The notes beneath the pieces are model-generated. The model was given only the letters and a program-made list of their open reading frames with translations. It was not told the DNA's origin and did no database searches. From an uncultured Flavobacteriales bacterium (GTDB lineage Bacteria > Bacteroidota > Bacteroidia > CAIKAF01): 64,000 bases of DNA. The translations under genes were made by a program, and so were the position numbers. The first letter of the stretch is position 1. Every line of letters starts with the position of its first letter. The stretch is taken from positions 1 through 64,000 of the forward strand of contig CAIKAF010000020.1 of NCBI GenBank assembly GCA_903825395.1, written 5' to 3'. This document shows, one piece after another, positions 1 to 64,000 of the stretch.

Positions 1-1
1 C

Positions 2-1036
2 TGCGGCAGCTCCGCTCCGCTGAGTTTAACGCTCAACATCGCTCCGCCCAACCCTGGGTTTACAGCAAATCCCGCCAGTCCGAACATCAACAATGCGGCG
101 GTTTTTACCGCGGCAACGCAAAATGGCACCCACGCATGGACCTTTCAAAATGGAAGTCCGGCCAACAGCAGTTCCGCCAATCCTTCGGTTACATGGAGTT
201 CAACGGGTACATACCAAGTGATACACCAAATTACCGATGCCAATGGATGCGTTGATGCCGATACCCAGTCTGTAACTGTGGTAAACTGTCCTTCCGGAAC
301 GATTACGTTTAATTATACAGGTTCGGCACAGAATTTCGTTGTTCCTGCATGCGTTAGTAGCATTGTTGTTGCGGCATATGGAGCAGAGGGAGGAAGCAGC
401 AATGGCGTAGCAGGCACCGGTGGAGACGGAGGTTTGGCTCAAGCCACCATTGCCGTTACCCCTGGAGAAACCCTGCAGGTCTTTGTAGGCCAACTTGGTC
501 CTTCCGGATCCAGTTTGGTTTCCGGTGGATGGAATGGAGGAGGGGGAACGGATTTAACATGTCCGGGTGACTTGATTGGCAGCGGTGGCGGCGCTTCAGA
601 TGTGCGCCGTTCGCCGTACACCCTTCAAGACCGGTTGATTGTGGCCGGAGGTGGTGGCGGTGCCGGCTATGAACCTCAACAATATCCTAGCAACATCGGG
701 GGCAATGGTGGTGGACTCTCTGGTGCCGATGGGGGAACAGCAAATTGGTGTACTCCTTCCTGCAATGGAAAGGGAGGTACTCAATCGGCAGGTGGAGCAG
801 GAGGACAGCGCAGTGGAGATCCCAATGGGCAACCCGGAACCTTTGGAATAGGAGGTCGGGGGCGCGGCAGTTGCTCGGGCGGCGGCGGCGGCGGTGGCGG
901 CTGGTATGGTGGCGGCGGCGGCCAAGCAACAGCCGGTGGAGGCGGAAGCAGCTATGTGGCCCATCCCGGAAATACGAATACCTCTACCACCTCTGGCGTT
1001 CGTACCGGCAATGGTCTGGTGACCATTACCTATTAA
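2..1036 (+). CDS. C-terminal part of a secreted PKD plus glycine-rich surface protein (5' truncated)
   Basis: The frame is open from the window edge, so the N-terminus and any signal peptide lie outside. Visible residues about 15-95 look like a PKD-type immunoglobulin fold, with TWSSTGTYQVIHQITDANGC near its end. From about residue 100 to the stop the protein is extremely glycine-rich, with blocks such as AGGGGGAGY, SCSGGGGGGGGWYGGGGG and GGGGSSYV spaced by short variable loops that include cysteines. This resembles the Gly_rich domain also known from the ALK/LTK receptor ectodomain, by pattern only. It ends VTITY with no T9SS sorting domain. It is probably an extracellular or cell-surface protein; ligand and role are unknown. 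The stop overlaps the ATG of the next signal-peptide frame (TAATG), so the two are likely cotranscribed. Confidence 0.8.
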   Translation, partial: CGSSAPLSLTLNIAPPNPGFTANPASPNINNAAVFTAATQNGTHAWTFQNGSPANSSSANPSVTWSSTGTYQVIHQITDANGCVDADTQSVTVVNCPSGTITFNYTGSAQNFVVPACVSSIVVAAYGAEGGSSNGVAGTGGDGGLAQATIAVTPGETLQVFVGQLGPSGSSLVSGGWNGGGGTDLTCPGDLIGSGGGASDVRRSPYTLQDRLIVAGGGGGAGYEPQQYPSNIGGNGGGLSGADGGTANWCTPSCNGKGGTQSAGGAGGQRSGDPNGQPGTFGIGGRGRGSCSGGGGGGGGWYGGGGGQATAGGGGSSYVAHPGNTNTSTTSGVRTGNGLVTITY

Positions 1037-1061
1037 TGAAATACATAAGAAAAGTTTTCGT

Positions 1062-1769
1062 TTGATTGGCTCTTGGCTTATCCCCATTCTGAGTATTGGA
1101 TTTTTGAGCACGCTGAGTGCACAGGTTGGCATTGGGGTTCAAATTCCTGTAGTCCCAAAAGAAAAATACAACATGGTGTACGTTGAAGTGCCCCAAACTC
1201 CCCAAAGCAATAGACCTAAATCCTCGTTTTGGCTGGGAAGGTATGAAGTCACTCAACAAGAATGGTTCGAAGTCATGGGAACCAATCCCTCGTACCATGC
1301 CCAGTGCCCCACATGTCCCGTTGAAAATGTTAGCCTTGTTGATATTTATGGTTTCATTCAAAAACTAAATTCTAAAACAGGCAAAAAATACCGGCTGCCC
1401 AATGCGGTGGAATGGGAATTTGCTGCCCGAGGCGGTATTCATTCACAAGGGTTTCGGTTCAGCGGCAGCAACTTTATCGATGCCGTAGCCTGGTACAAAG
1501 AAAACAGCCAAGGAGAAACGCATCCCATTGGGAAAAAAAGAGCCAATGAACTGGGATTGTATGATTTAACCGGAAATGTTTGGGAGTATGTGGTGCCCGT
1601 TCCCGAGCAGGCATGGGGAAGCGTTGACTCATTGGATGTGGAATGGAGAGGTGGGGCTTGGAATTATGGATACGCCCTAATCGGAATTGATAAATTGAAA
1701 AACCACATCCATTATAAGTTGGGATTCCCAGTAGCCGGGTTTCGATTGGCTTTGGATGCTCAGAACTAA
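1062..1769 (+). CDS. Exported formylglycine-generating-enzyme-like (SUMF1/FGE-sulfatase domain) protein
   Basis: A 235-residue frame starting at TTG. It has a hydrophobic export signal ending TLSAQ, then an FGE-sulfatase fold: FWLGRYEVTQQEWFEVMG, the YRLPNAVEWEFAARGG segment, LTGNVWEYV, WRGGAWNY and the closing GFRLALD. Such domains occur in sulfatase-activating enzymes but in Bacteroidota are often non-catalytic modules of envelope proteins. I do not see the paired catalytic cysteines of true FGE, so enzyme activity is doubtful. The start is odd. An ATG at 1036, coupled to the previous stop, opens a nine-codon frame MKYIRKVFV that hits TGA at 1063. Slipping back one base there joins those basic residues to the hydrophobic core and yields a normal signal peptide. 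Either TTG at 1062 is the start, or the gene carries a frameshift. Confidence 0.8.
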   Translation: MIGSWLIPILSIGFLSTLSAQVGIGVQIPVVPKEKYNMVYVEVPQTPQSNRPKSSFWLGRYEVTQQEWFEVMGTNPSYHAQCPTCPVENVSLVDIYGFIQKLNSKTGKKYRLPNAVEWEFAARGGIHSQGFRFSGSNFIDAVAWYKENSQGETHPIGKKRANELGLYDLTGNVWEYVVPVPEQAWGSVDSLDVEWRGGAWNYGYALIGIDKLKNHIHYKLGFPVAGFRLALDAQN

Positions 1770-1789
1770 ATAAGGGCAATGGATGCCTC

Positions 1790-2353
1790 TCAGTTCTCCC
1801 CTCTAAATTCAGGAAAGTTAGCCCATACGGCATAGGAACCTCCCAACGCATTCATTTTCGATTTCCATAACGAATCCCGCTGAGACTTAGGCCAAAATGA
1901 ATCCAGCTCAGGGTAATCGCTTACCCAGGCTCCGGCTTCTAACTCCTCCTCCAATTGTCCCGCCGACCATCCACTGTACCCAACAAAAAAAGAAACCGAA
2001 CTTTCAGGTGCCATTCCTTGCTGAATTAAGCGGCTTAGTTCATTGAAATTCCCACCCCATAGCATGCCTTCCTGAACTGGAATCGCCTCAGGCTGTAGGG
2101 TAGAAAGGGTATGTAAAAAGAACAATTGATCATCAGAAACCGGACCTCCAAATCCTATTTCACGGGCAATGTGCTGTTCCTCAGGTAAAACATCATTCAC
2201 CCGCAAGGGCAGTGAACGATTTAAAATAAATCCAATAGCCCCTTCCTCTATGGAATACGAACAAATCAAAACGGCCGTTCGCTTAAAGTACGGATCTTCC
2301 ATCCGCGGATCGGCGTACAACATTAATCCTGGCTTTATGCGTTTTGGAATCAC
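1790..2353 (-). CDS. YqgE/AlgH family protein (DUF179)
   Basis: 187 residues, the normal length of the UPF0301/AlgH family. Recognisable parts are the N-terminal PGLMLYADPRMEDPYF, the GAIGFILNRSLPL motif, GFGGPVSDDQLFFLH, and the FVGYSGWSAGQLEEEL block near residues 120-140. It is a soluble cytoplasmic protein of unknown biochemical role; the family was named for an effect on alginate expression in Pseudomonas, but a general function is not established. The gene stands alone on the minus strand. It is convergent with the FGE-like gene (20 bases apart) and divergent from the YwqK-repeat gene, whose start lies 52 bases beyond its ATG. Confidence 0.93.
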   Translation of the reverse strand: MIPKRIKPGLMLYADPRMEDPYFKRTAVLICSYSIEEGAIGFILNRSLPLRVNDVLPEEQHIAREIGFGGPVSDDQLFFLHTLSTLQPEAIPVQEGMLWGGNFNELSRLIQQGMAPESSVSFFVGYSGWSAGQLEEELEAGAWVSDYPELDSFWPKSQRDSLWKSKMNALGGSYAVWANFPEFRGEN

Positions 2354-2405
2354 AGGTTCAATTAGAGATATTAACTTTGGGAAAAGTACAAATATTGGAA
2401 TCGAG

Positions 2406-4718
2406 ATGAAAATCAGCCCTTCTTTTTTTATTGTTGGTATCCTTTTTTTTCTTGGTTTCCTAGGTGCTTGCGATGAGGCTCTGGCTCAGACTTTACCCAT
2501 CCATATAGACTGGTATGAGGGTGGAGGCAAAAAATCGGAAGGCATTCTAAGTCAGGGTAAACCCGTAGGAGTGTGGCGGTATTACTTTCCAAATGGGTCA
2601 CTCAAATCCATCATTGACTACGATAAAAAAAGGGCGGAGCATTTTAACGAAGCCGGGAATCGGATAGCAAAAGGAATAGTTTCCGATGCTGGAGGAACCG
2701 GAACCTGGAATACTTGGCATGGAAACGGAAAACCGGAAACACAAAAAAGATACGATTTGGGCTTGCCCCATGGAACCTGGAAATCCTGGTACATCAATGG
2801 TCAGTTGGCATCCAAACAAACCTTTAAAAAAGGAAAAAGAACGGGTAAATGGAGAAATTATTCCCGCAGCGGAAAAGTTACCTTTCAGGGAGAATTTAAG
2901 GAAGACAAGCCTACAGGTGAGTGGCTTTATTTTTGGGATGGGGGAGAACCGAAAATGCGAATTGACCATGAAAAGGGAAAAACAGAGGGCTGGTTCCAAA
3001 ACGGAATTGTTCAGGTTGAAGGGGAAGGAAGTCCAACTCAGCCCACCGAGAAATGGGCCTGGTATTATCCCAATGGAAGACCCCAAGAAAAGGGTAAATT
3101 TACCGAGCTGGGACTCAAAGATGGAGTCTGGGTTGGGCACTGGGATTTAAAAAAACAACAACGCTACAAAGGTCAATATTCTGAGGGGGTTAAAATCGGG
3201 GAATGGACAGCCTGGTTTGAAAATGGAAAAATGGATTCGGTGGCCAGATTCAATTCAGAGGGTAAACCTTTTTCCGAATGGATTTGGTATTATTCCGAAC
3301 CCTGGGGCATTCGAAAAAAATGGCTTGTCGATTCCAATCGGGTGGAAAATTATTATCCCAACGGGCAGCTTGAGGCCAAAGGCGGAGGAACCGACACCCT
3401 GCCCATGGGCGATTGGTTTTTCTGGCACCAAAATGGACAATTGGCCAGAACTTGTTCCTTTCAGAACGGGCAGCTGCACGGACTAAGTATCACCTATAGC
3501 AGCGATGGACAACGACAGGAAGAGTCCAATTACAATCAAGGATTGCTGCATGGAACCCGTACCGTATATTATGCGCCCGGCGATACAGCCCTGGTGGAAC
3601 GATACGTTGAAGGTCAAAAAGTTGGAATGGCCCGCTATTTTTATCCCAAGGGGAAGATTCAAGCTGTGGTGGATTATTCAGGAAAGAGGCAAAGCACCTA
3701 TTATTTTGAGTCGGGAAAGCTGAAAATGGAAGGCCGATTTGAAGGAGCAAAACGCAGTGGAAATTGGAAACAATATCATCCCAATGGGGCATTGATGGAA
3801 GAGGGGGGTTATGCCGCTGATTCCATGGACGGAATTTGGAAAACCTACAATGCAGAGGGGAAATTACTGGGTAAGTTTCAGTACAATCAGGGCATTAAAA
3901 CCGGTCATTGGCAATGGTACCATCCCAGTGGATATGTAGAACTGGATGGATATTTTAAAAACAATCTTCAAGACAGCCTTTGGATAGCCCGGCATTCAGA
4001 ACAGGTGGTGCATTACTCCGGATATTATTCTGCAGGCCAACGCCATGGAAATTGGACCTATTGGTATGAATCTGGTCAGAAATGGAAAGAAGGTCAATTT
4101 CAACACGATTTAAAATCAGCCGATTGGACGTATTTTTATGAATCCGGTAAGTTGGAGCACAAAGGGCAATTTAAGCAGGGAAAAGAACACGGCTATTTTG
4201 AATCGTACTATCCCAACGGTCTAATAAAAGATGCCGGTCGGTTTCGATTTGGTTCGATGGACAGCCTTTGGATTGGAAAGTCGGAAAAAGGAACGTTACT
4301 GTATCAAGGTGCCTATCAAAATGGATTGCGCGAAGGTCTTTGGATTTGGAATCATGAATCAGGACACCCTAAGCGAAAAACAGAATTCAAGCGAGGCATG
4401 CGGCATGGAAAAGAACAAGTTTATACCTCTGACGGTCGCCTGGAACAAACCGGAAGCTATTTGAACGATCAGGAAGAGGGAACCTGGTATTTCTATTATC
4501 CCCACGGGGCCAAAGCCGGAACCTACCGGAAGAAGAACGGACAATTTGATGGCCCTTTTGAGCGCTACCATTCCAATGGCCGAATACAGCTGAAAGGACA
4601 ATATTCAAAAGGGGGGAAATCAGGAACTTGGATGTACTACAACTCAGATGGAAAATGGATTAAATCGGTGGTTTTTCAAAAAGGAGTCATTTTTGACACT
4701 CAAACTCCGGCACGCTGA
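2406..4718 (+). CDS. Exported protein of about 29 YwqK/MORN-type repeats
   Basis: 770 residues from ATG 2406, which is followed by a signal sequence (hydrophobic residues about 6-20, cleavage around ALAQ). An upstream extension to 2169 is possible in frame but would run antisense through the yqgE gene and lacks a signal. The rest is almost entirely tandem repeats of about 23-25 residues with the pattern G.W..Y..NG....G.F..G (for example GTWKSWYINGQ, GNWTYWYESGQ, GTWYFYYPHGA). This is the MORN_2/YwqK 'antitoxin' repeat; the antitoxin name comes from Bacillus, and most Bacteroidota members are exported proteins of unknown function. I count about 29 repeats. No T9SS tail is visible. A shorter paralogue lies at 43920-44699. 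Confidence 0.88.
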   Translation: MKISPSFFIVGILFFLGFLGACDEALAQTLPIHIDWYEGGGKKSEGILSQGKPVGVWRYYFPNGSLKSIIDYDKKRAEHFNEAGNRIAKGIVSDAGGTGTWNTWHGNGKPETQKRYDLGLPHGTWKSWYINGQLASKQTFKKGKRTGKWRNYSRSGKVTFQGEFKEDKPTGEWLYFWDGGEPKMRIDHEKGKTEGWFQNGIVQVEGEGSPTQPTEKWAWYYPNGRPQEKGKFTELGLKDGVWVGHWDLKKQQRYKGQYSEGVKIGEWTAWFENGKMDSVARFNSEGKPFSEWIWYYSEPWGIRKKWLVDSNRVENYYPNGQLEAKGGGTDTLPMGDWFFWHQNGQLARTCSFQNGQLHGLSITYSSDGQRQEESNYNQGLLHGTRTVYYAPGDTALVERYVEGQKVGMARYFYPKGKIQAVVDYSGKRQSTYYFESGKLKMEGRFEGAKRSGNWKQYHPNGALMEEGGYAADSMDGIWKTYNAEGKLLGKFQYNQGIKTGHWQWYHPSGYVELDGYFKNNLQDSLWIARHSEQVVHYSGYYSAGQRHGNWTYWYESGQKWKEGQFQHDLKSADWTYFYESGKLEHKGQFKQGKEHGYFESYYPNGLIKDAGRFRFGSMDSLWIGKSEKGTLLYQGAYQNGLREGLWIWNHESGHPKRKTEFKRGMRHGKEQVYTSDGRLEQTGSYLNDQEEGTWYFYYPHGAKAGTYRKKNGQFDGPFERYHSNGRIQLKGQYSKGGKSGTWMYYNSDGKWIKSVVFQKGVIFDTQTPAR

Positions 4719-4843
4719 TTTCGTTGATCTGGAGGTGCACGGTTGAGTGAAAAATTTCGTTTTAAGTTCAACCTCTAATTTAAAAGATGTGCACTAAGAG
4801 TACCGATTTTTAAAAATATGTACATTGGTACAAATTTATTTGA

Positions 4844-5824
4844 ATGTCTTGTTTGCGTACATTTCGGTCGCTGTTCTGTTCTGGCAGATTGCTGGTTTTT
4901 ATCTTGGGTTTCTATTCTTGTATTAATGGGTTTTTGGCGGCTCAGGGAGTTGGAATCAACACCAATGGACAGCCTGCAGATACTTCAGCCGGTTTGGATC
5001 TAGATTTTCCCGATAAAGGCTTTCTTCCGCCCCGCATTCCCTTAAATGGCACACTCGATACCGCGAGCATTTTGATGCCTGCTACGGGACTGCTTATTTT
5101 CAATACCGCCAATGCCGGTTTGGGAATTACTGCCGTTCATCCCGGATATTATTACAATGCAGGCAGCCCACAAACTCCACAATGGAAGCGACTGATTGTT
5201 CAATCGGATGTAGATGGGAGCGAAACCATCCTGAGCGCCGGTTCAAATGTGAGCATAAGTGGCTCGGGAACAGCGCAAAATCCATATGTTATATCGGGAA
5301 CAGGGGGTGGAGGTTTTTCTCACTACATCGGTGAAGCCTTTGGTGGCGGGGTTATTTTCCACCTGTGGAAAGACGCTCAGGGTGTGGAGCATGGATTGGT
5401 AGTAGAGTTGGACAACCAACCCACCAACCACCTTTCCAGTTCTTCCCATCAAATTGGAATTACAGCGCGCAGTACTTGGGATGGAAACGCAAACAGCACA
5501 GCCATTGCCAATCATTTTGGAGGAAGCACCGGAGCCGCTGCCTTTTGCCTGAATTTAAACAGCGGAGGCTTTTCAGATTGGTACTTACCCTCCATTGACG
5601 AGTTAAAACTACTGCATACCAATCGCTTTAACGTAAATCAAACCATTGCCGGCATTCAACAAACCTCAAATCCCAATGCCATTCATATTGGAGAAACAGG
5701 ATATTGGAGCAGTACTGAAAAATGGGGTTCAGTTGAGGCCTGGTGGTTGTGGTTTGGAGAAGGACGCATTTTAAATACCGCTAAAACAGGTGTCTATGCT
5801 GTGCGAGCCATTCGAAAATTTTAA
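4844..5824 (+). CDS. Secreted protein with Lcl/DUF1566-type C-terminal domain
   Basis: 326 residues beginning with a long signal peptide (basic n-region to about residue 15, hydrophobic to about 33, AAQ cleavage site). Residues 35-115 resemble the N-terminal module common in Bacteroidota secreted proteins (VGINTNGQPADTSAGLDL, then FLPPRIPLN and GLLIFNTA). The C-terminal half has a Lcl/DUF1566 pattern: GGGVIFHLWKDAQGVEHGLV, FSDWYLPSIDELKLLH, GYWSSTE and the terminal YAVRAIRKF. This module is often found on surface proteins and tail-fibre-like proteins and is thought to be lectin-like. There is no T9SS tail. It belongs to a run of exported proteins from 1 to 8280 and starts 125 bases after the YwqK-repeat gene. 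Confidence 0.85.
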   Translation: MSCLRTFRSLFCSGRLLVFILGFYSCINGFLAAQGVGINTNGQPADTSAGLDLDFPDKGFLPPRIPLNGTLDTASILMPATGLLIFNTANAGLGITAVHPGYYYNAGSPQTPQWKRLIVQSDVDGSETILSAGSNVSISGSGTAQNPYVISGTGGGGFSHYIGEAFGGGVIFHLWKDAQGVEHGLVVELDNQPTNHLSSSSHQIGITARSTWDGNANSTAIANHFGGSTGAAAFCLNLNSGGFSDWYLPSIDELKLLHTNRFNVNQTIAGIQQTSNPNAIHIGETGYWSSTEKWGSVEAWWLWFGEGRILNTAKTGVYAVRAIRKF

Positions 5825-5886
5825 TCCCAAAATATTCCTTTAATCTGGGGAGACTTTTTAAGCCCCTTTCCTTATACCGTTTAACC

Positions 5887-8280
5887 ATGAAACAGGCTAT
5901 ATTAACTATAATAAACACAAGTTTAGGTTTATTTTTTTGTGCTGTGGTGCTGGCGCAGAACCTCGTCGTGCCCACAAGCCCTTGCGATTTCGGGACCGGA
6001 AACGCATCAAGCAATCCGGCCCCTTTCAATGTAAATGCATTTAATTCAACGGGCAACTTAACTATGCCTTCCGGACTGTATGACTTTTCAAGTTTTACAC
6101 TGAATGCAGGTCATACCATTACCATTACCGGAAACCAGCCTGTGGTTATTCGGGTTACCGGAACAGCAAGCATTCAGGGAAAAATTTTAGCCATTGGTAC
6201 TGCGGGCACATCGGTATCTCCTTCATCTACCAATACCAGCGCTCCGCTTAATGCGCCCGGTGGAATAGCCAACAATGGGGGCGGTCAAAATGGAGGAATT
6301 GGTGCTGATTACAATGGATTGGGTGGAACCAATGGAACATCCTTTATTCCAATTTCTGGCCAAGAAGGTGGAGGCTCAACAGCTGCTCCCGGTTGCGGTA
6401 CATCCAATCCCGTTTTTGGTGCCGGTGGTGGAGGTAGCTTTGGTATTCAAGGCGGTGCTACCGTTTCTGGAAATTGTGGAGGCAGTACCCAAGCTTCATC
6501 GACCTATGGAGATGCCGGATTTACTACCCAATATGCCAATACCAACCTGCTGGGAGGCAGCGGAGGTGGGGGTGGTTCCTACAACGTTAACATCGGAACC
6601 GTGAAAGGCGGCGGCGGAGGAAGCGGCGGGGGGGCTTTTGCCATTGTCGCAACCAATCTGCTGATTGGAAATACAGCCTTACTCTCAGTGAAAGGTGGAG
6701 ACGGAGGTTCAGGGCGGCTGTCGGGAGGCAGTGGAAGTCACTACGGCTGTGGCGGAGGTGGGGGCAGCGGTGGTTCCATTTTATTGCTCTACAATACGAT
6801 CAATACTCAGCCCGCAGTAAATACCAATCCAGCCACTACAGCCCAAACGGGAATTGATATTTCAGGGGGGCTTGGGGGCGCTAGTCTTTTGGGGAATCCC
6901 GGTGGAAACGGTGGAGCCGGCAGGCTGTTGTCAAATGTGTGTTCTGCACAACCCTGCTCGCCACCTCAAACCCAGGCCTCCAACCTTCAATTTTCAAATA
7001 TTACTACAAGCTCTGGTGCCTTAAACTGGACCAATGGCAGTGGAGCGGGGCGAGTCGTGTATATAAATACCCAAAATTCCTTTTCTCCCCCGGCAAACGG
7101 TGCCAACCCAACACCAAATACAACCTATTCCGGTGGACAACAATGTGTTTTTAACGGGACAGGCTCTGGTCCGGTTGCCCTAAGCGGTCTTCAACCTGCC
7201 ACCACCTATTATGTAGCTGTTTATGAATTCTGCAATCCCGATCGAAATTACAATGTTCAGCCTGCGACCTTGAACCCCAATTCTTTTCAGACTCAAAGCC
7301 AGGGCGGTGGAGCTTGCACGGCCCCCGTTCAACAAACCGCACAAATCACCCCAACCAACATTGGCGGCTTGACGGCCGATGTAACTTGGACCAATGGAAA
7401 TGGAGCAGGACGCGTGGTTTTTATCAATACTTCAAATGCATTCAGTCCACCTGTCAATGGAAATTTGCCCGCCGCCAATCCGGTGTACAGCTCAGGACAG
7501 CATTGCATTTACGCCGGAACCGGCGGCGGTCCCGTTTCCATAAGCGGCCTTCAACCCAATACCCAATACTGGATTAGAGCTTTTGAATATTGCCTTCCGG
7601 ATTTATTGTACACGCAAACCACCGAAGTAGGCAACCCGGTATCGTTTACCACCAGCTCCAGCATACCCAGTTTGATGGTATCTCCCGATACCTTAACCGG
7701 ATTTCAGTATCAGTTGGGATCGGGGCCAAGCCTAGCTCAAAATTATACCGTTTCCGGAACCAACCTGAATGGCTCGGGAGATATTTTGGTTACCGCCAGT
7801 TCAAATTATGAATTGTCCTTAAACGGAGTGAATTTCCTGCCCTCCTTATTGCTGCCCTATGCCGCTGGTACGCTTACGGGTCAACCCGTGATAGTTTCCA
7901 TTCGCTTAAAAGCCGGTTTGCCTGCTGCCAATTATCCGGCGGAGATTCAAATGCACAGCGGAGGTGGAACTACCGTAGGCTTAGTGTGTGAAGGGCAGGT
8001 CTTTGCTTCCACTTCGTTGAACAGTGAAGTTGACGATTTTATCCGTATTTCCCCTAATCCCATGCATTCCAGCTTGAATATTTATGGTTTATCTTCAGGA
8101 AGTCATGCCGTGGAGTGGCTGAATGTTCAGGGCCAAATTGTTCAAAAAGAAAGGCTGAATTGCGATGGGAACAACTGCCCCGCATTGCATAGAAAGGGCA
8201 TAGGTCCCGGAGTTTACATGCTACGTATTTTAAAGGCAGAGAACGAAATTATACTGCGGCGCTGTGTGGTGATGGATTGA
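5887..8280 (+). CDS. T9SS-secreted glycine-rich adhesin-like protein with two fibronectin-III-like domains
   Basis: 797 residues. Signal peptide 1-24 (ending VLAQ). Residues about 40-360 form a glycine-rich, probably beta-helical region beginning SSFTLNAGHTITITGN and containing many GGGGGSGGG blocks. Two homologous domains of about 110 residues follow (about 365-480 and 490-595), each with a LNWTNGSGAGRVV or VTWTNGNGAGRVV strand and a (V/I)(A/S)LSGLQP-like or ISGLQPNTQYWIRAFEY segment, typical of fibronectin type III. A further beta domain with VSPDTLTGFQYQLGSGPS follows, and the protein ends in a T9SS type A sorting domain (RISPNPMHSSLNIYG ... GVYMLRIL). It should be exported by the Por/Gld type IX system and anchored or released at the cell surface, probably in adhesion. 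Confidence 0.88.
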   Translation: MKQAILTIINTSLGLFFCAVVLAQNLVVPTSPCDFGTGNASSNPAPFNVNAFNSTGNLTMPSGLYDFSSFTLNAGHTITITGNQPVVIRVTGTASIQGKILAIGTAGTSVSPSSTNTSAPLNAPGGIANNGGGQNGGIGADYNGLGGTNGTSFIPISGQEGGGSTAAPGCGTSNPVFGAGGGGSFGIQGGATVSGNCGGSTQASSTYGDAGFTTQYANTNLLGGSGGGGGSYNVNIGTVKGGGGGSGGGAFAIVATNLLIGNTALLSVKGGDGGSGRLSGGSGSHYGCGGGGGSGGSILLLYNTINTQPAVNTNPATTAQTGIDISGGLGGASLLGNPGGNGGAGRLLSNVCSAQPCSPPQTQASNLQFSNITTSSGALNWTNGSGAGRVVYINTQNSFSPPANGANPTPNTTYSGGQQCVFNGTGSGPVALSGLQPATTYYVAVYEFCNPDRNYNVQPATLNPNSFQTQSQGGGACTAPVQQTAQITPTNIGGLTADVTWTNGNGAGRVVFINTSNAFSPPVNGNLPAANPVYSSGQHCIYAGTGGGPVSISGLQPNTQYWIRAFEYCLPDLLYTQTTEVGNPVSFTTSSSIPSLMVSPDTLTGFQYQLGSGPSLAQNYTVSGTNLNGSGDILVTASSNYELSLNGVNFLPSLLLPYAAGTLTGQPVIVSIRLKAGLPAANYPAEIQMHSGGGTTVGLVCEGQVFASTSLNSEVDDFIRISPNPMHSSLNIYGLSSGSHAVEWLNVQGQIVQKERLNCDGNNCPALHRKGIGPGVYMLRILKAENEIILRRCVVMD

Positions 8281-8378
8281 TGGATTTGCGTTCCTTCTGG
8301 GCTTGGTAAATACCGGTCACTGAAACACATTGTAGTTTGTTGTAATTCATATTCGCATGCTAATCCTATTTCAGGCCC

Positions 8379-8386
8379 TATATTTG
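8379..8386 (+). promoter_or_regulatory. TAnnTTTG promoter box of the dtd operon
   Basis: TATATTTG matches the Bacteroidota -7 consensus TAnnTTTG. Only four bases (CACC) separate it from the dtd ATG, so the transcript may begin at or next to the start codon. No clear -33 TTG at the usual spacing is visible. Confidence 0.55.
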
Positions 8387-8390
8387 CACC

Positions 8391-8849
8391 ATGAGAGCAG
8401 TCATTCAGCGCGTCAAATCGGCCTCGGTCCACTCTGCCGGAAAACAACTCGGCGCCATCGACCAAGGTCTGCTCATTCTGTTGGGAATTGAACAAGGCGA
8501 TGCACAAGATGACATTCAATACCTCGTCCATAAAATTGCCCGAATGCGCATTTTTTCCGATAAAAACGGAAAAATGAACCTCAGCTTACAAGATGTTCTG
8601 CAGGCCCGATGCCTGGTGGTTTCTCAATTTACTCTGTTCGGTTCGCTAAAAAAAGGACAACGCCCTTCCTTTGAACGGGCCGCTGCTCCCGAATTCGCCA
8701 GAATGATGGTGGAAATGTTTGTGCTGGCCCTTGAAAAAGAAACCCACACCCGAATTGAACAAGGCGAATTTGGAGCCGATATGCAGGTGCAACTCATCAA
8801 CGACGGCCCCGTTACTCTTATCCTCGATTCTTTTATTAAAGACCTATGA
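8391..8849 (+). CDS. dtd: D-aminoacyl-tRNA deacylase
   Basis: 152 residues, the usual length of bacterial DTD. It hydrolyses D-amino acids (and glycine from mischarged tRNA-Ala) off tRNA in the cytoplasm, as a homodimer. Diagnostic motifs are the start MRAVIQRV, the active-site segment VVSQFTLFGSLKKGQRPSF near residues 78-97, and the C-terminal NDGPVT (canonical cross-subunit Gly-Pro motif) near residue 137. The gene overlaps the following MazG-type gene by four bases (ATGA), which indicates translational coupling, and it heads a five-gene operon that runs to 11981. A TAnnTTTG box lies four bases before the ATG. Confidence 0.97.
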   Translation: MRAVIQRVKSASVHSAGKQLGAIDQGLLILLGIEQGDAQDDIQYLVHKIARMRIFSDKNGKMNLSLQDVLQARCLVVSQFTLFGSLKKGQRPSFERAAAPEFARMMVEMFVLALEKETHTRIEQGEFGADMQVQLINDGPVTLILDSFIKDL

Positions 8850-9175
8850 CCATAGCTGAATCTCAAGAATTAGTCGACCAATGGATTAAAACCCACGGTG
8901 TTCGGTATTTTAATGAACTCACCAACATGGCCATTTTAACCGAAGAGGTCGGCGAGCTGGCCCGCATCGTTTCGCGCAGCTACGGCGAACAATCCTTCAA
9001 ACCCGGCGAAGAACAAGAAGATATTGGAAATGAATTGGCCGATGTGCTCTGGGTACTTATTTGCCTGGCCAACCAAACAGGGGTGGACTTAACTCAGGCC
9101 TTTCAAAAAAATCTTGAAAAAAAAACCGGGCGAGACCACCGCCGACACCATCAAAATCCCAAGTTGAATTCATAA
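8846..9175 (+). CDS. MazG-like nucleotide pyrophosphohydrolase
   Basis: 109 residues, a single MazG-fold all-alpha NTP pyrophosphohydrolase. The metal-binding acidic residues are in EEVGELARIV (about residues 33-42) and IGNELADVLWVLICLANQ (about 59-76), the ExxE...ExxD arrangement of the family. The start MTIAESQELVDQWIKTHGVR is typical of the small MazG proteins encoded next to dtd in many Bacteroidota. The likely role is hydrolysis of non-canonical or excess nucleoside triphosphates; the exact substrate cannot be read from sequence. It overlaps dtd by four bases and is followed after 22 bases by rimK. Confidence 0.93.
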   Translation: MTIAESQELVDQWIKTHGVRYFNELTNMAILTEEVGELARIVSRSYGEQSFKPGEEQEDIGNELADVLWVLICLANQTGVDLTQAFQKNLEKKTGRDHRRHHQNPKLNS

Positions 9176-9197
9176 CTTTCCCCCATAGTTTTCAGGT

Positions 9198-10103
9198 ATG
9201 CATTTAGCCATTTTATCCCGCAATGGGAATCTTTATTCTACCAAACGATTGGTCCAAGCTGCAGAGCAACGCGGTCACCGTGTTACTGTTATTGATGTGC
9301 TGAAATGCAATCTGTTGATGGAGAAACGAAATCCGGGAATTTATTATCAAAATGGATTTTTGACGGATGTTGACGGAGTAATCCCACGAATTGGGGCCTC
9401 TGTTACATTTTACGGATCAGCCGTGGTTCGCCAATTCGAAATGAAAAAGGTGTTTTCTGCTGTTGAAAGCCAAGCGTTAATCCGTTCCCGAGATAAACTT
9501 CGCTCCCTACAAATTCTTAGCCGAGCCGGCTTGGGCCTACCCAAAACGGTTTTCACGAATTTTGCCCGAAATGTAGATCCTATTTTAGAAACCCTTGGAA
9601 CTCCTGTAGTTATTAAAATTTTAGAAGGCACTCAAGGCCTAGGCGTGGTTTTGGCCGAAAACCGCTCGGCCGCTAAATCGGTGATTGAAGCCTTCCACAG
9701 CCTGAAAGTGCGCATTATTATGCAGGAATTTATCGCCGAAGCCAAAGGTGCAGACATTCGTGCTTTCGTGGTCGATGGAAAGGTGGTCGGAGCCATGAAG
9801 CGCCAAGCAAAGGAAGGGGAGTTTCGCTCCAATCTTCACCAAGGTGGCACCGCCAGTGTGGTTCGACTAAGCGCAGAAGAAAAAGAAACTGCCCTGCGGG
9901 CTGCAAAAGCGCTTGGTCTTGGAGTAGCCGGTGTGGATATGCTGCAATCCAAACGCGGCCCCCTAGTCATGGAGGTGAACTCTTCCCCCGGCTTGGAAGG
10001 CATCGAAAAAGCTACCGGTAAAGATATCGCCAGCAAGATTATTCAATACATGGAACGCAATCAGTTCCGGAATGGAATCCAGAAAGACCGGATTAATGCT
10101 TGA
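9198..10103 (+). CDS. rimK: RimK-type ATP-grasp ligase (ribosomal protein S6 L-glutamate ligase)
   Basis: 301 residues with the RimK layout: an N-terminal domain starting [19 protein letters not shown], a linker with [21 protein letters not shown], and the ATP-grasp domain from about residue 100. Visible ATP-grasp features are [19 protein letters not shown] (ATP-binding lysine and glycine loop), [19 protein letters not shown], and the Mg-binding [14 protein letters not shown] near the C-terminus. RimK adds glutamate residues to the C-terminus of ribosomal protein S6; family members can ligate other peptides. The downstream gene belongs to a carboxypeptidase/deacylase family that could reverse such a modification. 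The two coding regions overlap slightly. Confidence 0.94.
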
Positions 10104-11043
10104 GCCAATTTTTATTGGTCAGGCTGCCGTAGAACCCGGAGAAAGCCGTGTGATTCAAATGCCATTGGGCACCTTCCCCTCCGGTTCGCCCGTTGAAGTG
10201 CCCATCCACGTTAGTCGATCGGCTCACAACGGACCTACCGTGCTGCTGATGGCCGGTCTGCATGGCGACGAAATCAATGGGGTTGAAATTCTTCGCCGTG
10301 TGTTGGAGTCTGGACTCAATGTGCCCAAAATCGGAACCACCATTACCATCCCCCTGCTCAATGCCTTTGGGTTTATTCACTCCACCCGCGATGCCGTTCA
10401 AAGCAAAGATGTCAATCGGTCTTTTCCAGGCAGCGCCAACGGAAGCATGGCCTCTCGCATGGCCCATTTAATCAACCGCAGCATTTTGCCCCTCATAGAT
10501 GTGGGCATCGACTTGCATACCGGCGGAGCCAGCCGCTACAATTATCCGCAAATCCGTGCCGAATTAAACCGTTGGAATAACCTTGAACTGGCAATGGCTT
10601 TCGCCGCACCTTTCAGCATTCAGGCTCCCTTGCGCCCCGGCAGCCTCAGGCAGGCCGCAAAGCAAATGAAGAAATCCATTTTGGTGTATGAGGGCGGAGA
10701 GTCGCTCCGCTTTGATGAGGCTTCCATCAGCGAAGGATATCAAGGTGTTCACCGTTTCCTTAGCCACCTGGGAATGGCCGATGCCGCCCCGGCTCAACAA
10801 AAAAATCAACACATTCTAAAATCCATGTCCTGGATCCGCAGCCCCATGTCGGGCTTGTTTCAATCCTTTGTGGAATCCGGACAATGGGTGCATAAAAAAC
10901 AAACCCTAGGCGTTGTTACCGATATCCATGGCATGATTCGACAGCTGCTGATATCGAAAAAAGATGGGTTCGTCATCGGACTCAATTGCAATCCTGTGGT
11001 TCACCTGGGCGATGCCCTGATAAATTTGGGCACCGAAGAATGA
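10096..11043 (+). CDS. Succinylglutamate desuccinylase/aspartoacylase family zinc hydrolase
   Basis: 315 residues from ATG 10096, giving an 8-base overlap with rimK; ATG 10072 is an in-frame alternative that adds eight residues. Zinc-ligand motifs of the AstE/AspA fold are visible: [15 protein letters not shown] (H and E, near residue 55), the [16 protein letters not shown] segment, and [10 protein letters not shown] with the second histidine. The C-terminal third carries the small beta domain of the family ([20 protein letters not shown]). The fold removes acyl or amino-acid groups from small amides. Linked to rimK, an inferred possibility is removal or trimming of glutamates. It ends in an ATGA overlap with the next gene. 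Confidence 0.92.
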
Positions 11044-11981
11044 AAACGGTTTTGGTGACCGAGGCTTTGCACCCCGTATTTTATGATCGGATGCATACAG
11101 CTGGTGTGGCCACCGAAGTGTTGGCAGAAGGTGCCGATGTTCAACAGCTTATTAATTCTATGCGCAGCGTTCAAGGCCTGGCCTTGCGCGGCCGGTTTCG
11201 GATTGGTGCTGAATTGATGGACAAGGCGCCATTGTTGCAAGTGATTGGCCGAGCCGGTTCTGGCTTGGAATTAATCGATCTTGAGGCCGCTCGGCAGCGC
11301 AACATTATCTGCCTGAATTCGCCCGAAGGAAATTGCGATTCGGTGGCCGAACATGCCATCGGTATGTTGCTTTTGCTGATGCACCAGCTGCGAAAGGCAG
11401 ACGCTGAATTGAGGCAAGGCATCTTCAATCGAAACGGAAATTGGGGCAATGAACTGAAAGGCAAAACCGTAGGTATTATTGGATTGGGGCATACCGGCGG
11501 AGCCCTGGCCAGAAAGCTTCAGAATTGGGGTTTGACCTTGTTGGCGGTCGATCCCTATCGAACAGAACACTGGCCCAGCTATGTTCAACAGGTCGAAATG
11601 CATGAACTGCAGGCCAGAGCCGATGTGCTTAGTTTTCATGTGCCATTGACGGATGAAACGCGCGGAATGATTTCAAGGCAGTGGCTGCAACAGCTGCAGC
11701 GAAGACCCATTGTGGTGAATGCGGCCCGTGGGGGCTTGGCGAAAACAGCCGATTTGGCAGATGCGCTGCAGCAGAATTGGATTGGGGGCCTTTGCCTGGA
11801 TACCTTCGAAGAGGAAGCCTTGGGATTTGAGGCGCTCAGCTTCCAAAGTCCTGATTTGCAGCGGCTTTCCGCTCACCCTCAAGTGGTCATGACGCCCCAT
11901 GTGGCAGGCTGGTCGCAGCAAAGTTGGGAAGGCATATCGGCAGTGTTGGCCGATAAAATGTTGAAGGTTTTATTGGATTGA
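11040..11981 (+). CDS. D-isomer 2-hydroxyacid dehydrogenase (3-phosphoglycerate dehydrogenase-like)
   Basis: 313 residues from the ATG that overlaps the previous stop by four bases. It is a short-form enzyme without a C-terminal ACT domain. It shows the Rossmann motif GKTVGIIGLGHTGGALARKL near residues 143-162, the upstream IGRAGSGLELIDLEAARQRN, the catalytic-region VNAARGGLAKTADLADAL, DTFEEE and the C-terminal MTPHVAGWSQQS, where the catalytic histidine lies. Such enzymes oxidise D-2-hydroxyacids with NAD. Serine biosynthesis (SerA) is the commonest assignment, but substrate cannot be fixed by sequence. It is the last gene of the dtd operon. A structured repeat begins about five bases after its stop. 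Confidence 0.92.
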   Translation: MKTVLVTEALHPVFYDRMHTAGVATEVLAEGADVQQLINSMRSVQGLALRGRFRIGAELMDKAPLLQVIGRAGSGLELIDLEAARQRNIICLNSPEGNCDSVAEHAIGMLLLLMHQLRKADAELRQGIFNRNGNWGNELKGKTVGIIGLGHTGGALARKLQNWGLTLLAVDPYRTEHWPSYVQQVEMHELQARADVLSFHVPLTDETRGMISRQWLQQLQRRPIVVNAARGGLAKTADLADALQQNWIGGLCLDTFEEEALGFEALSFQSPDLQRLSAHPQVVMTPHVAGWSQQSWEGISAVLADKMLKVLLD

Positions 11982-11986
11982 TGGGT

Positions 11987-12140
11987 GGGCGGCTGCGGGC
12001 TTTCACCGGTTGTCCGCGGTTGGCGGAAGGCTGGCCCAGCGGGCTTGCGGTGGCTCCTAAAGTCGCCTCCGCGCCACGCGGGCCAGGCTCCGCCACCCTT
12101 GCGTGCAACCCGGTTCAATCCCTGCCGCGTGCCCCTCAAT
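11987..12140 (+). repeat. Structured GC-rich repeat, subfamily I, copy A
   Basis: Begins GGCGGCTGCGGGCTTTC directly behind the dehydrogenase stop and ends near AATCCCTGCCGC. Core GCGGTGGCTCC...GTCGCCTCCGC at about 12047-12072 can form a hairpin. Flanking arms CTGGCCC (12031-12037) and GGGCCAG (12080-12086) extend it, and GGCGGA/TCCGCC closes it further. The same layout with different arms recurs at 35708, 42614, 51840, 55631 and 61628. No coding function is evident. Confidence 0.85.
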
Positions 12141-12171
12141 CCTTAAAATAATTCAAAAGAAATGTACTGGC

Positions 12172-12323
12172 GATGCCGCCCGCGCCCCCGACAGAGGCGG
12201 CAGTGCGGACGCAGCCGCCCGCTTGTACCCGGTTGAGGAGGCGACTTTAGGAGCCACCGCAAACCGCTGGTACAAGCCGGGCGGCGCGGCCAAACTACAG
12301 CCGATGGCGGGAAATGGCGCCCT
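12172..12323 (-). repeat. Structured GC-rich repeat, subfamily II, copy G
   Basis: Carries the family core on the opposite strand (GAGGAGGCGACTTTAGGAGCCACCGC read in two halves at about 12235-12260). The arms are unlike copy A: CCGCCCGCTTGTACC at 12214-12228 pairs with GGTACAAGCCGGGCGG at about 12269-12284 with one bulged C. Outer flanks (CGCGCCCCCGA near 12180, GGCGCCC near 12315) are shared only with the copy at 30282. It lies between copy A and the haem-operon promoter. Confidence 0.8.
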
Positions 12324-12348
12324 AAATATCTCCTTTTAACCCCCATTT

Positions 12349-12364
12349 TACCTACAATTAGGTA
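12349..12364. promoter_or_regulatory. Candidate operator upstream of the haem-uptake operon
   Basis: TACCTA-CAAT-TAGGTA is a perfect 6-bp inverted repeat with a four-base centre. It sits about 20 bases upstream of the likely -33 element of the hmuY-like promoter, where an activator or iron-responsive regulator could bind. No regulator is identified. Confidence 0.4.
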
Positions 12365-12386
12365 TGCAATTACCCCCGTTGTGGGA

Positions 12387-12416
12387 TTGTGAACGGAGTT
12401 TGCCAATGTACTTTTG
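12387..12416 (+). promoter_or_regulatory. Bacteroidota-type promoter of the haem-uptake operon
   Basis: TTG at 12387-12389, 19 bases, then TACTTTTG at 12409-12416. This matches the TTG-N19-20-TAnnTTTG arrangement used by the Bacteroidota primary sigma factor. The start codon follows 18 bases later. Confidence 0.65.
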
Positions 12417-12434
12417 TAGTGTAAAACGATACCC

Positions 12435-13688
12435 ATGAAACTACCTGTACTGTTTGCCGCTGTTGCCTTTGGTTTAACCGCCTCTGCTCAGACGGCCGAT
12501 TCTGTGATTATTGGCCCTGCTTACCCCAACAAAGGCTTTTATTCGTTAAGCACCGGAAATGTGGGGCAAATGCCCAATACCGAATGGGATTTGCAGTTTG
12601 CTGCCCATTCTACGATGTCTTCAACCTTGCGTTTAAATGGCGGATTTAATGTGAGAGCTTGGGAATATACGGCTGGCGATTCCAGCCAATGGGCTCAATT
12701 GGATACCGCCGGAATGGGTACTTCCAACGGCTGGTTGCCCATTTACGATGCCATGAATTCGTTTGATCCCGGTGCGTTTGAAATGACCGCTACCGCTTTC
12801 CCAAATTATGGATGGGGAACCTACAATCAAATTTCACACGATATCGTGGGTACGAAGTTGTTCGTGGTGCAAACCACTTCAGGCTCCTACAAAAAACTGT
12901 TTATTAAAGCTTTACGTGCCGGAACTCAGGAATTGGAACTGCGTTTGGCCAACCTGAATGGCAGCAATGAAATCAACTTCTCTGCTTCCAGAGCCGGTTT
13001 AATTGCTAAATCTTGGATTTACATCGATTTGGATAATGCCAGTGTTTTAGATCCTGAACCGCCCGGCGCTTCCTACGATTTAACCTTCGAGAAATACCTT
13101 GGACTGGCTTCTCCCGGAGTGTATTATCCCGTTACCGGAGTGCGGCTAAACCGCAATGTGCAGGCCGTACGGGTGAGCGGTACGCATGTGGATGATGTGG
13201 ATGTTGCAGGCTTGACCTTGGGACAGGATATCGTCGCCATTGGCCACGATTGGAAGACCTTCGCCGGTAGCACTTTTGTCCTTGCCGATTCCATGTCCTT
13301 CTTCATTGAAGATCAACAGGGCGATATTTGGCAAATGTGGTTCACCGGATTTGTTGGAAGTTCTGCCGGCAAATTTGTGTTCAACAAACGCAAAGTTGGA
13401 ACGGCCTCCATTGATTCAGAAGGCGAAATCACATCCGTAGTAGCGGTTCAACCCAACCCAGTAAACAACATCGGACATTGGTTGATTCGTTTGCCTCAGG
13501 GTGCCACAGAAGGACGGCTTAGCGTAATTTCTATGCATGGACAAGTGATGCACGAAGAGCGGGTGGCCGGAGCCGGTTGGCAAGACATCGTTTTTTCTGC
13601 TGAAAAGTTGGGATTGAAGTCCGGCATGTACTTCATTCAGCTCCAAGCCGCAGGTACCATTCAAACCCAGCGCATGTTGGTGCGGTAA
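12435..13688 (+). CDS. HmuY-like haem-binding protein with T9SS sorting domain
   Basis: 417 residues: signal peptide 1-18 (ends TASAQ), an HmuY-type beta region with NTEWDLQFAA near residue 48 and DIVAIGHDWKTF near residue 270, and a T9SS type A sorting domain from about 335 (VQPNPVNNIGHWLIRL ... GMYFIQLQ). HmuY proteins capture haem and hand it to the TonB receptor HmuR, which is encoded 12 bases downstream. Here the carrier should be secreted through the type IX system instead of being lipid-anchored like Porphyromonas HmuY. The third operon gene supplies a lipoprotein version. The haem-ligand residues cannot be assigned by eye. A clear TAnnTTTG promoter precedes the gene. Confidence 0.82.
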   Translation: MKLPVLFAAVAFGLTASAQTADSVIIGPAYPNKGFYSLSTGNVGQMPNTEWDLQFAAHSTMSSTLRLNGGFNVRAWEYTAGDSSQWAQLDTAGMGTSNGWLPIYDAMNSFDPGAFEMTATAFPNYGWGTYNQISHDIVGTKLFVVQTTSGSYKKLFIKALRAGTQELELRLANLNGSNEINFSASRAGLIAKSWIYIDLDNASVLDPEPPGASYDLTFEKYLGLASPGVYYPVTGVRLNRNVQAVRVSGTHVDDVDVAGLTLGQDIVAIGHDWKTFAGSTFVLADSMSFFIEDQQGDIWQMWFTGFVGSSAGKFVFNKRKVGTASIDSEGEITSVVAVQPNPVNNIGHWLIRLPQGATEGRLSVISMHGQVMHEERVAGAGWQDIVFSAEKLGLKSGMYFIQLQAAGTIQTQRMLVR

Positions 13689-13700
13689 CCTTCAACCCGC

Positions 13701-16043
13701 ATGCCCAGGTCATTTCTGCTTTTTTTTGCACTGCTTCTTGCCCCCTTGCTTTCGGGGCAAGAAGTTTTTGTAATTAAAGTGGTCGATTCTAGGTATGATC
13801 CTCTGTTTGGGGCTCACATTCGAATTTATTCAGATACCAATGCATCGGCTGTGGTTTTGGGCGGCGGAACCACCGATTTTAAAGGAAGTTGGATAATTCC
13901 TTCTGCCCTTTCTCTGCGGCCCGGCTGTTTTGCACAGGTTCGGTACATGGGCATGCAAACCCGTTGGGTTGAACTTTCCAGCCAAAAAGCCCCTGCTCAG
14001 GTGGTCTTATATCCCAGCGCCTTTGCCGCACCGGAATATGTGGTGTCTGCATTGAGCGGTCCAACCCAAATTCGGGAATCGGTGTATCAGGCCAGAGCGA
14101 TTGGGCAAGAACGCATCGAAGGGCAGGGCGCTCAAAATTTAAAAGACGTTTTGAGCAACGATTTGAACATTCGTATTGGGCAAGATGCCGTTTTGGGGAG
14201 TGGAATTTCCATGCAAGGCTTGGGCGGAGAGAATGTTCAAATCATGATTGATGGAGTACCTGTAATTGGGAGGCTGGATGGCAATGTTGATTTAAGCCAG
14301 CTGCCACTTCAAAACGTAGAAAAAATTGAAATCATTGAAGGCCCAATGTCGGTTCAATTCGGATCTTCGGCCATTGGGGGAGTGATAAATTTAATTTCAA
14401 AAAAAGAACAAACCCATCCGTTTACCGGCGGGTTTACTTTATATGGCGAAAGCGTGGGTCAATACAATGCAGATGCACGCCTGTCCATTCAACGTGGAAA
14501 GCACAGATTTGCCATCAATGGAGGTCGGTACTTTTTTGATGGATTCAATCCTACCGATACCGTTTCTAGGTGGCAGGCCTGGAAGCCCAGAGAGCAGTAT
14601 TTTGGCAATGCCATGTATGGTGTAGCACTTAAACGCTTGTATTTGAGCAGCAACAGCCAAATGTTCTATGAAACCCTGCAATTCAAAGGTCAGCCTGAGG
14701 CTCCGTTCTACATTGCTGCCATTGACCAGTATTTTTACACGCGGCGTTTAGACCAAACCGTTCAATTGACAGGATTTATGGGCAAATCCTGGCACATCAA
14801 CCTCACCGCCGCATTCAACAACTATGAACGTCAGCGGCAATCCTTTCGTAAGGATTTAGTGAGTTTGCAGGAAATTCCGATTGACAGCAACCTTGATGTG
14901 TTCAACCGGGCGATGAGTCGCGGGGTTTTTCATTGGACACCTCAGGGAGACAGTACGCGGTTTAAATGGCAGATGGGGTATGACGCTGCCTGGGATTATG
15001 GAGAAGGACCACGCATTTCAGAGGGCAATCAATCGTTTGGAGAAGTGTCAGGCTTTAGCAGCTTGGAATACCGCCCGGGCAAAAACTGGGCCTTTACCCC
15101 GGGAATTCGATATGGGTATCATTCGGCCTTTGCAATGCGGCCCATTCCATCCTTCCATGCCATGTGGAAGAACAGCCATGGCTTTCGGGTGCGGGCATCT
15201 TACGCCCAAGGATTCAGAGCCCCTTCCCTGAAAGAACTGTACTTTGAATTTGTGGATGTAAATCACAACCTATTGGGAAATCCAGATTTACTGCCCGAGC
15301 AGTCGCATCAAGTTCAATGGGGAATTCAATGGCAGCGGTCTTGGGTGGCTTTGTCGGAATCAAAGCCCAGGAAATGGACCCGCTTGCCCGAATCGGCAGA
15401 AGGAATCTGCCCAAGCAAGAAAACCCAGTTGAGGTTCAGCTTAAATGGATTTTACAATCAGGTGAACAACCAGATTCGGCAGGTTTTGCAGACCAATACC
15501 AGTGGAATGGTGTACCGGTCAGAGAACATTTCATCTGTGAATACATTGGGGGGGCGAGTGGAAGGCGGAATGCAATGGAACCGCTTTGTGCTGGATGTTG
15601 GGTTTAGTCTTACGGGCATTCAACAGGCCCTTGAAATTGATTATCAGGTACAACAGCCCTATGTATGGGCACAAGAATACCGGGCTCAAGCTATGGTTGT
15701 GTTTCATGAATGGCAAGGTCGTTTTCAAGTGTTTGCCAAATACAATGGAACTCAGCCGTATTTGTATGCAGATGTGGACCCCATTAGTGGTGAGCCGGCC
15801 GTTCGGCAAGGTGAATTGAATGGATTTGCTTCGGTGGACGTTTCGTATACTCAGCGTTTATTAAAAAATAAACTGAGGATTACCCTTCTTGGAAAGAATT
15901 TGTTTGATGTAACCAATGTACTTCAATCGGGTGGGGGAGGTGGCACGGCCCACAGCCAGGGAAGCGGAAGCTTGCCCACTCTATGGGGCAGAACATTTGG
16001 TTTTTCCTGTGCGTATCAATTTTCAGCCGGTAACGAACGATGA
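13701..16043 (+). CDS. TonB-dependent outer-membrane haem receptor (HmuR-like)
   Basis: 780 residues. Signal peptide 1-19, then a carboxypeptidase-like N-terminal domain (about 22-105), a TonB plug (about 125-240, with QNLKDVLSNDL, ENVQIMIDGVPV and EIIEGPMSVQFGSSAIGG) and a 22-strand barrel. YAQGFRAPSLKELYFEF near residue 500, followed by a histidine and NPDL about 25 residues later, is the FRAP...NPNL signature of haem receptors, with the conserved histidine between the two. It transports haem across the outer membrane using TonB energy. It lies between two HmuY-like genes and overlaps the second by four bases. The C-terminus ends FSAGNER instead of the usual terminal aromatic residue. Confidence 0.9.
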   Translation: MPRSFLLFFALLLAPLLSGQEVFVIKVVDSRYDPLFGAHIRIYSDTNASAVVLGGGTTDFKGSWIIPSALSLRPGCFAQVRYMGMQTRWVELSSQKAPAQVVLYPSAFAAPEYVVSALSGPTQIRESVYQARAIGQERIEGQGAQNLKDVLSNDLNIRIGQDAVLGSGISMQGLGGENVQIMIDGVPVIGRLDGNVDLSQLPLQNVEKIEIIEGPMSVQFGSSAIGGVINLISKKEQTHPFTGGFTLYGESVGQYNADARLSIQRGKHRFAINGGRYFFDGFNPTDTVSRWQAWKPREQYFGNAMYGVALKRLYLSSNSQMFYETLQFKGQPEAPFYIAAIDQYFYTRRLDQTVQLTGFMGKSWHINLTAAFNNYERQRQSFRKDLVSLQEIPIDSNLDVFNRAMSRGVFHWTPQGDSTRFKWQMGYDAAWDYGEGPRISEGNQSFGEVSGFSSLEYRPGKNWAFTPGIRYGYHSAFAMRPIPSFHAMWKNSHGFRVRASYAQGFRAPSLKELYFEFVDVNHNLLGNPDLLPEQSHQVQWGIQWQRSWVALSESKPRKWTRLPESAEGICPSKKTQLRFSLNGFYNQVNNQIRQVLQTNTSGMVYRSENISSVNTLGGRVEGGMQWNRFVLDVGFSLTGIQQALEIDYQVQQPYVWAQEYRAQAMVVFHEWQGRFQVFAKYNGTQPYLYADVDPISGEPAVRQGELNGFASVDVSYTQRLLKNKLRITLLGKNLFDVTNVLQSGGGGGTAHSQGSGSLPTLWGRTFGFSCAYQFSAGNER

Positions 16044-17047
16044 GAAGATCTAGTTTTTTCCTGTTTCTATATATCCTACTTGGTTTTGGTTGCTTCGCCG
16101 AAGATGACCCCGTTCCACCCTATGTTTCACCTCAGGGCGTCATTTCTAGGGTAATAGAAATGGGACCCGAATACGGCACCCATCATTATTACGATCTTGA
16201 AACCGATTCTGTAGTGGCCATTGTAGATCGGAATTCTTGGGATATTGCCTTGGGCAGTAGCAACCTGAACCGCTCTGTATATCTGAACCATTCGAAGTTG
16301 ATGAAAGTATGCGACCTGGGCCCCGTGGATTTTGAATCTGCAGAACTCCCCGCAAATCCGGATTGGAAAATTGATGCCAGCAGCGGAGCTGAAGACTCTA
16401 CAGCGGTTGGAACTTGGGGTGAAGGTACTGCCGGAGAATTGGCATCAAAAAACCATGTTTACATTTTAGACTTGGGCTTTTCGACCATCGGCCAAGTTTT
16501 AGGAAAAATCAAATTGCAGGTATTGGGCTTTCAAAATGGAGCCTACCAAATTCGCTTTTCAGAGTATCCTACAGGTCCGATTCAAACCCTAAACGTTCCC
16601 ATCGATGTAGAATACAGCTTTGTGTATGTTAAGCTTGCCGGTGCCGGAACGGTGGTGAACGTAGCCCCCAAGCAAAGCGATTGGGATCTTGTTTTTACCC
16701 AATACACCACCATGGTTCCCAATCCCGATAATGGAATACCAGAGGCCTATTCTGTCAATGGTACCCTTTTAAATCCATACAATGTGGAGGCTTTTAGAGC
16801 CTTTACTCAGGGCTTTGAGGAATTCAGTATCGATGATTTGCCTCAATTTGATTTGAGCTCCCGTTGGGATGTCATTGGCTACGATTGGAAACGCTATGAT
16901 TTTAATACCGCATCCTACCTAATCAATGCAGATAACCTGTACGTGGTTAAAAACAGGTTGGGGAATTACTTTAAAATTAGGTTTACCGGGTTTGTTAACA
17001 ATGCCGGGCAATCCGGATACATTGGCTTGCAGGTAAAGCGCCTATAA
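16040..17047 (+). CDS. HmuY family haem-binding lipoprotein
   Basis: 335 residues starting at an ATGA overlap with the receptor gene. The N-terminus carries a lipoprotein signal with lipobox LGFGC at about residues 14-18, so it should be anchored to the outer membrane. HmuY-type features are NSWDIALGSSNLNRS near residue 65, KQSDWDLVFTQY near residue 210 and the C-terminal SRWDVIGYDWKRYDF near 275. With the T9SS-exported homologue and the receptor it forms a haem scavenging and transfer system: secreted capture protein, anchored capture protein and importer. The gene ends eight bases before the convergent arsC stop. Confidence 0.88.
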   Translation: MRRSSFFLFLYILLGFGCFAEDDPVPPYVSPQGVISRVIEMGPEYGTHHYYDLETDSVVAIVDRNSWDIALGSSNLNRSVYLNHSKLMKVCDLGPVDFESAELPANPDWKIDASSGAEDSTAVGTWGEGTAGELASKNHVYILDLGFSTIGQVLGKIKLQVLGFQNGAYQIRFSEYPTGPIQTLNVPIDVEYSFVYVKLAGAGTVVNVAPKQSDWDLVFTQYTTMVPNPDNGIPEAYSVNGTLLNPYNVEAFRAFTQGFEEFSIDDLPQFDLSSRWDVIGYDWKRYDFNTASYLINADNLYVVKNRLGNYFKIRFTGFVNNAGQSGYIGLQVKRL

Positions 17048-17049
17048 CG

Positions 17050-17079
17050 CCAGACTAGTCTTTAGCTAACATAGTCTGG
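17050..17079. terminator. Possible bidirectional terminator hairpin between the haem and arsenic operons
   Basis: CCAGACTA at 17050-17057 pairs perfectly with TAGTCTGG at 17072-17079 around a 14-base loop, at the junction of two convergent genes. It overlaps the arsC stop codon. There is no long T-run, so function as an intrinsic terminator is uncertain. Confidence 0.4.
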
Positions 17080-17474
17080 GCGAGGGTTTGACAAAATACC
17101 TTGATTTGATTTCTAACCTCTCGGAATGCCGATTCAATGTCCTGTTCTGATCCGATTGCTTTTGCCGGGTCTGGAAAATTATGGTGCAGCCGTTGGGCAG
17201 AAGAGGGAAAAATGGGGCATTGTTCCTGCGCATGGTCGCAAACGGTTAGGATGAACTCAAACGGAATGTGCATATATTCATCGATGTGGGTCGAGGTATG
17301 CTGTGAAATATCGATGCCATCTTCCGCCATGGTTTTTACGGCTCGGGGATTAAGACCGTGGGTTTCAATACCTGCGCTGTAAATATTGGCTCGGTTGCCC
17401 ATAAAATGCCGCAGGTATCCTTCGGCCATTTGACTTCGGCAACTGTTTCCTGTACACAACACCAAAATGTTCAT
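17055..17474 (-). CDS. arsC: Arsenate reductase of the low-molecular-weight phosphatase family
   Basis: 139 residues from ATG 17474 (a TTG two codons earlier is less likely). The start MNILVLCTGNSCRSQMAEG contains the CX5R phosphatase loop (C-T-G-N-S-C-R-S), and HNFPDPAKA carries the general-acid aspartate. HIPFEFILTVCDHAQEQCP supplies the additional cysteines used in thioredoxin-coupled arsenate reductases. It reduces As(V) to As(III) in the cytoplasm. It is last in the order arsR, DUF6428, small membrane peptide, arsC. No ArsB or ACR3 efflux pump is encoded next to it in this window. Confidence 0.93.
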   Translation of the reverse strand: MNILVLCTGNSCRSQMAEGYLRHFMGNRANIYSAGIETHGLNPRAVKTMAEDGIDISQHTSTHIDEYMHIPFEFILTVCDHAQEQCPIFPSSAQRLHHNFPDPAKAIGSEQDIESAFREVRNQIKVFCQTLAQTMLAKD

Positions 17475-17484
17475 AGGCAATACA

Positions 17485-17619
17485 TTAAACCAATAGCCAG
17501 ATTAAATTGATAATGAAAAACTTGGGATCAAAACCAAACACCAATTGCAATAGAATTACCGAGCCGGTAATGATGACTGCTTTTCTGTATTTATACCAAA
17601 ACGATTTCATGAGCACCAT
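17485..17619 (-). CDS. 44-residue membrane peptide of the arsenic operon
   Basis: A short frame between the DUF6428 and arsC genes. Its ATG at 17619-17617 overlaps the preceding stop as TGATG, a typical coupled arrangement; a second ATG three codons later could also serve. It ends TAA at 17485, ten bases before the arsC ATG. The product has a basic start (MVLMKSFWYKYRKA), one hydrophobic segment (VIITGSVILLQLVFGF), a short polar turn (DPKF) and a second hydrophobic stretch to the end (FIINLIWLLV). This looks like a one- or two-pass inner-membrane miniprotein. I do not recognise a family. Tight packing and the absence of any other reason for this 135-base frame support it being real. Confidence 0.68.
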   Translation of the reverse strand: MVLMKSFWYKYRKAVIITGSVILLQLVFGFDPKFFIINLIWLLV

Positions 17620-18092
17620 CAACAGCATCCAGAACCGGGCGAGCAGCTTTTTTCGGAAGCGGCAGTTAAATCAGACAACCGTATCCTGGGTTTCTGTGAA
17701 GGAATGCCACATTGGTCTTCGGCCAGACATGCCGTTTTTTTATTTAATAAAATGAAGCCATGTCCGTCAAAATCCAAGTTAAACTTGCCAATCGTTTCTT
17801 GTTGGTATTCCACCTCAATTTCTACGTCTTCAAGGGCGAGTTCCAATTCAAATCGGTTTAGAATGCTCAACCATTTTTCGGCTTGGAATCGGTGGTCAAT
17901 GTCATTGGCAGTCCACAACTGAAGGCTTATGGACTTTTCAAATCGCACCGTACCGCCGCAGTCCACAAAACGCTTTTCAATAAAGCCCAATTCGGTTAAG
18001 TGAAAGTGACTGGGGACTGGGGTTCCGTTTTCCAGTTTAAAGGAAATTTGGTGCAGCTGTGGCAAGATGGTTTTTAGTTCAGACAGTTTCAT
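17619..18092 (-). CDS. DUF6428 family protein of the arsenic operon
   Basis: 157 residues from ATG 18092 (MKLSELKTILPQL). An in-frame extension to 18212 would run into arsR and is unlikely. It shows the conserved GTPVPSHFHLTELGFIEKRF histidine-rich segment near residue 22 and FVDCGGTVRFEKSISLQLW. This family is regularly encoded between arsR and arsC in Bacteroidota; its biochemical role is not known. The protein ends KSCSPGSGCC, a cysteine-rich tail with a vicinal pair that could bind As(III). The gene is ten bases downstream of arsR and its stop overlaps the next small frame. Confidence 0.87.
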   Translation of the reverse strand: MKLSELKTILPQLHQISFKLENGTPVPSHFHLTELGFIEKRFVDCGGTVRFEKSISLQLWTANDIDHRFQAEKWLSILNRFELELALEDVEIEVEYQQETIGKFNLDFDGHGFILLNKKTACLAEDQCGIPSQKPRIRLSDLTAASEKSCSPGSGCC

Positions 18093-18102
18093 GTGGGTTG
18101 AT

Positions 18103-18432
18103 TTAACAACAAGTTGAGTTCGTTGCGGTACAATTGAGCAGTTGAGATATGAAGGTGTGCAGGGGGGCGATTTGATTCGTATGAATGCAATAGCAAATGG
18201 AAGAACCTTCAATGTTGCCTTTAATGATTCCTGCCAGCTTTAATTCTTTTAGGTGTTGGGAAATCGTGGGTTGAGACAGGGGGAGTTCGTGGACCAAATC
18301 GCCGCAAATGCAGGAATCAACTTGAAGCAGGTGTTGAACAATGGCAATGCGTGCTGGATGAGCCAGGGCTTTTGCCAAGGCCGCTAGGTTTTGTTGTTCT
18401 GCCGAAAAGGCTTCTGATTTTGATGCGCCCAT
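18103..18432 (-). CDS. arsR: ArsR family arsenic-responsive repressor
   Basis: 109 residues with a winged helix-turn-helix. KALAHPARIAIVQHLL begins the DNA-binding domain. The metalloid-sensing cysteines lie in DSCICGDLVHELPLSQ (C-x-C), and QPTISQHLKELKLAGI is the recognition helix. The C-terminus NCTATNSTCC adds further cysteines, including a vicinal pair. Repressors of this class leave DNA on binding As(III) or Sb(III). It is first in its operon and probably autoregulated: a palindrome overlapping the likely promoter lies ten bases upstream of the ATG. Confidence 0.94.
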   Translation of the reverse strand: MGASKSEAFSAEQQNLAALAKALAHPARIAIVQHLLQVDSCICGDLVHELPLSQPTISQHLKELKLAGIIKGNIEGSSICYCIHTNQIAPLHTFISQLLNCTATNSTCC

Positions 18433-18441
18433 TCAATTTAT

Positions 18442-18459
18442 ATATTGCAATATTACGAT
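18442..18459 (-). promoter_or_regulatory. Probable ArsR operator and promoter box
   Basis: ATATTGCAATAT (18442-18453) is a perfect 12-base palindrome ten bases upstream of the arsR ATG. On the minus strand it overlaps TAATATTG (18459-18452), close to the TAnnTTTG -7 consensus. A repressor bound there would block transcription. Confidence 0.5.
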
Positions 18460-18484
18460 AAAACTTTGTTTTAAAAAAGTCGGC

Positions 18485-19582
18485 TTATTTTTTTTCTTTC
18501 CACCAAGTTTGAACGCGATGCCGGGCATTATTCCGAATGCTGATGTAGAAAAAATTTAAATCGGCAATGTGGTAATTTTTCATGCGGCTTAGCCATGCAA
18601 TGGGGTGCTTGGGTTTATGGACTCGAACCACATCGTTGGCAATTTGAGCATCGATTAATTTTGGGCGAATGCGGAAATCCCAGAGTGTGCCTCCAGGATT
18701 TTGATTGGCTTTTACGGGTTCTGAAGTGGTGGTCCAACTCAACGGGTTAACCATAATGCAACCCTCAAAATTCCATTCGGGTGTGGCGTTGTGGGCATAG
18801 GTAGCCCATGATGCGATGCAGGCAGTTTGGTCTGGACCTTGGCAGGCTCCTATGGTTTTAAAACTATCAATGGGAAGTGCCATGCCGGGGAAGTAAGCTG
18901 CGATCAGTTTGTTTTTAAGGGGTGTGCCATCCAAATACTTTTTTATCAAATAAGCTCCGTGCAACGAGCCTTGAGAATGCCCGGCCAAAATAAATGGGCG
19001 CCCCTGGTTAAAATACTTCAAATAATACTCAAAGGCCATACACACATCGTGGAATGCGGTATCGAAGGCCAGTTTTGATTGGCGTACATCGGAAGTGAAA
19101 AATGCTTTTAGATGGGCCTGTCGATAGCGCGGGGCAAACACCCTTCCGGCCGCATTAAAAATACTGGCTTGAAATCGAATGGTGCTTTCATCGATTTCTC
19201 GATTTAAGCTATCGTCATTCACATCGGCATTCCAGAAATAAGGAGCTTTACCTTCTTTTTTATAAATGGTGGGATAGATGAAAAAAACGTCGGCTTGGGC
19301 GGTATCTGAGGGTAAAATTTGAATGTTTGCTTTAGCCCGTTTGGGTAGGGGAACAGTATCGGAGCAATCCGGAATAAATGGGTGTGCGGCCCAATGGTTT
19401 AGGTTTGAATAATCGGGTGGGGCAGGTGTTTTTGATGCGCTGAGTCCGGGCCAATCCTCCCTAGGTAGGTGCCGTTCAAATTGGGCATGCATTGACGGTA
19501 TTGAAAAGTAAAGCCAACTGCACAGCAAGGTTGCTATTTTAATTACCGCCTTAGGTTGCCACAGGTTTAGGTGGGTTTTCAT
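18485..19582 (-). CDS. Exported DUF3089 family alpha/beta-hydrolase
   Basis: 365 residues with a signal sequence (hydrophobic about 12-33, ending SMHAQ). The DUF3089 pattern is present: ADVFFIYPTIY near residue 98, RVFAPRYRQAHLKAF, then FILAGHSQGSLHGAYLI near residue 198 with the GHSQG nucleophile elbow, and late histidines (VHKPKHPIAW) that could complete the triad. It is probably a periplasmic or outer-envelope esterase-like enzyme; substrate unknown. It is the last of a four-gene minus-strand operon (lipoprotein, M43 protease, YkoF-like, DUF3089) and overlaps the YkoF-like stop by four bases. Confidence 0.88.
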   Translation of the reverse strand: MKTHLNLWQPKAVIKIATLLCSWLYFSIPSMHAQFERHLPREDWPGLSASKTPAPPDYSNLNHWAAHPFIPDCSDTVPLPKRAKANIQILPSDTAQADVFFIYPTIYKKEGKAPYFWNADVNDDSLNREIDESTIRFQASIFNAAGRVFAPRYRQAHLKAFFTSDVRQSKLAFDTAFHDVCMAFEYYLKYFNQGRPFILAGHSQGSLHGAYLIKKYLDGTPLKNKLIAAYFPGMALPIDSFKTIGACQGPDQTACIASWATYAHNATPEWNFEGCIMVNPLSWTTTSEPVKANQNPGGTLWDFRIRPKLIDAQIANDVVRVHKPKHPIAWLSRMKNYHIADLNFFYISIRNNARHRVQTWWKEKK

Positions 19583-19848
19583 TGCAGAGAATCGGGCAAC
19601 TGTTCAACAGAAAGTGCTCCTTTTGCCATTTTAATGTGCAGTACAGCTTGCTGTTGTGCCCAAATGGTGGTGGTTAAATCCAATAGGGCAGGCCAAAGGG
19701 TGCTTGCCTCTCCGGTAACAACGGTACTTAATACACCGACCTTCACTTCGGTGTTTGGGATGTGCTTGAGCTGCATGCAAAACGCGGTGACTTTTTCTAC
19801 ATAATCATCGCTGTTGGGGTATAAACTCAATTCGGCTGTAATGATCAT
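19579..19848 (-). CDS. YkoF-like small protein (thiamine-binding/MTH1187 superfamily)
   Basis: 89 residues from ATG 19848, one base after the M43 protease stop; a longer in-frame reading would overlap that gene. The single-domain ferredoxin-like fold is suggested by MIITAELSLYPNSDDYVE, TEVKVGVLSTVVTGEAS and a middle helix. YkoF/MTH1187 proteins bind thiamine or pyrimidine-like ligands. There is no export signal, so it is cytoplasmic although its operon neighbours are exported. Its role here is unknown. Confidence 0.72.
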   Translation of the reverse strand: MIITAELSLYPNSDDYVEKVTAFCMQLKHIPNTEVKVGVLSTVVTGEASTLWPALLDLTTTIWAQQQAVLHIKMAKGALSVEQLPDSLQ

Positions 19849-19849
19849 C

Positions 19850-21145
19850 TTAATGGGGTTGAACCACAATGGGAATGGTTTGATGCCGCATACCATTGCT
19901 GACCTGAAGCCAAAATATTCCTTCTGGAAGCTGGGGTGTTGACCAATCAAAATGAGTTCCGGCTGGAATGGATTTGATTTCGGTGACCCGTTGTCCGATG
20001 GCGTTGGTTAGATGGGCGGTAATTGGTTCTCCGGTCCAACCGCTGCGGTGCAGCCTGAATCTGCCCTGATTTGGATTTGGAAAAACGTTCAGTTCGGCAG
20101 GGCTAAGAGCATTGACATCCATTTGGTTCCCACTTTCGTACAGCGGTTTTCTGTAATTTTCAAGGATAAAATGCATGGCTGCAACCTGTTGCTGGCTAAA
20201 CATATTCATGCAGGAGTCGGCAGCGTAGTCCATGTAATTTTCAATTTGATCTGGAAGGTCGGCACCGCTGAGGGGTGGACAGGTGTTTTTTGTAAAATCA
20301 CACACTTGTCCGGCATCGGAATCAGAGGGAGGCGTGTCAGCCAATCCATCGTCTTCAGCACATCCTCCATCTCCCCAAATGTGACGTAGGCCTAAAAAAT
20401 GCCCAACTTCATGGGTTAGAGTACGGCCTCGGTTTACCGAAGTTAATGGGCCTGTTGCGGCCGGATTGTTTGGTCCGAAAACCGGGAAATGGATAACAAC
20501 ACCCTGAACAGTGCTATCGGCGGGAGCAGAATCGGCAGGCCAATTGGGGGGTGTTCCTGCCGGGGGGTAGGCATATCCCAGCACTCCAAACCCATTCAAT
20601 AAATTGCAAACCCAAACATTCAAATATCGGCTGGGAGGCCACGGGTCTTTTCCGCCCAAAGCCGATTTCTTTACATTGTCGGTAAAGGGGTCATAAATGG
20701 GCAAGAATCCACTGGGTTGCCCTGCAGTTCTTGTGATGCCAGTTGTCGGGTTGCCTTGTGGGTCGATGTTGGCCAAGAAAAATTCAATTCCGGCATCGGC
20801 TGCCGTGGGCTTAAACTCAGAACGGGTTAAGACCGTATCGGGGTTCAGCCTTCTGAAATCTTGGTTTAAAACTTGGATTTGCTGGAAAATTAGAGAGTCT
20901 GGTATATTCTCATTGGGGCTCATGTAAACCACGTGAACCACCACAGGAATTTTATACAGAGGTCCAGATTTTTGCAGTCCATTCTCTTGAGCAAATTGGT
21001 ATGCAGCCTCTTGGATGGCTCGAACGGCCAAACCTTGATTCTGGGCTTCAAGTTTTTCAATTACTTCATTATAGCCGCAACGCTGTTGGGCTTGAAGAAA
21101 GGTGCTTGCTGCAATAAAAAGAACAAGTAGGCTCTTATTTTTCAT
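19850..21145 (-). CDS. T9SS-secreted M43 (pappalysin-like) zinc metalloprotease
   Basis: 431 residues from ATG 21145, two bases after the lipoprotein stop. Signal peptide 1-20 (ending FLQAQ), a propeptide-like segment, then the metzincin catalytic domain: IPVVVHVVYMSP, and TLTHEVGHFLGLRHIWGD near residue 245, the HExxHxxGxxH zinc motif of cytophagalysin-type M43 proteases. DSCMNMFSQQQVAAMHFIL contains the Met-turn region. The C-terminal 80 residues are a T9SS type A sorting domain (VFPNPNQGRFRLHRSG ... GIFWLQVSNG). It is predicted to be an extracellular protease. Confidence 0.93.
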   Translation of the reverse strand: MKNKSLLVLFIAASTFLQAQQRCGYNEVIEKLEAQNQGLAVRAIQEAAYQFAQENGLQKSGPLYKIPVVVHVVYMSPNENIPDSLIFQQIQVLNQDFRRLNPDTVLTRSEFKPTAADAGIEFFLANIDPQGNPTTGITRTAGQPSGFLPIYDPFTDNVKKSALGGKDPWPPSRYLNVWVCNLLNGFGVLGYAYPPAGTPPNWPADSAPADSTVQGVVIHFPVFGPNNPAATGPLTSVNRGRTLTHEVGHFLGLRHIWGDGGCAEDDGLADTPPSDSDAGQVCDFTKNTCPPLSGADLPDQIENYMDYAADSCMNMFSQQQVAAMHFILENYRKPLYESGNQMDVNALSPAELNVFPNPNQGRFRLHRSGWTGEPITAHLTNAIGQRVTEIKSIPAGTHFDWSTPQLPEGIFWLQVSNGMRHQTIPIVVQPH

Positions 21146-21147
21146 AG

Positions 21148-21663
21148 TCAAGGGGTTGGATTAAATTCATTTAAACAATTGCACAGCTGTCTGGCACGCA
21201 ATTTTAAGGCAGCCTCAGCAGATTCAGATTTGTCAATGGGTTTTGCCCAGGTTCGAAGTACCAATTTCTTGCCCATATTTAACCGTACATCCAGAATCCA
21301 GGTGTTTTTCGGAATCTTGTTCCAAGGAATTGCACCGGCGAACGCTTCGGCATAGTGAGGTTCGGGGGCACTGGATTTCAATAATTTAAATTCTAAAATA
21401 TGACCTCGGCCTTCATCGATCAGGCTTTTTCCCAACAGGGACATTTCCTGACTTATAGACCACATCAAGCCTGCTGAATCTGCAGTCCAGATCTTGCTTG
21501 ATTTGGGGTCGTAAAAGGCCACGGCGTCCAAGGGGTTTTCCGACCAGTTGTACAGCGTCATGATGCTCCAGTTCACCTCAGGGTCTTTCGAACAATATTC
21601 CAAACGGCTACCACAGCCAAAGCCAACAAGAATGATGAAGAAAAACCAAATGGAACGCGTCAA
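21148..21663 (-). CDS. Hypothetical lipoprotein
   Basis: 171 residues from TTG 21663, chosen because a TAnnTTTG box (TATCTTTG at 21688-21681) lies inside the longer reading that starts at ATG 21714; a transcript from that box can only use the TTG. The N-terminus is a lipoprotein signal with lipobox VGFGC near residue 15. The remainder shows no family I recognise: WSIMTLYNWSENPLDAVAF, GAIPWNKIPKNTW and RARQLCNCLNEFNPTP at the end. It is first in the operon with the M43 protease and divergent from the cyclophilin gene. Confidence 0.72.
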   Translation of the reverse strand: MTRSIWFFFIILVGFGCGSRLEYCSKDPEVNWSIMTLYNWSENPLDAVAFYDPKSSKIWTADSAGLMWSISQEMSLLGKSLIDEGRGHILEFKLLKSSAPEPHYAEAFAGAIPWNKIPKNTWILDVRLNMGKKLVLRTWAKPIDKSESAEAALKLRARQLCNCLNEFNPTP

Positions 21664-21680
21664 TTTTATTAGTTTTGCCT

Positions 21681-21688
21681 CAAAGATA
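21681..21688 (-). promoter_or_regulatory. TAnnTTTG promoter box of the lipoprotein-protease operon
   Basis: TATCTTTG on the minus strand, 17 bases before the TTG start at 21663. It helps to choose that start over the upstream ATG. No strong -33 TTG is seen. Confidence 0.5.
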
Positions 21689-21728
21689 GGCAGAGCCTGT
21701 AAACGCATCCACATTTTAACTGATTTTT

Positions 21729-22172
21729 ATGAATGCCAAGATTGAAACTAAGTATGGAGTAATGAAATTTGAATTGTATGTCAATGAAACTCCTGGTACC
21801 ACTGAAAACTTTATTAACCTGATTAAGGGTGGCTTTTATGATGGTTTAACCTTTCACCGCGTGATTCCTGGATTTGTAGCTCAAGGGGGTTGCCCTAGAG
21901 GCGATGGAACGGGTGGGCCCGGTTACAAAATTAAGTGTGAAACTTCAGCTCCCCGGCAGTTCCATGAGCGCGGTGTTTTGAGTATGGCACATGCCGGAAA
22001 AGACACCGGAGGCTCTCAGTTTTTTATTGTTCACAATCGGGCTACTACGGCTCACCTGGACGGTGTTCATACCTGCTTTGGTAAAATGATTGAAGGAGAC
22101 GAGATTTTAGACTTAATTAAGGGGGGTGAAGAGATGATTTCTGTAACCCTTGAAGAAACAGAGGCTCTATGA
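21729..22172 (+). CDS. Cyclophilin-type peptidyl-prolyl cis-trans isomerase
   Basis: 147 residues without an export signal, so a cytoplasmic (PpiB-like) enzyme. Cyclophilin motifs are clear: [20 protein letters not shown] (active-site phenylalanine and arginine) near residue 39, [10 protein letters not shown], and [20 protein letters not shown] near residue 97. It catalyses proline isomerisation during protein folding. The length is slightly below E. coli PpiB. It overlaps the next gene by four bases (ATGA). Confidence 0.96.
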
Positions 22173-22663
22173 GTGGATTAATGAGTGCAAACCCCTGTGT
22201 GGTGGTAAAACGAAAACACATGCAGGATGTCATGGAGTATTGCCTAGACCAACGGTTATCTGTACGGTGTTTGCCTAGAGGTACGGGCGATGAATGGGAA
22301 TTGGAATTTTTTCCTGAAAACCATGTTCAGGCCGTGGCCTTAGGAATGTTTTTGAGGGAGCAAAAATTGGAGCTGTTGGGTTTTGGTCCTCCAGCCATTT
22401 CTCCCATTCAAAAAGCCAAACCCAAGCGGATGGAGAAGAAACCATTGAACACCCCGGTTGTAGAAACCCAATCGGAGTCAATTCCCCAACCTATAGTAGA
22501 GGAGTTGGTGATTCCAGCTGTGGAGAATCAAGTGAATTCAGAACCTGAGCCTGTAAGTATGGAGAATGCTGATTTTCAATTGGAATCTACCCCTATCATG
22601 GAGGGTAAACCCACCGGATTTGGCTTGTTTGAAGACGACAACGAGGAAGCACCTTTTTCTTAA
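22169..22663 (+). CDS. Hypothetical protein with small N-terminal domain and acidic disordered tail
   Basis: 164 residues, not recognised. Residues 1-75 look folded ([39 protein letters not shown]). The rest is lysine/proline-rich and then acidic low complexity, ending in a compact [14 protein letters not shown] tip. A folded domain plus disordered linker plus acidic hydrophobic tip superficially recalls single-stranded-DNA-binding proteins, but no OB fold is evident. It is translationally coupled to the cyclophilin (ATGA overlap) and 31 bases upstream of lysS. Confidence 0.75.
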
Positions 22664-22694
22664 ATTATTTTAGATTCTCATTTTCTATTCTTTC

Positions 22695-24221
22695 ATGAAT
22701 ACTGAACCATCTTACAGCGAGCAGGAAGCAATACGCCGACAATCCTTGGAATTAATTCGGGCAGCGGGCATCAATCCCTATCCGGCAGAAATGTTTCCTG
22801 TGAATGCTTCAGCTAAAGAAATTTTATCGTCGTTTACCGACGAAAACAAAGAACAGTGGACCCAAATATGCTTGGCTGGAAGATTGATGAGCAAGCGGGT
22901 TCAAGGGAAGGCCAGTTTTGCCGTACTGATGCAAGATGGAGTGCGTATTCAGTTGTACGTAAACCGCGATGAAATTTGTCCAGGAGACGATAAAGAAGGG
23001 TACAACTCCTTATTTAAAAAATGGCTGGACATTGGTGATATTATCGGAGTGAAGGGCTATGTTTTCAGGACTATGGTTGGAGAAATCACCATTCATGTTC
23101 AAGAGTTAACCCTATTGAGCAAATGCCTTAGACCGCTCCCCATCGTGAAAACCGATGCGGATGGAAATGTGTACGATGCCTTTTCTGACCCTGAATTAAG
23201 GCACAGAATGAGGTATGTAGATTTAATTGTCAATCCAGACATCCGCTCTACTTTTATAGCCCGCAGTAAAATAGTTTCAGCCATGCGTTCGTACTTTGAT
23301 GCCCAAGGCTGGCTCGAAGTTGAAACCCCCATCCTGCAGCCCATACATGGGGGGGCTGCTGCCCGGCCATTTAAAACCCACCATCAGGCATTAGATGTAC
23401 CACTCTACTTGAGAATTGCCAATGAACTTTTTTTAAAGCGTCTATTGGTGGGCGGACTTGAAGGGGTGTATGAAATAGGAAAAATGTTCCGGAATGAAGG
23501 AATGGACAAAACCCATAATCCTGAATTTACGTCCATGGAAATTTATGTGGCCTTCAAAGACTATGACTGGATGATGGGCATGGTGGAGGACTGCCTTGCA
23601 CATATAACAAAAGCCGTTTTAGGCCGGACAACTGCGGAATATGCCGGAAATACTCTTGAATTTCAAGGGCCATACGCCAGAATACCCTTGTTTGAGGCGA
23701 TACAAAGAAATACAGGAATAGATGTTTCTGGAATGGATGAAGAGCAACTGCGAAACCAATGCAAGGCCTGGCATATTCCAACCAGCCCCGATATGGGAAA
23801 AGGGAAATTAATTGACCAGATTTTTGGTGAAAAGGTGGAAAAAACCTTAATCCAACCCACCTTCATTACCGATTATCCAATTGAGATGACGCCCCTAGCC
23901 AAGAAGCATAGGTCAAAAGAAGGTCTGGTAGAACGGTTTGAATTGTTTATTTGTGGAAAAGAAGTGGCCAACGCCTATTCTGAACTAAATGATCCCATCG
24001 ATCAAAGAGAACGGTTTGAAGACCAACTAAAATTAGCCAATAGAGGCGATGCCGATGCCATGAGCTTGGACGAAGAATTTTTGAAAAGCATGGAGTTTGC
24101 CATGCCACCCGCTTCTGGATTGGGGATTGGCATAGATCGCTTGGTCATGATGCTGACCAATCAAACCTCCATTCAAGAGGTTTTATTCTTCCCTCAAATG
24201 CGGCCCGAATCTGCAAAATGA
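22695..24221 (+). CDS. lysS: Lysine--tRNA ligase, class II
   Basis: 508 residues, normal for bacterial LysRS. The N-terminal OB anticodon-binding domain (about 50-150) includes GRLMSKRVQGKASFAVLMQ. The class II catalytic core shows motif 1 around VSAMRSYFDAQGWLEVETP, motif 2 MFRNEGMDKTHNPEFTSME near residue 265 and motif 3 SGLGIGIDRLVMMLTNQ near residue 476. It charges tRNA-Lys in the cytoplasm. The stop overlaps the next ATG by four bases. Confidence 0.98.
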   Translation: MNTEPSYSEQEAIRRQSLELIRAAGINPYPAEMFPVNASAKEILSSFTDENKEQWTQICLAGRLMSKRVQGKASFAVLMQDGVRIQLYVNRDEICPGDDKEGYNSLFKKWLDIGDIIGVKGYVFRTMVGEITIHVQELTLLSKCLRPLPIVKTDADGNVYDAFSDPELRHRMRYVDLIVNPDIRSTFIARSKIVSAMRSYFDAQGWLEVETPILQPIHGGAAARPFKTHHQALDVPLYLRIANELFLKRLLVGGLEGVYEIGKMFRNEGMDKTHNPEFTSMEIYVAFKDYDWMMGMVEDCLAHITKAVLGRTTAEYAGNTLEFQGPYARIPLFEAIQRNTGIDVSGMDEEQLRNQCKAWHIPTSPDMGKGKLIDQIFGEKVEKTLIQPTFITDYPIEMTPLAKKHRSKEGLVERFELFICGKEVANAYSELNDPIDQRERFEDQLKLANRGDADAMSLDEEFLKSMEFAMPPASGLGIGIDRLVMMLTNQTSIQEVLFFPQMRPESAK

Positions 24222-25042
24222 GGATTCTGTTCTTCGGCTTGTTTTTGATTGCTTCAGCGACGGCCTGGACTCAACACATCCTTCCCATTGAACATCACCA
24301 AGGTGATTTAGTCCTTCGAATTGGCCCTAATGTCCATGAAGCTTGGATTGGACAAAGCCCTCAACATACCTTTGAGTTTACTAGGCAGGGTTTCAAACCA
24401 ACACATTACCTAGATATGAAATGGACAGATGTTCGTAAAATGCATCGAGTCTATGAGACCAATTTAAATGATACGAACAACAACCCCTGCCTTTGCATTG
24501 AAAGCCTGAACCGATGGGTGATTTTTACGGAATGCTTCGAACCGAATTCGGGAACTTGGCTGATGTCAAAAACACAAGATGCCCTTCCTTTGGTGATGGG
24601 GAAATTAGCCGCGTTTGGTACGCCTAAGGAGCGGCGAGAATACCTTCAATTGTTGCCTTGTCCTCCTCAAGATTCGGTATGTCGAAGGCTTGCAATGGAG
24701 TCGTTGAGGGAATTGATGGCCGAACTTCAAGAAAAAAAACAACTTGAAAAAGATGCTCAAGCCCCCGAGTTGCTTGGTTTGTATTTTGAACTTCAAACCT
24801 TCATGGAAAACGGGGCAGGAAAAACACTAATGGATTTTCGAAGAACAAGTCAGGCAGAAGAGTTCTTCCCTGAGGCTAAAGAAATTGAATGCCTGTGGAA
24901 TGCCTATGCCCAATTGGCAGAACAATATTATGCCACTCAACAGTGGGGCCCGGCGGTAATGCTGTGGAGTACCCTACAGCGGGCCCGCCCAACCGATGCG
25001 TCCATTCCGGGTTTCATTGAAAAGGCCAGCCGTCAGCATTGA
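24218..25042 (+). CDS. Hypothetical exported protein
   Basis: 274 residues, not recognised. The N-terminus has a signal peptide (hydrophobic about 3-17, ATAWTQ). The middle contains NPCLCIESLNRWV and LPCPPQDSVCRRLAMES with several cysteines. The C-terminal 60 residues (LWNAYAQLAEQYYATQQWG, ARPTDASIPGFIEKAS) look like one or two TPR-type helical hairpins. It is coupled to lysS by an ATGA overlap; a new promoter (TATATTTG at 25088) begins the next unit. Confidence 0.8.
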   Translation: MRILFFGLFLIASATAWTQHILPIEHHQGDLVLRIGPNVHEAWIGQSPQHTFEFTRQGFKPTHYLDMKWTDVRKMHRVYETNLNDTNNNPCLCIESLNRWVIFTECFEPNSGTWLMSKTQDALPLVMGKLAAFGTPKERREYLQLLPCPPQDSVCRRLAMESLRELMAELQEKKQLEKDAQAPELLGLYFELQTFMENGAGKTLMDFRRTSQAEEFFPEAKEIECLWNAYAQLAEQYYATQQWGPAVMLWSTLQRARPTDASIPGFIEKASRQH

Positions 25043-25061
25043 TTTAGGAGAATCCCCTTGC

Positions 25062-25095
25062 TTGTTTCAACCCTGCCAATAAAGACCTATATTTG
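25062..25095 (+). promoter_or_regulatory. Promoter of the methyltransferase-ZIP unit
   Basis: TATATTTG at 25088-25095 matches TAnnTTTG. A TTG at 25062-25064 lies 23 bases upstream, slightly longer than the usual spacing. The ATG is 21 bases downstream. Confidence 0.5.
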
Positions 25096-25116
25096 CACCT
25101 TAGTTGCAAAAGCGTG

Positions 25117-25854
25117 ATGGAGCCCTGGTATGCATCTTGGTTTGATTCCCCCTTTTATCCCATGCTCTACAAGCATAGGGATGATGAAGAGGCGGCTGAT
25201 TTTTTAGATCGAATGCTTGCCATAATTCAAATTCCTGAAGGAAGCGAAGTGCTTGATTTGGCCTGTGGAAGGGGGCGGCATTCCCGCTTTTTGAATTCAA
25301 AAGGACTAAATGTTCATGGGGTTGATTTATCTCCCTCAAGCATACAAGAGGCATCAAAATTCACAACAGCCGGTTTAACGTTTGAGGTTCGGGATATGCG
25401 CAGGCCATGGACAGAACCTAAATTTGATTTGGCCTTGAGTCTTTTTACCAGCTTTGGATACTTTGAGAGCGATGAAGAAAATCGCTCGGTGCTTGTCGCT
25501 TTACGAAGCGCCATTCGAGCTCAGGGCAAGGTAGTTTTGGATGTTTTTAATAGTCAGAAAGTGCTAAGCAGCCTGATTGAACCCGTGACCGAGCAGCGAA
25601 GGGTAGGGGACTATCAATTTAGCACCTTTAAGCATGTTGAAAATGGATTTATTGTAAAGCGCATCCGGGTTGAAAATCAGGACCAAAATTGGACTTTTTT
25701 TGAGAAGGTTCGGGCTTATACTCTACAGGAATTGAACGCCCTGATTGATGAAGCCGGATTGGAAATAACTGCCATTTGGGGAGATTACAATTTAGGGCCC
25801 TTTGATTCCCAGCATTCCGACCGCTTAATTTACCTGATGCAGATAAAGCCATGA
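25117..25854 (+). CDS. Class I SAM-dependent methyltransferase
   Basis: 245 residues from ATG 25117. Motif I is VLDLACGRGRHSRFLNSKG (about residues 46-64), followed by VHGVDLSPSSIQEA with the acidic SAM-ribose ligand and FDLALSLFTSFGYF as motif II. The start EPWYASWFDSPFYPMLYKHR is shared with a Bacteroidota group of small-molecule methyltransferases. Substrate unknown. It overlaps the ZIP transporter gene by four bases. Confidence 0.92.
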   Translation: MEPWYASWFDSPFYPMLYKHRDDEEAADFLDRMLAIIQIPEGSEVLDLACGRGRHSRFLNSKGLNVHGVDLSPSSIQEASKFTTAGLTFEVRDMRRPWTEPKFDLALSLFTSFGYFESDEENRSVLVALRSAIRAQGKVVLDVFNSQKVLSSLIEPVTEQRRVGDYQFSTFKHVENGFIVKRIRVENQDQNWTFFEKVRAYTLQELNALIDEAGLEITAIWGDYNLGPFDSQHSDRLIYLMQIKP

Positions 25855-26582
25855 CGACCATGTTGATGATTTCAGCGTTGATTTTTATCCCCGCCTTTTT
25901 GGTGGGGATTTTGGTGCTTCAGAAACCATTGGGTAAACGTTCTCTGGGGTTTATGCTGGCCTTCTCTGGGTCATTCCTGTTGAGTATTACCATTACACAT
26001 TTATTGCCTGAGGTATTTCATGAGCACCAACACTGGCTTGGCGCTGTGGTATTGGCCGGTTTTTTTGTTCAAATTATTTTCGATGTTTTTTCAGGCGGAG
26101 TAGATCATGGGCACGTTGAAATGGCCCATCATCACCATCATGCGCATACCGGAAAACAAAGCTTGTCGCTTTGGGCTGTATTGCCTGCCGTTTACTTGCA
26201 TGGACTGGTAGAGGGAATTCCTTTGTATTACATTCCCAGTTACGAACATCCTTTGGTTTTAGCCATTGCTTTTCACAGCGTACCTGTGGTGGCTGTTTTT
26301 GCAAACGTGCTTCGGGGCCAAGGAATTTCTTTGCATCAACGTCTAATTTTAGTGGCTCTTTTCGCCCTAATGCCCATCATTGGGATGCTACTGGGTGGAA
26401 TATTGTCTCAATCCAACGGTTCATTTTGGGCGCTGCTGTTCCCCGCTCTTGCCGCAGGTATTTTTTTGAACATGGCCACCACCATTTTGCTGGAATCTGG
26501 ACATGAACACCAGTATAAATGGCGCCGACTGATGTTTATTTTGGCTGGCTTGCTGTTGGGATTAATTTTTCACCTCAGCTAA
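25851..26582 (+). CDS. ZIP family metal transporter
   Basis: 243 residues with about eight hydrophobic segments. A cytoplasmic metal-binding loop HGHVEMAHHHHHAHTG lies near residues 85-100, between the third and fourth segments. The helix motifs LHGLVEGIPLYY (near 120) and AFHSVPVVAVF (near 143) correspond to the metal-site helices IV and V of ZIP proteins. It probably imports zinc or other divalent metal across the inner membrane. It is coupled to the methyltransferase by an ATGA overlap; no metal-dependent operator is visible. Confidence 0.92.
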   Translation: MTTMLMISALIFIPAFLVGILVLQKPLGKRSLGFMLAFSGSFLLSITITHLLPEVFHEHQHWLGAVVLAGFFVQIIFDVFSGGVDHGHVEMAHHHHHAHTGKQSLSLWAVLPAVYLHGLVEGIPLYYIPSYEHPLVLAIAFHSVPVVAVFANVLRGQGISLHQRLILVALFALMPIIGMLLGGILSQSNGSFWALLFPALAAGIFLNMATTILLESGHEHQYKWRRLMFILAGLLLGLIFHLS

Positions 26583-26613
26583 ACCTGCAGGGTATTTTCA
26601 TTGTTAATAGAGT

Positions 26614-27108
26614 GTGCGAAAAGCTATTCACTTTTTATTTTGTTTTTGGTTTTTGACCTTAGTCTCCTGCGCCCAACAATCCTCTACGCCCATGAAATTT
26701 GAACTGCAAAAAACGGATTCGGAATGGAAAGAAAAATTAAGTCCTGAGCAGTACCGTGTGTTGCGGCTGAAGGGGACAGAGCGGCCCTATTCCGGAGCTT
26801 TATATAAATTAGACACCAAAGGCAATTATCTGTGTGGAGGTTGCGGTGCACATCTGTTTGATTCAGAAACGAAATTTGATGCACACTGCGGTTGGCCTAG
26901 TTTCTATGCCCCTTCCACCAATCAGGCCATTACTGAAATTCCAGATTACAGCCATGGTATGGTTCGGACCGAGGTGGTATGCAGTCGGTGTGGAGGACAT
27001 CTGGGCCATGTATTCCCAGACGGCCCCGAGCCAACCGGCTTACGGTATTGCATAAATTCCGTTTCCTTGGAATTTAAGCCCATCGAGGAAGAGCCGGCCA
27101 ATAAATAA
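26614..27108 (+). CDS. msrB: Peptide-methionine (R)-S-oxide reductase, lipoprotein form
   Basis: 164 residues from GTG 26614. The first 19 residues are a lipoprotein signal with lipobox LVSC, so this MsrB is envelope-anchored; an internal ATG (26692) could give a cytoplasmic form. The catalytic domain shows structural-zinc pairs CGGC and [23 protein letters not shown], and [13 protein letters not shown] with the catalytic cysteine near residue 149. It reduces methionine-R-sulfoxide in damaged proteins. It stands alone between the ZIP gene and DUF2723. Confidence 0.95.
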
Positions 27109-27135
27109 AAGACCCACATAGCACGGACATTTTAT

Positions 27136-27143
27136 TACATTTG
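27136..27143 (+). promoter_or_regulatory. TAnnTTTG promoter box of the DUF2723 gene
   Basis: TACATTTG, 20 bases before the ATG at 27164. No obvious -33 TTG. Confidence 0.5.
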
Positions 27144-27163
27144 TTGAAGAAAAATCAACAGAA

Positions 27164-30100
27164 ATGTCCTTTAAAAAGAACTTTAACCTTTTAAATCATA
27201 TCCTTGGTTGGGTAGTGACTGCGGTAGCTTTAGTGGTGTATGGTTTGACCATGGAAGATACCGTTAGTTTTTGGGATTGTGGGGAATTCATTGCCTCTGC
27301 ACATAAATTGCAGGTTGGTCACCCTCCCGGTGCTCCTTTATTTGCATTATTGGGAAGGCTATTTATCATTTTGGGGGGCGACAATCCCTCGACCGCTGCC
27401 GTAATGGTAAACTGGTTGTCTGTAGTGGGCAGTGCCCTTACTATCGGTTTTTTGTTCTGGACCATTACCGGATTGGTTCAGAAAATCTATAAAGTTCAAG
27501 ACAACAGCAAGGAGGTTAAATGGTCGTCATTGCGCCTTGTTGAAACGTTGGGAGCGGCTTTGGTTGGCTCTTTGGCTTATACCTTTAGCGATACGTTTTG
27601 GTTTTCAGCAGTAGAGGGCGAGGTGTATGCCACCTCCAGTTTATTCACTGCGGTGGTGTTTTGGGCCATGTTGAAATGGGATTCTGAGGTGGATCGCGGG
27701 GAGGCCGGGGCCGATCGATGGATTATTTTGATTGCGTATTTGATGGGGCTTTCTATTGGAGTTCACCTGTTGAATTTATTAACCATTCCTGCCATTGGTC
27801 TGTTGTATTACTATAAAAAATACAAGGTAAGCAACCAAGGCTTGCTGTATGCTTTGATGATTTCGGCCGGAATTCTGGTTTTTGTACAATATGGAATCAT
27901 TCCGGGTACAATTAAGTTTACCGCCACCTTCGAACGGTTTTTCACCAATTCGCTTCAATTTAGCTTTGGTACAGGCTTTCTGGTATCCTTGCTTATTCTT
28001 GCTTTGGGTTTGGCTGCCGGTATTTATTACACGCAAAAGACAGGTAAGGCGCTAATCAATTTGGGTCTTTGGGCAGTTACCGTAATTATTGTGGGGTATT
28101 CTTCCTATGGAGTGATTTTTATACGCTCGATGGCCAATACGCCCATGGATGAAAACAACCCGGAGGACGTATATTCCATGATTTCGTATTTGAATCGGGA
28201 TCAGTATGGAGACCGCCCCTTGTTTTATGGTCAATATTTTGATGCCAGTCTGGTTGACATTTCGGAAGGGAATCCAATCCGTATGAAACTGTATGTGGTT
28301 AAGGATGAGCAAAACAATGAATTGGCCAGTTTCGGACTCAAATACGATGCAGATTCGTATTTGGCAGCCCAAAAAAACAAGGCATCGCTTCGAATTGACC
28401 ATGAATATCAGATTATTGATTACAAGCCCAAATACACGTATCAAAAAACTAGACAGACGGTTTTTCCACGAATGTATAGTCCTCAGGGCTCGCATGTGAA
28501 CGCATACCGCGATTGGACCGGGCTTTCTAAATCGGATATTCCAAGTGGGAAAGAGAACTTGTCTTTCTTTTTTAATTATCAGGTGCGTTGGATGTATTTC
28601 CGGTATTTCTTTTGGAATTTTGTAGGTAGGGAAAACGATGCTCAAGGGCATGGTGAGCAGGGAAATGGACATTGGATTTCAGGCATCTCATTTATTGATG
28701 AAATGATTACTGGGATTCCGCAGGACAATCAGCCTGAAAAATGGGCCAACAATGCCGGTCGAAATACCTATTATTTCTTGCCCTTGATTTTGGGTCTATT
28801 GGGTTTGGCGTTTCAAATTTACCGAGACCCCCGAGGTGCAGCGGTGGTAGGAGCCCTGTTTTTCCTGACCGGCTTGGCCATTGTAATCTATTTGAATCAA
28901 ACACCCTATCAGCCTAGGGAACGGGATTATGCCTATGCCGGTTCGTTTTATGCCTTTTGCATTTGGGTAGGTATGGGCGTTTTGGCCTTGATTCATGGGG
29001 CTCAAAAATACCTGAATAAAACGGGAGTTCCGGTGGCCGTTGCTTCAACGGTGCTTGCCTTAGCTATGGCTCCGGTGTTGTTTGGCTTCCAAAACTGGGA
29101 CGATCACAACCGTTCAAATCGCTACACGGCGCGCGATTTCGCCTACAATTACTTGAACAGCTGCGAAAAAAATGCGGTGCTCTTCACCAACGGCGATAAC
29201 GATACCTTCCCATTGTGGTATTTGCAAGAAGTAGAAGGCGTGCGCACCGATGTCCGCGTAGTCAATCTAAGTTTGTTGAACACCGATTGGTACATCAACC
29301 AAATGAAGCGAAAGGCCTACGACGGAGATCCGGTTCAATTTTCGTTGACCGAGCCCGAATACCGAGGAAGCATGCGCGACCAGGTCTTGTTGGATAAGTC
29401 GAACGATAAATATTACACCGTTCAAGAGCATTTGGATTGGTTGCGGCGCACCGATAGCAAAAATAAAACCACGGTTCAAGGCGGCGAAATGCTGTATTAT
29501 TTGAAATCAAACAAGTTTATTTTACCGATTGATTCTGCCAAAGTGGTTGAGGCCGGATTGGTAACTGCTGAACAAATGGCCCTTTTGCCCAAGGAATTGC
29601 GCTGGGAAGTTCCTAAATCGTACGTATTAAAAAGTGAAGTGATGCTATTGGATTTGCTGGCATCGTTCAAATGGGATCGGCCCCTTTCATTCTCGGTGAC
29701 CGTTGGAACAGACAATTATTTGGGCTTAGAAAAGTTTTTCAGGCTGGATGGCTTGGCCTACAGATTGATGCCCATGGAAATGAATCCAGAGGTAAAAGGT
29801 CAAACCGGCGGGGTAGGCATTGAAACCACTTATAAAAATTTCATGGAATCCTTCAAATGGGGAAATATGAACGGAGATGGCGTGTATTTGGATGAAACCA
29901 ACCTTAGAATGACCATGAACTTCAGGAGTAATTTTGTGCGTCTTGCTACAGCATTATTGAATGCCGGAGATAAGGTTCGTGCCGAGCAAGTGTTGGATCG
30001 GGCTTTAGAGTTAATGCCCGATCATAAAATGTCGTACGATTACTTCAATGTGCTGATGGCCGACCTGTACCGGCAGATGGGCAAAAATGAAAAGGCCTTG

Positions 30101-30274
30101 AAATTGGCCAATGAGTTGGAGGTTAAATTTGGAAAGGAGCAAGCGTATTTGCGTCGGGTTCGTATGCGGGACGCTGGGTTAAATCAAGAATTGCAGCGGG
30201 CAGATTACTTCGTGCAAGCGGTGAGCTCCTTAAAAAATCAAATCCAGTCGACTTCTCCAACCGGAGGGAAATAA
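27164..30274 (+). CDS. DUF2723 family polytopic membrane protein
   Basis: 1036 residues. The N-terminal half has about ten or more transmembrane helices and the DUF2723 signature EDTVSFWDCGEFIASAHKLQ followed by VGHPPGAPLFALLGRLF (residues about 28-65), a protein-O-mannosyltransferase-like GT-C fold. QTPYQPRERDYAYAGSFY marks the end of the membrane region near residue 590. The C-terminal part is soluble, with a NGDNDTFPLWYLQEVEGVRT motif and TPR-like helices from about 930. The family is near-universal in Bacteroidota and is thought to transfer sugars to exported proteins, though this is not proven for most members. A structured repeat starts within ten bases of the stop. Confidence 0.93.
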   Translation: MSFKKNFNLLNHILGWVVTAVALVVYGLTMEDTVSFWDCGEFIASAHKLQVGHPPGAPLFALLGRLFIILGGDNPSTAAVMVNWLSVVGSALTIGFLFWTITGLVQKIYKVQDNSKEVKWSSLRLVETLGAALVGSLAYTFSDTFWFSAVEGEVYATSSLFTAVVFWAMLKWDSEVDRGEAGADRWIILIAYLMGLSIGVHLLNLLTIPAIGLLYYYKKYKVSNQGLLYALMISAGILVFVQYGIIPGTIKFTATFERFFTNSLQFSFGTGFLVSLLILALGLAAGIYYTQKTGKALINLGLWAVTVIIVGYSSYGVIFIRSMANTPMDENNPEDVYSMISYLNRDQYGDRPLFYGQYFDASLVDISEGNPIRMKLYVVKDEQNNELASFGLKYDADSYLAAQKNKASLRIDHEYQIIDYKPKYTYQKTRQTVFPRMYSPQGSHVNAYRDWTGLSKSDIPSGKENLSFFFNYQVRWMYFRYFFWNFVGRENDAQGHGEQGNGHWISGISFIDEMITGIPQDNQPEKWANNAGRNTYYFLPLILGLLGLAFQIYRDPRGAAVVGALFFLTGLAIVIYLNQTPYQPRERDYAYAGSFYAFCIWVGMGVLALIHGAQKYLNKTGVPVAVASTVLALAMAPVLFGFQNWDDHNRSNRYTARDFAYNYLNSCEKNAVLFTNGDNDTFPLWYLQEVEGVRTDVRVVNLSLLNTDWYINQMKRKAYDGDPVQFSLTEPEYRGSMRDQVLLDKSNDKYYTVQEHLDWLRRTDSKNKTTVQGGEMLYYLKSNKFILPIDSAKVVEAGLVTAEQMALLPKELRWEVPKSYVLKSEVMLLDLLASFKWDRPLSFSVTVGTDNYLGLEKFFRLDGLAYRLMPMEMNPEVKGQTGGVGIETTYKNFMESFKWGNMNGDGVYLDETNLRMTMNFRSNFVRLATALLNAGDKVRAEQVLDRALELMPDHKMSYDYFNVLMADLYRQMGKNEKALKLANELEVKFGKEQAYLRRVRMRDAGLNQELQRADYFVQAVSSLKNQIQSTSPTGGK

Positions 30275-30281
30275 TGCACAA

Positions 30282-30440
30282 GGCCGCCGCGCCCCCGATG
30301 GAGCCGGCATGGACTGAACGGGAAAGAAACACGGCCTTTGCCGAGGAGGCGACCAGGGGGAGCCACCGCAGGCAATAAGGCCGGTTGCTTTGCCGGAAGG
30401 CCATACAGGTGACAGCGGGAATAGGCGCCCCATTCTCCCT
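30282..30440 (-). repeat. Structured GC-rich repeat, subfamily II, copy H
   Basis: Contains the family core in the same orientation as copy G (GAGGAGGCGACC...GGAGCCACCGC, about 30342-30369). Its arms are CGGCCTT-TGCC (about 30332-30342) and GGCA-AT-AAGGCCG (about 30371-30383). Outer flanks GCGCCCCCGA (near 30290) and GGCGCCCC (near 30424) match copy G. It fills the gap between the DUF2723 stop and the promoter of the RNA-binding protein gene. Confidence 0.8.
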
Positions 30441-30441
30441 T

Positions 30442-30472
30442 TTTGCAAAACCGAAAAATAGACCTACATTTG
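30442..30472 (+). promoter_or_regulatory. Strong promoter of the RNA-binding protein gene
   Basis: TTTG at 30442-30445, 19 bases, TACATTTG at 30465-30472, an excellent match to the Bacteroidota consensus. It leaves a leader of about 90 bases before ATG 30571, reminiscent of long leaders of cold-inducible genes. Confidence 0.7.
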
Positions 30473-30570
30473 TAGCAATTCAATAGGGTATAAAGGTTCT
30501 GATCCAGTAGTCTTTAAATTTTTATTACGCAGCGCAGTTTGCCTTATTGAAACACTTCTTATTTTTTTCC

Positions 30571-30873
30571 ATGAACATTTTTGTAGCAAAGCTGAGTGAT
30601 CAAACCACTAGCGAAGACCTGAACCAACTTTTCTCTGAATACGGAGAAGTGTCCTCGGCCAAGGTAATTATGGACCGTGAAACCGGTCAATCTAAGCGTT
30701 TCGGCTTTGTCGAAATGCCCAACGACGATGAGGCTAAAAAAGCCATCCAAGAATTGGATCAAGCTGAATACGATAGCCGTCGCATCGTAGTTAAAGAAGC
30801 TCGCCCAAAAGAAGAACGCCCTCGTTCCAATTATGGCGGCGGTGGCGGCGGTGGTTACCGCGGTGGATATTAA
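30571..30873 (+). CDS. RRM-domain RNA-binding protein
   Basis: 100 residues from ATG 30571. A single RNA recognition motif: RNP2 NIFVAKLSD at residues 2-10 and RNP1 KRFGFVEM near residue 40, followed by a short tail PRSNYGGGGGGGYRGGY, the usual glycine/arginine-rich end of bacterial (cyanobacterial and Bacteroidota) RRM proteins. It probably acts as an abundant RNA chaperone with a role comparable to cold-shock proteins. It has a strong own promoter and a long leader, and is monocistronic with a small hairpin after the stop. Confidence 0.95.
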   Translation: MNIFVAKLSDQTTSEDLNQLFSEYGEVSSAKVIMDRETGQSKRFGFVEMPNDDEAKKAIQELDQAEYDSRRIVVKEARPKEERPRSNYGGGGGGGYRGGY

Positions 30874-30875
30874 TT

Positions 30876-30893
30876 AAATCCGATTTCGGATTT
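30876..30893 (+). terminator. Small hairpin after the RRM gene
   Basis: AAATCCG-ATTT-CGGATTT is a perfect 7-bp stem three bases after the stop. It may act as a weak terminator or stabilise the mRNA end. Its 3' side overlaps the -33 element of the rimP promoter. Confidence 0.4.
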
Positions 30894-30922
30894 GCATAAA
30901 TCCAAGGCAAACATTATCTTTG
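30891..30922 (+). promoter_or_regulatory. Promoter of the rimP-nusA-infB operon
   Basis: TTTG at 30891-30894, 20 bases, TATCTTTG at 30915-30922. This predicts a transcript start near 30928 and a leader of about 55 bases that contains the hairpin at 30943. Confidence 0.68.
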
Positions 30923-30942
30923 CCTCACGTTAAAGAAAGTTG

Positions 30943-30969
30943 AAGGAAGGGCCTAACGGCCCTTTCTTT
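30943..30969 (+). promoter_or_regulatory. Terminator-like hairpin in the rimP-nusA-infB leader
   Basis: AAGGAAGGGCC pairs with GGCCCTTTCTT around a TAAC loop, and the 3' side is T-rich. It lies between the operon promoter and the rimP ATG at 30982, so it could be an attenuator controlling the operon that encodes the termination factor NusA. Confidence 0.5.
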
Positions 30970-30981
30970 ATTCATGAAACC

Positions 30982-31449
30982 ATGAGTGTACGAACTATTT
31001 TAGATGAAATCTTGCCCGAACTGTTGAAGGAACATCAATTGGAATTGATTGAACTTCACATTCCTGCCGAACATCGCATTGAAATTTTTGTGGACGGAGA
31101 AAGCAATGTTAGTATTGAACAATGCGCTCAAATTATGCGGGAATTGCGCGGAAGAACGGCTGAAGCCTTAGATTCATTCCAAATTACAGTGTCCTCACCC
31201 GGTTTAGATAAACCCCTAAGGCATCCACTTCAATTCAAAAAATCATTGAATAAATCGATTGAAGTACTTATGGCCAGCGGAGAAAAACACCAAGGTGTGC
31301 TGCTGGAGTACGCTCCTGAATTGCTTCGCCTGCATCTGTTCAAAGCCAGCAAAAATAAATCGGGAGCCAAACCCCCACTCAGTGAGCAAATGTTGGATTT
31401 GCCCACCTCTGAAATTAAAAAAGTATCTAAGTTGATTTTTTTCTCATAA
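30982..31449 (+). CDS. rimP: Ribosome maturation factor RimP
   Basis: 155 residues from ATG 30982; a TTG-initiated longer reading would start in the leader hairpin. Typical RimP features are the N-terminal domain with ELIELHIPAEHRIEIFVDGE, then SIEQCAQIMRELRG and the conserved ITVSSPGLDKPLRHPLQF near residue 68, followed by a C-terminal SH3-like domain. RimP binds the 30S subunit and helps its assembly. It heads the conserved rimP-nusA-infB operon, with 22 bases before nusA. Confidence 0.95.
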   Translation: MSVRTILDEILPELLKEHQLELIELHIPAEHRIEIFVDGESNVSIEQCAQIMRELRGRTAEALDSFQITVSSPGLDKPLRHPLQFKKSLNKSIEVLMASGEKHQGVLLEYAPELLRLHLFKASKNKSGAKPPLSEQMLDLPTSEIKKVSKLIFFS

Positions 31450-31471
31450 ACCAAGTTAACTGCAACGAACC

Positions 31472-32710
31472 ATGAATACCATCTCTTTGATAGATTCTTT
31501 TGCTGATTTTAAAGAGCAAAAAAACATTGACAGAGTTACCATGATGCATATCCTGGAGGATGTAATCCGGGGCATGATTGTGCGTAAATACGGTGAAGTA
31601 GACAACTTTGACCTCATTGTGAATGTCGATAAAGGGGATTTGGAAATTTTTCAAAACCTCACCATCGTTGAAGACGGCGAAGTAGAAGATCCCGTTACTG
31701 AAATTGCCTTGTCGGAAGCCTTGAAAATTGAACCCGATTTTGAAGTCGGTGAAGAGGTTTCGGTGGCCGTTCCTTTTTCGAATTTTGGACGCCGTGCCAT
31801 TACTTCTATGCGCCAAAATCTACACGCCCGCATTCAGGATTTGGAAAAAGATGCGGTGTATAAAAAGTACAAAGATCGGGTGGGTGAAATTCTTGCCGGT
31901 GAAGTGTACCAAGTTTGGAGAAAAGAATTGCTGGTACTGGACGATGAAGGCAATGAATTGATTTTGCCTAAAGCCGAAATGATTCCAAGCGATTTCTTCA
32001 AAAAAGGAGAAACCATTCGGGCCGTTGTGTTGAAAGTGGATTTGAAAAACAATTCACCATTGATTATTCTGTCTAGAACGGCACCGGAATTTTTAGAAAA
32101 ACTGTTCGAACAAGAAGTGCCTGAAGTGTTTGACGGTCTAATTACGATTAAGAAAATTGTGCGTATTCCGGGTGAGCGCGCTAAAGTAGCCGTAGAAAGT
32201 TTTGACGACCGCATTGATCCCGTTGGAGCCTGCGTTGGAATGAAGGGAAGCCGAATTCACGGTATTGTTCGGGAATTGCGGAATGAAAACATCGATGTAA
32301 TCAATTACACCAACAACACCTCTCTATACATTCAACGGGCATTGAGTCCCGCGAAGGTGGTGACCATGGAGTTGAATGATGTAGATCGCAGAGCTAGGGT
32401 GTTTTTAAAGCCAGATCAGGTGAGCCTGGCCATCGGTAAAGGTGGCATGAACATTAAATTGGCTAGCCGATTAACAGGCTATGAAATTGATGTGTACCGC
32501 GACGATGAACCCGATATGGAAGACGTTGCTCTGGATGATTTCCGCGATGAGATTGAAGACTGGGTGATTGATACCCTGAAATCTGTGGGTTGCGATACCG
32601 CTAAATCCGTCTTGGAATTAACCAAAGAAGATCTGTTGAACCGCACCGATTTGGAAGAAGAAACCATCGATGAGGTACTTCAAATCTTGAAGTCTGAATT
32701 CGAAAAATAA
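31472..32710 (+). CDS. nusA: Transcription termination/antitermination factor NusA
   Basis: 412 residues: N-terminal RNA-polymerase-binding domain (1-125), an S1 domain (about 130-200, with AGEVYQVWRKELLVLDDEG), and two KH domains (about 205-345) containing DPVGACVGMKGSRIHGIV and VSLAIGKGGMNIKLASRL. An acidic C-terminal region with a single helix-hairpin-helix-like segment ends the protein. The C-terminal AR repeats of E. coli NusA are absent, as in most Bacteroidota. It modulates pausing and termination. Confidence 0.96.
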   Translation: MNTISLIDSFADFKEQKNIDRVTMMHILEDVIRGMIVRKYGEVDNFDLIVNVDKGDLEIFQNLTIVEDGEVEDPVTEIALSEALKIEPDFEVGEEVSVAVPFSNFGRRAITSMRQNLHARIQDLEKDAVYKKYKDRVGEILAGEVYQVWRKELLVLDDEGNELILPKAEMIPSDFFKKGETIRAVVLKVDLKNNSPLIILSRTAPEFLEKLFEQEVPEVFDGLITIKKIVRIPGERAKVAVESFDDRIDPVGACVGMKGSRIHGIVRELRNENIDVINYTNNTSLYIQRALSPAKVVTMELNDVDRRARVFLKPDQVSLAIGKGGMNIKLASRLTGYEIDVYRDDEPDMEDVALDDFRDEIEDWVIDTLKSVGCDTAKSVLELTKEDLLNRTDLEEETIDEVLQILKSEFEK

Positions 32711-32729
32711 CCAATTGTCCTTTTATGCC

Positions 32730-32737
32730 TACCTTTG
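32730..32737 (+). promoter_or_regulatory. Possible internal promoter before infB
   Basis: TACCTTTG lies in the 68-base nusA-infB gap, about 40 bases before the infB ATG. It matches TAnnTTTG but lacks a well-placed -33 TTG, so infB may also be transcribed separately. Confidence 0.4.
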
Positions 32738-32778
32738 TGCTACCTAGCCTAGAGGTCGGTTGAAGTTTAAATCTATCT

Positions 32779-35691
32779 ATGTCTGAAGTAAAAACGCTGC
32801 GATTAAGTAAAGTTGCCCGAGATTTGAATGTTGGGGTAGCCACCTTAGTGGAAACCCTAAACAAGCATGGTCATTCCATTGAATCAAATCCAAATTCAAA
32901 AATTTCCGAGGATCTTTACTTGATTCTATGCAAAGAGCATCAATCTGATGTTCAAACCAAAGAAAAATCAAGGCAACTCGGAGGAACGCCAAGCCCACGC
33001 GAAAGCGTTACCATCGATGATGTTAAAAAGTCAGAACCTCAGCATGTATACGATGAACCTCAGCAGGAAGTTCTGATAAAAGACATTAGTCTTTCGGCCC
33101 CGGTGATGCCAGAGTCAGAACCGGTGAAGGAAACTCCAATTCCTACTCCAGCTCCTGCTCCAGCTCCTACGCCGGCTCCCAGCGCAACACCTGAAGATGC
33201 AACAGAGTCTGCTGCCGAGGAAAAGCAGCAACTTGGAGGCATTAAAGTTTTAGGCAAAATTGATTTGGTGCCAAAAAAGCCAGTTAAAAAAGCTCAACCT
33301 AAGCAAGAAACTAAGCCGGAACCTGCAAAAGCGCCCGAACCGGCTCCACAAACCGAGGCGATAGAAGAAGTATCTCCTGTTCCTCCAACTGAAACGGCAG
33401 AGCCTTTGCCGGCCGCTGAAACGGCCCCCAGTACTCCAACAGAGGCCGCTCCAGAAGTGTACCGCGCAGCAGCCAGTAAATTGGATGGACCGACTATCGT
33501 TGGTAAAATTGTACTGCCCACAGAAGGAGACCGCCGCTCGGCAGATAAAGGCAAACGGAAACGCATAACCAAAGAAGGGATTAAACGCCCTGGAGACCAA
33601 CCCGGTCAAGCCGGTGGCCAAGGTGGAAACCAAGGCCACGGAGGCAATCAGGGGCAACGTGGGCCTGGCTCAGGACCCGGTCAATTCCAGCGCGGCCCCG
33701 GAGGTCAAGGTCAACGCGGTCCTGGTGGTTCCAGTGGCCCCGGACAACGCGGACCACGCAAAGACATTCGACCTGACATTAAGGTAGAACTGACCGAAGA
33801 AGAAATCCAAAAGCAAATTAAGGAAACCCTAGCTCGCCTTAGCGAACGCGGGAAATCCAAGTCGGTTAAAATGCGCCGCCAAAAGCGCGAAGGCATCCGT
33901 GAAAAAATTCAAAATGAAGCCGAAGCTTCTGAACGCGAAAGCAAAATTCTGAAGGTAACGGAGTTCGTTTCCGCCAATGAACTTTCGCAAATGATGGACG
34001 TGTCTGTCACTGAAATTATCTCGGCTTGTATGAGCCTGGGCTTGTTTGTCTCCATCAACCAACGTTTGGATGCAGAAACCATTCAAATCATTGCAGAAGA
34101 ATTTGGACATGAAATTAAATTCGTCTCGGCCGATACCGATGACGCTGAAGAAGAGGAAGTAGATAGCCCCGAATCGCTGCAAGATCGGCCCCCAATCGTT
34201 ACGGTTATGGGCCACGTTGACCACGGTAAAACCTCATTGCTTGACTATATTCGTAAGGCCAACGTCATTGCCGGCGAAGCCGGTGGAATCACCCAGCACA
34301 TTGGAGCCTATGGCGTGACACTGGAAAGTGGGAAACAAATCACCTTCATTGATACTCCCGGTCACGAAGCCTTTACCGCCATGCGCGCTAGGGGTGCTCA
34401 GTTGACCGATGTGGCCATTATTGTAATTGCCGCTGACGACTCAGTGATGCCCCAAACCGTGGAAGCCATTAACCATGCTAAGGCCGCCAATGTGCCTATG
34501 GTTTTCGCCATCAATAAAATTGACAAGGACGGGGCGAATGGTGAAAAAATTCGCGAGGCCCTGGCCAATATGAACCTCCTGGTGGAAGATTGGGGCGGAA
34601 AATACCAATGTCAGGAAATTTCGGCCAAAAAAGGGCTAAATATTGATTCCTTACTGGACAAGGTTCTTTTGGAAGCTGAAATGCTTGAGCTGAAAGCCAA
34701 TCCTGAAAAAAATGCCCAAGGAGTAGTGATTGAAGCTCAGTTGGACAAAGGACGCGGCTACGTAGCAACCTTGCTGGTTCAATCGGGAAGCCTATCTATG
34801 GGCGATGTAGTTCTTGCAGGTCAATACAGCGGCAGAGTAAAAGCCATGTTCAATGAACGCGGAACCCCCATCAAAAAGGCTGGTCCTGCCATGCCCGTAC
34901 GTGTGTTGGGCTTGAATGGAGCTCCACAAGCCGGCGATAAGTTTAAGGTCATGGATGACGAGCGTGAAGCCCGTGAAATTGCTACTAAACGCCAGCAATT
35001 GCAACGTGAACAAGGGCTTCGTACCCGGAAGCACATTACCCTTGATGAGATTGGTCGCCGGATTGCCATTGGCGATTTCCAACAGCTGAACATCATTATT
35101 AAGGCCGATACAGACGGTTCTGCAGAGGCACTGACCGATTCCTTACTGAAATTGAGTACCGATAGCATTCAGGTGAATATCATTCATAAATCGGTGGGAG
35201 CCATTAGCGAAAGCGACGTCATGTTGGCCTCGGCTTCCGATGCCATTATCGTCGGCTTCCAGGTTCGTCCTAGCCCGGCCGTACGCCGCTTGGCCGAAGC
35301 TGAAGAAATTGATATTAGGACCTATTCTATTATCTATCAGGCTATTGATGAGGTGAAAGCTGCCATGGAAGGTATGCTTGCGCCCGAATTTGAAGAGAAA
35401 GTTACGGCTACAGTCGAGGTACGCGAAGTATTTAGCATCACCAAAGTGGGCACTGTTGCGGGCTGTTATGTAACCGATGGTAAAATTAGCCGAAATCACA
35501 AGGTCCGTATTATCCGCGATGGCATCGTGATGCATACCGGAAAACTAAGCAGCTTGAAGCGCTTCAAAGACGACGTCAAAGAAGTCGCAACCAGTTACGA
35601 GTGCGGCCTCACCGTCGATCGCTTCAACGACATCCAAGTGGGTGATATCATTGAGGCCTTCGAAGAGGTGGAGGTAAAACGCAAACTCTAA
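32779..35691 (+). CDS. infB: Translation initiation factor IF-2
   Basis: 970 residues. The N-terminal IF2_N-like segment is followed by a long low-complexity linker (about 100-330) with proline/alanine blocks ([15 protein letters not shown]) and then glycine/glutamine-rich stretches ([16 protein letters not shown]). The GTPase domain has G1 GHVDHGKTS near residue 478, G3 DTPGHEAFT and G4 NKIDKDG. Domains II-IV occupy the rest, ending VEVKRKL. IF-2 delivers initiator tRNA to the 30S subunit. A structured repeat follows the stop after 16 bases. Confidence 0.98.
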
Positions 35692-35707
35692 GGAAGTATT
35701 TTGTTTA

Positions 35708-35856
35708 GGGCGGGTTTCCGGGCTTTCTCCGGTTGTCCGCGGTTGCCGGAAGTCCGTTGCAGCGGGCTTGCGGTGGCTCCCAAGGTCGCCTCCGCGCCTC
35801 GCGCAACGGGCTCCGCCACCCTTGCGGGCAACCCGGTTCAATCCCGCCCGCGGGTG
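35708..35856 (+). repeat. Structured GC-rich repeat, subfamily I, copy B
   Basis: Same outer motifs and core as copy A, but arms CCGTTGC (35754-35760) and GCAACGG (35803-35809). Both sides changed together relative to copy A, so pairing is kept. It lies in sense orientation 16 bases behind the infB stop and fills the gap to the convergent rnhB gene. Confidence 0.85.
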
Positions 35857-35878
35857 GAGACGATACCAATTGAAACAA

Positions 35879-36457
35879 TTATTCCTTAACCCCCCTAAAA
35901 CTCAACCGGTGAATTGGACTATACCCATGTTGCCGCAAAGCTTTTTTATGAAATGGGGTAGGGTAACCTTTATTCTCATCCCAACCATACTGTGGAAATT
36001 GATGGTGTGCTTCCAACATAAAGGAATCCCGATAGGTTTTTGCTAAAATACTCGCTGCGGCAATGCAGGCAAACCGGGCATCTCCTTTTATTTCACAGCG
36101 GTGGGGAATTCCCCAGTAGGCCTTAAAGCGGTTGCCATCAATCAACAATCCCTCCGGACGTACCTGAAGTCCATCAATGGCTCGGTGCATAGCTAAAATG
36201 GATGCATTCAGTACATTGATTTCATCAACCTCTGCCGCAGTGCATTGGGCTACCGACCAACTCAGGGCCTGTTCCTCAATCTGAATGCGAAGCCGGTTCC
36301 GATCGGCCAAGCTCAATTGCTTGGAATCGTTTAGGCCCTCTAAAGTATGGCCCGGATTTAATATGACCGCCGCTGCAAAAACGGGGCCAGCCAAACAACC
36401 TCGTCCAGCTTCATCGCACCCTGCTAACAATGCCGAATCTGGACCGGGATAAATCAC
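35879..36457 (-). CDS. rnhB: Ribonuclease HII
   Basis: 192 residues from GTG 36457, which overlaps the preceding stop as GTGA. Active-site motifs are [20 protein letters not shown] (Asp-Glu pair, near residue 14), LLIDGNRF near residue 105 and [20 protein letters not shown] near 124, with the third and fourth acidic residues. It removes ribonucleotides and RNA primers from DNA-RNA hybrids. It is last in the minus-strand unit proS, conserved hypothetical, rnhB. Confidence 0.96.
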
Positions 36458-37146
36458 AGCAACAAACCCTCGTTGTCCGATTCAAATCGAAAACCCAGAC
36501 GTTTTCCCGTCCTACCCATGGCAAGTTTGGTATAGGCTTGGACCTGTTCCACAGTAGCCACCTTAACCTGCTCATAGGGCGGTAACAGCATGTCAAAATC
36601 CAAGCTGTACAATAAGCATGTATGAAGTACCTTTTCAAAGGCTTCAATGCCCATTTCTTCTTCGCTGAATCGATTGTACAAAAAGCCCAGTTGCCGCTTT
36701 CCTTCAACCATGAAATGAGAATCCTTATTGATGAAAATCCGAGCAATTAAATACCCATAATCCTCTTGCCGCTGAAAAGCCAAACTATCATGCAAAAAGT
36801 TATACACGTGAATGACTCCAAAATAACTGCGCTGCTCATCGGCCTTGATGTAGGCGGTTTGCCATTGCGGGTGACTCCGTTCAAACTGAAATACGTTGGA
36901 ATGGTGATTGATGATGATGACATCCGACCCAAAGGTTAAACTGAACTCATGCGGATTCACATCTTGCAATTTCCACCGGGCCGGAGGATCGGTCCACGTT
37001 TCAACCTCAGGCTTCATGTCATTAAAAACCCGCTCCATCGCTTGCCTTAGCAAACCAAATCCCTTAAGGGTATTGGCATAAACTTGTTGTTTAAGCCGGT
37101 TTTTTTCTTCCAAGGTTTGAAGAATCAATGAACGGGTATCGGTCAT
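36454..37146 (-). CDS. Conserved hypothetical cytoplasmic protein next to proS
   Basis: 230 residues from ATG 37146; a longer frame to 37251 would overlap proS. No signal peptide or membrane segment. The N-terminus is a helical segment ([19 protein letters not shown]), followed by alpha/beta sequence with SFGS-like [19 protein letters not shown] and [20 protein letters not shown] do not recognise a family with known function. It lies 11 bases after proS and overlaps rnhB by four bases, so it is part of a translation/replication housekeeping unit. Confidence 0.82.
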
Positions 37147-37157
37147 AGTAAATTGAT

Positions 37158-38630
37158 TTAATAGGCTAATGCAAATAAAACACGCTGAGTTGAAGGATTG
37201 CCGGTAAGCACACAACGACCACTTTCTGTTTGCCCATCCAATGGAATGCAACGAATGCTGGCTTTGGTCAGTTCTTTTATTTTGGCTTCGGTTTCAGCGC
37301 TTCCATCCCAGTGGGCAGACAAAAATCCACCTTTCTCTTCCAACACCGTTTTAAATTCCTCCCAACTGTCAACCCGTGTGATGTGCTCGTTCCGAAATGC
37401 TTTTGCCCGCTCGAACAACGAGGTTTGAATTTCTTCCAACAATTGGGTAAGTTTTTCTGACAGGCCTTCTACAGGCACTGATTCTTTGGTTAAGGTGTCT
37501 CGACGGCTCAATTCAACAGTTCCCGATTCCAAATCGCGGGGACCCATAGCCAGCCGGATAGGTACACCTTTGAATTCATACTCTGAAAATTTCCAACCCG
37601 GTTTCTTTTTGTCGTCATCGTCCAATTTAACTCGAATTCCTGCCGATTTTAGTTGATTTGCCAAGGTTTTACATGCTTCAATCATGGCAATTCGTTCTTC
37701 TTCTTTCCGATAAATGGGTACGATAACCACTTGATTTGGTGCCAATCTAGGAGGCAATACCAGTCCATTGTCATCCGAATGGCACATGATTAGGGCACCC
37801 ATTAGGCGGGTTGAAACACCCCAACTGCTGGCCCAAACAAACTCCTGCTTCCCCTCTGAATTGGTGAATTTAACATCAAAGGCTTTGGCAAAGTTCTGCC
37901 CCAAAAAATGCGAGGTTCCGGCCTGCAGTGCTTTCCCATCCTGCATTAACGCTTCAATGCAATAGGTGTCTAAGGCTCCGGCAAACCGTTCACTTTCTGT
38001 TTTAACTCCTTTTATCACGGGAATGGCTAGTATATCCTGAACAAAATCAGCATATACGTCCAACATCAAACGGGTTTCTGCTTCGGCTTCTTGCCGGGTG
38101 GCATGGGCTGTATGCCCTTCCTGCCATAAAAATTCTGCAGTTCTCAAGAACAAGCGGGTACGCATTTCCCAGCGAACCACATTGGCCCATTGGTTAATCA
38201 GCAAAGGCAAATCCCGATAACTGTTTATCCAGTTTTTGTAGGTGTTCCAAATGATGGTTTCTGATGTAGGGCGAACAATAAGTTCCTCTTCCAATTTGGC
38301 TTCAGGATCTACCACTACACTCTTTCCATCTTCTGAATTTTTAAGCCGGTAATGGGTTACAACGGCACATTCTTTGGCAAATCCTTCAATGTGGGCCGCC
38401 TCTTTGCTTAAAAACGATTTGGGAATGAAGAGGGGAAAGTAGGCGTTTTCATGGCCCGTTTCTTTAAACCTTCTGTCCAAATCATCCCGCATCCGTTCCC
38501 AAATGCTGAATCCGTATGGCTTAATAACCATGCAGCCACGAACGGCCGAGTGTTCTGCCAACCCTGCTTTTAAAACTAAATCGTTGTACCATTGGGCATA
38601 ATTGGTACTTCTTGATGTCAACTGCTCCAC
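37158..38630 (-). CDS. proS: Proline--tRNA ligase (archaeal/eukaryotic-type ProS)
   Basis: 490 residues from GTG 38630. This is the shorter ProRS type without the bacterial editing insertion: class II motif 2 region [19 protein letters not shown] followed by QEGHTAHAT, the [16 protein letters not shown] substrate loop near residue 116, and a C-terminal anticodon-binding domain plus a zinc-binding-like tail ending QRVLFALAY. It charges tRNA-Pro. It is followed closely by the conserved hypothetical gene and rnhB. Confidence 0.96.
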
Positions 38631-38676
38631 GTCTATCGCGTATTAATTTGTGGTATAGTATTTGCTGATGTTCAGT

Positions 38677-39849
38677 ATGCCTCAAAAGTACAAATTGCCA
38701 TTCAGAGTACCTGTACCCCAAGTCGCTTTGCTGCATTTGTTTTCTTTTATTCTGATTATTTTTTCCCTGAGCAGCTGTCGGATTTCAGATATCCAATCCT
38801 ACGCCACCGATGATGCTTACTTTTCATGGAGTGATTTACCGAATTACGATTACACACCCCTGGCCGCTGGTTTAGATTCAGACAGTTCAAATGCTGGTTC
38901 TTCCGGTTTGCCTTTGGCTCCCGAAGGATTTACCCGAGATGCCAACGGAAATCTGATCATTTCATCCGGTGTTTCTGCTCTTTCTTTTGATGATTATTCC
39001 GATTTCTATTACAGTTCTCGAATTCGTAGGTTCGGAACAGCGGCTCCATTTTCTTCCTTTTTTTCGCCTTGGTACACCGATATGTATTGGTACGAACCGG
39101 AGCCTTTGTTTTGGGGAACCAGCATTTATGAAACGGTACCCTGGAACTGGAATTATCCATGGATGACAGGGCTCTCGCATCCACAATGGTTTGGACCCAA
39201 CTCCATTTCTTATTTCTGGCCTATACATCCAGGATTCAATTGGAATGGTTCAGGAGGGTCAGGGGGCGGCAATTCAACCGGACCTTCAACACCCTACATT
39301 TTTCGGAAGCGATCGACTCATCCTGCCCTAAATTCGACCTTTGAGGGTTTTTCCAATTCTGGTCGCCCGGCATCCGGTTCCAGCCCCGCCACCAGCCCCC
39401 CACGCAGTCGCCCACCAGCACCCCTTCCTCCCCCCTCCAAGTCGCCCAACGCACAACCCGGCGAATCCAGCCCAACACGTCCTACTACAAGGATTCTCCC
39501 TCAAAAAGAATCCAGCCCCGTCAATTCTGCAACCCGATTTGATAACCGAAAAGAAAATGGGATGATTCGAGAAGACAATCCCCCACGTCAAATTCGCTCT
39601 GTCCCACCAGCCCCCGCAACCAACACCCGACGCAAGGCTACCTTTGGAGAAGGCAGCAGGACAGTTCCCAGAACGCCCTCACCAGCCCCAAGGCCAACGC
39701 CAACGTATTCTCCTAAACCACGTCCAGCTACTCCACAATCGGTTCCAAGGGTGTCGCCTCCCTCAAATCGAAGTTCCAGTCCGCCTCCCCGAAGCTCTTC
39801 TCCAGCTCCTCGAAGCAATTCTTCAACCCCAGTCAAACGGCCCAGATGA
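38677..39849 (+). CDS. Hypothetical lipoprotein with proline/serine-rich tail
   Basis: 390 residues from ATG 38677; ATG 38668 or TTG 38662 would add a few residues. The signal sequence ends in lipobox LSSC (near residue 34). Residues 40-185 are rich in aromatic residues (WYTDMYWYEPEPLFWG, YPWMTGLSHPQWFGPN). The rest is disordered: a glycine run, then about 170 residues of proline, serine and arginine repeats (SPAPRPTPTYSPKPR, PPPRSSSPAPRSNSS). It may be a cell-wall- or surface-spanning lipoprotein. It overlaps the following outer-membrane protein gene by four bases, so the two likely act together. Confidence 0.78.
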   Translation: MPQKYKLPFRVPVPQVALLHLFSFILIIFSLSSCRISDIQSYATDDAYFSWSDLPNYDYTPLAAGLDSDSSNAGSSGLPLAPEGFTRDANGNLIISSGVSALSFDDYSDFYYSSRIRRFGTAAPFSSFFSPWYTDMYWYEPEPLFWGTSIYETVPWNWNYPWMTGLSHPQWFGPNSISYFWPIHPGFNWNGSGGSGGGNSTGPSTPYIFRKRSTHPALNSTFEGFSNSGRPASGSSPATSPPRSRPPAPLPPPSKSPNAQPGESSPTRPTTRILPQKESSPVNSATRFDNRKENGMIREDNPPRQIRSVPPAPATNTRRKATFGEGSRTVPRTPSPAPRPTPTYSPKPRPATPQSVPRVSPPSNRSSSPPPRSSSPAPRSNSSTPVKRPR

Positions 39850-41333
39850 TTCGATATTGCTTTTTATTTCTAAGGAATCAACGGCTTTCAATCCCCGCGG
39901 TTTTAGCCTTGATGTGCTGCATTTCAAGCCCGGGCTTTGCTCAATATACCGATGATGCACTCCGCTTTTCTATGTACAACGTACAGGGAAGTAGCCGTTT
40001 TATTGGAATGGGCGGAGCCATGGGAGCCGTAGGGGCCGATTTTACCACGGCTTCCTACAATCCGGCAGGCATTGGTTTTTTCCAACGGCAGGCCTTAAGT
40101 TTAAGTCCCGGACTGAATTGGGCCAACACCAATTCCGACTGGATTTCAAAACAAACCGATACCAAGACCTTGTTTCAATTTGGAAGCGCCGGTTTGGTGC
40201 TGACCCGCCGCAGCAATCCCAATTCAAACCACGGTCTTCAGTTCTTTAATTTTAGTATTGGATACAACCGCCTAGCATCGTTCAATCAACGCATCCTGAT
40301 TCAAGGAAATCAGGCCGTCCAAACCCTTGGTTCCTATTTTTCCCAATTGGCCAATGGGACCTTCCATTCCGGCTTAGATCCGTTTTCCACGGGCTTGGCC
40401 TTTCAAACCTATTTGATTGATTCTATTCCCGGCAGCAATGGATTTGCCTATGAAACTCTAGGGTCTATCGACGGGCAATCTGTTACCACATCCCGACAAA
40501 TTAGCCGTTCCGGTGCGCATGGCGAGGTGGTTATCAACAGCGCCATTAATTATGCACACCGATTCTACTTGGGCGCTACATTGGGCATTCACCGACTTGA
40601 TTTTGAACAAGAATCTACCTTGTTGGAGCAGAATACATCCGATCCCAATCCATTCTACAATTCCACCGAATGGAGAGACAATCTGTTGGTTACCGGAACG
40701 GGATTTTCCTTTAAAATCGGAGCCATTTACCGAATAACCGATGCCTGGAGGCTTGGTTTGTCCATTCATTCGCCCATTTTTATGAGCCTTGAAGAACAGT
40801 TTAATAGCCGCATGACTACTACATTCTCCTCCGCCAATTACATGTCCCAAAGTCCCGATTTTCAGTATGCCTATGATGTGAATTTGCCTTGGCGCTGGCA
40901 GCTCTCCACAGCCTACGTTTTAAAAAAGAAAGCCATCTTCGGATTGGAATATGAACAGGTAAATTACGCTGGCATTTCGTTCGCACCCGCTCTTGATTTT
41001 TCTGTCGAAAATACCATGGTTGACTCGGCTTTTGGGCTGAGTCATATCCTGAAATTTGGAATGGAATACAAATTGGAAGGGCTATATCTGCGAGCCGGAT
41101 ATCAATTTCAAAGTTCCCCAAGAATGAATCCCATATCCAGCTCTATGCACCTTAATACCTTTACCGGAGGCATAGGTTGGCAAGTCCGGAAATGGGTGAC
41201 TTTAGATGCGGCTTTCGCCTTGCACCAACGTACGAACCGTCAATCGGTTTTTGAGGGTTTCGCCGACCTTCCGCAAGCGAATGTGGAACAACAAAATGCG
41301 TTGTTCCAACTTTCGGCTACGCTCTTTTTCTAA
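39846..41333 (+). CDS. Outer-membrane beta-barrel protein (OmpP1/FadL-like)
   Basis: 495 residues with a signal peptide (ends SPGFAQ near residue 33). The N-terminal RFIGMGGAMGAVGADFTTAS and NPAGIGFFQRQALSL pattern is that of the OmpP1/FadL/TodX transporter superfamily, and the rest consists of alternating strands ending in LFQLSATLFF, a good terminal aromatic for barrel assembly. It may take up hydrophobic compounds across the outer membrane. It is coupled to the preceding lipoprotein gene by an ATGA overlap. Confidence 0.85.
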   Translation: MIRYCFLFLRNQRLSIPAVLALMCCISSPGFAQYTDDALRFSMYNVQGSSRFIGMGGAMGAVGADFTTASYNPAGIGFFQRQALSLSPGLNWANTNSDWISKQTDTKTLFQFGSAGLVLTRRSNPNSNHGLQFFNFSIGYNRLASFNQRILIQGNQAVQTLGSYFSQLANGTFHSGLDPFSTGLAFQTYLIDSIPGSNGFAYETLGSIDGQSVTTSRQISRSGAHGEVVINSAINYAHRFYLGATLGIHRLDFEQESTLLEQNTSDPNPFYNSTEWRDNLLVTGTGFSFKIGAIYRITDAWRLGLSIHSPIFMSLEEQFNSRMTTTFSSANYMSQSPDFQYAYDVNLPWRWQLSTAYVLKKKAIFGLEYEQVNYAGISFAPALDFSVENTMVDSAFGLSHILKFGMEYKLEGLYLRAGYQFQSSPRMNPISSSMHLNTFTGGIGWQVRKWVTLDAAFALHQRTNRQSVFEGFADLPQANVEQQNALFQLSATLFF

Positions 41334-41345
41334 TCGTTTGATTTC

Positions 41346-42536
41346 TTAAGCCAAAACTTCGGCCACCTTTTGGGCCGCTTCTTCCAGCTGAATCACCGAA
41401 TACACCTTTAAACCAGATTCATCGATGAGTGTCTTGGCTTCCTTGGCATTGGTTCCTTGAAGGCGCACAATGATGGGGACATGAATGTTGCCCATATTTT
41501 TGTAGGCATCAACTACGCCCTGTGCAACGCGATCGCAACGCACAATTCCTCCAAAAATATTGACCAAAATTGCTTTTACATTTGAATCCTTTAGAATGAT
41601 CCGGAAGGCTTGTTCAACACGAGCAGCATCGGCGGTACCACCTACATCCAAAAAGTTCGCAGGCTCACCACCGCTCAATTTAATGATGTCCATGGTGGCC
41701 ATCGCCAGTCCGGCTCCGTTCACCATGCAGCCCACATTTCCATCCAACTTCACATAATTCAAATTGTATTGACCTGCTTCCACTTCGGTAGGGTCTTCCT
41801 CGCGCTCATCTCTCAATGCCGCCAATTTAGGATGACGGAACAACGCATTGTCATCCAAGTTTACTTTGGCATCCACGGCTACGATTTTATCATCGCTGGT
41901 TTTAAAAACCGGGTTGATTTCAAACATCGAGGCATCAGCACCCAAGTAGGCTGCATACAGCGCCTGAACAAATTTCACCATTTCTTTGAATGCCGCTCCA
42001 CTCAATCCTAGATTAAATGCGATTTTCCGAGCTTGGAAGCCCTGAAGCCCTACGCCCGGATGAATTTCTTCTTTGAATATTTTTTCTGGTGATTTCTCGG
42101 CCACTTCCTCAATATCCATTCCACCTTCGGGTGAATAAACAATGATGTTACGACCTGAACTGCGGTCAAGCAAGACCGACATATAAAATTCGGCGGTAGC
42201 TGAAGGACCTGGGTAATATACATCCTGCGACACCAATACCATATGAACATGCTTTCCTTGTTCTCCGGTTTGCTTGGTCACCAAATTCATTCCAATTATG
42301 TTCCCGGCTTTCTCCCGAACTTCGTCCAAGGTTTTGGCCAATTTTATTCCTCCACCTTTGCCTCGACCGCCAGCATGCACTTGGGCCTTGATCACCCACC
42401 ATTCGGTACCGGTTTGAGCTTGTAAATCCTTAGCAGCCTGAACGGCTTCTTCCGGACTGTTTGCCAATATACCTTCCTGAATGGCAACACCATAGGATTT
42501 TAAAATGTCTTTAGCCTGATATTCGTGGATGTTCAT
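41346..42536 (-). CDS. sucC: Succinyl-CoA ligase (ADP-forming) subunit beta
   Basis: 396 residues from ATG 42536; a much longer reading upstream would run through a structured repeat and is rejected. The start MNIHEYQAKDILKSYGV is the family signature. ATP-grasp features follow (VIKAQVHAGGRGKGGGIKLA near residue 50), plus YAAYLGADASMFEINPVF, NGAGLAMATMDIIKLSGG and the C-terminal CoA-ligase region INIFGGI-like VNIFGGIVRCDRVAQG. It forms succinyl-CoA synthetase with SucD, which is not in this window. TCA-cycle enzyme. Confidence 0.97.
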   Translation of the reverse strand: MNIHEYQAKDILKSYGVAIQEGILANSPEEAVQAAKDLQAQTGTEWWVIKAQVHAGGRGKGGGIKLAKTLDEVREKAGNIIGMNLVTKQTGEQGKHVHMVLVSQDVYYPGPSATAEFYMSVLLDRSSGRNIIVYSPEGGMDIEEVAEKSPEKIFKEEIHPGVGLQGFQARKIAFNLGLSGAAFKEMVKFVQALYAAYLGADASMFEINPVFKTSDDKIVAVDAKVNLDDNALFRHPKLAALRDEREEDPTEVEAGQYNLNYVKLDGNVGCMVNGAGLAMATMDIIKLSGGEPANFLDVGGTADAARVEQAFRIILKDSNVKAILVNIFGGIVRCDRVAQGVVDAYKNMGNIHVPIIVRLQGTNAKEAKTLIDESGLKVYSVIQLEEAAQKVAEVLA

Positions 42537-42554
42537 GCGAAATAGTTGTAGGCA

Positions 42555-42562
42555 CAAAAATA
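42555..42562 (-). promoter_or_regulatory. TAnnTTTG promoter box of sucC
   Basis: TATTTTTG on the minus strand, 18 bases before the sucC ATG. It supports the start at 42536. No good -33 TTG is visible. Confidence 0.45.
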
Positions 42563-42613
42563 AAATAAAAGCCCAAGTTTCGCCTGCCTTTTTTGAATTT
42601 AATACACAGATGT

Positions 42614-42767
42614 TGGGCGGCAAACGGGCTTTCCAGGGTAGTCCTCGGTGTTGGGTTGCGGGGCTTGCGGGTTTGCGGTGGCTCCCAGGGTCGCCTCCGC
42701 ACCGCGCAGCCCCAAGCACCCAACCCCTGTGGGCTACCTCTGTCAATCCCTGCCGCTGGCCTCTCAA
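42614..42767 (+). repeat. Structured GC-rich repeat, subfamily I, copy C
   Basis: Same core and flanks as copies A and B but arms TTGGGT (42651-42656)/ACCCAA (42718-42723) and GGGGCT (42660-42665)/AGCCCC (42708-42713). It lies between the 3' end of mnmA and the sucC promoter, antisense to both genes, so it is not strictly tied to sense-strand 3' ends. Confidence 0.83.
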
Positions 42768-42823
42768 GCCCAATGCCGCTGGACTTCCATCAATACATCA
42801 TGATTTCTTAAAGGGCACCGAGA

Positions 42824-43918
42824 TTAAAACGGCCGGGCAATAAAGCCTCCACCCAATACCTCGTCGCCCTCATAAAATACAGCCGACTGCCCAGGAGCAA
42901 TGGCTTCAACAGGATGTTCAAAAACTACTTCTACCATATCTCCATTGGTGTACAGCGTGGCCGGTGCGCCCCGATCTTTGTACCTGATTTTTACCGTGGC
43001 CCGATGCCCCTCTTCCAATTCAGCGTATTTTTGCAAATTCACGTTGCGAACCAACATGGTTTGTTGCTGCAATTCCGCCCGAGTCCCCAGTACCACTTCA
43101 TTGCTCTCCGGCCGAATGGCCGTTACGTAGGCAGGTTCTCCCAAGGCAATTCCCAACCCTTTCCGTTGACCAACGGTGAAAAAGGGATACCCCTGATGGG
43201 TACCAAGAATGTTGCCATTCGAATCAATAAATCGGCCTTCCTGCATAGACTGGATTTGTTCTGGCCGCTTACGCTGCAAGAATCCCCGGTAATCGTTGTC
43301 AGGAATAAAGCAAATCTCATAGCTCTCGGCTTTCTTAGATAAGCGCTCAAATCCGGCTTCAGCTGCCAAGGCCCGAATTTCAGACTTTCTGTACCCTCCA
43401 ATGGGAAACATGGTTTTCGCTAAGGCTTCTTGTTTTAATCCCCACAGCACATAGCTCTGATCTTTTTGAAGGTCCAAGCCGGTACCCACTACATACCGTC
43501 CATTTTCTTCTCGTACACGGGCATAGTGCCCCGTGGCAATGTAGGCGCAATCCAATTGCTCAGCACGCTTGGCTAAGGCATCCCATTTGATGTGGGTATT
43601 GCATAGTACGCAGGGGTTGGGTGTTCTTCCGGCCAAATACTCCTCCACAAAATTATCAATTATGGCTTCTCCAAATTCCGAACGGATATCCAAAATATAA
43701 TGAGGGAAACCCAATTCCACGGCCATTGCCCGGGCATCGTTGATGTCATCTAGACTGCAACAACCTGTTGTTTTGCGTCCACCTCCACTATGGGCATAAT
43801 CCCATGTCTTCATGGTAATTCCAATCACCTCGTAACCTTGCTGATGCAAGAGCATGGCGGCAACCGAACTGTCAATTCCACCACTCATGGCTACCAATAC
43901 GCGTCCTTTTGTGCTCAT
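42824..43918 (-). CDS. mnmA: tRNA-specific 2-thiouridylase MnmA
   Basis: 364 residues. The PP-loop AMSGGIDSSVAAMLL lies at the N-terminus. NPCVLCNTHIKWDAL near residue 100 and SYEICFIPDNDYRGFL near 202 hold the two catalytic cysteines that form the transient disulfide. The HYARVREENGRYV and SYVLWGL segments are also typical. It thiolates U34 of Lys, Glu and Gln tRNAs. It starts one base after the stop of a YwqK-repeat gene, so both are in one transcript. Confidence 0.97.
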   Translation of the reverse strand: MSTKGRVLVAMSGGIDSSVAAMLLHQQGYEVIGITMKTWDYAHSGGGRKTTGCCSLDDINDARAMAVELGFPHYILDIRSEFGEAIIDNFVEEYLAGRTPNPCVLCNTHIKWDALAKRAEQLDCAYIATGHYARVREENGRYVVGTGLDLQKDQSYVLWGLKQEALAKTMFPIGGYRKSEIRALAAEAGFERLSKKAESYEICFIPDNDYRGFLQRKRPEQIQSMQEGRFIDSNGNILGTHQGYPFFTVGQRKGLGIALGEPAYVTAIRPESNEVVLGTRAELQQQTMLVRNVNLQKYAELEEGHRATVKIRYKDRGAPATLYTNGDMVEVVFEHPVEAIAPGQSAVFYEGDEVLGGGFIARPF

Positions 43919-43919
43919 G

Positions 43920-44699
43920 TTAGTAATCCGAATATCCCTTCTGTCTGAATTGCTCCTTTAAATACTCTTCCGGCACATATTCTTTGGTCTCCGGAATCTG
44001 AACTTTAGATCGGTCGGCAGGATGCAGTTCCCCATGAATGTACCTTAACACCACTCGAACTTTTCCGTCCTCATGGTAGTACGTAAAGGTGCCATGCCGC
44101 AAATCATTTTCATAAAATCCCGAGAGCGCCAATCGACCATTGCTATGAAAAAACGCAATATGCCCTTGCATATTGTTGTTTTTGTAAACTCCCCTGGCTT
44201 TTAATGTTCCCGAATCAAAATACTGCTCCCACAATCCTTCCCTCAGCCCTTGATTGTACACCCATTTTTCATACAATTTACCATTGAAATGAAATTGTTT
44301 GATGGTGTCGTTCAACAATCCCTTCAAATACCGTTCTTCGGAAATGAGATTGCCATCGGTATCGTAAAAAAACCAGCGCCCATGTCGTTTTTTGTTCTTA
44401 TACATTCCTTCCCCGGCTACTTTCCCATTGGGATGATAAAACTTAGCATTGGTGAAGGAAGTATCCACCAAAAATTCCATTTCTGATTTTAATTTACCCT
44501 GCTCAGTAAAATAAACCCAACGCCCTACCTGCCGGCCATCTTTAAACAGGCCTTCTGATTTTTTACTGCCGTTTTCAAACCGAAGTACCCAAGGCCCCTG
44601 CTTTTTTCCTTTGGAATCAACCAGGTTGGAGGTTTGTGGCCTAAGCCCCAACCCAAAACTGAGGCCAAAACACAATAAAACAGCGAGCATCCTTGACAT
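43920..44699 (-). CDS. Exported YwqK/MORN-type repeat protein
   Basis: 259 residues from ATG 44699; longer readings pass through the promoter. A signal peptide (MSRMLAVLLCFGLSFGLG) is followed by about nine repeats of the G.W..Y..NG type (GPWVLRFENGSKKSEGLF, GRWFFYDTDGNLISEE, GHIAFFHSNGRLALSG) and a short charged tail ending FRQKGYSDY. It is a small paralogue of the protein at 2406. Exported YwqK-repeat proteins of Bacteroidota have no established function. It is transcribed from a strong promoter four bases before its ATG and precedes mnmA. Confidence 0.85.
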   Translation of the reverse strand: MSRMLAVLLCFGLSFGLGLRPQTSNLVDSKGKKQGPWVLRFENGSKKSEGLFKDGRQVGRWVYFTEQGKLKSEMEFLVDTSFTNAKFYHPNGKVAGEGMYKNKKRHGRWFFYDTDGNLISEERYLKGLLNDTIKQFHFNGKLYEKWVYNQGLREGLWEQYFDSGTLKARGVYKNNNMQGHIAFFHSNGRLALSGFYENDLRHGTFTYYHEDGKVRVVLRYIHGELHPADRSKVQIPETKEYVPEEYLKEQFRQKGYSDY

Positions 44700-44703
44700 G
44701 CTA

Positions 44704-44734
44704 CAAAGGTACGAATGTGGCTCGTCCTTTTCAA
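44704..44734 (-). promoter_or_regulatory. Promoter of the YwqK-repeat/mnmA unit
   Basis: On the minus strand TTG (44734-44732), 20 bases, TACCTTTG (44711-44704), then only four bases to the ATG at 44699. A near-consensus Bacteroidota promoter that predicts a leaderless message. Confidence 0.65.
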
Positions 44735-44821
44735 CAGGAAATGAAACGTATTTTTTCTCCCACTTTTTCAGCCCGTCTGAACTCCGCTTAGATGGAATGC
44801 TGCAATGTGACACAGATGCAT

Positions 44822-44829
44822 TAGTTTTG
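44822..44829 (+). promoter_or_regulatory. TAnnTTTG promoter box of the methyltransferase gene
   Basis: TAGTTTTG ends 15 bases before ATG 44845 and supports that start over upstream in-frame codons. Confidence 0.45.
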
Positions 44830-44844
44830 TGGCAATTCCTTGGC

Positions 44845-45609
44845 ATGAAATTTATCATCAGCATTGTAACGAGATTGGTGCCCCGTTCGTATCTGCACCA
44901 CGTAAGCCACTTTTTTTTACAGATATTAGGTCTGTTTTACCGTGGAAATAGGGTAGAAGATCCCATCTCTGGGCATACGTTTAAATCCTTCTTACCCTAT
45001 GGAAGGATGGTTTCCAGGCCCAATGCGCTAAGTCCGGCAACCCTAAGTCTGGAAAGACACCGATTGATGTGGTTGTATTTGCAGCGCGAAACTCCTTTTT
45101 TTTCTGCCCCCCTTAAGGTTCTGCACATTGCGCCCGAATACTGCTTCTTGAAGCGCTTCAAATCCATGAAAAAATTGGATTACACCACAGGCGATTTACT
45201 TTCTCCATGGGCCGATATTAAAATGGATATCAATGCTATGCCCTTCGAAGACAATTCCTTCGATGTGGTTTTTTGCAACCATGTTCTTGAACACATTCCC
45301 GATGATGTTCACGCCATGCGTGAAATTTACAGGGTAATGAAACCCGGAGCCTGGGCTATTCTACAAGTGCCCATGAATCCAACTGCCGAATTGACCGATG
45401 AAGATGTTTCCATTACTGACCCCCGTGAGCGTGAACGAAGATTTTTACAAGCCGACCATTTTCGGCTGTATGGTAAAGATTATGCTCAACGCCTCCAATT
45501 GGCAGGTTTTCAGGTTGAGGTGAACGATTTGGTCCTGCGGCTTAGCCCTGAAGAACGCATGCGGTTTGCGTTGCCCGAGGCTGAAATGCTGTATATCGCT
45601 AGGAAATAA
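44845..45609 (+). CDS. Class I SAM-dependent methyltransferase
   Basis: 254 residues from ATG 44845; a frame extension to 44611 would run antisense over the YwqK-repeat gene and its promoter. A hydrophobic stretch (MKFIISIVTRLVPRS ... FFLQILGLFYRG) at the N-terminus may be a membrane association. VLHIAPEYCFLKRFKSM replaces the classical glycine-rich motif I. The strongest methyltransferase signal is FDVVFCNHVLEHIPDDVHAM and YRVMKPGAWAILQVPM near residues 145-180. It precedes the sugar-nucleotide fusion gene by five bases, so it may act on a surface glycan or its precursor. Confidence 0.85.
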   Translation: MKFIISIVTRLVPRSYLHHVSHFFLQILGLFYRGNRVEDPISGHTFKSFLPYGRMVSRPNALSPATLSLERHRLMWLYLQRETPFFSAPLKVLHIAPEYCFLKRFKSMKKLDYTTGDLLSPWADIKMDINAMPFEDNSFDVVFCNHVLEHIPDDVHAMREIYRVMKPGAWAILQVPMNPTAELTDEDVSITDPRERERRFLQADHFRLYGKDYAQRLQLAGFQVEVNDLVLRLSPEERMRFALPEAEMLYIARK

Positions 45610-45614
45610 AAAGT

Positions 45615-47510
45615 ATGATTGCAGTTGTTTTGGCCGGTGGTAAAGGGACTCGCTTGGGTGAGGCTACCAAAAACCGCCCAAAACCAATGGTGGAATTGAA
45701 CGGCAAACCCCTGCTAGAATATACCCTCGAATGGCTAAAAGAGCAGGGTGTTTCTAAGGCCATTCTAACCCTGAATTATTTGCCGGAAGTCATTCAATCC
45801 TATTTTAGAAATGGAGGCGGTGCGTTTCCCTCATTAGATTACATCATTGAGGAAAACCCCATGGGTACTGCCGGTATTCTTTCCTCCATGAGTAAGGCCT
45901 TTAGCGAACCGGTGTGGATTGTGTATGGAGATGTATTTATGGATGTGAATTTATCCCGGATTTGGGAATTCCACCATGAAAAAAATGCAGACATGACGCT
46001 GGTGGTGCACCCCAACGATCATCCCTATGATTCCGACCTAACGGAAGTGGATGGCAATGGAAGGGTGCAGCATTTTTACCCCAAGCCTCGAACAGGAAAT
46101 CCATGGCTACCAAATTTGGTCAATGCTGGCCTCTACCTCATGAATCCTCAAATCTTGGATGAAATCCCAACTGAACCCTGTGATTTTGGCCGAGATCTTC
46201 TTCCCAATTGGGTGCAGCGCTTTTCAATCTACGGCTACAATACCCCCGAATACATGAAGGATATGGGGACGCCGCATCGCTTGCAAAAGGTGGAATTCGA
46301 CTTGGTTCGCGGCTTTACTAAAGCCCGAAATCTGGCTCAGCCTCAAGCCGCTATTTTTTTAGATCGAGACGGTGTTATCAACGACGATACGCATTTTATT
46401 TCAAAAGCCGAAGATCTTCTGGTGTTCCCCTTTTCGGCTCCCGCCATTTCTGCCATCAACCGTTCCGGATACTTGGCGGTAGTCGCTACCAATCAGTCGG
46501 TTCTGGCTCGAAATATGACAACGGTTGAGGGATTAAATCGCATCCATTACCGGATGGAAACCGAGCTGGGTATCGAGGGGGCTTACTTGGATGCAATCTA
46601 TTACTGCCCACATCATCCCGATAAAGGCTTTCCTGAAGAAAATCCCCAACTTAAAATTGATTGCGATTGCCGTAAACCCAAACCCGGAATGCTAATCCAA
46701 GCGAGTCAACGTTTTAATATCGACCTGAAGGCCAGTTTTATGGTTGGAGACAATGAACGGGATATTCAGGCGGGGGCCGCTGCCGGCTGCACCACCATCG
46801 GCGTGGCAACAGGAAAAGGACTGAAATCCGGCCAAACAAAACCCGATTTGTTTTTTGCCGACTTGAAAGAAGCCGTAGCCTTTATTTTAAACCCGCCCTT
46901 TGCGCCGTCCATTGACCAGCTAGCCATGTCAATTCAATCCTTAACGAAGACGGAGGCCCCCATCTGGATTCGAATCGGAGGAAATACGGGCAGCGGAAAA
47001 TCCTCTTTGGCCAGTTTACTGCACAGAGCCTTTAGGCTTCAACATATCCCCAGCCAAATTATTCGACTTGACGATTGGATTTTGCCGGCTCAACAACGTC
47101 AGCATATTCCTCATCACTGGAAAACATCCTTCCAAATTTCAAAAATGGCCTCCGATTTAAACGGGTTGATTCTTGGTCATACAATTGAAGCGCCGGGGTA
47201 TGCACGCCATCCCAAACATGAGGTATCGCCCGTTTCGTATGGCCCCGCGCTAAATGGAATTGTTCTGGTAGAGGGAATACCTTCGTTTGCTCCAGAACTG
47301 GATGCATTGCCATGGAATTTAAGCGTATTCATAGACCAATCTGAATTGGAACGAAAAGCGCATGTACACCAATTGTACACCTGGAAAGGTTTAAATTCGC
47401 TGGAAGTGGAGCAGCTTTACCAAGAACGGCATAATTCCGAATACCTCGAAGTAGATTCGTGGAAAGCCAAGGCCGATGTCATTATCCAACGATCTAAACC
47501 CAAAGAGTAG
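45615..47510 (+). CDS. Three-domain fusion: sugar nucleotidyltransferase, HAD-IIIA phosphatase, P-loop kinase-like
   Basis: 631 residues. Domain 1 (about 1-235) is a sugar-1-phosphate nucleotidyltransferase: VVLAGGKGTRLGEATKNRPK at the start and IVYGDVFMD near residue 100. Domain 2 (about 243-425) is a HAD-IIIA phosphatase like GmhB/HisB-N: AAIFLDRDGVINDD with the nucleophilic aspartates, VVATNQS, DCDCRKPKPGM with metal-binding cysteines, and FMVGDNERDIQAG. Domain 3 (about 440-631) has a Walker A GGNTGSGKSSLASLL and resembles uridine/phosphoribulokinase-type kinases (RLDDWILP, VLVEGIPSF). The first two are the pair used for nucleotide-activated heptose or mannose-type sugars; the attached kinase-like domain is unusual. 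Substrates are inferred only. Confidence 0.9.
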   Translation: MIAVVLAGGKGTRLGEATKNRPKPMVELNGKPLLEYTLEWLKEQGVSKAILTLNYLPEVIQSYFRNGGGAFPSLDYIIEENPMGTAGILSSMSKAFSEPVWIVYGDVFMDVNLSRIWEFHHEKNADMTLVVHPNDHPYDSDLTEVDGNGRVQHFYPKPRTGNPWLPNLVNAGLYLMNPQILDEIPTEPCDFGRDLLPNWVQRFSIYGYNTPEYMKDMGTPHRLQKVEFDLVRGFTKARNLAQPQAAIFLDRDGVINDDTHFISKAEDLLVFPFSAPAISAINRSGYLAVVATNQSVLARNMTTVEGLNRIHYRMETELGIEGAYLDAIYYCPHHPDKGFPEENPQLKIDCDCRKPKPGMLIQASQRFNIDLKASFMVGDNERDIQAGAAAGCTTIGVATGKGLKSGQTKPDLFFADLKEAVAFILNPPFAPSIDQLAMSIQSLTKTEAPIWIRIGGNTGSGKSSLASLLHRAFRLQHIPSQIIRLDDWILPAQQRQHIPHHWKTSFQISKMASDLNGLILGHTIEAPGYARHPKHEVSPVSYGPALNGIVLVEGIPSFAPELDALPWNLSVFIDQSELERKAHVHQLYTWKGLNSLEVEQLYQERHNSEYLEVDSWKAKADVIIQRSKPKE

Positions 47511-47532
47511 ATGCAGACGTATTATTTTTATC

Positions 47533-47540
47533 TACCTTTG
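47533..47540 (+). promoter_or_regulatory. TAnnTTTG promoter box of the hydrolase-engB unit
   Basis: TACCTTTG, 24 bases before the ATG at 47565. No clear -33 TTG. Confidence 0.45.
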
Positions 47541-47564
47541 AACACCAAAACAATTCCATAAGGA

Positions 47565-48329
47565 ATGGAACTGAAGGTTAAAAAGGAAGGTAGCTTCGAA
47601 TATGTGGAGGAAGGACAAGGGCCTGTCCTAATTATTTTGCATGGACTTTTTGGAGCCCTCAGCAATTTTAAGGAGGTTGTGGCTCATTTTAGTCCGAATT
47701 ATACCCTTGTCATTCCTATCATGCCCATTTACACAATGCCCCTATTGGATACCAATGTAAAGCGGCTGGGGGATTTTCTTTCTGATTTTATTGAGTTCAA
47801 GGGCTACGAGCAAGTGTCTCTTCTGGGGAACTCGCTGGGAGGCCATGTGGGCTTAATTTACACGGCAGCTCACCCCAATAAAGTGCAACGCCTCATTTTA
47901 ACCGGTTCTTCAGGATTGTATGAAAACGCGTTCGGAGGTTCATATCCACGGAAGTCGGATTACAATTTTATCAAATCTAGGGTAGAGTACACGTTTTATG
48001 ACCCTGCCACAGCAAGCAAAGAACTGGTGGACGAAGTGTTCGAAATTGTCAACAATAAAATCAAGGCGATTCGAATCATTTCCCTTGCAAAATCAGCCAT
48101 TCGCCACAATATGGCCAATGAACTTCCCAAAATGAATTTGCCGGTCTGCCTGATTTGGGGTAAAGATGACCACATCACGCCCCCCGAGGTGGCTACCGAA
48201 TTTCATGCTCTACTTCCCAATAGTACGTTATATTGGGTAGAACATTGCGGACATGCGCCTATGATGGAACGCCCACTTGAATTTAATACCTTGCTTCAAG
48301 GCTGGCTTGAATCAACTTCCAAGGCGTGA
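47565..48329 (+). CDS. Alpha/beta-hydrolase family protein
   Basis: 254 residues, cytoplasmic. The oxyanion-hole HGLFGALSNF lies near residue 26, the nucleophile elbow SLLGNSLGGHVGLIY near residue 90, the acid in LIWGKDDHITPPEVATEF near 205, and the catalytic histidine in VEHCGHAPMMERP near 228. Substrate unknown. It overlaps engB by four bases (GTGA), a combination common in Bacteroidota. Confidence 0.93.
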   Translation: MELKVKKEGSFEYVEEGQGPVLIILHGLFGALSNFKEVVAHFSPNYTLVIPIMPIYTMPLLDTNVKRLGDFLSDFIEFKGYEQVSLLGNSLGGHVGLIYTAAHPNKVQRLILTGSSGLYENAFGGSYPRKSDYNFIKSRVEYTFYDPATASKELVDEVFEIVNNKIKAIRIISLAKSAIRHNMANELPKMNLPVCLIWGKDDHITPPEVATEFHALLPNSTLYWVEHCGHAPMMERPLEFNTLLQGWLESTSKA

Positions 48330-48919
48330 ATCAGGCCCGAAAGGTTGAATTTTTAGCCTCATCCGCTAAGGTATCTCAGTGTCCTACAACCGGTTTGCCG
48401 GAGTACGCCTTTATTGGCCGATCCAACGTAGGGAAATCCTCCTTGTTGAATCTGCTCGCCGGCGGTAAAGGTCCCGCGAAAACATCCTCAACTCCTGGAA
48501 AAACACGATTAATCAATCATTTTTTGGTTGACAATCGCTTTTATTTGGTCGATTTGCCCGGTTATGGCTTTGCCAAGGTAAGTAAGTCGTTGCGGAAAGA
48601 TTTTGACCAGATGATTCATGGATACCTGGCAAAAACTCAAACTCTACTCGCCGCCATTGTACTGATTGATTGCCGCTTACCTCTGCAAAAATTAGATCGG
48701 GAAATGCTGCTCTGGCTTGCAAAAAATGGTATTCCCTGTGCCATCGTGTACACAAAAACCGATAAACTGTCTAAGCTACAGGGGCAACGCCAAATTCAAA
48801 CCATTCAAGCAGATCTCCGCAAGGATTGGGCTGTATTGCCTCCAGAATTTATGACCAGTGCCCTTAAGAAAACGGGACAAGAAGAACTTTGGGCTTGGAT
48901 GGAAGCCCATTTGCCCTAA
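48326..48919 (+). CDS. engB: Ribosome-biogenesis GTPase EngB/YsxC
   Basis: 197 residues from GTG 48326. GTPase motifs: G1 GRSNVGKSSLLNLL near residue 32, G2 around SSTPGKT, G3 VDLPGYGFAKV near 75 and G4 YTKTDKLS near 145. EngB assists maturation of the 50S subunit and is usually essential. It is translationally coupled to the preceding hydrolase and convergent with rpe, with 20 bases between stops. Confidence 0.96.
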   Translation: MNQARKVEFLASSAKVSQCPTTGLPEYAFIGRSNVGKSSLLNLLAGGKGPAKTSSTPGKTRLINHFLVDNRFYLVDLPGYGFAKVSKSLRKDFDQMIHGYLAKTQTLLAAIVLIDCRLPLQKLDREMLLWLAKNGIPCAIVYTKTDKLSKLQGQRQIQTIQADLRKDWAVLPPEFMTSALKKTGQEELWAWMEAHLP

Positions 48920-48939
48920 GGCAAACAATCCATTTCCCC

Positions 48940-49599
48940 TCAATCCAAATGCCGCAAGGCCCGTATCGCTTCCCTCGGATTTGAAGCTCCAAATACACTG
49001 CTTCCGGCAACCAATACATCGGCTCCAGAGCGAACCAAATCAGCCGCATTGGTTGGTCCAACTCCTCCATCCACCTCAATCAGAATGGATGAAAAGCCGG
49101 CCTCCTCTACCATAGCTCTTGCCTCGGCAACCCGGCTCAATGCCTCGGGTATAAATTTCTGTCCGCCAAATCCAGGATTAACGCTCATAATTAAAATCAA
49201 GTCGGTGTACGGCAACACGCTGCGCAAACCCTTTACTGGAGTATGCGGATTCAAGGCAACTCCGGCTTTTTTCCCTAAATCCCGAATTTGAGTTAAGGTT
49301 CTATGCAAATGCCTGCAGGCTTCCCAATGCACAGTAATGATGTCGGCACCACCTTGTGCAAACCGCTCTATGTACAACTCGGGCTGTTCAATCATTAAAT
49401 GAACATCCAACGTTTTTTTACTTTGCCTCCGTACCACTTCCAAAACAGGAAACCCGAACGATATATTCGGTACAAATCGCCCATCCATTACATCCAGATG
49501 TATCCATTCGGCTTCGCTGGATTCCAATAGGGCAATGTCTTCATTCAACCGACCAAAATCGGCAGACAATAGGGAAGGGGCAACGATAGGCATTTTCAT
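48940..49599 (-). CDS. rpe: Ribulose-phosphate 3-epimerase
   Basis: 219 residues from ATG 49599 (a second ATG two codons later is possible; an extension to 49677 would overlap rpoD). It is a TIM barrel with IVAPSLLSADFGRLNEDI at the start, EWIHLDVMDGRFVPNISFG near residue 30 carrying metal-binding residues, LILIMSVNPGFGGQKF near 135 and ILIEVDGGVGPTNA near 170. It interconverts ribulose-5-phosphate and xylulose-5-phosphate in the pentose phosphate pathway. It lies 19 bases downstream of rpoD. Confidence 0.97.
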   Translation of the reverse strand: MKMPIVAPSLLSADFGRLNEDIALLESSEAEWIHLDVMDGRFVPNISFGFPVLEVVRRQSKKTLDVHLMIEQPELYIERFAQGGADIITVHWEACRHLHRTLTQIRDLGKKAGVALNPHTPVKGLRSVLPYTDLILIMSVNPGFGGQKFIPEALSRVAEARAMVEEAGFSSILIEVDGGVGPTNAADLVRSGADVLVAGSSVFGASNPREAIRALRHLD

Positions 49600-49618
49600 G
49601 CCCGAAAGGTACGCATTG

Positions 49619-50479
49619 TTATAAATAGGTGCGAAGTACGGAAAGATTTGATAGCTGCCGAATGCGCCGTATGGCATAATCTCGAATTTGCCGTACCCGC
49701 TCCCGGCTTAATTGCAGCCGGAATGCAACTTCTTCCAAACAAACAGGTACTGTTCCATTTAGACCATAGAGCAATTCCAACACTTCTTTCTCTCGTTCAC
49801 CCAAACTATCCAATCCGCGTTTTAATTCAATCTGCAAACTGCTGTCCATTAAGCCTCGGTCGGGGTTTGGTAGATTGGAATCGGCAAACACATCCAGGAA
49901 ACTGCCATCCTCTCCATCTTGCATCGGAGCATCAACGGAATACGGCTTTGAGCCGCTATGAATGGCTTCAATTACATCGGTCAGTTTCATGTCTAAGGCC
50001 TCGGCTACTTCTTCTATAGAAGGTTCTCGACCATATACCTGTTCCAATTCTCCTTGAACCCGATATACCCGTTGAGATGCTCCAATTCGATTGGATGGCA
50101 AGCGTACCAACCGGGCGTTATCTGCAAGGGCCTGTAAAATTGATTGCCGAATCCACCATACGGCATACGAAATGAACTTAAATCCACGTGTTTCATCAAA
50201 CCTGCGCGCTGCTTTAATCAATCCCAAATTCCCCTCATTGATTAAATCTGGCAGAGTTAAACCTTGATTTTGATATTGCTTGGCTACCGACACAACAAAG
50301 CGAAGGTTGGCGTTGACCAACCGCTTCAATGCATCTTCATCGCCTTCCCGAATTCTTCGAGCCAATTCCACTTCTTCCTGCAAGGCTATACGACTCTCTT
50401 TGCTGATGTCGTTTAAATACTTATCCAACGAAGCTTCCTCTCGGTTGGTAATTTGTTTCGTGATTTTGATTTGCCTCAT
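49619..50479 (-). CDS. rpoD: Primary RNA polymerase sigma factor (short Bacteroidota RpoD)
   Basis: 286 residues. It has the conserved start MRQIKITKQITNREEASLD, region 1.2 (LDKYLNDISK), region 2 with LRFVVSVAKQYQNQGLTLPD and FISYAVWWIRQSILQALA, region 3 (PSIEEVAEALDM) and region 4 with EREKEVLELLYGLNG and LSRERVRQIRDYAIRRIR. It lacks the long acidic N-terminal region 1.1 of E. coli sigma-70, as usual in Bacteroidota, and matches the TTG/TAnnTTTG promoters seen across this window. It is expressed ahead of rpe. Confidence 0.96.
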   Translation of the reverse strand: MRQIKITKQITNREEASLDKYLNDISKESRIALQEEVELARRIREGDEDALKRLVNANLRFVVSVAKQYQNQGLTLPDLINEGNLGLIKAARRFDETRGFKFISYAVWWIRQSILQALADNARLVRLPSNRIGASQRVYRVQGELEQVYGREPSIEEVAEALDMKLTDVIEAIHSGSKPYSVDAPMQDGEDGSFLDVFADSNLPNPDRGLMDSSLQIELKRGLDSLGEREKEVLELLYGLNGTVPVCLEEVAFRLQLSRERVRQIRDYAIRRIRQLSNLSVLRTYL

Positions 50480-50637
50480 CCCATTTTATATTGGTTCCAA
50501 TAGTCTTAAACGGATTCAGATCTACTCAGGTTGCAAACTGCTTCGCCCTCATGTGTTTAAATTCGTTAAACTCCGATTTTTTTTAGGTTGCACATAATTT
50601 CTATTCCACCATTCTGCTCGGCCTGCCCACTTTAGCC

Positions 50638-50645
50638 TATTTTTG
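50638..50645 (+). promoter_or_regulatory. TAnnTTTG box directly before the saccharopine-dehydrogenase-like gene
   Basis: TATTTTTG is followed by four bases (TGCC) and the ATG at 50650, giving a probably leaderless transcript. The -33 position carries only CTG. Confidence 0.45.
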
Positions 50646-50649
50646 TGCC

Positions 50650-51837
50650 ATGAAGTATTGCATCTTACGTGAACGTAAAACTCCCCCCGATTACCGCAGT
50701 CCCCTGAACCCCCAACAAGCTGCCGATTTTTTAAAAAACGTAGATTCAGTAGAAATTTGGGCAGAACCCTCTCTGCAACGCTGCTTTGCAGACGCTGATT
50801 TTATTCAACAGGGCTTGGATATTGAAAACGATAGGCAGGCCGATGTATATCTTGGAATTAAAGAGGTTCCACCGGCATATTTAATTCCCAATTCTACTTA
50901 TTTCTTTTTTTCACATACCATTAAACGGCAAGCTCAGAACCTGAAATTGCTGCAAGAAGTATTGAAGAAAAACATTCGCTTAATCGATTATGAATGCCTG
51001 CGCGATAGCGCCGGTCAACGATTAATTGGTTTTGGCTTTTATGCGGGCGTGGTCGGTGCATACAATACCCTGCGCACCTTTGCAATTAAGCTGAATTTAC
51101 CCCCGCTGCCCCATACTTCTGAACTGGGAAGTCGAGCCGAAATGAATCAGGTTTTGTCCAATTGGTCAAGTCCTGATGTTCGAATTCTTCTCACCGGGCA
51201 GGGGCGAGTGGCCCAGGGAGCTCTTTCTATATTAAAGCAGCTTCAATTTCAAATTCTTCCTATAGATCAACCCTTTCCAGCTTCGGGCAGATGGGTGAAA
51301 AATATTGATTTCAACGAATACAATGTTCGGATAGCGGACGGAGGGTTTGACACTCAAGAGTTTTTCACTCAACCACAACTGTATAAAGCCCATTTTACCC
51401 CTTTTTTAGCTGGAGCTCAAATCATAATGACAGGCCATTTTTGGTCTTCAATATCTCCCAAGTTCCTTACATCCAACGAATTGGCTGATTCTGAGGTGCA
51501 AGTTGTGGGCGATATTAGCTGCGACATTCAAGGTCCTGTTCCTTCTACCCTTCGAGCTTCTACGCTAGGTCAACCCATGTACGGTTGGCACCGCAAAACC
51601 TTTCAGGAAACCGATGTTCTTTCACCCGAAGCCATTGCGGTTATGGCGGTTGATAATTTGCCGGCAGCGCTGCCGGCCGATGCATCCAGTCATTTCGGAC
51701 AGGAATTGCTGCCCCTGCTAAGGGAATTTGAAACGAATCCTGCCGGGCCCATTTTTCAGGCAGCCACCATTGCTGAAAACGGGGCTTTAACTCCCAAATA
51801 TGCATACCTTCAAAGCTGGGTGGATGAAAAAGTTTAA
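50650..51837 (+). CDS. Saccharopine dehydrogenase (lysine-forming)-like NAD(P)-dependent oxidoreductase
   Basis: 395 residues with the alanine dehydrogenase/saccharopine dehydrogenase (LYS1-type) two-domain layout: the start MKYCILRERKTPPDYRSPL with the substrate-binding K/R residues, ADVYLGIKEVP near residue 76, NSTYFFFSHTIKRQAQN, IRLIDYECLRD, and a Rossmann segment RILLTGQGRVAQGALSIL near residue 178. GDISCDIQGPVPSTLRAST near residue 290 is also LYS1-like. It could form or cleave saccharopine-type opines or act in lysine metabolism; direction and substrate are not readable. Single gene; a structured repeat starts three bases after the stop. Confidence 0.83.
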   Translation: MKYCILRERKTPPDYRSPLNPQQAADFLKNVDSVEIWAEPSLQRCFADADFIQQGLDIENDRQADVYLGIKEVPPAYLIPNSTYFFFSHTIKRQAQNLKLLQEVLKKNIRLIDYECLRDSAGQRLIGFGFYAGVVGAYNTLRTFAIKLNLPPLPHTSELGSRAEMNQVLSNWSSPDVRILLTGQGRVAQGALSILKQLQFQILPIDQPFPASGRWVKNIDFNEYNVRIADGGFDTQEFFTQPQLYKAHFTPFLAGAQIIMTGHFWSSISPKFLTSNELADSEVQVVGDISCDIQGPVPSTLRASTLGQPMYGWHRKTFQETDVLSPEAIAVMAVDNLPAALPADASSHFGQELLPLLREFETNPAGPIFQAATIAENGALTPKYAYLQSWVDEKV

Positions 51838-51839
51838 TA

Positions 51840-51986
51840 GGGCGGCTGCGGGCTTTCGCCAGTAGTCCTCGGTGCTCAGCCTGCGCTGCAGCAGGCCAAA
51901 CGTAGCTCCCAAGGTCGCTCGTTTTGCCGGCGCAGCGCCGCCTCGCCCCTGTGGGCTACTTGGCTCAATCCCTGCCGCATCGCCTC
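51840..51986 (+). repeat. Structured GC-rich repeat, subfamily I, copy D (divergent core)
   Basis: Starts GGCGGCTGCGGGCTTTCGCC three bases after the stop and ends near AATCCCTGCCGC. The core stem has changed on both sides: AAACGTAGC (51898-51906) against GCTCGTTT (51917-51924), with the loop TCCCAAGGTC conserved. This is the most divergent copy and keeps pairing through paired substitutions. Confidence 0.82.
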
Positions 51987-52056
51987 AAATTCCAATACCC
52001 CCTATTTTTAATTGCACCTGAATTAAACAATTTAAGGCTCTTGGGGTTATACCCCT

Positions 52057-52725
52057 ATGAACCAAAATTCCACCTCGTTTTTCCTGCCCCTTTTTCCCCT
52101 AAATGCGGTGGTTTTTCCAAAAGAGAAATTCAATCTTCACATTTTTGAACCTAGGTACAAAGAACTGATTTCCCACATAAAAGCATCAGACTGCCGCTTT
52201 GGTTTGGTCCCGGTAATGAATGGCCAACCCTCCGAATGGGCTACCATACTACATTTGGACACCATTGAAACGACGTATCCCGATGGCTCGATGGACATTA
52301 AAACCACAGGCTCTCACTGCGTACGCATTCTTGAGTTTTTCAAACAAGCCCCCAACGCCTCCTGGCCGGCCGGTGTAGTTACTGAAAATCATGAACTGCA
52401 TGCGTTTCACAGCCAAGCTGAAGCCGACCCAGTGGTTTGGGAAAATTTTAGAACAAGCTTAATCAAGTTGGCTCATATTTTAAATATTCCTGAACGGTTT
52501 GTACCCGATAGCAATTACTTCGCCTCATTTCAAGTGGCCCATTACCTGAACTTACCCATTGAAAGGGAATTTAAATTGCTCACCCTACCCGGAGAAACGG
52601 TGCGGCAAACTGAAATTTTAAGCCATTTGCGTGAATTTCTTCCTAATTTGGTGCACCGCGAAGAAATTCGAAAACGCGTAGCACTAAATGGACATTTTAA
52701 GCACATCCCTCCGGCCGAATGGTAA
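52057..52725 (+). CDS. LON protease substrate-binding (N-terminal) domain protein
   Basis: 222 residues. It consists only of the LON N-terminal fold: FLPLFPLNAVVFPKEKFNL and HIFEPRYKELISHI at the start, then FGLVPV and ILHLDTIETTYPDGSMD, IKTTGSHCVRILEFF, ending in a helical part (LLTLPGETVRQTEILSHL). No ATPase or serine-protease domain follows. Free-standing proteins of this type occur in many bacteria with no defined role. The next gene starts inside its 3' end (38-base overlap). Confidence 0.92.
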   Translation: MNQNSTSFFLPLFPLNAVVFPKEKFNLHIFEPRYKELISHIKASDCRFGLVPVMNGQPSEWATILHLDTIETTYPDGSMDIKTTGSHCVRILEFFKQAPNASWPAGVVTENHELHAFHSQAEADPVVWENFRTSLIKLAHILNIPERFVPDSNYFASFQVAHYLNLPIEREFKLLTLPGETVRQTEILSHLREFLPNLVHREEIRKRVALNGHFKHIPPAEW

Positions 52726-54592
52726 AACCTGGCTCTCTTTTGGTTTTTATTTGATTTTTAGTGCCCTGGCCTGGGCAATACCTCCCGATACTCTCAAGGT
52801 TGGGTTGGATTTAACCCAAGTAAATTCCGACCGACTTCAGGTGAATTTGAGCTGGAACGGGCCTCGAAAATCTACTTTTTCTTACCAATTGCCCCGCATG
52901 GTTCCCGGAACCTATGCCGTCTATGATTTTGGGCGATTTGTAGATTCCCTTTTTTATTGGAAAAACAATCAGGCTTTTTTTCTAAGGCCATCAGAAGCCC
53001 TGCATTGGGAAATTCCTGCCGAGGCCGATTCCCTGTATTATTGGGTTCACGATTCGTTTGACGATACAAATTGGTTGAAACGGGTGTTTGAGCCGGCAGG
53101 CACCTCTTTTGAAGCAGATAAGGTGTTTTTGCTGAATCTCCACGGACTTATTGGTTATGTGAGTGGTCGTGAAAATGATTTGCCCTATTCGATTCAATTG
53201 CGCCTTCCAAGCGGTTTTGTTGCCGCCTCTGGAACTGAAGTGCATTCCAAGGGGAATTTGGTTTGGCTGAATCATAAAAATTACCATCAGGTGGTAGATC
53301 ATCCTATTCTCGCCGGTCCCTTGGATGTGGTGCATCTTAACGTTGGGAATTGTCAAATTGAAGTGGCGGTTTACCATGAAAAGAAGGCCGTTCAAGCGCA
53401 GGAAATTGCCGAGGTGCTTCAACCCCTGATGCATGGAATACAATCTTACTTGGGTGGAGAACTTCCGGTACAGAAATACAGTTTCTTGTTTTACCTCAGC
53501 CATGAATTTAAACCCTCTGCCGGAGCCCTTGAACATGGTACTTCATCGGTGTACTTTCTGCCTGTGATTACCAAGGAGTATTTGATGAATATGGTGAAGG
53601 ACATTGCTGCCCATGAGTTTTTCCACATCCTGACTCCCCTGAATCTGCATTCCGAACAGATTCATTATTTCGATTATGAAAACCCCAAAATGTCAAGGCA
53701 TTTATGGTTGTATGAAGGGGCTACAGAATACAGCAGTGCCTTAGTTCAGGTGCGCAGTGGGCTAATGAGTCCTGACGATTTTCTGGATTGGATTCAAGAA
53801 AAAATTCTAGGCGCCGCCCCATACGGAGATGCGCTATCGTTTACGGAATTGTCGTTGAATTGCTTGAAAGAAACAAAGGCTCAGTATGGAAATGTGTACC
53901 AAAAAGGAGCCCTGTTGGCGATGGCCTTGGACCTTTGGATTCGGAAAAGCTATCCCGGGTATGGCTTCCCCGATTTGATGAAAAATCTAATGAAAGTATA
54001 TGGCCCCGATCGGCCGTTTGCAGATAGTTTGCTCATTCAAGAAATTACGGAAATGTATCCTAGTCCTGAATTAAAGGCCTTTTTTAATCAGCACGTGGAA
54101 GGCAATCAACCCTTCGGAATTCTTCAATCTTCGACTTCGAATCCCGCTTCTGATTTGAAAGCGGCCTTAGCCTTGGCCGGAATTGAATACCAAAACCGGG
54201 ATAGTCTTTCCTGCATCGATCCCGGATTCGATGTTGATAAATTGGTTTGGGATGGCCGGGAAAACAAGGCTTATGTGGCCAGCAGGTCTCACCTTACAGC
54301 CCTAGGAAAAAGAAAGGGTTTGAGGATGGGCGATTTTATTGTTTCGGTGGGAGACCTTGAAATCGGTACAGTGAAGGATATAGAAAAACTGTACAGGGAA
54401 CTGTGCCTGCGAAAGGAGATCGCTCCCCTGAGGCTCAATGTAGAGCGGCCTAAAAACAAAACCTTGAAACCCAAACAAGTGGATTTGCCATTGCAGTACC
54501 TACCACAGGTCAGTGGTTTGGAATTGCATTGGTCTCCTTCCATTCAACCTGAACAACACCGAATTAAATCACAATGGCTCAATCAACCCTAA
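52688..54592 (+). CDS. Exported M61 family (glycyl) aminopeptidase with PDZ domain
   Basis: 634 residues. The signal peptide spans about residues 14-30 (FYLIFSALAWA). The N-terminal M61_N beta domain includes SYQLPRMVPGTYAVYDFGRF near residue 60. The thermolysin-like catalytic part has DIAAHEFFHILTPLNLHSE near residue 305 with the HExxH zinc motif and LWLYEGATEYSSAL with the third ligand. A PDZ-like domain (ALGKRKGLRMGDFIVSVGD near residue 540) precedes the C-terminus. It is a periplasmic or outer-membrane-associated peptidase. It overlaps the LON-domain gene and, by 19 bases, the following MazG-like gene. Confidence 0.9.
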   Translation: MDILSTSLRPNGKTWLSFGFYLIFSALAWAIPPDTLKVGLDLTQVNSDRLQVNLSWNGPRKSTFSYQLPRMVPGTYAVYDFGRFVDSLFYWKNNQAFFLRPSEALHWEIPAEADSLYYWVHDSFDDTNWLKRVFEPAGTSFEADKVFLLNLHGLIGYVSGRENDLPYSIQLRLPSGFVAASGTEVHSKGNLVWLNHKNYHQVVDHPILAGPLDVVHLNVGNCQIEVAVYHEKKAVQAQEIAEVLQPLMHGIQSYLGGELPVQKYSFLFYLSHEFKPSAGALEHGTSSVYFLPVITKEYLMNMVKDIAAHEFFHILTPLNLHSEQIHYFDYENPKMSRHLWLYEGATEYSSALVQVRSGLMSPDDFLDWIQEKILGAAPYGDALSFTELSLNCLKETKAQYGNVYQKGALLAMALDLWIRKSYPGYGFPDLMKNLMKVYGPDRPFADSLLIQEITEMYPSPELKAFFNQHVEGNQPFGILQSSTSNPASDLKAALALAGIEYQNRDSLSCIDPGFDVDKLVWDGRENKAYVASRSHLTALGKRKGLRMGDFIVSVGDLEIGTVKDIEKLYRELCLRKEIAPLRLNVERPKNKTLKPKQVDLPLQYLPQVSGLELHWSPSIQPEQHRIKSQWLNQP

Positions 54593-54972
54593 CCGACTTA
54601 TCGGCCTGCGTTGCCGAATTTCACGATGCTTTTCAAATTGGAAACCATTTAAATCCAACGGCTCTGAGTACAGAAGAGCAGGTGCTGCGCTACTCTTTAA
54701 TGCGGGAAGAGAACGAGGAATACCTGGAAGCAGCCCAGCAGGGAAATTTAGTTGAAATTGCAGATGCCTTGGGCGATCAACTTTATATATTGCTTGGAAC
54801 GGCCTTAAGGCACGGAATAATGGATAAAATGGAGGCGGTATTTTTAGAAATACACCGGTCCAACATGTCAAAATTAGACTCCGATGGAAATCCCATTTTT
54901 AGAGAAGACGGGAAGGTGTTAAAGAGCGAGCATTATTTTCGACCTGATATTGCTCAATTCTTTCGGGATTAG
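54574..54972 (+). CDS. MazG-like NTP/phosphoribosyl-ATP pyrophosphohydrolase family protein
   Basis: 132 residues with the all-alpha NTP-PPase fold: LSACVAEFHDAFQIG, LMREENEEYLEAAQQG and LVEIADALGDQLYILLGTAL carry the metal-binding acidic residues (E-E-E ... D). The C-terminal KMEAVFLEIHRSNMSKLD is conserved in this subgroup. Probably a house-cleaning nucleotide hydrolase. It is the last gene of the LON/M61 unit and is followed by about 815 bases without a gene. It is distinct from the smaller MazG protein at 8846. Confidence 0.9.
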   Translation: MAQSTLTDLSACVAEFHDAFQIGNHLNPTALSTEEQVLRYSLMREENEEYLEAAQQGNLVEIADALGDQLYILLGTALRHGIMDKMEAVFLEIHRSNMSKLDSDGNPIFREDGKVLKSEHYFRPDIAQFFRD

Positions 54973-55084
54973 AAATAAAAGTTCTGTTTTCACGGTATAG
55001 AAACATCTTCATCAAGGTGTTTCCTTAAAAGGAACTGAGGGGGAGGACGTCATATTTTCTATTCCAAATCCTACATTGTATTCC

Positions 55085-55292
55085 ACAATAATGTCACCCC
55101 TACGGGGTTCTGATGTCTTGATCTCCAATGCGTTCTACAATAATGTCACCCCTACGGGGTTCTGATGTCCTGAGCTCCAATGCGTTCTACAATAATGTCA
55201 CCCCTACGGGGTTCTGATGTCCTGAGCTCCAATGCGTTCTACAATAATGTCACCCCTACGGGGTTCTGATGTCCTGAACTCCAATACGTTCT
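55085..55292. repeat. Four tandem copies of a 52-bp unit containing CCCCTACGGGG
   Basis: Units begin at 55085, 55137, 55189 and 55241, each starting ACAATAATGTCACCCCTACG. Units 2 and 3 are identical; 1 and 4 differ at a few bases near the end. There are no unique spacers, so it is not a CRISPR array. Each unit contains the short palindrome CCCC-TAC-GGGG. A related single element lies at about 57979-58020 on the opposite strand. Confidence 0.9.
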
Positions 55293-55630
55293 ACTTTGGT
55301 CTTATTTCAAGGTCTCTAAGGCCTCGGTCATGCAACCCATAGAGGGCAGATGCTTCTAACATGTCCACTTTGGTACAACAAATATTGAACGACAGGAAAT
55401 GCAAATCCATGATAACAAACAAGTTATAAAACAGTCCAAAAAATGGTGGACAGGTCAGGATCTTCATAAGGTGTTTCTTTGTGCAAACTTGAATGTAGAT
55501 TTGGCTGTTGCTTAGAATCCAGACGGTAAAAACCTCCTGTTTCAGGGCGGTGTTTTTTCAATTGCAAAGCTTGGATGTACAAGGGGGTTTCCTTTGGGTT
55601 TGGTCCTGAGATTGGTGTAGGAATGAACCA
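55293..55630. other. Gene-free stretch between the tandem repeat and structured repeat E
   Basis: I see no supported gene here. A minus-strand frame can be drawn through it into repeat E, but the translation has no recognisable domain. A 21-base segment at 55460-55480 resembles 55005-55026 (ATCTTCAT-AAGGTGTTTC), so the tandem array is flanked by an imperfect direct repeat. Confidence 0.4.
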
Positions 55631-55778
55631 GGCCTGCAGCAGGGATTGAACCGGGTTGCCCGCAAGGGTGCCGGAGCCTGGCCCGCGTGGCGCGGAGGCG
55701 ACTTTAGGAGCCACCGCAAGCCCGCTGGGCCAGCCTTCCGGCAACCGCGGACTACCGGTGAAAGCCCGCAGCTGCCCA
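55631..55778 (-). repeat. Structured GC-rich repeat, subfamily I, copy E
   Basis: Minus-strand copy about ten bases behind the VWA gene stop, in sense orientation to that gene. Its arms (CTGGCCC/GGGCCAG) are the same as in copy A, and the core GCGGAGGCGAC...GGAGCCACCGC is intact. Confidence 0.85.
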
Positions 55779-55787
55779 AAAAATCCT

Positions 55788-57728
55788 TTATTTTTTTTGT
55801 AAAATCAGGCGTTCGATTTGCCTGAAATTTCCTTTGATAAAGGCCAGGTAATACATGCCTGCAGGCAAATGTTCAATGTTGGGGCGGAAATCTTGGCCGC
55901 GCTCAATCGACCAGTTTTGTACCACACGCCCACCAAGATCAAGCAGGTACACGCTGCCGCCCTCAAGGCTGCCGCCCTGCATGCGAAGCTGAAACGGACC
56001 GGAACAGGGATTTGGAAATACGCTAAGTCGCATACCCTCAGGATTTTCGTAGTTGGGCTGCTCTTGCAGTTGCTCAAACCATTTTTCCACGTACCGAATC
56101 TGGTTGCTGTCCACTTCTTCGGGTTCGGGCTTGCTGCAATCGGGCATCCAGCTGAATCGGTAAAGAATGTCGGCCAACAGGGCATTTAATTTTTGAACGT
56201 TGAGCGATGCGGCGACTGGAGCCTTGTGGCTGCCGCCCACCTTGCTGTCGTCGGTTAAGCTGGTGTAGGTGCCGTTGGTGGCCAGGGCAATGGAGCGCAT
56301 TAAAAACTCAGCGCTGCCGTCCATTCCACTGCAAGCCAGAGTAATCACCCGAATGCCTCGTGCGGCGGCTTCGGCCGTGAGCGTTTGAATTCTGATTTTA
56401 ACCAATTCGTCTTGGTGCGGAGGGGCATCAAGGGCAATAAAGAGAATGCGTGCCCGTGCTTCCGGGTTCCAAGATAGGCGACGCAATGCCACTTCTAGGG
56501 CATCGTCCACAGCTTCCGGAAAATCTCCACCGCCCCCTGCCGATTGCCCGGCTAAAAAGCTGCGGGCGGCTGCTCCTTTTTCAAAATCTTGAAACCGGGT
56601 AACATATTCATCTCCGTGGTCGCGGTACACCACGGCTGCCGTTCTAAATTCAAGGGAAGGAGAACGGGCCATGGTTTTTTGGATAACGTCGTCCAGTTCA
56701 GATTTCAAGTAATTTAATTCGTCGCCCATAGAGCCGGTGGCATCCACCACAAAAGCCACATCTACCTCTTTCGAATTTTGGCAAGGAATGTCTAAATTCA
56801 ATTCAAACTGCCGGGTTCTCCAGCCCTCTGCGGGCGCTTCAAAACTGCGGCGGACTTGTTGTCCGGGTTTTCCGGCAACGATGGTCCATTTCCCTTTGGT
56901 TGGAGCGGTTTCGCGAAATAAATGTCCCCACAATTCGGCGTGGCCTTGGTTGTCGGTTTGGGCACTCCAAATCAGGGTGCCGGCAGGACTCAGTAGGTCA
57001 ATCGGCACATTTACCACGGGTTGCCCCTCGCGGCCTTGAACATAAACCGCGGTGCGAAAGCGCGGAAACATGCTCCATGCCTTTCCTCCATTTAAGAGCG
57101 CCGGTAAGGCACTTTTTTCCCAAAAATTCCACTGTAAAAAATCATTGACCTCGCCGGCAGTTAATGTTCCAGCGGTAGAGGGGGAGGATGAACCTGCAGC
57201 TGAGGAAGTGTGGGCACCTGTTTCGTAATCCATTTCAGCTCCCATACTCATTGGAACCGCGTCGTAAGCCACCGAACGGCGTTCCCGGTATTTTGATTTT
57301 TTTAGGCCGCGGACTTCCTCTAACTTCAACAGAGTTTCAGTATTTCCATCCGATTTGTTTTCAGGAGATTCGGGTGGGTTTTGGGCGAAGAATCCAGGTT
57401 TTAGTTGAAGAGAATGAAGGGTAGGGTTGCTGTCTACCTGTAAATACCATCGACCGAAGGCTTGCATTCCTGCGCTTTGGATATCCACCCGATACAATCC
57501 CGGTTTTAAATCCAACCAAAGCGTGTCGCCAGGAAGCCGCTCGGAAGCATGGATAAGGCTATCGTTGTGGTGTATTGTACATAAGTGGGATTCTGAGGCG
57601 AATTTCTGCCGAGATTCAACGCTGAACACAATGCCTGACATGGGTAAGGTAGTGGCTTTGGGGGTTTTGCCGGCAATGGCCCAAAGGCCGGCGATGCAAG
57701 CAATAAAAGCAAACATGTATTTTTTCAT
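55788..57728 (-). CDS. T9SS-secreted von Willebrand factor A domain protein
   Basis: 646 residues. A signal peptide (FAFIACIAGLWAIAG) is followed by an N-terminal region with a possible carboxypeptidase-regulatory-like fold and a low-complexity segment (SSAAGSSSPSTAG). The VWA domain starts DVAFVVDATGSMGDELNYLK near residue 328 with a DxTGS MIDAS motif and continues through ILFIALDAPPH and GIRVITLACSGMDGS. The C-terminal 80 residues are a T9SS type A sorting domain (SVFPNPCSGPFQLRM ... GMYYLAFIKG). It probably acts in surface adhesion or protein-protein contact. Repeat E follows its stop, and 80-bp direct repeats lie upstream of its start. Confidence 0.92.
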   Translation of the reverse strand: MKKYMFAFIACIAGLWAIAGKTPKATTLPMSGIVFSVESRQKFASESHLCTIHHNDSLIHASERLPGDTLWLDLKPGLYRVDIQSAGMQAFGRWYLQVDSNPTLHSLQLKPGFFAQNPPESPENKSDGNTETLLKLEEVRGLKKSKYRERRSVAYDAVPMSMGAEMDYETGAHTSSAAGSSSPSTAGTLTAGEVNDFLQWNFWEKSALPALLNGGKAWSMFPRFRTAVYVQGREGQPVVNVPIDLLSPAGTLIWSAQTDNQGHAELWGHLFRETAPTKGKWTIVAGKPGQQVRRSFEAPAEGWRTRQFELNLDIPCQNSKEVDVAFVVDATGSMGDELNYLKSELDDVIQKTMARSPSLEFRTAAVVYRDHGDEYVTRFQDFEKGAAARSFLAGQSAGGGGDFPEAVDDALEVALRRLSWNPEARARILFIALDAPPHQDELVKIRIQTLTAEAAARGIRVITLACSGMDGSAEFLMRSIALATNGTYTSLTDDSKVGGSHKAPVAASLNVQKLNALLADILYRFSWMPDCSKPEPEEVDSNQIRYVEKWFEQLQEQPNYENPEGMRLSVFPNPCSGPFQLRMQGGSLEGGSVYLLDLGGRVVQNWSIERGQDFRPNIEHLPAGMYYLAFIKGNFRQIERLILQKK

Positions 57729-57822
57729 GGTTTAAAGGTTTGAGGGGTTATACGCTTCACACCCGTGTAGGTTCAATCGAACATGAAAAAAAATCAGGCT
57801 TGATTCTTTTTTCTGTTTTAAG

Positions 57823-57902
57823 GTATTGAAAATCAGATTCATGCAACAAGAAATGATGTGGATTGAATGTGCCAAACCGGGAAGTAAGGGTGGGGGTGAA
57901 TG
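57823..57902 (+). repeat. Imperfect 80-bp direct repeat, first copy
   Basis: GTATTGAAAATCA at the start and a near-identical final 45 bases (ATTGAATGTGCCAAACCGGG, then AAGTAAGGGTGGGGGTG) match 58014-58092 at about 80 percent by eye. It lies upstream of the VWA gene; no coding function is apparent. Confidence 0.8.
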
Positions 57903-57978
57903 TGGCCGATGGCTTGTCCGTTTTTTTTACCACAAAGATTTCCAAGTCTGCGCAAAGGGCACAGAGGGCGTTATCAAG

Positions 57979-58020
57979 GGATAAGCCCCGTAGGGGTGAT
58001 ATTAGTGTAGAATGTATTGA
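57979..58020 (-). repeat. Single CCCCGTAGGGG element related to the 52-bp tandem units
   Basis: AGCCCCGTAGGGGTGATATT followed by AGTGTAGAATGTATTG corresponds to the reverse complement of the unit at 55085 (CCCCGTAGGGGTGACATTAT, TGTAGAACGCATTG). It runs directly into the second 80-bp direct repeat. Confidence 0.7.
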
Positions 58021-58092
58021 AAATCAAGTGCTTGCAACAAAAAAGATGCACATTGAATGTACCAAACCGGGAAGTAAGGGTGGGGGTGGATG
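58014..58092 (+). repeat. Imperfect 80-bp direct repeat, second copy
   Basis: Second copy, offset 191 bases from the one at 57823. It ends 17 bases before the gpsA stop. Between the two copies lies ordinary-looking sequence with an ACCACAAAG...CACAGAG stretch and the CCCCGTAGGGG element. Confidence 0.8.
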
Positions 58093-58109
58093 AGCTCGAA
58101 GCTAGCAGT

Positions 58110-59108
58110 TTAAATAAAATCGATGTCTTCGCGTACGGGGACTTTCATCAGCACATCGATGGCTTCGCGGGCTGGGAACCCGTCATAGAGCACTTTATAT
58201 ACCATTTTAGTAATGGGAGCTTTTAGGCCTTGGGCTTCAAGTATTTTAAACACAACGCGTGTAGTTTCAACGCCTTCTGCGGTTTCTTCCATTAACAGTT
58301 CAATCTCTTGAAGGGATTTTCCTTCAGAAAGCCACATGCCTACAGTAAAGTTTCTACTGTTCACGCTGCTGCAAGTGGCCATTAAATCACCCAGTCCTGC
58401 GGCGCCTAAAAAGCTAGCCAGACTACCTCCAAGGTGGCGGCCAATGTGAATCATTTCAACCATGGCCCTATTGATTAGGAGAGCCTTCGCGTTTTCTCCC
58501 AGTTCAAATCCGTGCAGAGCTCCGGCGGCAATGGCCATGATGTTTTTTAGAACTCCAGCCAGTTCAATGCCGCGAAGGTCTTCGGCAATCAGGACCTGGA
58601 ATCGGGGTGAACGCAGCAATCCTGGGATGTATTCCAGTACATCTGGGTTTTGAGAGGCTACAACAGTGGCTGCGGGTTTACCTTCCGCGATTTCTCTGGC
58701 CAGATTGGGTCCGGCCAAGCAACCAATTTTAGTGGATCCGGTAAGGGCATGAATCAATTCGCTCATCGTTCGAACTCCAGGGCCGGAATATTGCGCATCC
58801 AAACCCTTAACTCCATGAACCAGCATATGATCTAGGGTTAAAAGCGGGGCAAACCGTTGAAGCACTTCAGCCATGTTTTGGCTGGGAACCACGGGGAAAA
58901 GGGCCGTGGCCTGGCACAATTCAATCGGGTCGTCGGTTAGAATAATATTGGGGTTCAGGACTTGTCCGGCACAGATGCCTGTAGCTCGTGCCACTTTAAG
59001 CACTTCGGGCCTTCGAATAAAAAGGGCGGTTGGTTGATTTTCAATCAGCAAATTGGCAATGGCCGTGCCAAAACTTCCTCCACCAATCACACCGGCGACT
59101 ACATTCAT
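58110..59108 (-). CDS. gpsA: Glycerol-3-phosphate dehydrogenase [NAD(P)+]
   Basis: 332 residues. The N-terminal Rossmann fold GVIGGGSFGTAIANLL carries the GxGxxG-type motif. ALFPVVPSQNMAEVLQRF corresponds to the conserved V-P-S-Q region, and CLAGPNLAREIAEGKPAA near residue 135, GVLKNIMAIAAGALHGFELG with the catalytic lysine near 188, and GAAGLGDLMATCSS near 243 are GpsA signatures. It makes sn-glycerol-3-phosphate for phospholipid synthesis. A near-consensus promoter ends five bases before the ATG. Confidence 0.97.
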   Translation of the reverse strand: MNVVAGVIGGGSFGTAIANLLIENQPTALFIRRPEVLKVARATGICAGQVLNPNIILTDDPIELCQATALFPVVPSQNMAEVLQRFAPLLTLDHMLVHGVKGLDAQYSGPGVRTMSELIHALTGSTKIGCLAGPNLAREIAEGKPAATVVASQNPDVLEYIPGLLRSPRFQVLIAEDLRGIELAGVLKNIMAIAAGALHGFELGENAKALLINRAMVEMIHIGRHLGGSLASFLGAAGLGDLMATCSSVNSRNFTVGMWLSEGKSLQEIELLMEETAEGVETTRVVFKILEAQGLKAPITKMVYKVLYDGFPAREAIDVLMKVPVREDIDFI

Positions 59109-59113
59109 GAGTT

Positions 59114-59143
59114 CAAAAGTACGAAAAACAGGCCCGCCACCAA
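59114..59143 (-). promoter_or_regulatory. Promoter of gpsA
   Basis: On the minus strand TTG (59143-59141), 19 bases, TACTTTTG (59121-59114), then five bases to the ATG. Near-consensus and predicted leaderless. Confidence 0.65.
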
Positions 59144-59167
59144 CTGCTTGTGGCGCAATGTACTGGA

Positions 59168-61345
59168 TTATCGAAGAAAGAGCAATTCTCTGTATTTGGG
59201 CAATGGCCAGTCGGCATCGTCAATCATGAGTTCTAATTTATCGACATGATACCTTATTTTATCGATAAAGGGCCGTACCTCATTGCAATAGGCCTTTGCT
59301 TTTTCTCGGGTATCTTCGATGGCATTGGCTGATTTCCTGGCCTCGGTCATGTGTTGAACCATGAGTTGAACTTGATGGATGTGCAGCGACATTTCCTTGA
59401 TGTAGTCCAAATGGCCTTGGTCGGCCAAGCCCAGCTGTTGCAATCCGGCCTGATGCTGCACCAACAGGTGCTGGTATTTAATGGCTGTTGGAATAATGTG
59501 GTTTTGGGCCAGATCTCCTCCAATTCGGGCTTCAATTTGAATTTTTAGGATGTATTCTTCAAGCAGAATGAGGGTGCGGGCCTCGAGTTCTTCGGCGCTG
59601 AAGATGCCGAGATTTTTAAACAGCTGTTTCGCTTTTTTACTCAACAAGGCATCTAAGGCGTCTGGCGTAGTGGGAGTGTTGGGAAGGCCTCTTTTTTCTG
59701 CTTCTTTTTTCCAGGCATCTGCATAGTTATCGCCTTCAAACAAAATGGATTTTGAGCTTTTCAGCATACTGCGAAGTAGCTTTAAAACCACTTCTTCTCG
59801 CTTCAAGCCGAGTTCAAGTTGCTTTTCAGCGGCTTCAGCAAAATCATTCAATACTTCGGCAACAGCGGCATTCAGTGTGGTCATGGGGTCGGAACAAATG
59901 CCCAATGATCCTACGGCTCTAAACTCAAATTTATTGCCTGTAAAGGCAAAGGGCGAGGTTCGGTTCCGATCGGTATTGTCTAGAAGGATTTCAGGCAGTT
60001 TTGAGATGCCCAATTTCAAATACACATTGTCTCCTTTTTGAACGTTCAGCTGATCGTTCTTTTCGAGTTCAGACAAAAAACGGGTGAGCTCTCTTCCCAA
60101 GAAAACACTTACAATGGCGGGTGGAGCTTCATGGGCACCCAACCTTAGGTCGTTTGAGGCAGATGCAATGCTGGCTCGGAGCAGGTCGGCATGTCGATGA
60201 ACGGCTTGAATGGTGCAGACCAAAAAGGTCAGAAATTGAAGGTTTTCTTTTGGCTTTGAAGAGGGCGACAGCAGATTTTTGCCTTGGTCGGTAATCAACG
60301 ACCAGTTGTTGTGTTTGCCGCTGCCGTTGATTCCCTTGAATGGCTTTTCATGAAAGAGCACTTTAAAATGGTGTTTTTCTGCCAAGCGTTCCATGATGTC
60401 CATGAGCAGCATATTGTGGTCGATGGCCAGATTGGCTTCTTCAAATTGGGGAGCCACTTCAAATTGTCCGGGAGCGACTTCGTTGTGGCGGGTTCGAACT
60501 GGAATTCCCAAACGGTGCGCCTCGGTTTCAAATTCGACCATAAAATTTGTGACGCGGCGGGGAATGCTACCAAAATAATGGTCGGAAAGCTGTTGGCCGC
60601 GGGCTGGGGCATGACCAAAAACGGTACGCCCGCACATAACCAAGTCGGGCCTTGCCAAGTATAAATTTCGATCTACAAGAAAATATTCCTGCTCAATTCC
60701 CAAGCTGGGTTTAACCGAATTCACCTGGCGATCAAACAATTGACAGACGCGGGTTGCGGCTTTGTCAATGGCCTCGATGGCTTTTAGTAAAGGGGCTTTA
60801 TGGTCAAGAGCCTGGCCTGTATAGGCAACAAAAACAGTAGGAATGCATAGCGTTTTGGCCAGGGCTGTTTCGTAGATGAAGGCAGGACTGGTGGGATCCC
60901 AGGCCGTATAACCACGTGCTTCGAACGTAGAACGAATTCCTCCGCTGGGGAAGGAGGAGGCATCGGGTTCTTGTTGAACCAGGGCCGAACCTCTAAAAGT
61001 TTCGAGGGGGGTATTTCCTTTTAATTCAAAGAAGGTATCGTGTTTTTCGGCGGTGGTGCCGCGCAGGGGGTGGAACCAGTGGGTAAAGTGAGTGGCACCA
61101 TGACTCATGGCCCAATTCCGCATACCGGTGGCGACGGCATCTGCCAAATCGGCATCCATTTTTTCCCCCTCATGGATGCACCGAAGCATTTGCTTTGCAT
61201 GAGGCGGGGAAAGCCATTTTTCTAGCGTTTCATCGTTGAACACCAATTCGGCGAAATAATCGGAAATCGCCGCCTTAGGGCGGGAATAATGCTCAAATTT
61301 ATGTTGAGCAATAGCTTGAACTGCAGAAAAACGTGGATTCGTCAT
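59168..61345 (-). CDS. glnN: Glutamine synthetase type III
   Basis: 725 residues, the length of the GSIII (GlnN) family found in Bacteroidota and cyanobacteria, much longer than GlnA. Motifs: FPSGGIRSTFEARGYTAWDP near residue 130, SLGIEQEYFLVDRNLY near 218 (metal-binding glutamates), TRHNEVAPGQFEVAPQFEEA near 288, FKGINGSGKHNNWSL near 344 and DRNRTSPFAFTGNKFEFRA near 460. It makes glutamine from glutamate, ammonia and ATP and is a main route of nitrogen assimilation. A palindrome sits between its promoter box and ATG. Confidence 0.97.
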   Translation of the reverse strand: MTNPRFSAVQAIAQHKFEHYSRPKAAISDYFAELVFNDETLEKWLSPPHAKQMLRCIHEGEKMDADLADAVATGMRNWAMSHGATHFTHWFHPLRGTTAEKHDTFFELKGNTPLETFRGSALVQQEPDASSFPSGGIRSTFEARGYTAWDPTSPAFIYETALAKTLCIPTVFVAYTGQALDHKAPLLKAIEAIDKAATRVCQLFDRQVNSVKPSLGIEQEYFLVDRNLYLARPDLVMCGRTVFGHAPARGQQLSDHYFGSIPRRVTNFMVEFETEAHRLGIPVRTRHNEVAPGQFEVAPQFEEANLAIDHNMLLMDIMERLAEKHHFKVLFHEKPFKGINGSGKHNNWSLITDQGKNLLSPSSKPKENLQFLTFLVCTIQAVHRHADLLRASIASASNDLRLGAHEAPPAIVSVFLGRELTRFLSELEKNDQLNVQKGDNVYLKLGISKLPEILLDNTDRNRTSPFAFTGNKFEFRAVGSLGICSDPMTTLNAAVAEVLNDFAEAAEKQLELGLKREEVVLKLLRSMLKSSKSILFEGDNYADAWKKEAEKRGLPNTPTTPDALDALLSKKAKQLFKNLGIFSAEELEARTLILLEEYILKIQIEARIGGDLAQNHIIPTAIKYQHLLVQHQAGLQQLGLADQGHLDYIKEMSLHIHQVQLMVQHMTEARKSANAIEDTREKAKAYCNEVRPFIDKIRYHVDKLELMIDDADWPLPKYRELLFLR

Positions 61346-61350
61346 TTTGA

Positions 61351-61373
61351 CCTTAAATTTTAAGGCAAAAATA
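61351..61373 (-). promoter_or_regulatory. glnN promoter box with adjacent palindromic operator candidate
   Basis: TATTTTTG (minus, 61373-61366) is immediately followed by CCTTAAA-T-TTTAAGG (61351-61365), a 7-bp inverted repeat covering the predicted transcript start, 5 bases before the glnN ATG. A nitrogen-responsive repressor could bind there; none is identified. Confidence 0.45.
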
Positions 61374-61380
61374 AAAAATA

Positions 61381-61627
61381 TGAGTATTCTATTTTAAAAT
61401 GACCATAAAAATTAGGGTGTAAATTGAAAAAAATATAAAAAAATGAGATTTTACCTATTTTTTGGTGAATAGGGGTAGGGCGGTATTTGAAATGTGGAGC
61501 AGAGTTGAGGAGAGAAGGAAAATTGGGTTTGAATTTTAGTATTTAGGTGAAAAAAAAGACGCAAGTTGTGGGTAGGGCTGGGAAGGGATTGGAGTAGTGA
61601 AATTCAAGAGGTATTGGGTTTGAGGGG
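61381..61627. other. AT-rich gene-free region upstream of glnN
   Basis: No gene, RNA or repeat is visible; the first 100 bases are A/T-rich with several A-runs, as expected upstream of a promoter. Structured repeat F begins at its far end. Confidence 0.4.
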
Positions 61628-61775
61628 GCCTGCGGCAGGGATTGAGCCAGGTAGCGCGCAAACCTACAGTTGCCGGGGCCGCGTGGTGCGGAGGCGACCT
61701 TGGGAGCCCCCGTAAACCCGCTGGCCCCGCCACCTGTAGGTGCGTACTACCGGCGAAAGCCCGGCTGCCGCCCAA
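61628..61775 (-). repeat. Structured GC-rich repeat, subfamily I, copy F
   Basis: Core GCGGAGGCGACC...GGAGCCCCCGT with new arms: CTACAG near 61664 with CTGTAG near 61734, and GGGGCC near 61675 with GGCCCC near 61723. It lies on the minus strand downstream of the tRNA-Met terminator. Confidence 0.83.
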
Positions 61776-61806
61776 CAAAATCACAAATTTCAGATTGGAT
61801 AGAAGC

Positions 61807-61837
61807 AAAAAAGCCCGGCTAAAAACCGGGCTTTTTT
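61807..61837. terminator. Intrinsic terminator behind tRNA-Met
   Basis: AAGCCCGG and CCGGGCTT form a stem around CTAAAAA, with A-runs on one side and a six-T run on the other, so it works in either direction. It follows the tRNA by about 12 bases on the minus strand. Confidence 0.85.
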
Positions 61838-61849
61838 CACTGGAAAACG

Positions 61850-61923
61850 TAGCGAGGACGGGAGTTGAACCCGTGACCTCAGGGTTATGAATCCTGCGCT
61901 CTAACCAACTGAGCTACCTCGCC
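61850..61923 (-). tRNA. tRNA-Met (anticodon CAT)
   Basis: 74 bases. The minus strand reads GGCGAGG at the 5' end pairing with CCTCGCT (one G-U), a D-arm GCTCAGTTGGTTAGAGC, an anticodon arm with TTCATAA loop (CAT), and a T-arm ACGGGTTCAACTCCCGT. CCA is not encoded. It looks like an elongator methionine tRNA; a CAT-anticodon tRNA-Ile (lysidine type) cannot be excluded by sequence alone. An intrinsic terminator follows. Confidence 0.95.
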
Positions 61924-62120
61924 AAAAAGGAGTGCAAATATAGGTAACGCTTTTTGGTTTTCAAAAGGTAGCTGCTGAAGGCTTTAAAAATATGCCCCTG
62001 TGCAGATCTGTTTGGTAAGGCCAAGTAGAACCTAAAGCGTTCAGATTACAGCATTTAAAGAGTGATTTACTTCATATATTTCATTATCTTGTAGCGTATT
62101 AACCCAAAAATGTCTGAATT

Positions 62121-62492
62121 TTGACTTTAGAATTGGAATATTTGGTGCGTTCAAGCCCCAAAATCCTCTTTAAATTTTTAAGCAAACCTGAAGCGCTGCA
62201 AGAATGGTTCGCAGATGAAGTAAATAAAGAGCAAGATGTATTTTCTTTTACCTGGGATGGTGAACAAGAACGAGCCCAGTTGCTTGAAATGAAGGATCCC
62301 GAATTGATTCGTTTTCAATGGGTTGATGGTGAACGAAAGGGCGATTCATTTGGATTTAGAATTGAAAAGGACGATTTAACTGGAGGCGTGGCCTTATGGA
62401 TATCTGATGATGTTCCTGTCGAAAAACAAGATGAATATACCCTGATTTGGAATGCTCAAATTGAAGCATTAATGAAGGTTCTAGGTTCCTGA
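62121..62492 (+). CDS. START-like domain (SRPBCC) protein
   Basis: 123 residues from TTG 62121. The family pattern is clear: ELEYLVRSSPKILFKFLSKP, LQEWFADEVN, FSFTWDGEQERAQLLE and FGFRIEKDDLTGGVALWISD. Bacteroidota members are small cytoplasmic SRPBCC-fold proteins of unknown function. As with the FGE-like gene, an ATG upstream (62110, MSEF) is in a frame that meets TGA at 62122; slipping back one base joins MSEF to LTLELEYLV, which is what relatives look like. So the true start may be 62110 with a frameshift. It lies 29 bases before the LptF/G permease gene. Confidence 0.85.
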   Translation: MTLELEYLVRSSPKILFKFLSKPEALQEWFADEVNKEQDVFSFTWDGEQERAQLLEMKDPELIRFQWVDGERKGDSFGFRIEKDDLTGGVALWISDDVPVEKQDEYTLIWNAQIEALMKVLGS

Positions 62493-62521
62493 TTGTGTAC
62501 CTTTGGACCTTTGATTTTTGA

Positions 62522-63991
62522 ATGAAACGTCTTGGTGTCCTTTTGTTGCGCATGTATGTTGGGCCATTTTTAATGACCTTTTTCATTGCGCTTTTTGTTT
62601 TGGTCATGCAGTTTCTGTGGAAGCATATTGATGACCTAGCCGGAAAGGGATTGGAATGGACGGTGATTCTTCAGCTTTTATTTTATGCCAGCGCAACCCT
62701 GGTACCCTTGGCTTTGCCGCTGGCGGTTTTGTTGTCTTCCATTATGACCATGGGTCAGCTCGGAGAAAATTTAGAATTGGTGGCCGCTAAATCTTCCGGT
62801 ATTTCACTGCTTCGCTTGTTAAGGCCCCTAGTGGTGTTCATTGTTTTTGTAGGTTTTGGCGCTTTTTTGTTCAGCAATTACCTGATGCCCGTCGCCAACT
62901 TGAAGGCCAAAAACCTATTGTCAGCCATTCGCTCAACCCGGCCTACCCTTGAACTGCAAGAAGGCATCTTTTACCAGGGGTTATCGGGAATTTCAGTGTA
63001 TGTTGGGAAAAAGGATCCCGACGGAAAAACCATATACGATGTTATGGTGTACGACCATAGCCGCGGAGGTTTAGGGGCTTCGAGGGTGACATTGGCAAAA
63101 CGAGGCCGTATTTACCCAACCACCGATGAAAATTACTTGGTGTTGGAATTGAACGATGGAGTCCGCTACGACGATTCGGATTTTTACTTGCAGACCTACA
63201 ATAAAATGCGATTTTTCAAGGAATCGTTTAAAAAGCAGCAGCTTTGGATTGATATGTCTTCCTTTACCGTAGATACCAAAGCCAACCGCGATTATTTAAA
63301 GCATTCGTACACCATGATGAATGTGGTTCAGCTGCAAGAGGTGTACGGCAGCATCCGCTCTGATTTGCGAAAACAGCAGCTGTATGAAGCCAATCAAAAC
63401 CTAAGTGCCTTGAATGGTGCGGCGTATTCCAATTCAGAATCGGCCCCAATGGCCCCCATGTTGGAAACAGAAGCCGCTTTTGCCAAACCACAGCTCAGTT
63501 CAGCGGTGGTTCAAATTGACTTGAAAAGGGAATCTGCCAAACAAGTGTTTTCCAAACCTGAGCACCAAGCCATTTTGGCCGAAGCTAAAAACCAATGGAA
63601 TGCCTTTAAGCAGCAAGCGGAACAACGCATTCAAAATGCCGAGGCAACCGATAAAAATCTGGTGATAAACCGGGTAGAATGGCATCGAAAGTTCACCCTG
63701 GCCTTTGCTTGCATCGTCTTCTTTTTTATTGGGGCGCCCCTGGGAGCCATTATTCGAAAAGGCGGATTGGGATTGCCTTTGATTCTGTGTATCCTTATAT
63801 TTATTGGGTATTATGTGTTTTCAACCTTAACCGAAAAGTCGGCTAAAAACATGAATCTAGATCCCTTTTTCGGAATGTGGTTGAGCAGCTTGGTGCTGCT
63901 GCCTATTGGTCTGTTTTTAACCCTGAAGGTGTCAACCGAAAGTCCTTGGTTTCAATGGGAAACCTATCGCCGATGGATGCGCAACCGATGA
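62522..63991 (+). CDS. LptF/LptG (YjgP/YjgQ) family LPS-export permease
   Basis: 489 residues. N-terminal transmembrane helices (VGPFLMTFFIALFVLVMQF and LPLALPLAVLLSSIMTMGQL) are followed by a periplasmic beta-jellyroll domain (about 125-250), a long charged, probably coiled insert (about 255-385) and three C-terminal helices (FTLAFACIVFFFIGAPLGAI onwards). The permease partners with LptB to push lipopolysaccharide from the inner membrane to the outer membrane. It is longer than E. coli LptF/G because of the insert. The last bases overlap an ATG (63988), so another gene probably continues past the window. Confidence 0.95.
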   Translation: MKRLGVLLLRMYVGPFLMTFFIALFVLVMQFLWKHIDDLAGKGLEWTVILQLLFYASATLVPLALPLAVLLSSIMTMGQLGENLELVAAKSSGISLLRLLRPLVVFIVFVGFGAFLFSNYLMPVANLKAKNLLSAIRSTRPTLELQEGIFYQGLSGISVYVGKKDPDGKTIYDVMVYDHSRGGLGASRVTLAKRGRIYPTTDENYLVLELNDGVRYDDSDFYLQTYNKMRFFKESFKKQQLWIDMSSFTVDTKANRDYLKHSYTMMNVVQLQEVYGSIRSDLRKQQLYEANQNLSALNGAAYSNSESAPMAPMLETEAAFAKPQLSSAVVQIDLKRESAKQVFSKPEHQAILAEAKNQWNAFKQQAEQRIQNAEATDKNLVINRVEWHRKFTLAFACIVFFFIGAPLGAIIRKGGLGLPLILCILIFIGYYVFSTLTEKSAKNMNLDPFFGMWLSSLVLLPIGLFLTLKVSTESPWFQWETYRRWMRNR

Positions 63992-64000
63992 ATCTTAGGG
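63988..64000 (+). CDS. Possible start of the next gene (truncated)
   Basis: ATG overlaps the permease stop as ATGA, an arrangement common in this window. Only four codons (MNLR) are visible, so identity cannot be judged. Confidence 0.25.

Follow-up and report, generated by a model that had tools for sequence, protein, structure and literature searches.

A large, apparently undescribed superfamily of Y1-associated hairpin repeats in Bacteroidota

Within the 64,000-nucleotide stretch of an uncultured Flavobacteriales genome analysed here (the window), a segment beginning at position 11987 recurs as a foldable repeat whose stem arms differ between copies and stay complementary, which raises the question of what keeps the arms paired: a transcript, a transposase that moves the repeat, or a protein that binds it as a hairpin. 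An earlier note on this DNA had described six such elements, each a hairpin core with arms, and all six were confirmed within a few bases, with the arms as it had read them, both in the sequence and by a covariance model built from 41 copies (R1), in which they scored 110-146 bits. The count was too low, R1 detecting eight copies in the 64-kb window, of which two on the minus strand (12181-12322 and 30288-30430) had been overlooked. The core and arms stood as described, but the extent was too small, since folding of the copies revealed that the entire element of ~143 nt forms a single imperfect hairpin, or near-palindrome, whose outer motifs pair with each other. This hairpin, with a very stable predicted fold, is composed of constant outer feet (GGGCGGC..CGGGCTTTC..GGTAGTCCGC on the 5' side with GCGGGCTACC..TTCAATCCCTGCCGC on the 3' side), a constant apical core (GGTGGCTCC-NNNN-GTCGCCTCC) and arms that vary nearly freely under strict Watson-Crick pairing, and GTAG (or GTTG) of the 5' foot pairs with CTAC (or CAAC) of the 3' foot inside the stem, 23 nt from its end.

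Copy A (11987..12129, plus strand, 144 bits in R1), a 143-nt hairpin with arms CTGGCCC/GGGCCAG, starts 5 bp past a stop codon, and beside it lies copy A2 (12181..12322, minus strand, 62.9 bits), which has the core of A, differs from it in arms and feet and is inverted relative to it. Copy G (30288..30430, minus strand, 49.2 bits) belongs to a subfamily with a 5-nt core spacer (GGTGGCTCC-CCCTG-GTCGCC). Three plus-strand copies follow: copy B (35708..35852, 129 bits) between convergent genes, with arms CCGTTGC/GCAACGG; copy C (42615..42757, 136 bits), with arms TTGGGT/ACCCAA and GGGGCT/AGCCCC; and copy D (51840..51979, 110 bits), with arms GCGCTGC/GCGCAGC, starting 2 bp past a stop codon. On the minus strand, copy E (55635..55777, 146 bits) has the arm type of A and lies 10 bp past the stop codon of its right-hand gene, and copy F (61631..61773, 145 bits), with arms CTACAG/CTGTAG and GGGGCC/GGCCCC, lies 75 bp downstream of a same-strand tRNA-Met. 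Elements frequently occur as neighbours separated by tens of bases and inverted relative to each other, as at 11987-12322 in the window and at C23:150708/150936, L060, L062, L074, L340 and L343.

The window's genome (G000, 2.6 Mb) carries many more copies: 51 were found in a 464-kb sample (18% of the genome), which extrapolates to ~290 genome-wide and greatly exceeds what chance would yield, BLAST with copy A returned at least 40 full-length copies, and R1 run over the whole genome yielded at least 150 candidates, the best 150 all scoring 94-154 bits. Among 52 sampled copies, 48 were intergenic, three overlapped predicted ORFs and one lay at an edge, the gene context being tandem for 24, convergent for 16 and divergent for eight. 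Of 31 co-directional copies, 30 started 2-47 bp past a stop codon, and all 15 co-directional copies in tandem gaps were closer to the 3' end of the upstream gene than to the next gene. Such positions, together with the stable fold, are what would be expected of a structured 3'-end RNA, a reading offered by the earlier note; on this view the plus strand would be transcribed after the upstream gene, with protection or termination of that gene's mRNA as the outcome. However, among the 24 copies in tandem-gene gaps, 9 run antisense to the gene upstream, and divergent genes flank 8 of the 48 intergenic copies. The sequence 5' of the hairpin is rich in T, with T-runs before the hairpin and none after it, and the elements are therefore not ordinary intrinsic terminators. 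An Rfam search of the window returned the tRNA-Met alone, with weak best matches at the element (E 0.37-0.95) and no family to which it could be assigned.

To separate RNA from DNA as the paired form, the arms themselves are informative. Across the 41 copies, 92.6% of cells paired compared to 71.5% in shuffles, 36 of 44 pairs had changes on both sides, and 337 double-change cells retained pairing, relative to 101.6 ± 7.3 in shuffled alignments and 68-109 with slid partners; the covariation score was 0.503 against 0.139. Arm identity between copies had a median of 38% over 16 nt, whereas complementarity within a copy had a median of 86%, and the arms thus do differ and remain complementary, as had been noticed from the window alone. 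Were pairing selected in RNA, G·U would be tolerated and A·C would not, but the variable arms displayed no such difference, with 2058 Watson-Crick pairs, 19 G·T and 22 A·C (P = 0.76; all mismatches scored alike), a balance that did not change when the count was limited to well-paired copies. The unrestricted count was left out, because it is raised by T·G mismatches that are conserved close to the core. Ten tRNAs from the same sequences, analysed as a control, contained 192 Watson-Crick pairs, 18 G·U and 0 A·C. The equal rarity of G·T and A·C implies a strand-symmetric constraint, as for a DNA hairpin or cruciform or for a process that copies one arm onto the other, and, as far as sequence comparison can tell, favours DNA over RNA as the form under selection. 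With no Rfam family, and with G·U no commoner than A·C in the arms, the 3'-end RNA is disfavoured, and we regard it as very unlikely.

Covariation within one genome is insufficient evidence of selection, since arm types can also be spread by transposition and recombination; the earlier claim that paired change marks selection on structure therefore did not follow from within-genome data, and it gained its footing once orthologous copies were compared with those of the sister species (G003), in which the flanks are 5.2% diverged. Both flanks of 28 G000 entries (one a duplicate locus) were located in a single G003 contig, and the element was present in both species at all but one of them, in one case as a remnant, the exception being a longer, unalignable interval. 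In the 23 intact pairs, 6 of 1171 paired arm sites had changed (0.5%), compared to 6 of 207 unpaired sites (2.9%, Fisher P = 0.0045) and 142 of 2755 positions in the flanking 60 nt (5.2%), so that the arms were about tenfold more conserved than the flanks. No near-identical copies were observed at different sites, the best pair reaching 97.2% in G000 and 95.1% in G003; these are not recent duplicates of a known IS or REP family, an outcome that the earlier note had named as one that would overturn it. The lack of near-identical copies and the sharing of sites between G000 and G003 indicate that no recent movement is seen. Pairing kept at fixed sites without recent duplication is not explained by selection for transposition alone. 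It is chiefly for this reason that a host role is considered, and these comparisons support the view that the pairing is conserved in place by selection.

Pairing could also persist without selection if template switching at the palindrome copied changes from arm to arm, a mutational artefact that would suit both the strict Watson-Crick pairing, with wobble not preferred, and a single block change in copy B between two more distant genomes, G001 and G005, in which the left arm had come to match the right arm as its exact complement. If correction between the arms acted alone, double changes should predominate and accrue at the neutral rate, and the G000/G003 data are the opposite: single changes outnumbered double ones 20 to 1 in the aligned pairs (two of them decayed), and paired sites changed more slowly than unpaired sites, which makes this explanation highly improbable. 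Two decaying G000 copies (C29:130716-130847 and C23:70222-70364) differed from the other pairs in having many changes between G000 and G003, and one of them carried compensated changes.

We further compared the window with G001 and G005, whose DNA is 68-81% identical to that of G000 in aligned blocks. Seven of the eight window sites (A, A2, G, B, D, E and F) were occupied in one or both. Sites A2 and G were occupied in both genomes, with arm differences that were compensated, while the arms were largely replaced at A (occupied in G005 too, with other arms), at B (orthologs in G001 and G005, each with other arms), at E (replaced in G001 and G005, identical in G003) and at F (orthologs in G001, G005 and partly in G003); copy D had orthologs in G001, G005 and G003. 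Copy C was found in G003 but was missing in G001 and G005, where the interval was 144-147 bp shorter, and a G000 copy at C20:66636 was missing in G001, where the interval was 158 bp shorter. Presence or absence of the whole unit (144-158 bp) at two sites suggests past movement; the flanks at the empty sites are highly diverged, and exact target-site duplications are not definable from them. Copies A and E share an arm type in G000 and have unrelated arms in G005, which suggests that whole elements may have been replaced by recombination or re-insertion.

Candidates for a moving agent of the kind proposed in the earlier note, a Y1 (RAYT) transposase, are present in the genome. G000 contains two RAYT-like genes, one encoding 210 aa (P0001; DHFH, YIHQNP) and the other 184 aa (P0002; DHIH, YIKNNP), which scored 68 and 56 bits, respectively, against the NCBI model of the REP-associated tyrosine transposase, both below its cut-off of 80, and P0002 weakly matched the solved TnpA_REP 4ER8 (E = 0.0022). 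The sole IS200-like gene of G000 (L035) is of the subclass-1.2 type with Y--NQ--HH, the subclass-1.2 signature being used as defined in PMC6006769. Superfamily copies adjoin RAYT-like and subclass-1.2 genes, both within the genus and elsewhere in the class in genomes that bear the element. At these Y1 loci, which were selected in element-bearing genomes, one orientation rule held throughout (22 of 22, or 18 of 18 once likely orthologs are merged): upstream copies lay on the gene strand and downstream copies were inverted. At ordinary G000 genes this rule held in 49%. For 24 subclass-1.2 genes from nine genomes, 14 nearby element matches were observed versus 3.3-3.9 expected. The expectation was taken from control stretches totalling 394 kb, and as some of these had been picked on contigs already known to contain the element, the density test is conservative; one gene in G008 (L138) had a copy on each flank. 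Repeats of other kinds also sit at the Y1 loci, which calls for caution in reading the association. No Y1_Tnp or REP_Tyr_transpos match was detected in the assemblies of G005 and G014, which may have gaps, and G009 likewise had no detectable Y1 gene; since G005 and G014 carry many copies, a present-day partner appears not to be needed everywhere. An association with RAYT genes only was considered and set aside: G005 and G014 weaken it, and the subclass-1.2 loci extend it to a second type of gene. Y1 genes were present in 114 of 149 genomes of the class, which leaves class-wide co-occurrence of element and Y1 gene with little weight.

These observations bear on a further possibility, in which the repeat serves the host as a DNA structure (a cruciform or hairpin to which a nucleoid, topology or repair protein binds, for instance) and is passed on vertically, the Y1 link being ancient or incidental. 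It would agree with the presence of the element at seven of the eight window sites in species sharing ~70-80% DNA identity in their genes, with the conservation of the arms without movement, with the strand-symmetric pairing and with the persistence of the element in genomes lacking a detectable Y1 gene, but the superfamily brackets Y1 genes in a fixed orientation and at a density above background, and the whole-unit differences at two sites suggest earlier movement; we consider this reading unlikely.

Of the three readings that had been put forward, the REP-like element moved by a Y1/RAYT transposase is the best supported, given that Y1 genes are bracketed under a fixed orientation rule, and its relation to known systems is close in several respects. 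REPINs have been described as a pair of conserved inverted ends separated by a spacer that matters through its length and its capacity to pair, with compensatory changes being common (PMC3116915, Bertels and Rainey), and compensatory arm change as a principle is accordingly not new. As in the REPIN/RAYT systems of Pseudomonas and enterobacteria (PMC3116915, PMC8049555), the elements are extragenic, number in the hundreds, have inverted conserved ends that form one hairpin with a variable, compensated stem, include a dominant arm subfamily, and bracket a Y1 HUH gene in the manner of a REPtron. Unlike those, the element is 143 nt long with a conserved apical core, lacks close duplicates, the best pairs giving no sign of recent within-genome replication, and occurs in some carriers (G005, G014; assembly gaps possible) in which no cognate RAYT was detected, and because of the latter two differences we file it as REPIN-like and not as a REPIN family.

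Other relatives were also compared. Canonical REPs carry GTAG at the foot of small hairpins, whereas here GTAG/CTAC lies within a long stem. Double-foot REPs of TnpA_REP subclass 2.4 (PMC6006769) likewise have a 5' GTAG and a 3' CTAC on one hairpin but are short, while the present element has ~20 more conserved bases outside GTAG on each side and a fixed apex core. Atypical secondary structures, without GT[AG]G and of weaker structure, have been reported beside TnpA_Y1 subclass 2.6 genes in Bacteroidetes (PMC6006769), and these resemble our repeats in being multi-copy, non-canonical hairpins beside Y1 genes of Bacteroidota; compared by description, they differ in that the genes here are RAYT-like (YIHQNP, YIKNNP, YIINNP) and subclass-1.2-like (Y--NQ--HH). 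With IS200/IS605 and subclass 1.2, the likeness is that Y1 HUH genes with a Y---Q--HH signature adjoin the element in several genera, and the difference is that the element carries no gene. TnpA_Y1 subclass 1.2 has been reported without REP or IS ends (PMC6006769), and the bracketing suggests a candidate substrate for this IS200-like TnpA of Bacteroidota. Relative to the literature consulted, the family itself, its length, its apical core, the GTAG within the stem, the figures for DNA symmetry and in-place conservation, and the subclass-1.2 link appear new.

Taken together, we consider it probable that the family consists of miniature, non-autonomous, REPIN-like DNA elements that were dispersed by Y1 transposases long ago, are now quiescent and are retained for their DNA structure. 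Dispersal would have proceeded as a single-stranded hairpin, with a Y1 transposase (RAYT-like or IS200-like subclass 1.2) recognising the feet and core, and under such recognition only the pairing of the arms, and not their sequence, would matter. Movement in G000 would have stopped or become very slow, and the hairpin would now be kept by selection on the DNA structure itself, through some host role; selection on the DNA fold is here a conclusion drawn from comparison. In a bolder form, which we put forward as speculative and rather doubtful, the hairpins would be domesticated chromosomal DNA structures, that is, hundreds of cruciform-forming sites with host-selected pairing, inherited since the genus began and originally spread by a subclass-1.2 TnpA, in which case the element would be the missing substrate of that functionally unassigned enzyme. 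REPIN studies have mostly been conducted in Proteobacteria, and it is unsettled whether the hairpins serve the transposase, the host or neither. The combination of variable arms and stable positions allows selection on the fold to be told apart from selection on sequence and from movement.

The distribution of the repeat extends well beyond the window's genome. A search of related genomes, as the earlier note had proposed, detected the family in all six examined genomes of the genus and more weakly outside it, and a broader model (R2) detected relatives in 28 of 149 genomes and, at the genus level, in 17 of the 100 genera sampled within the class. Three MAGs, one of Sphingobacteriaceae, one of Sediminibacterium and one of another member of Bacteroidetes, contain the exact core as part of genuine elements; a core match in Rhodococcus (L186), where nothing but the core matches, was dismissed as chance. 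The repeats constitute a large, real hairpin-repeat superfamily of Bacteroidota that is apparently undescribed, and searches of published papers for the element sequence returned chance matches only. A phage- or plasmid-borne element is unlikely, with no match among phage and plasmid records. Some distant relatives (L065, L066, L068, L069, L284 and L285; G008, G012, G010, G023, G063 and G131) are 70-90 nt long and have the same feet without the long arms and core, and are possibly an ancestral or minimal form.

Other repeats were observed around the Y1 genes. L035 is flanked by a repeat different from the hairpin element, CCCCGTAGGGGTG; a unit of ~52 bp with CCCCGTAGGGGTGACATTATTGTAGAA lies on both sides of this gene and may be its own repeat. 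This unit occurs in the window at 55071-55330 and 57820-58099, both as a tandem array and dispersed (9 in 464 kb). RAYT-like genes carry short REPs of their own besides the element. Four of them (L093, L098, L112 and L115) contain in-frame insertions resembling short GTAG-type REPs (e.g. repeated VETQYFASP or AMVDSGATARGALTTVGG), a feature already reported in TnpA_REP subclass 2.4, and a short REP, TAGAGACGC, which is absent from the 464-kb sample, surrounds RAYT2.
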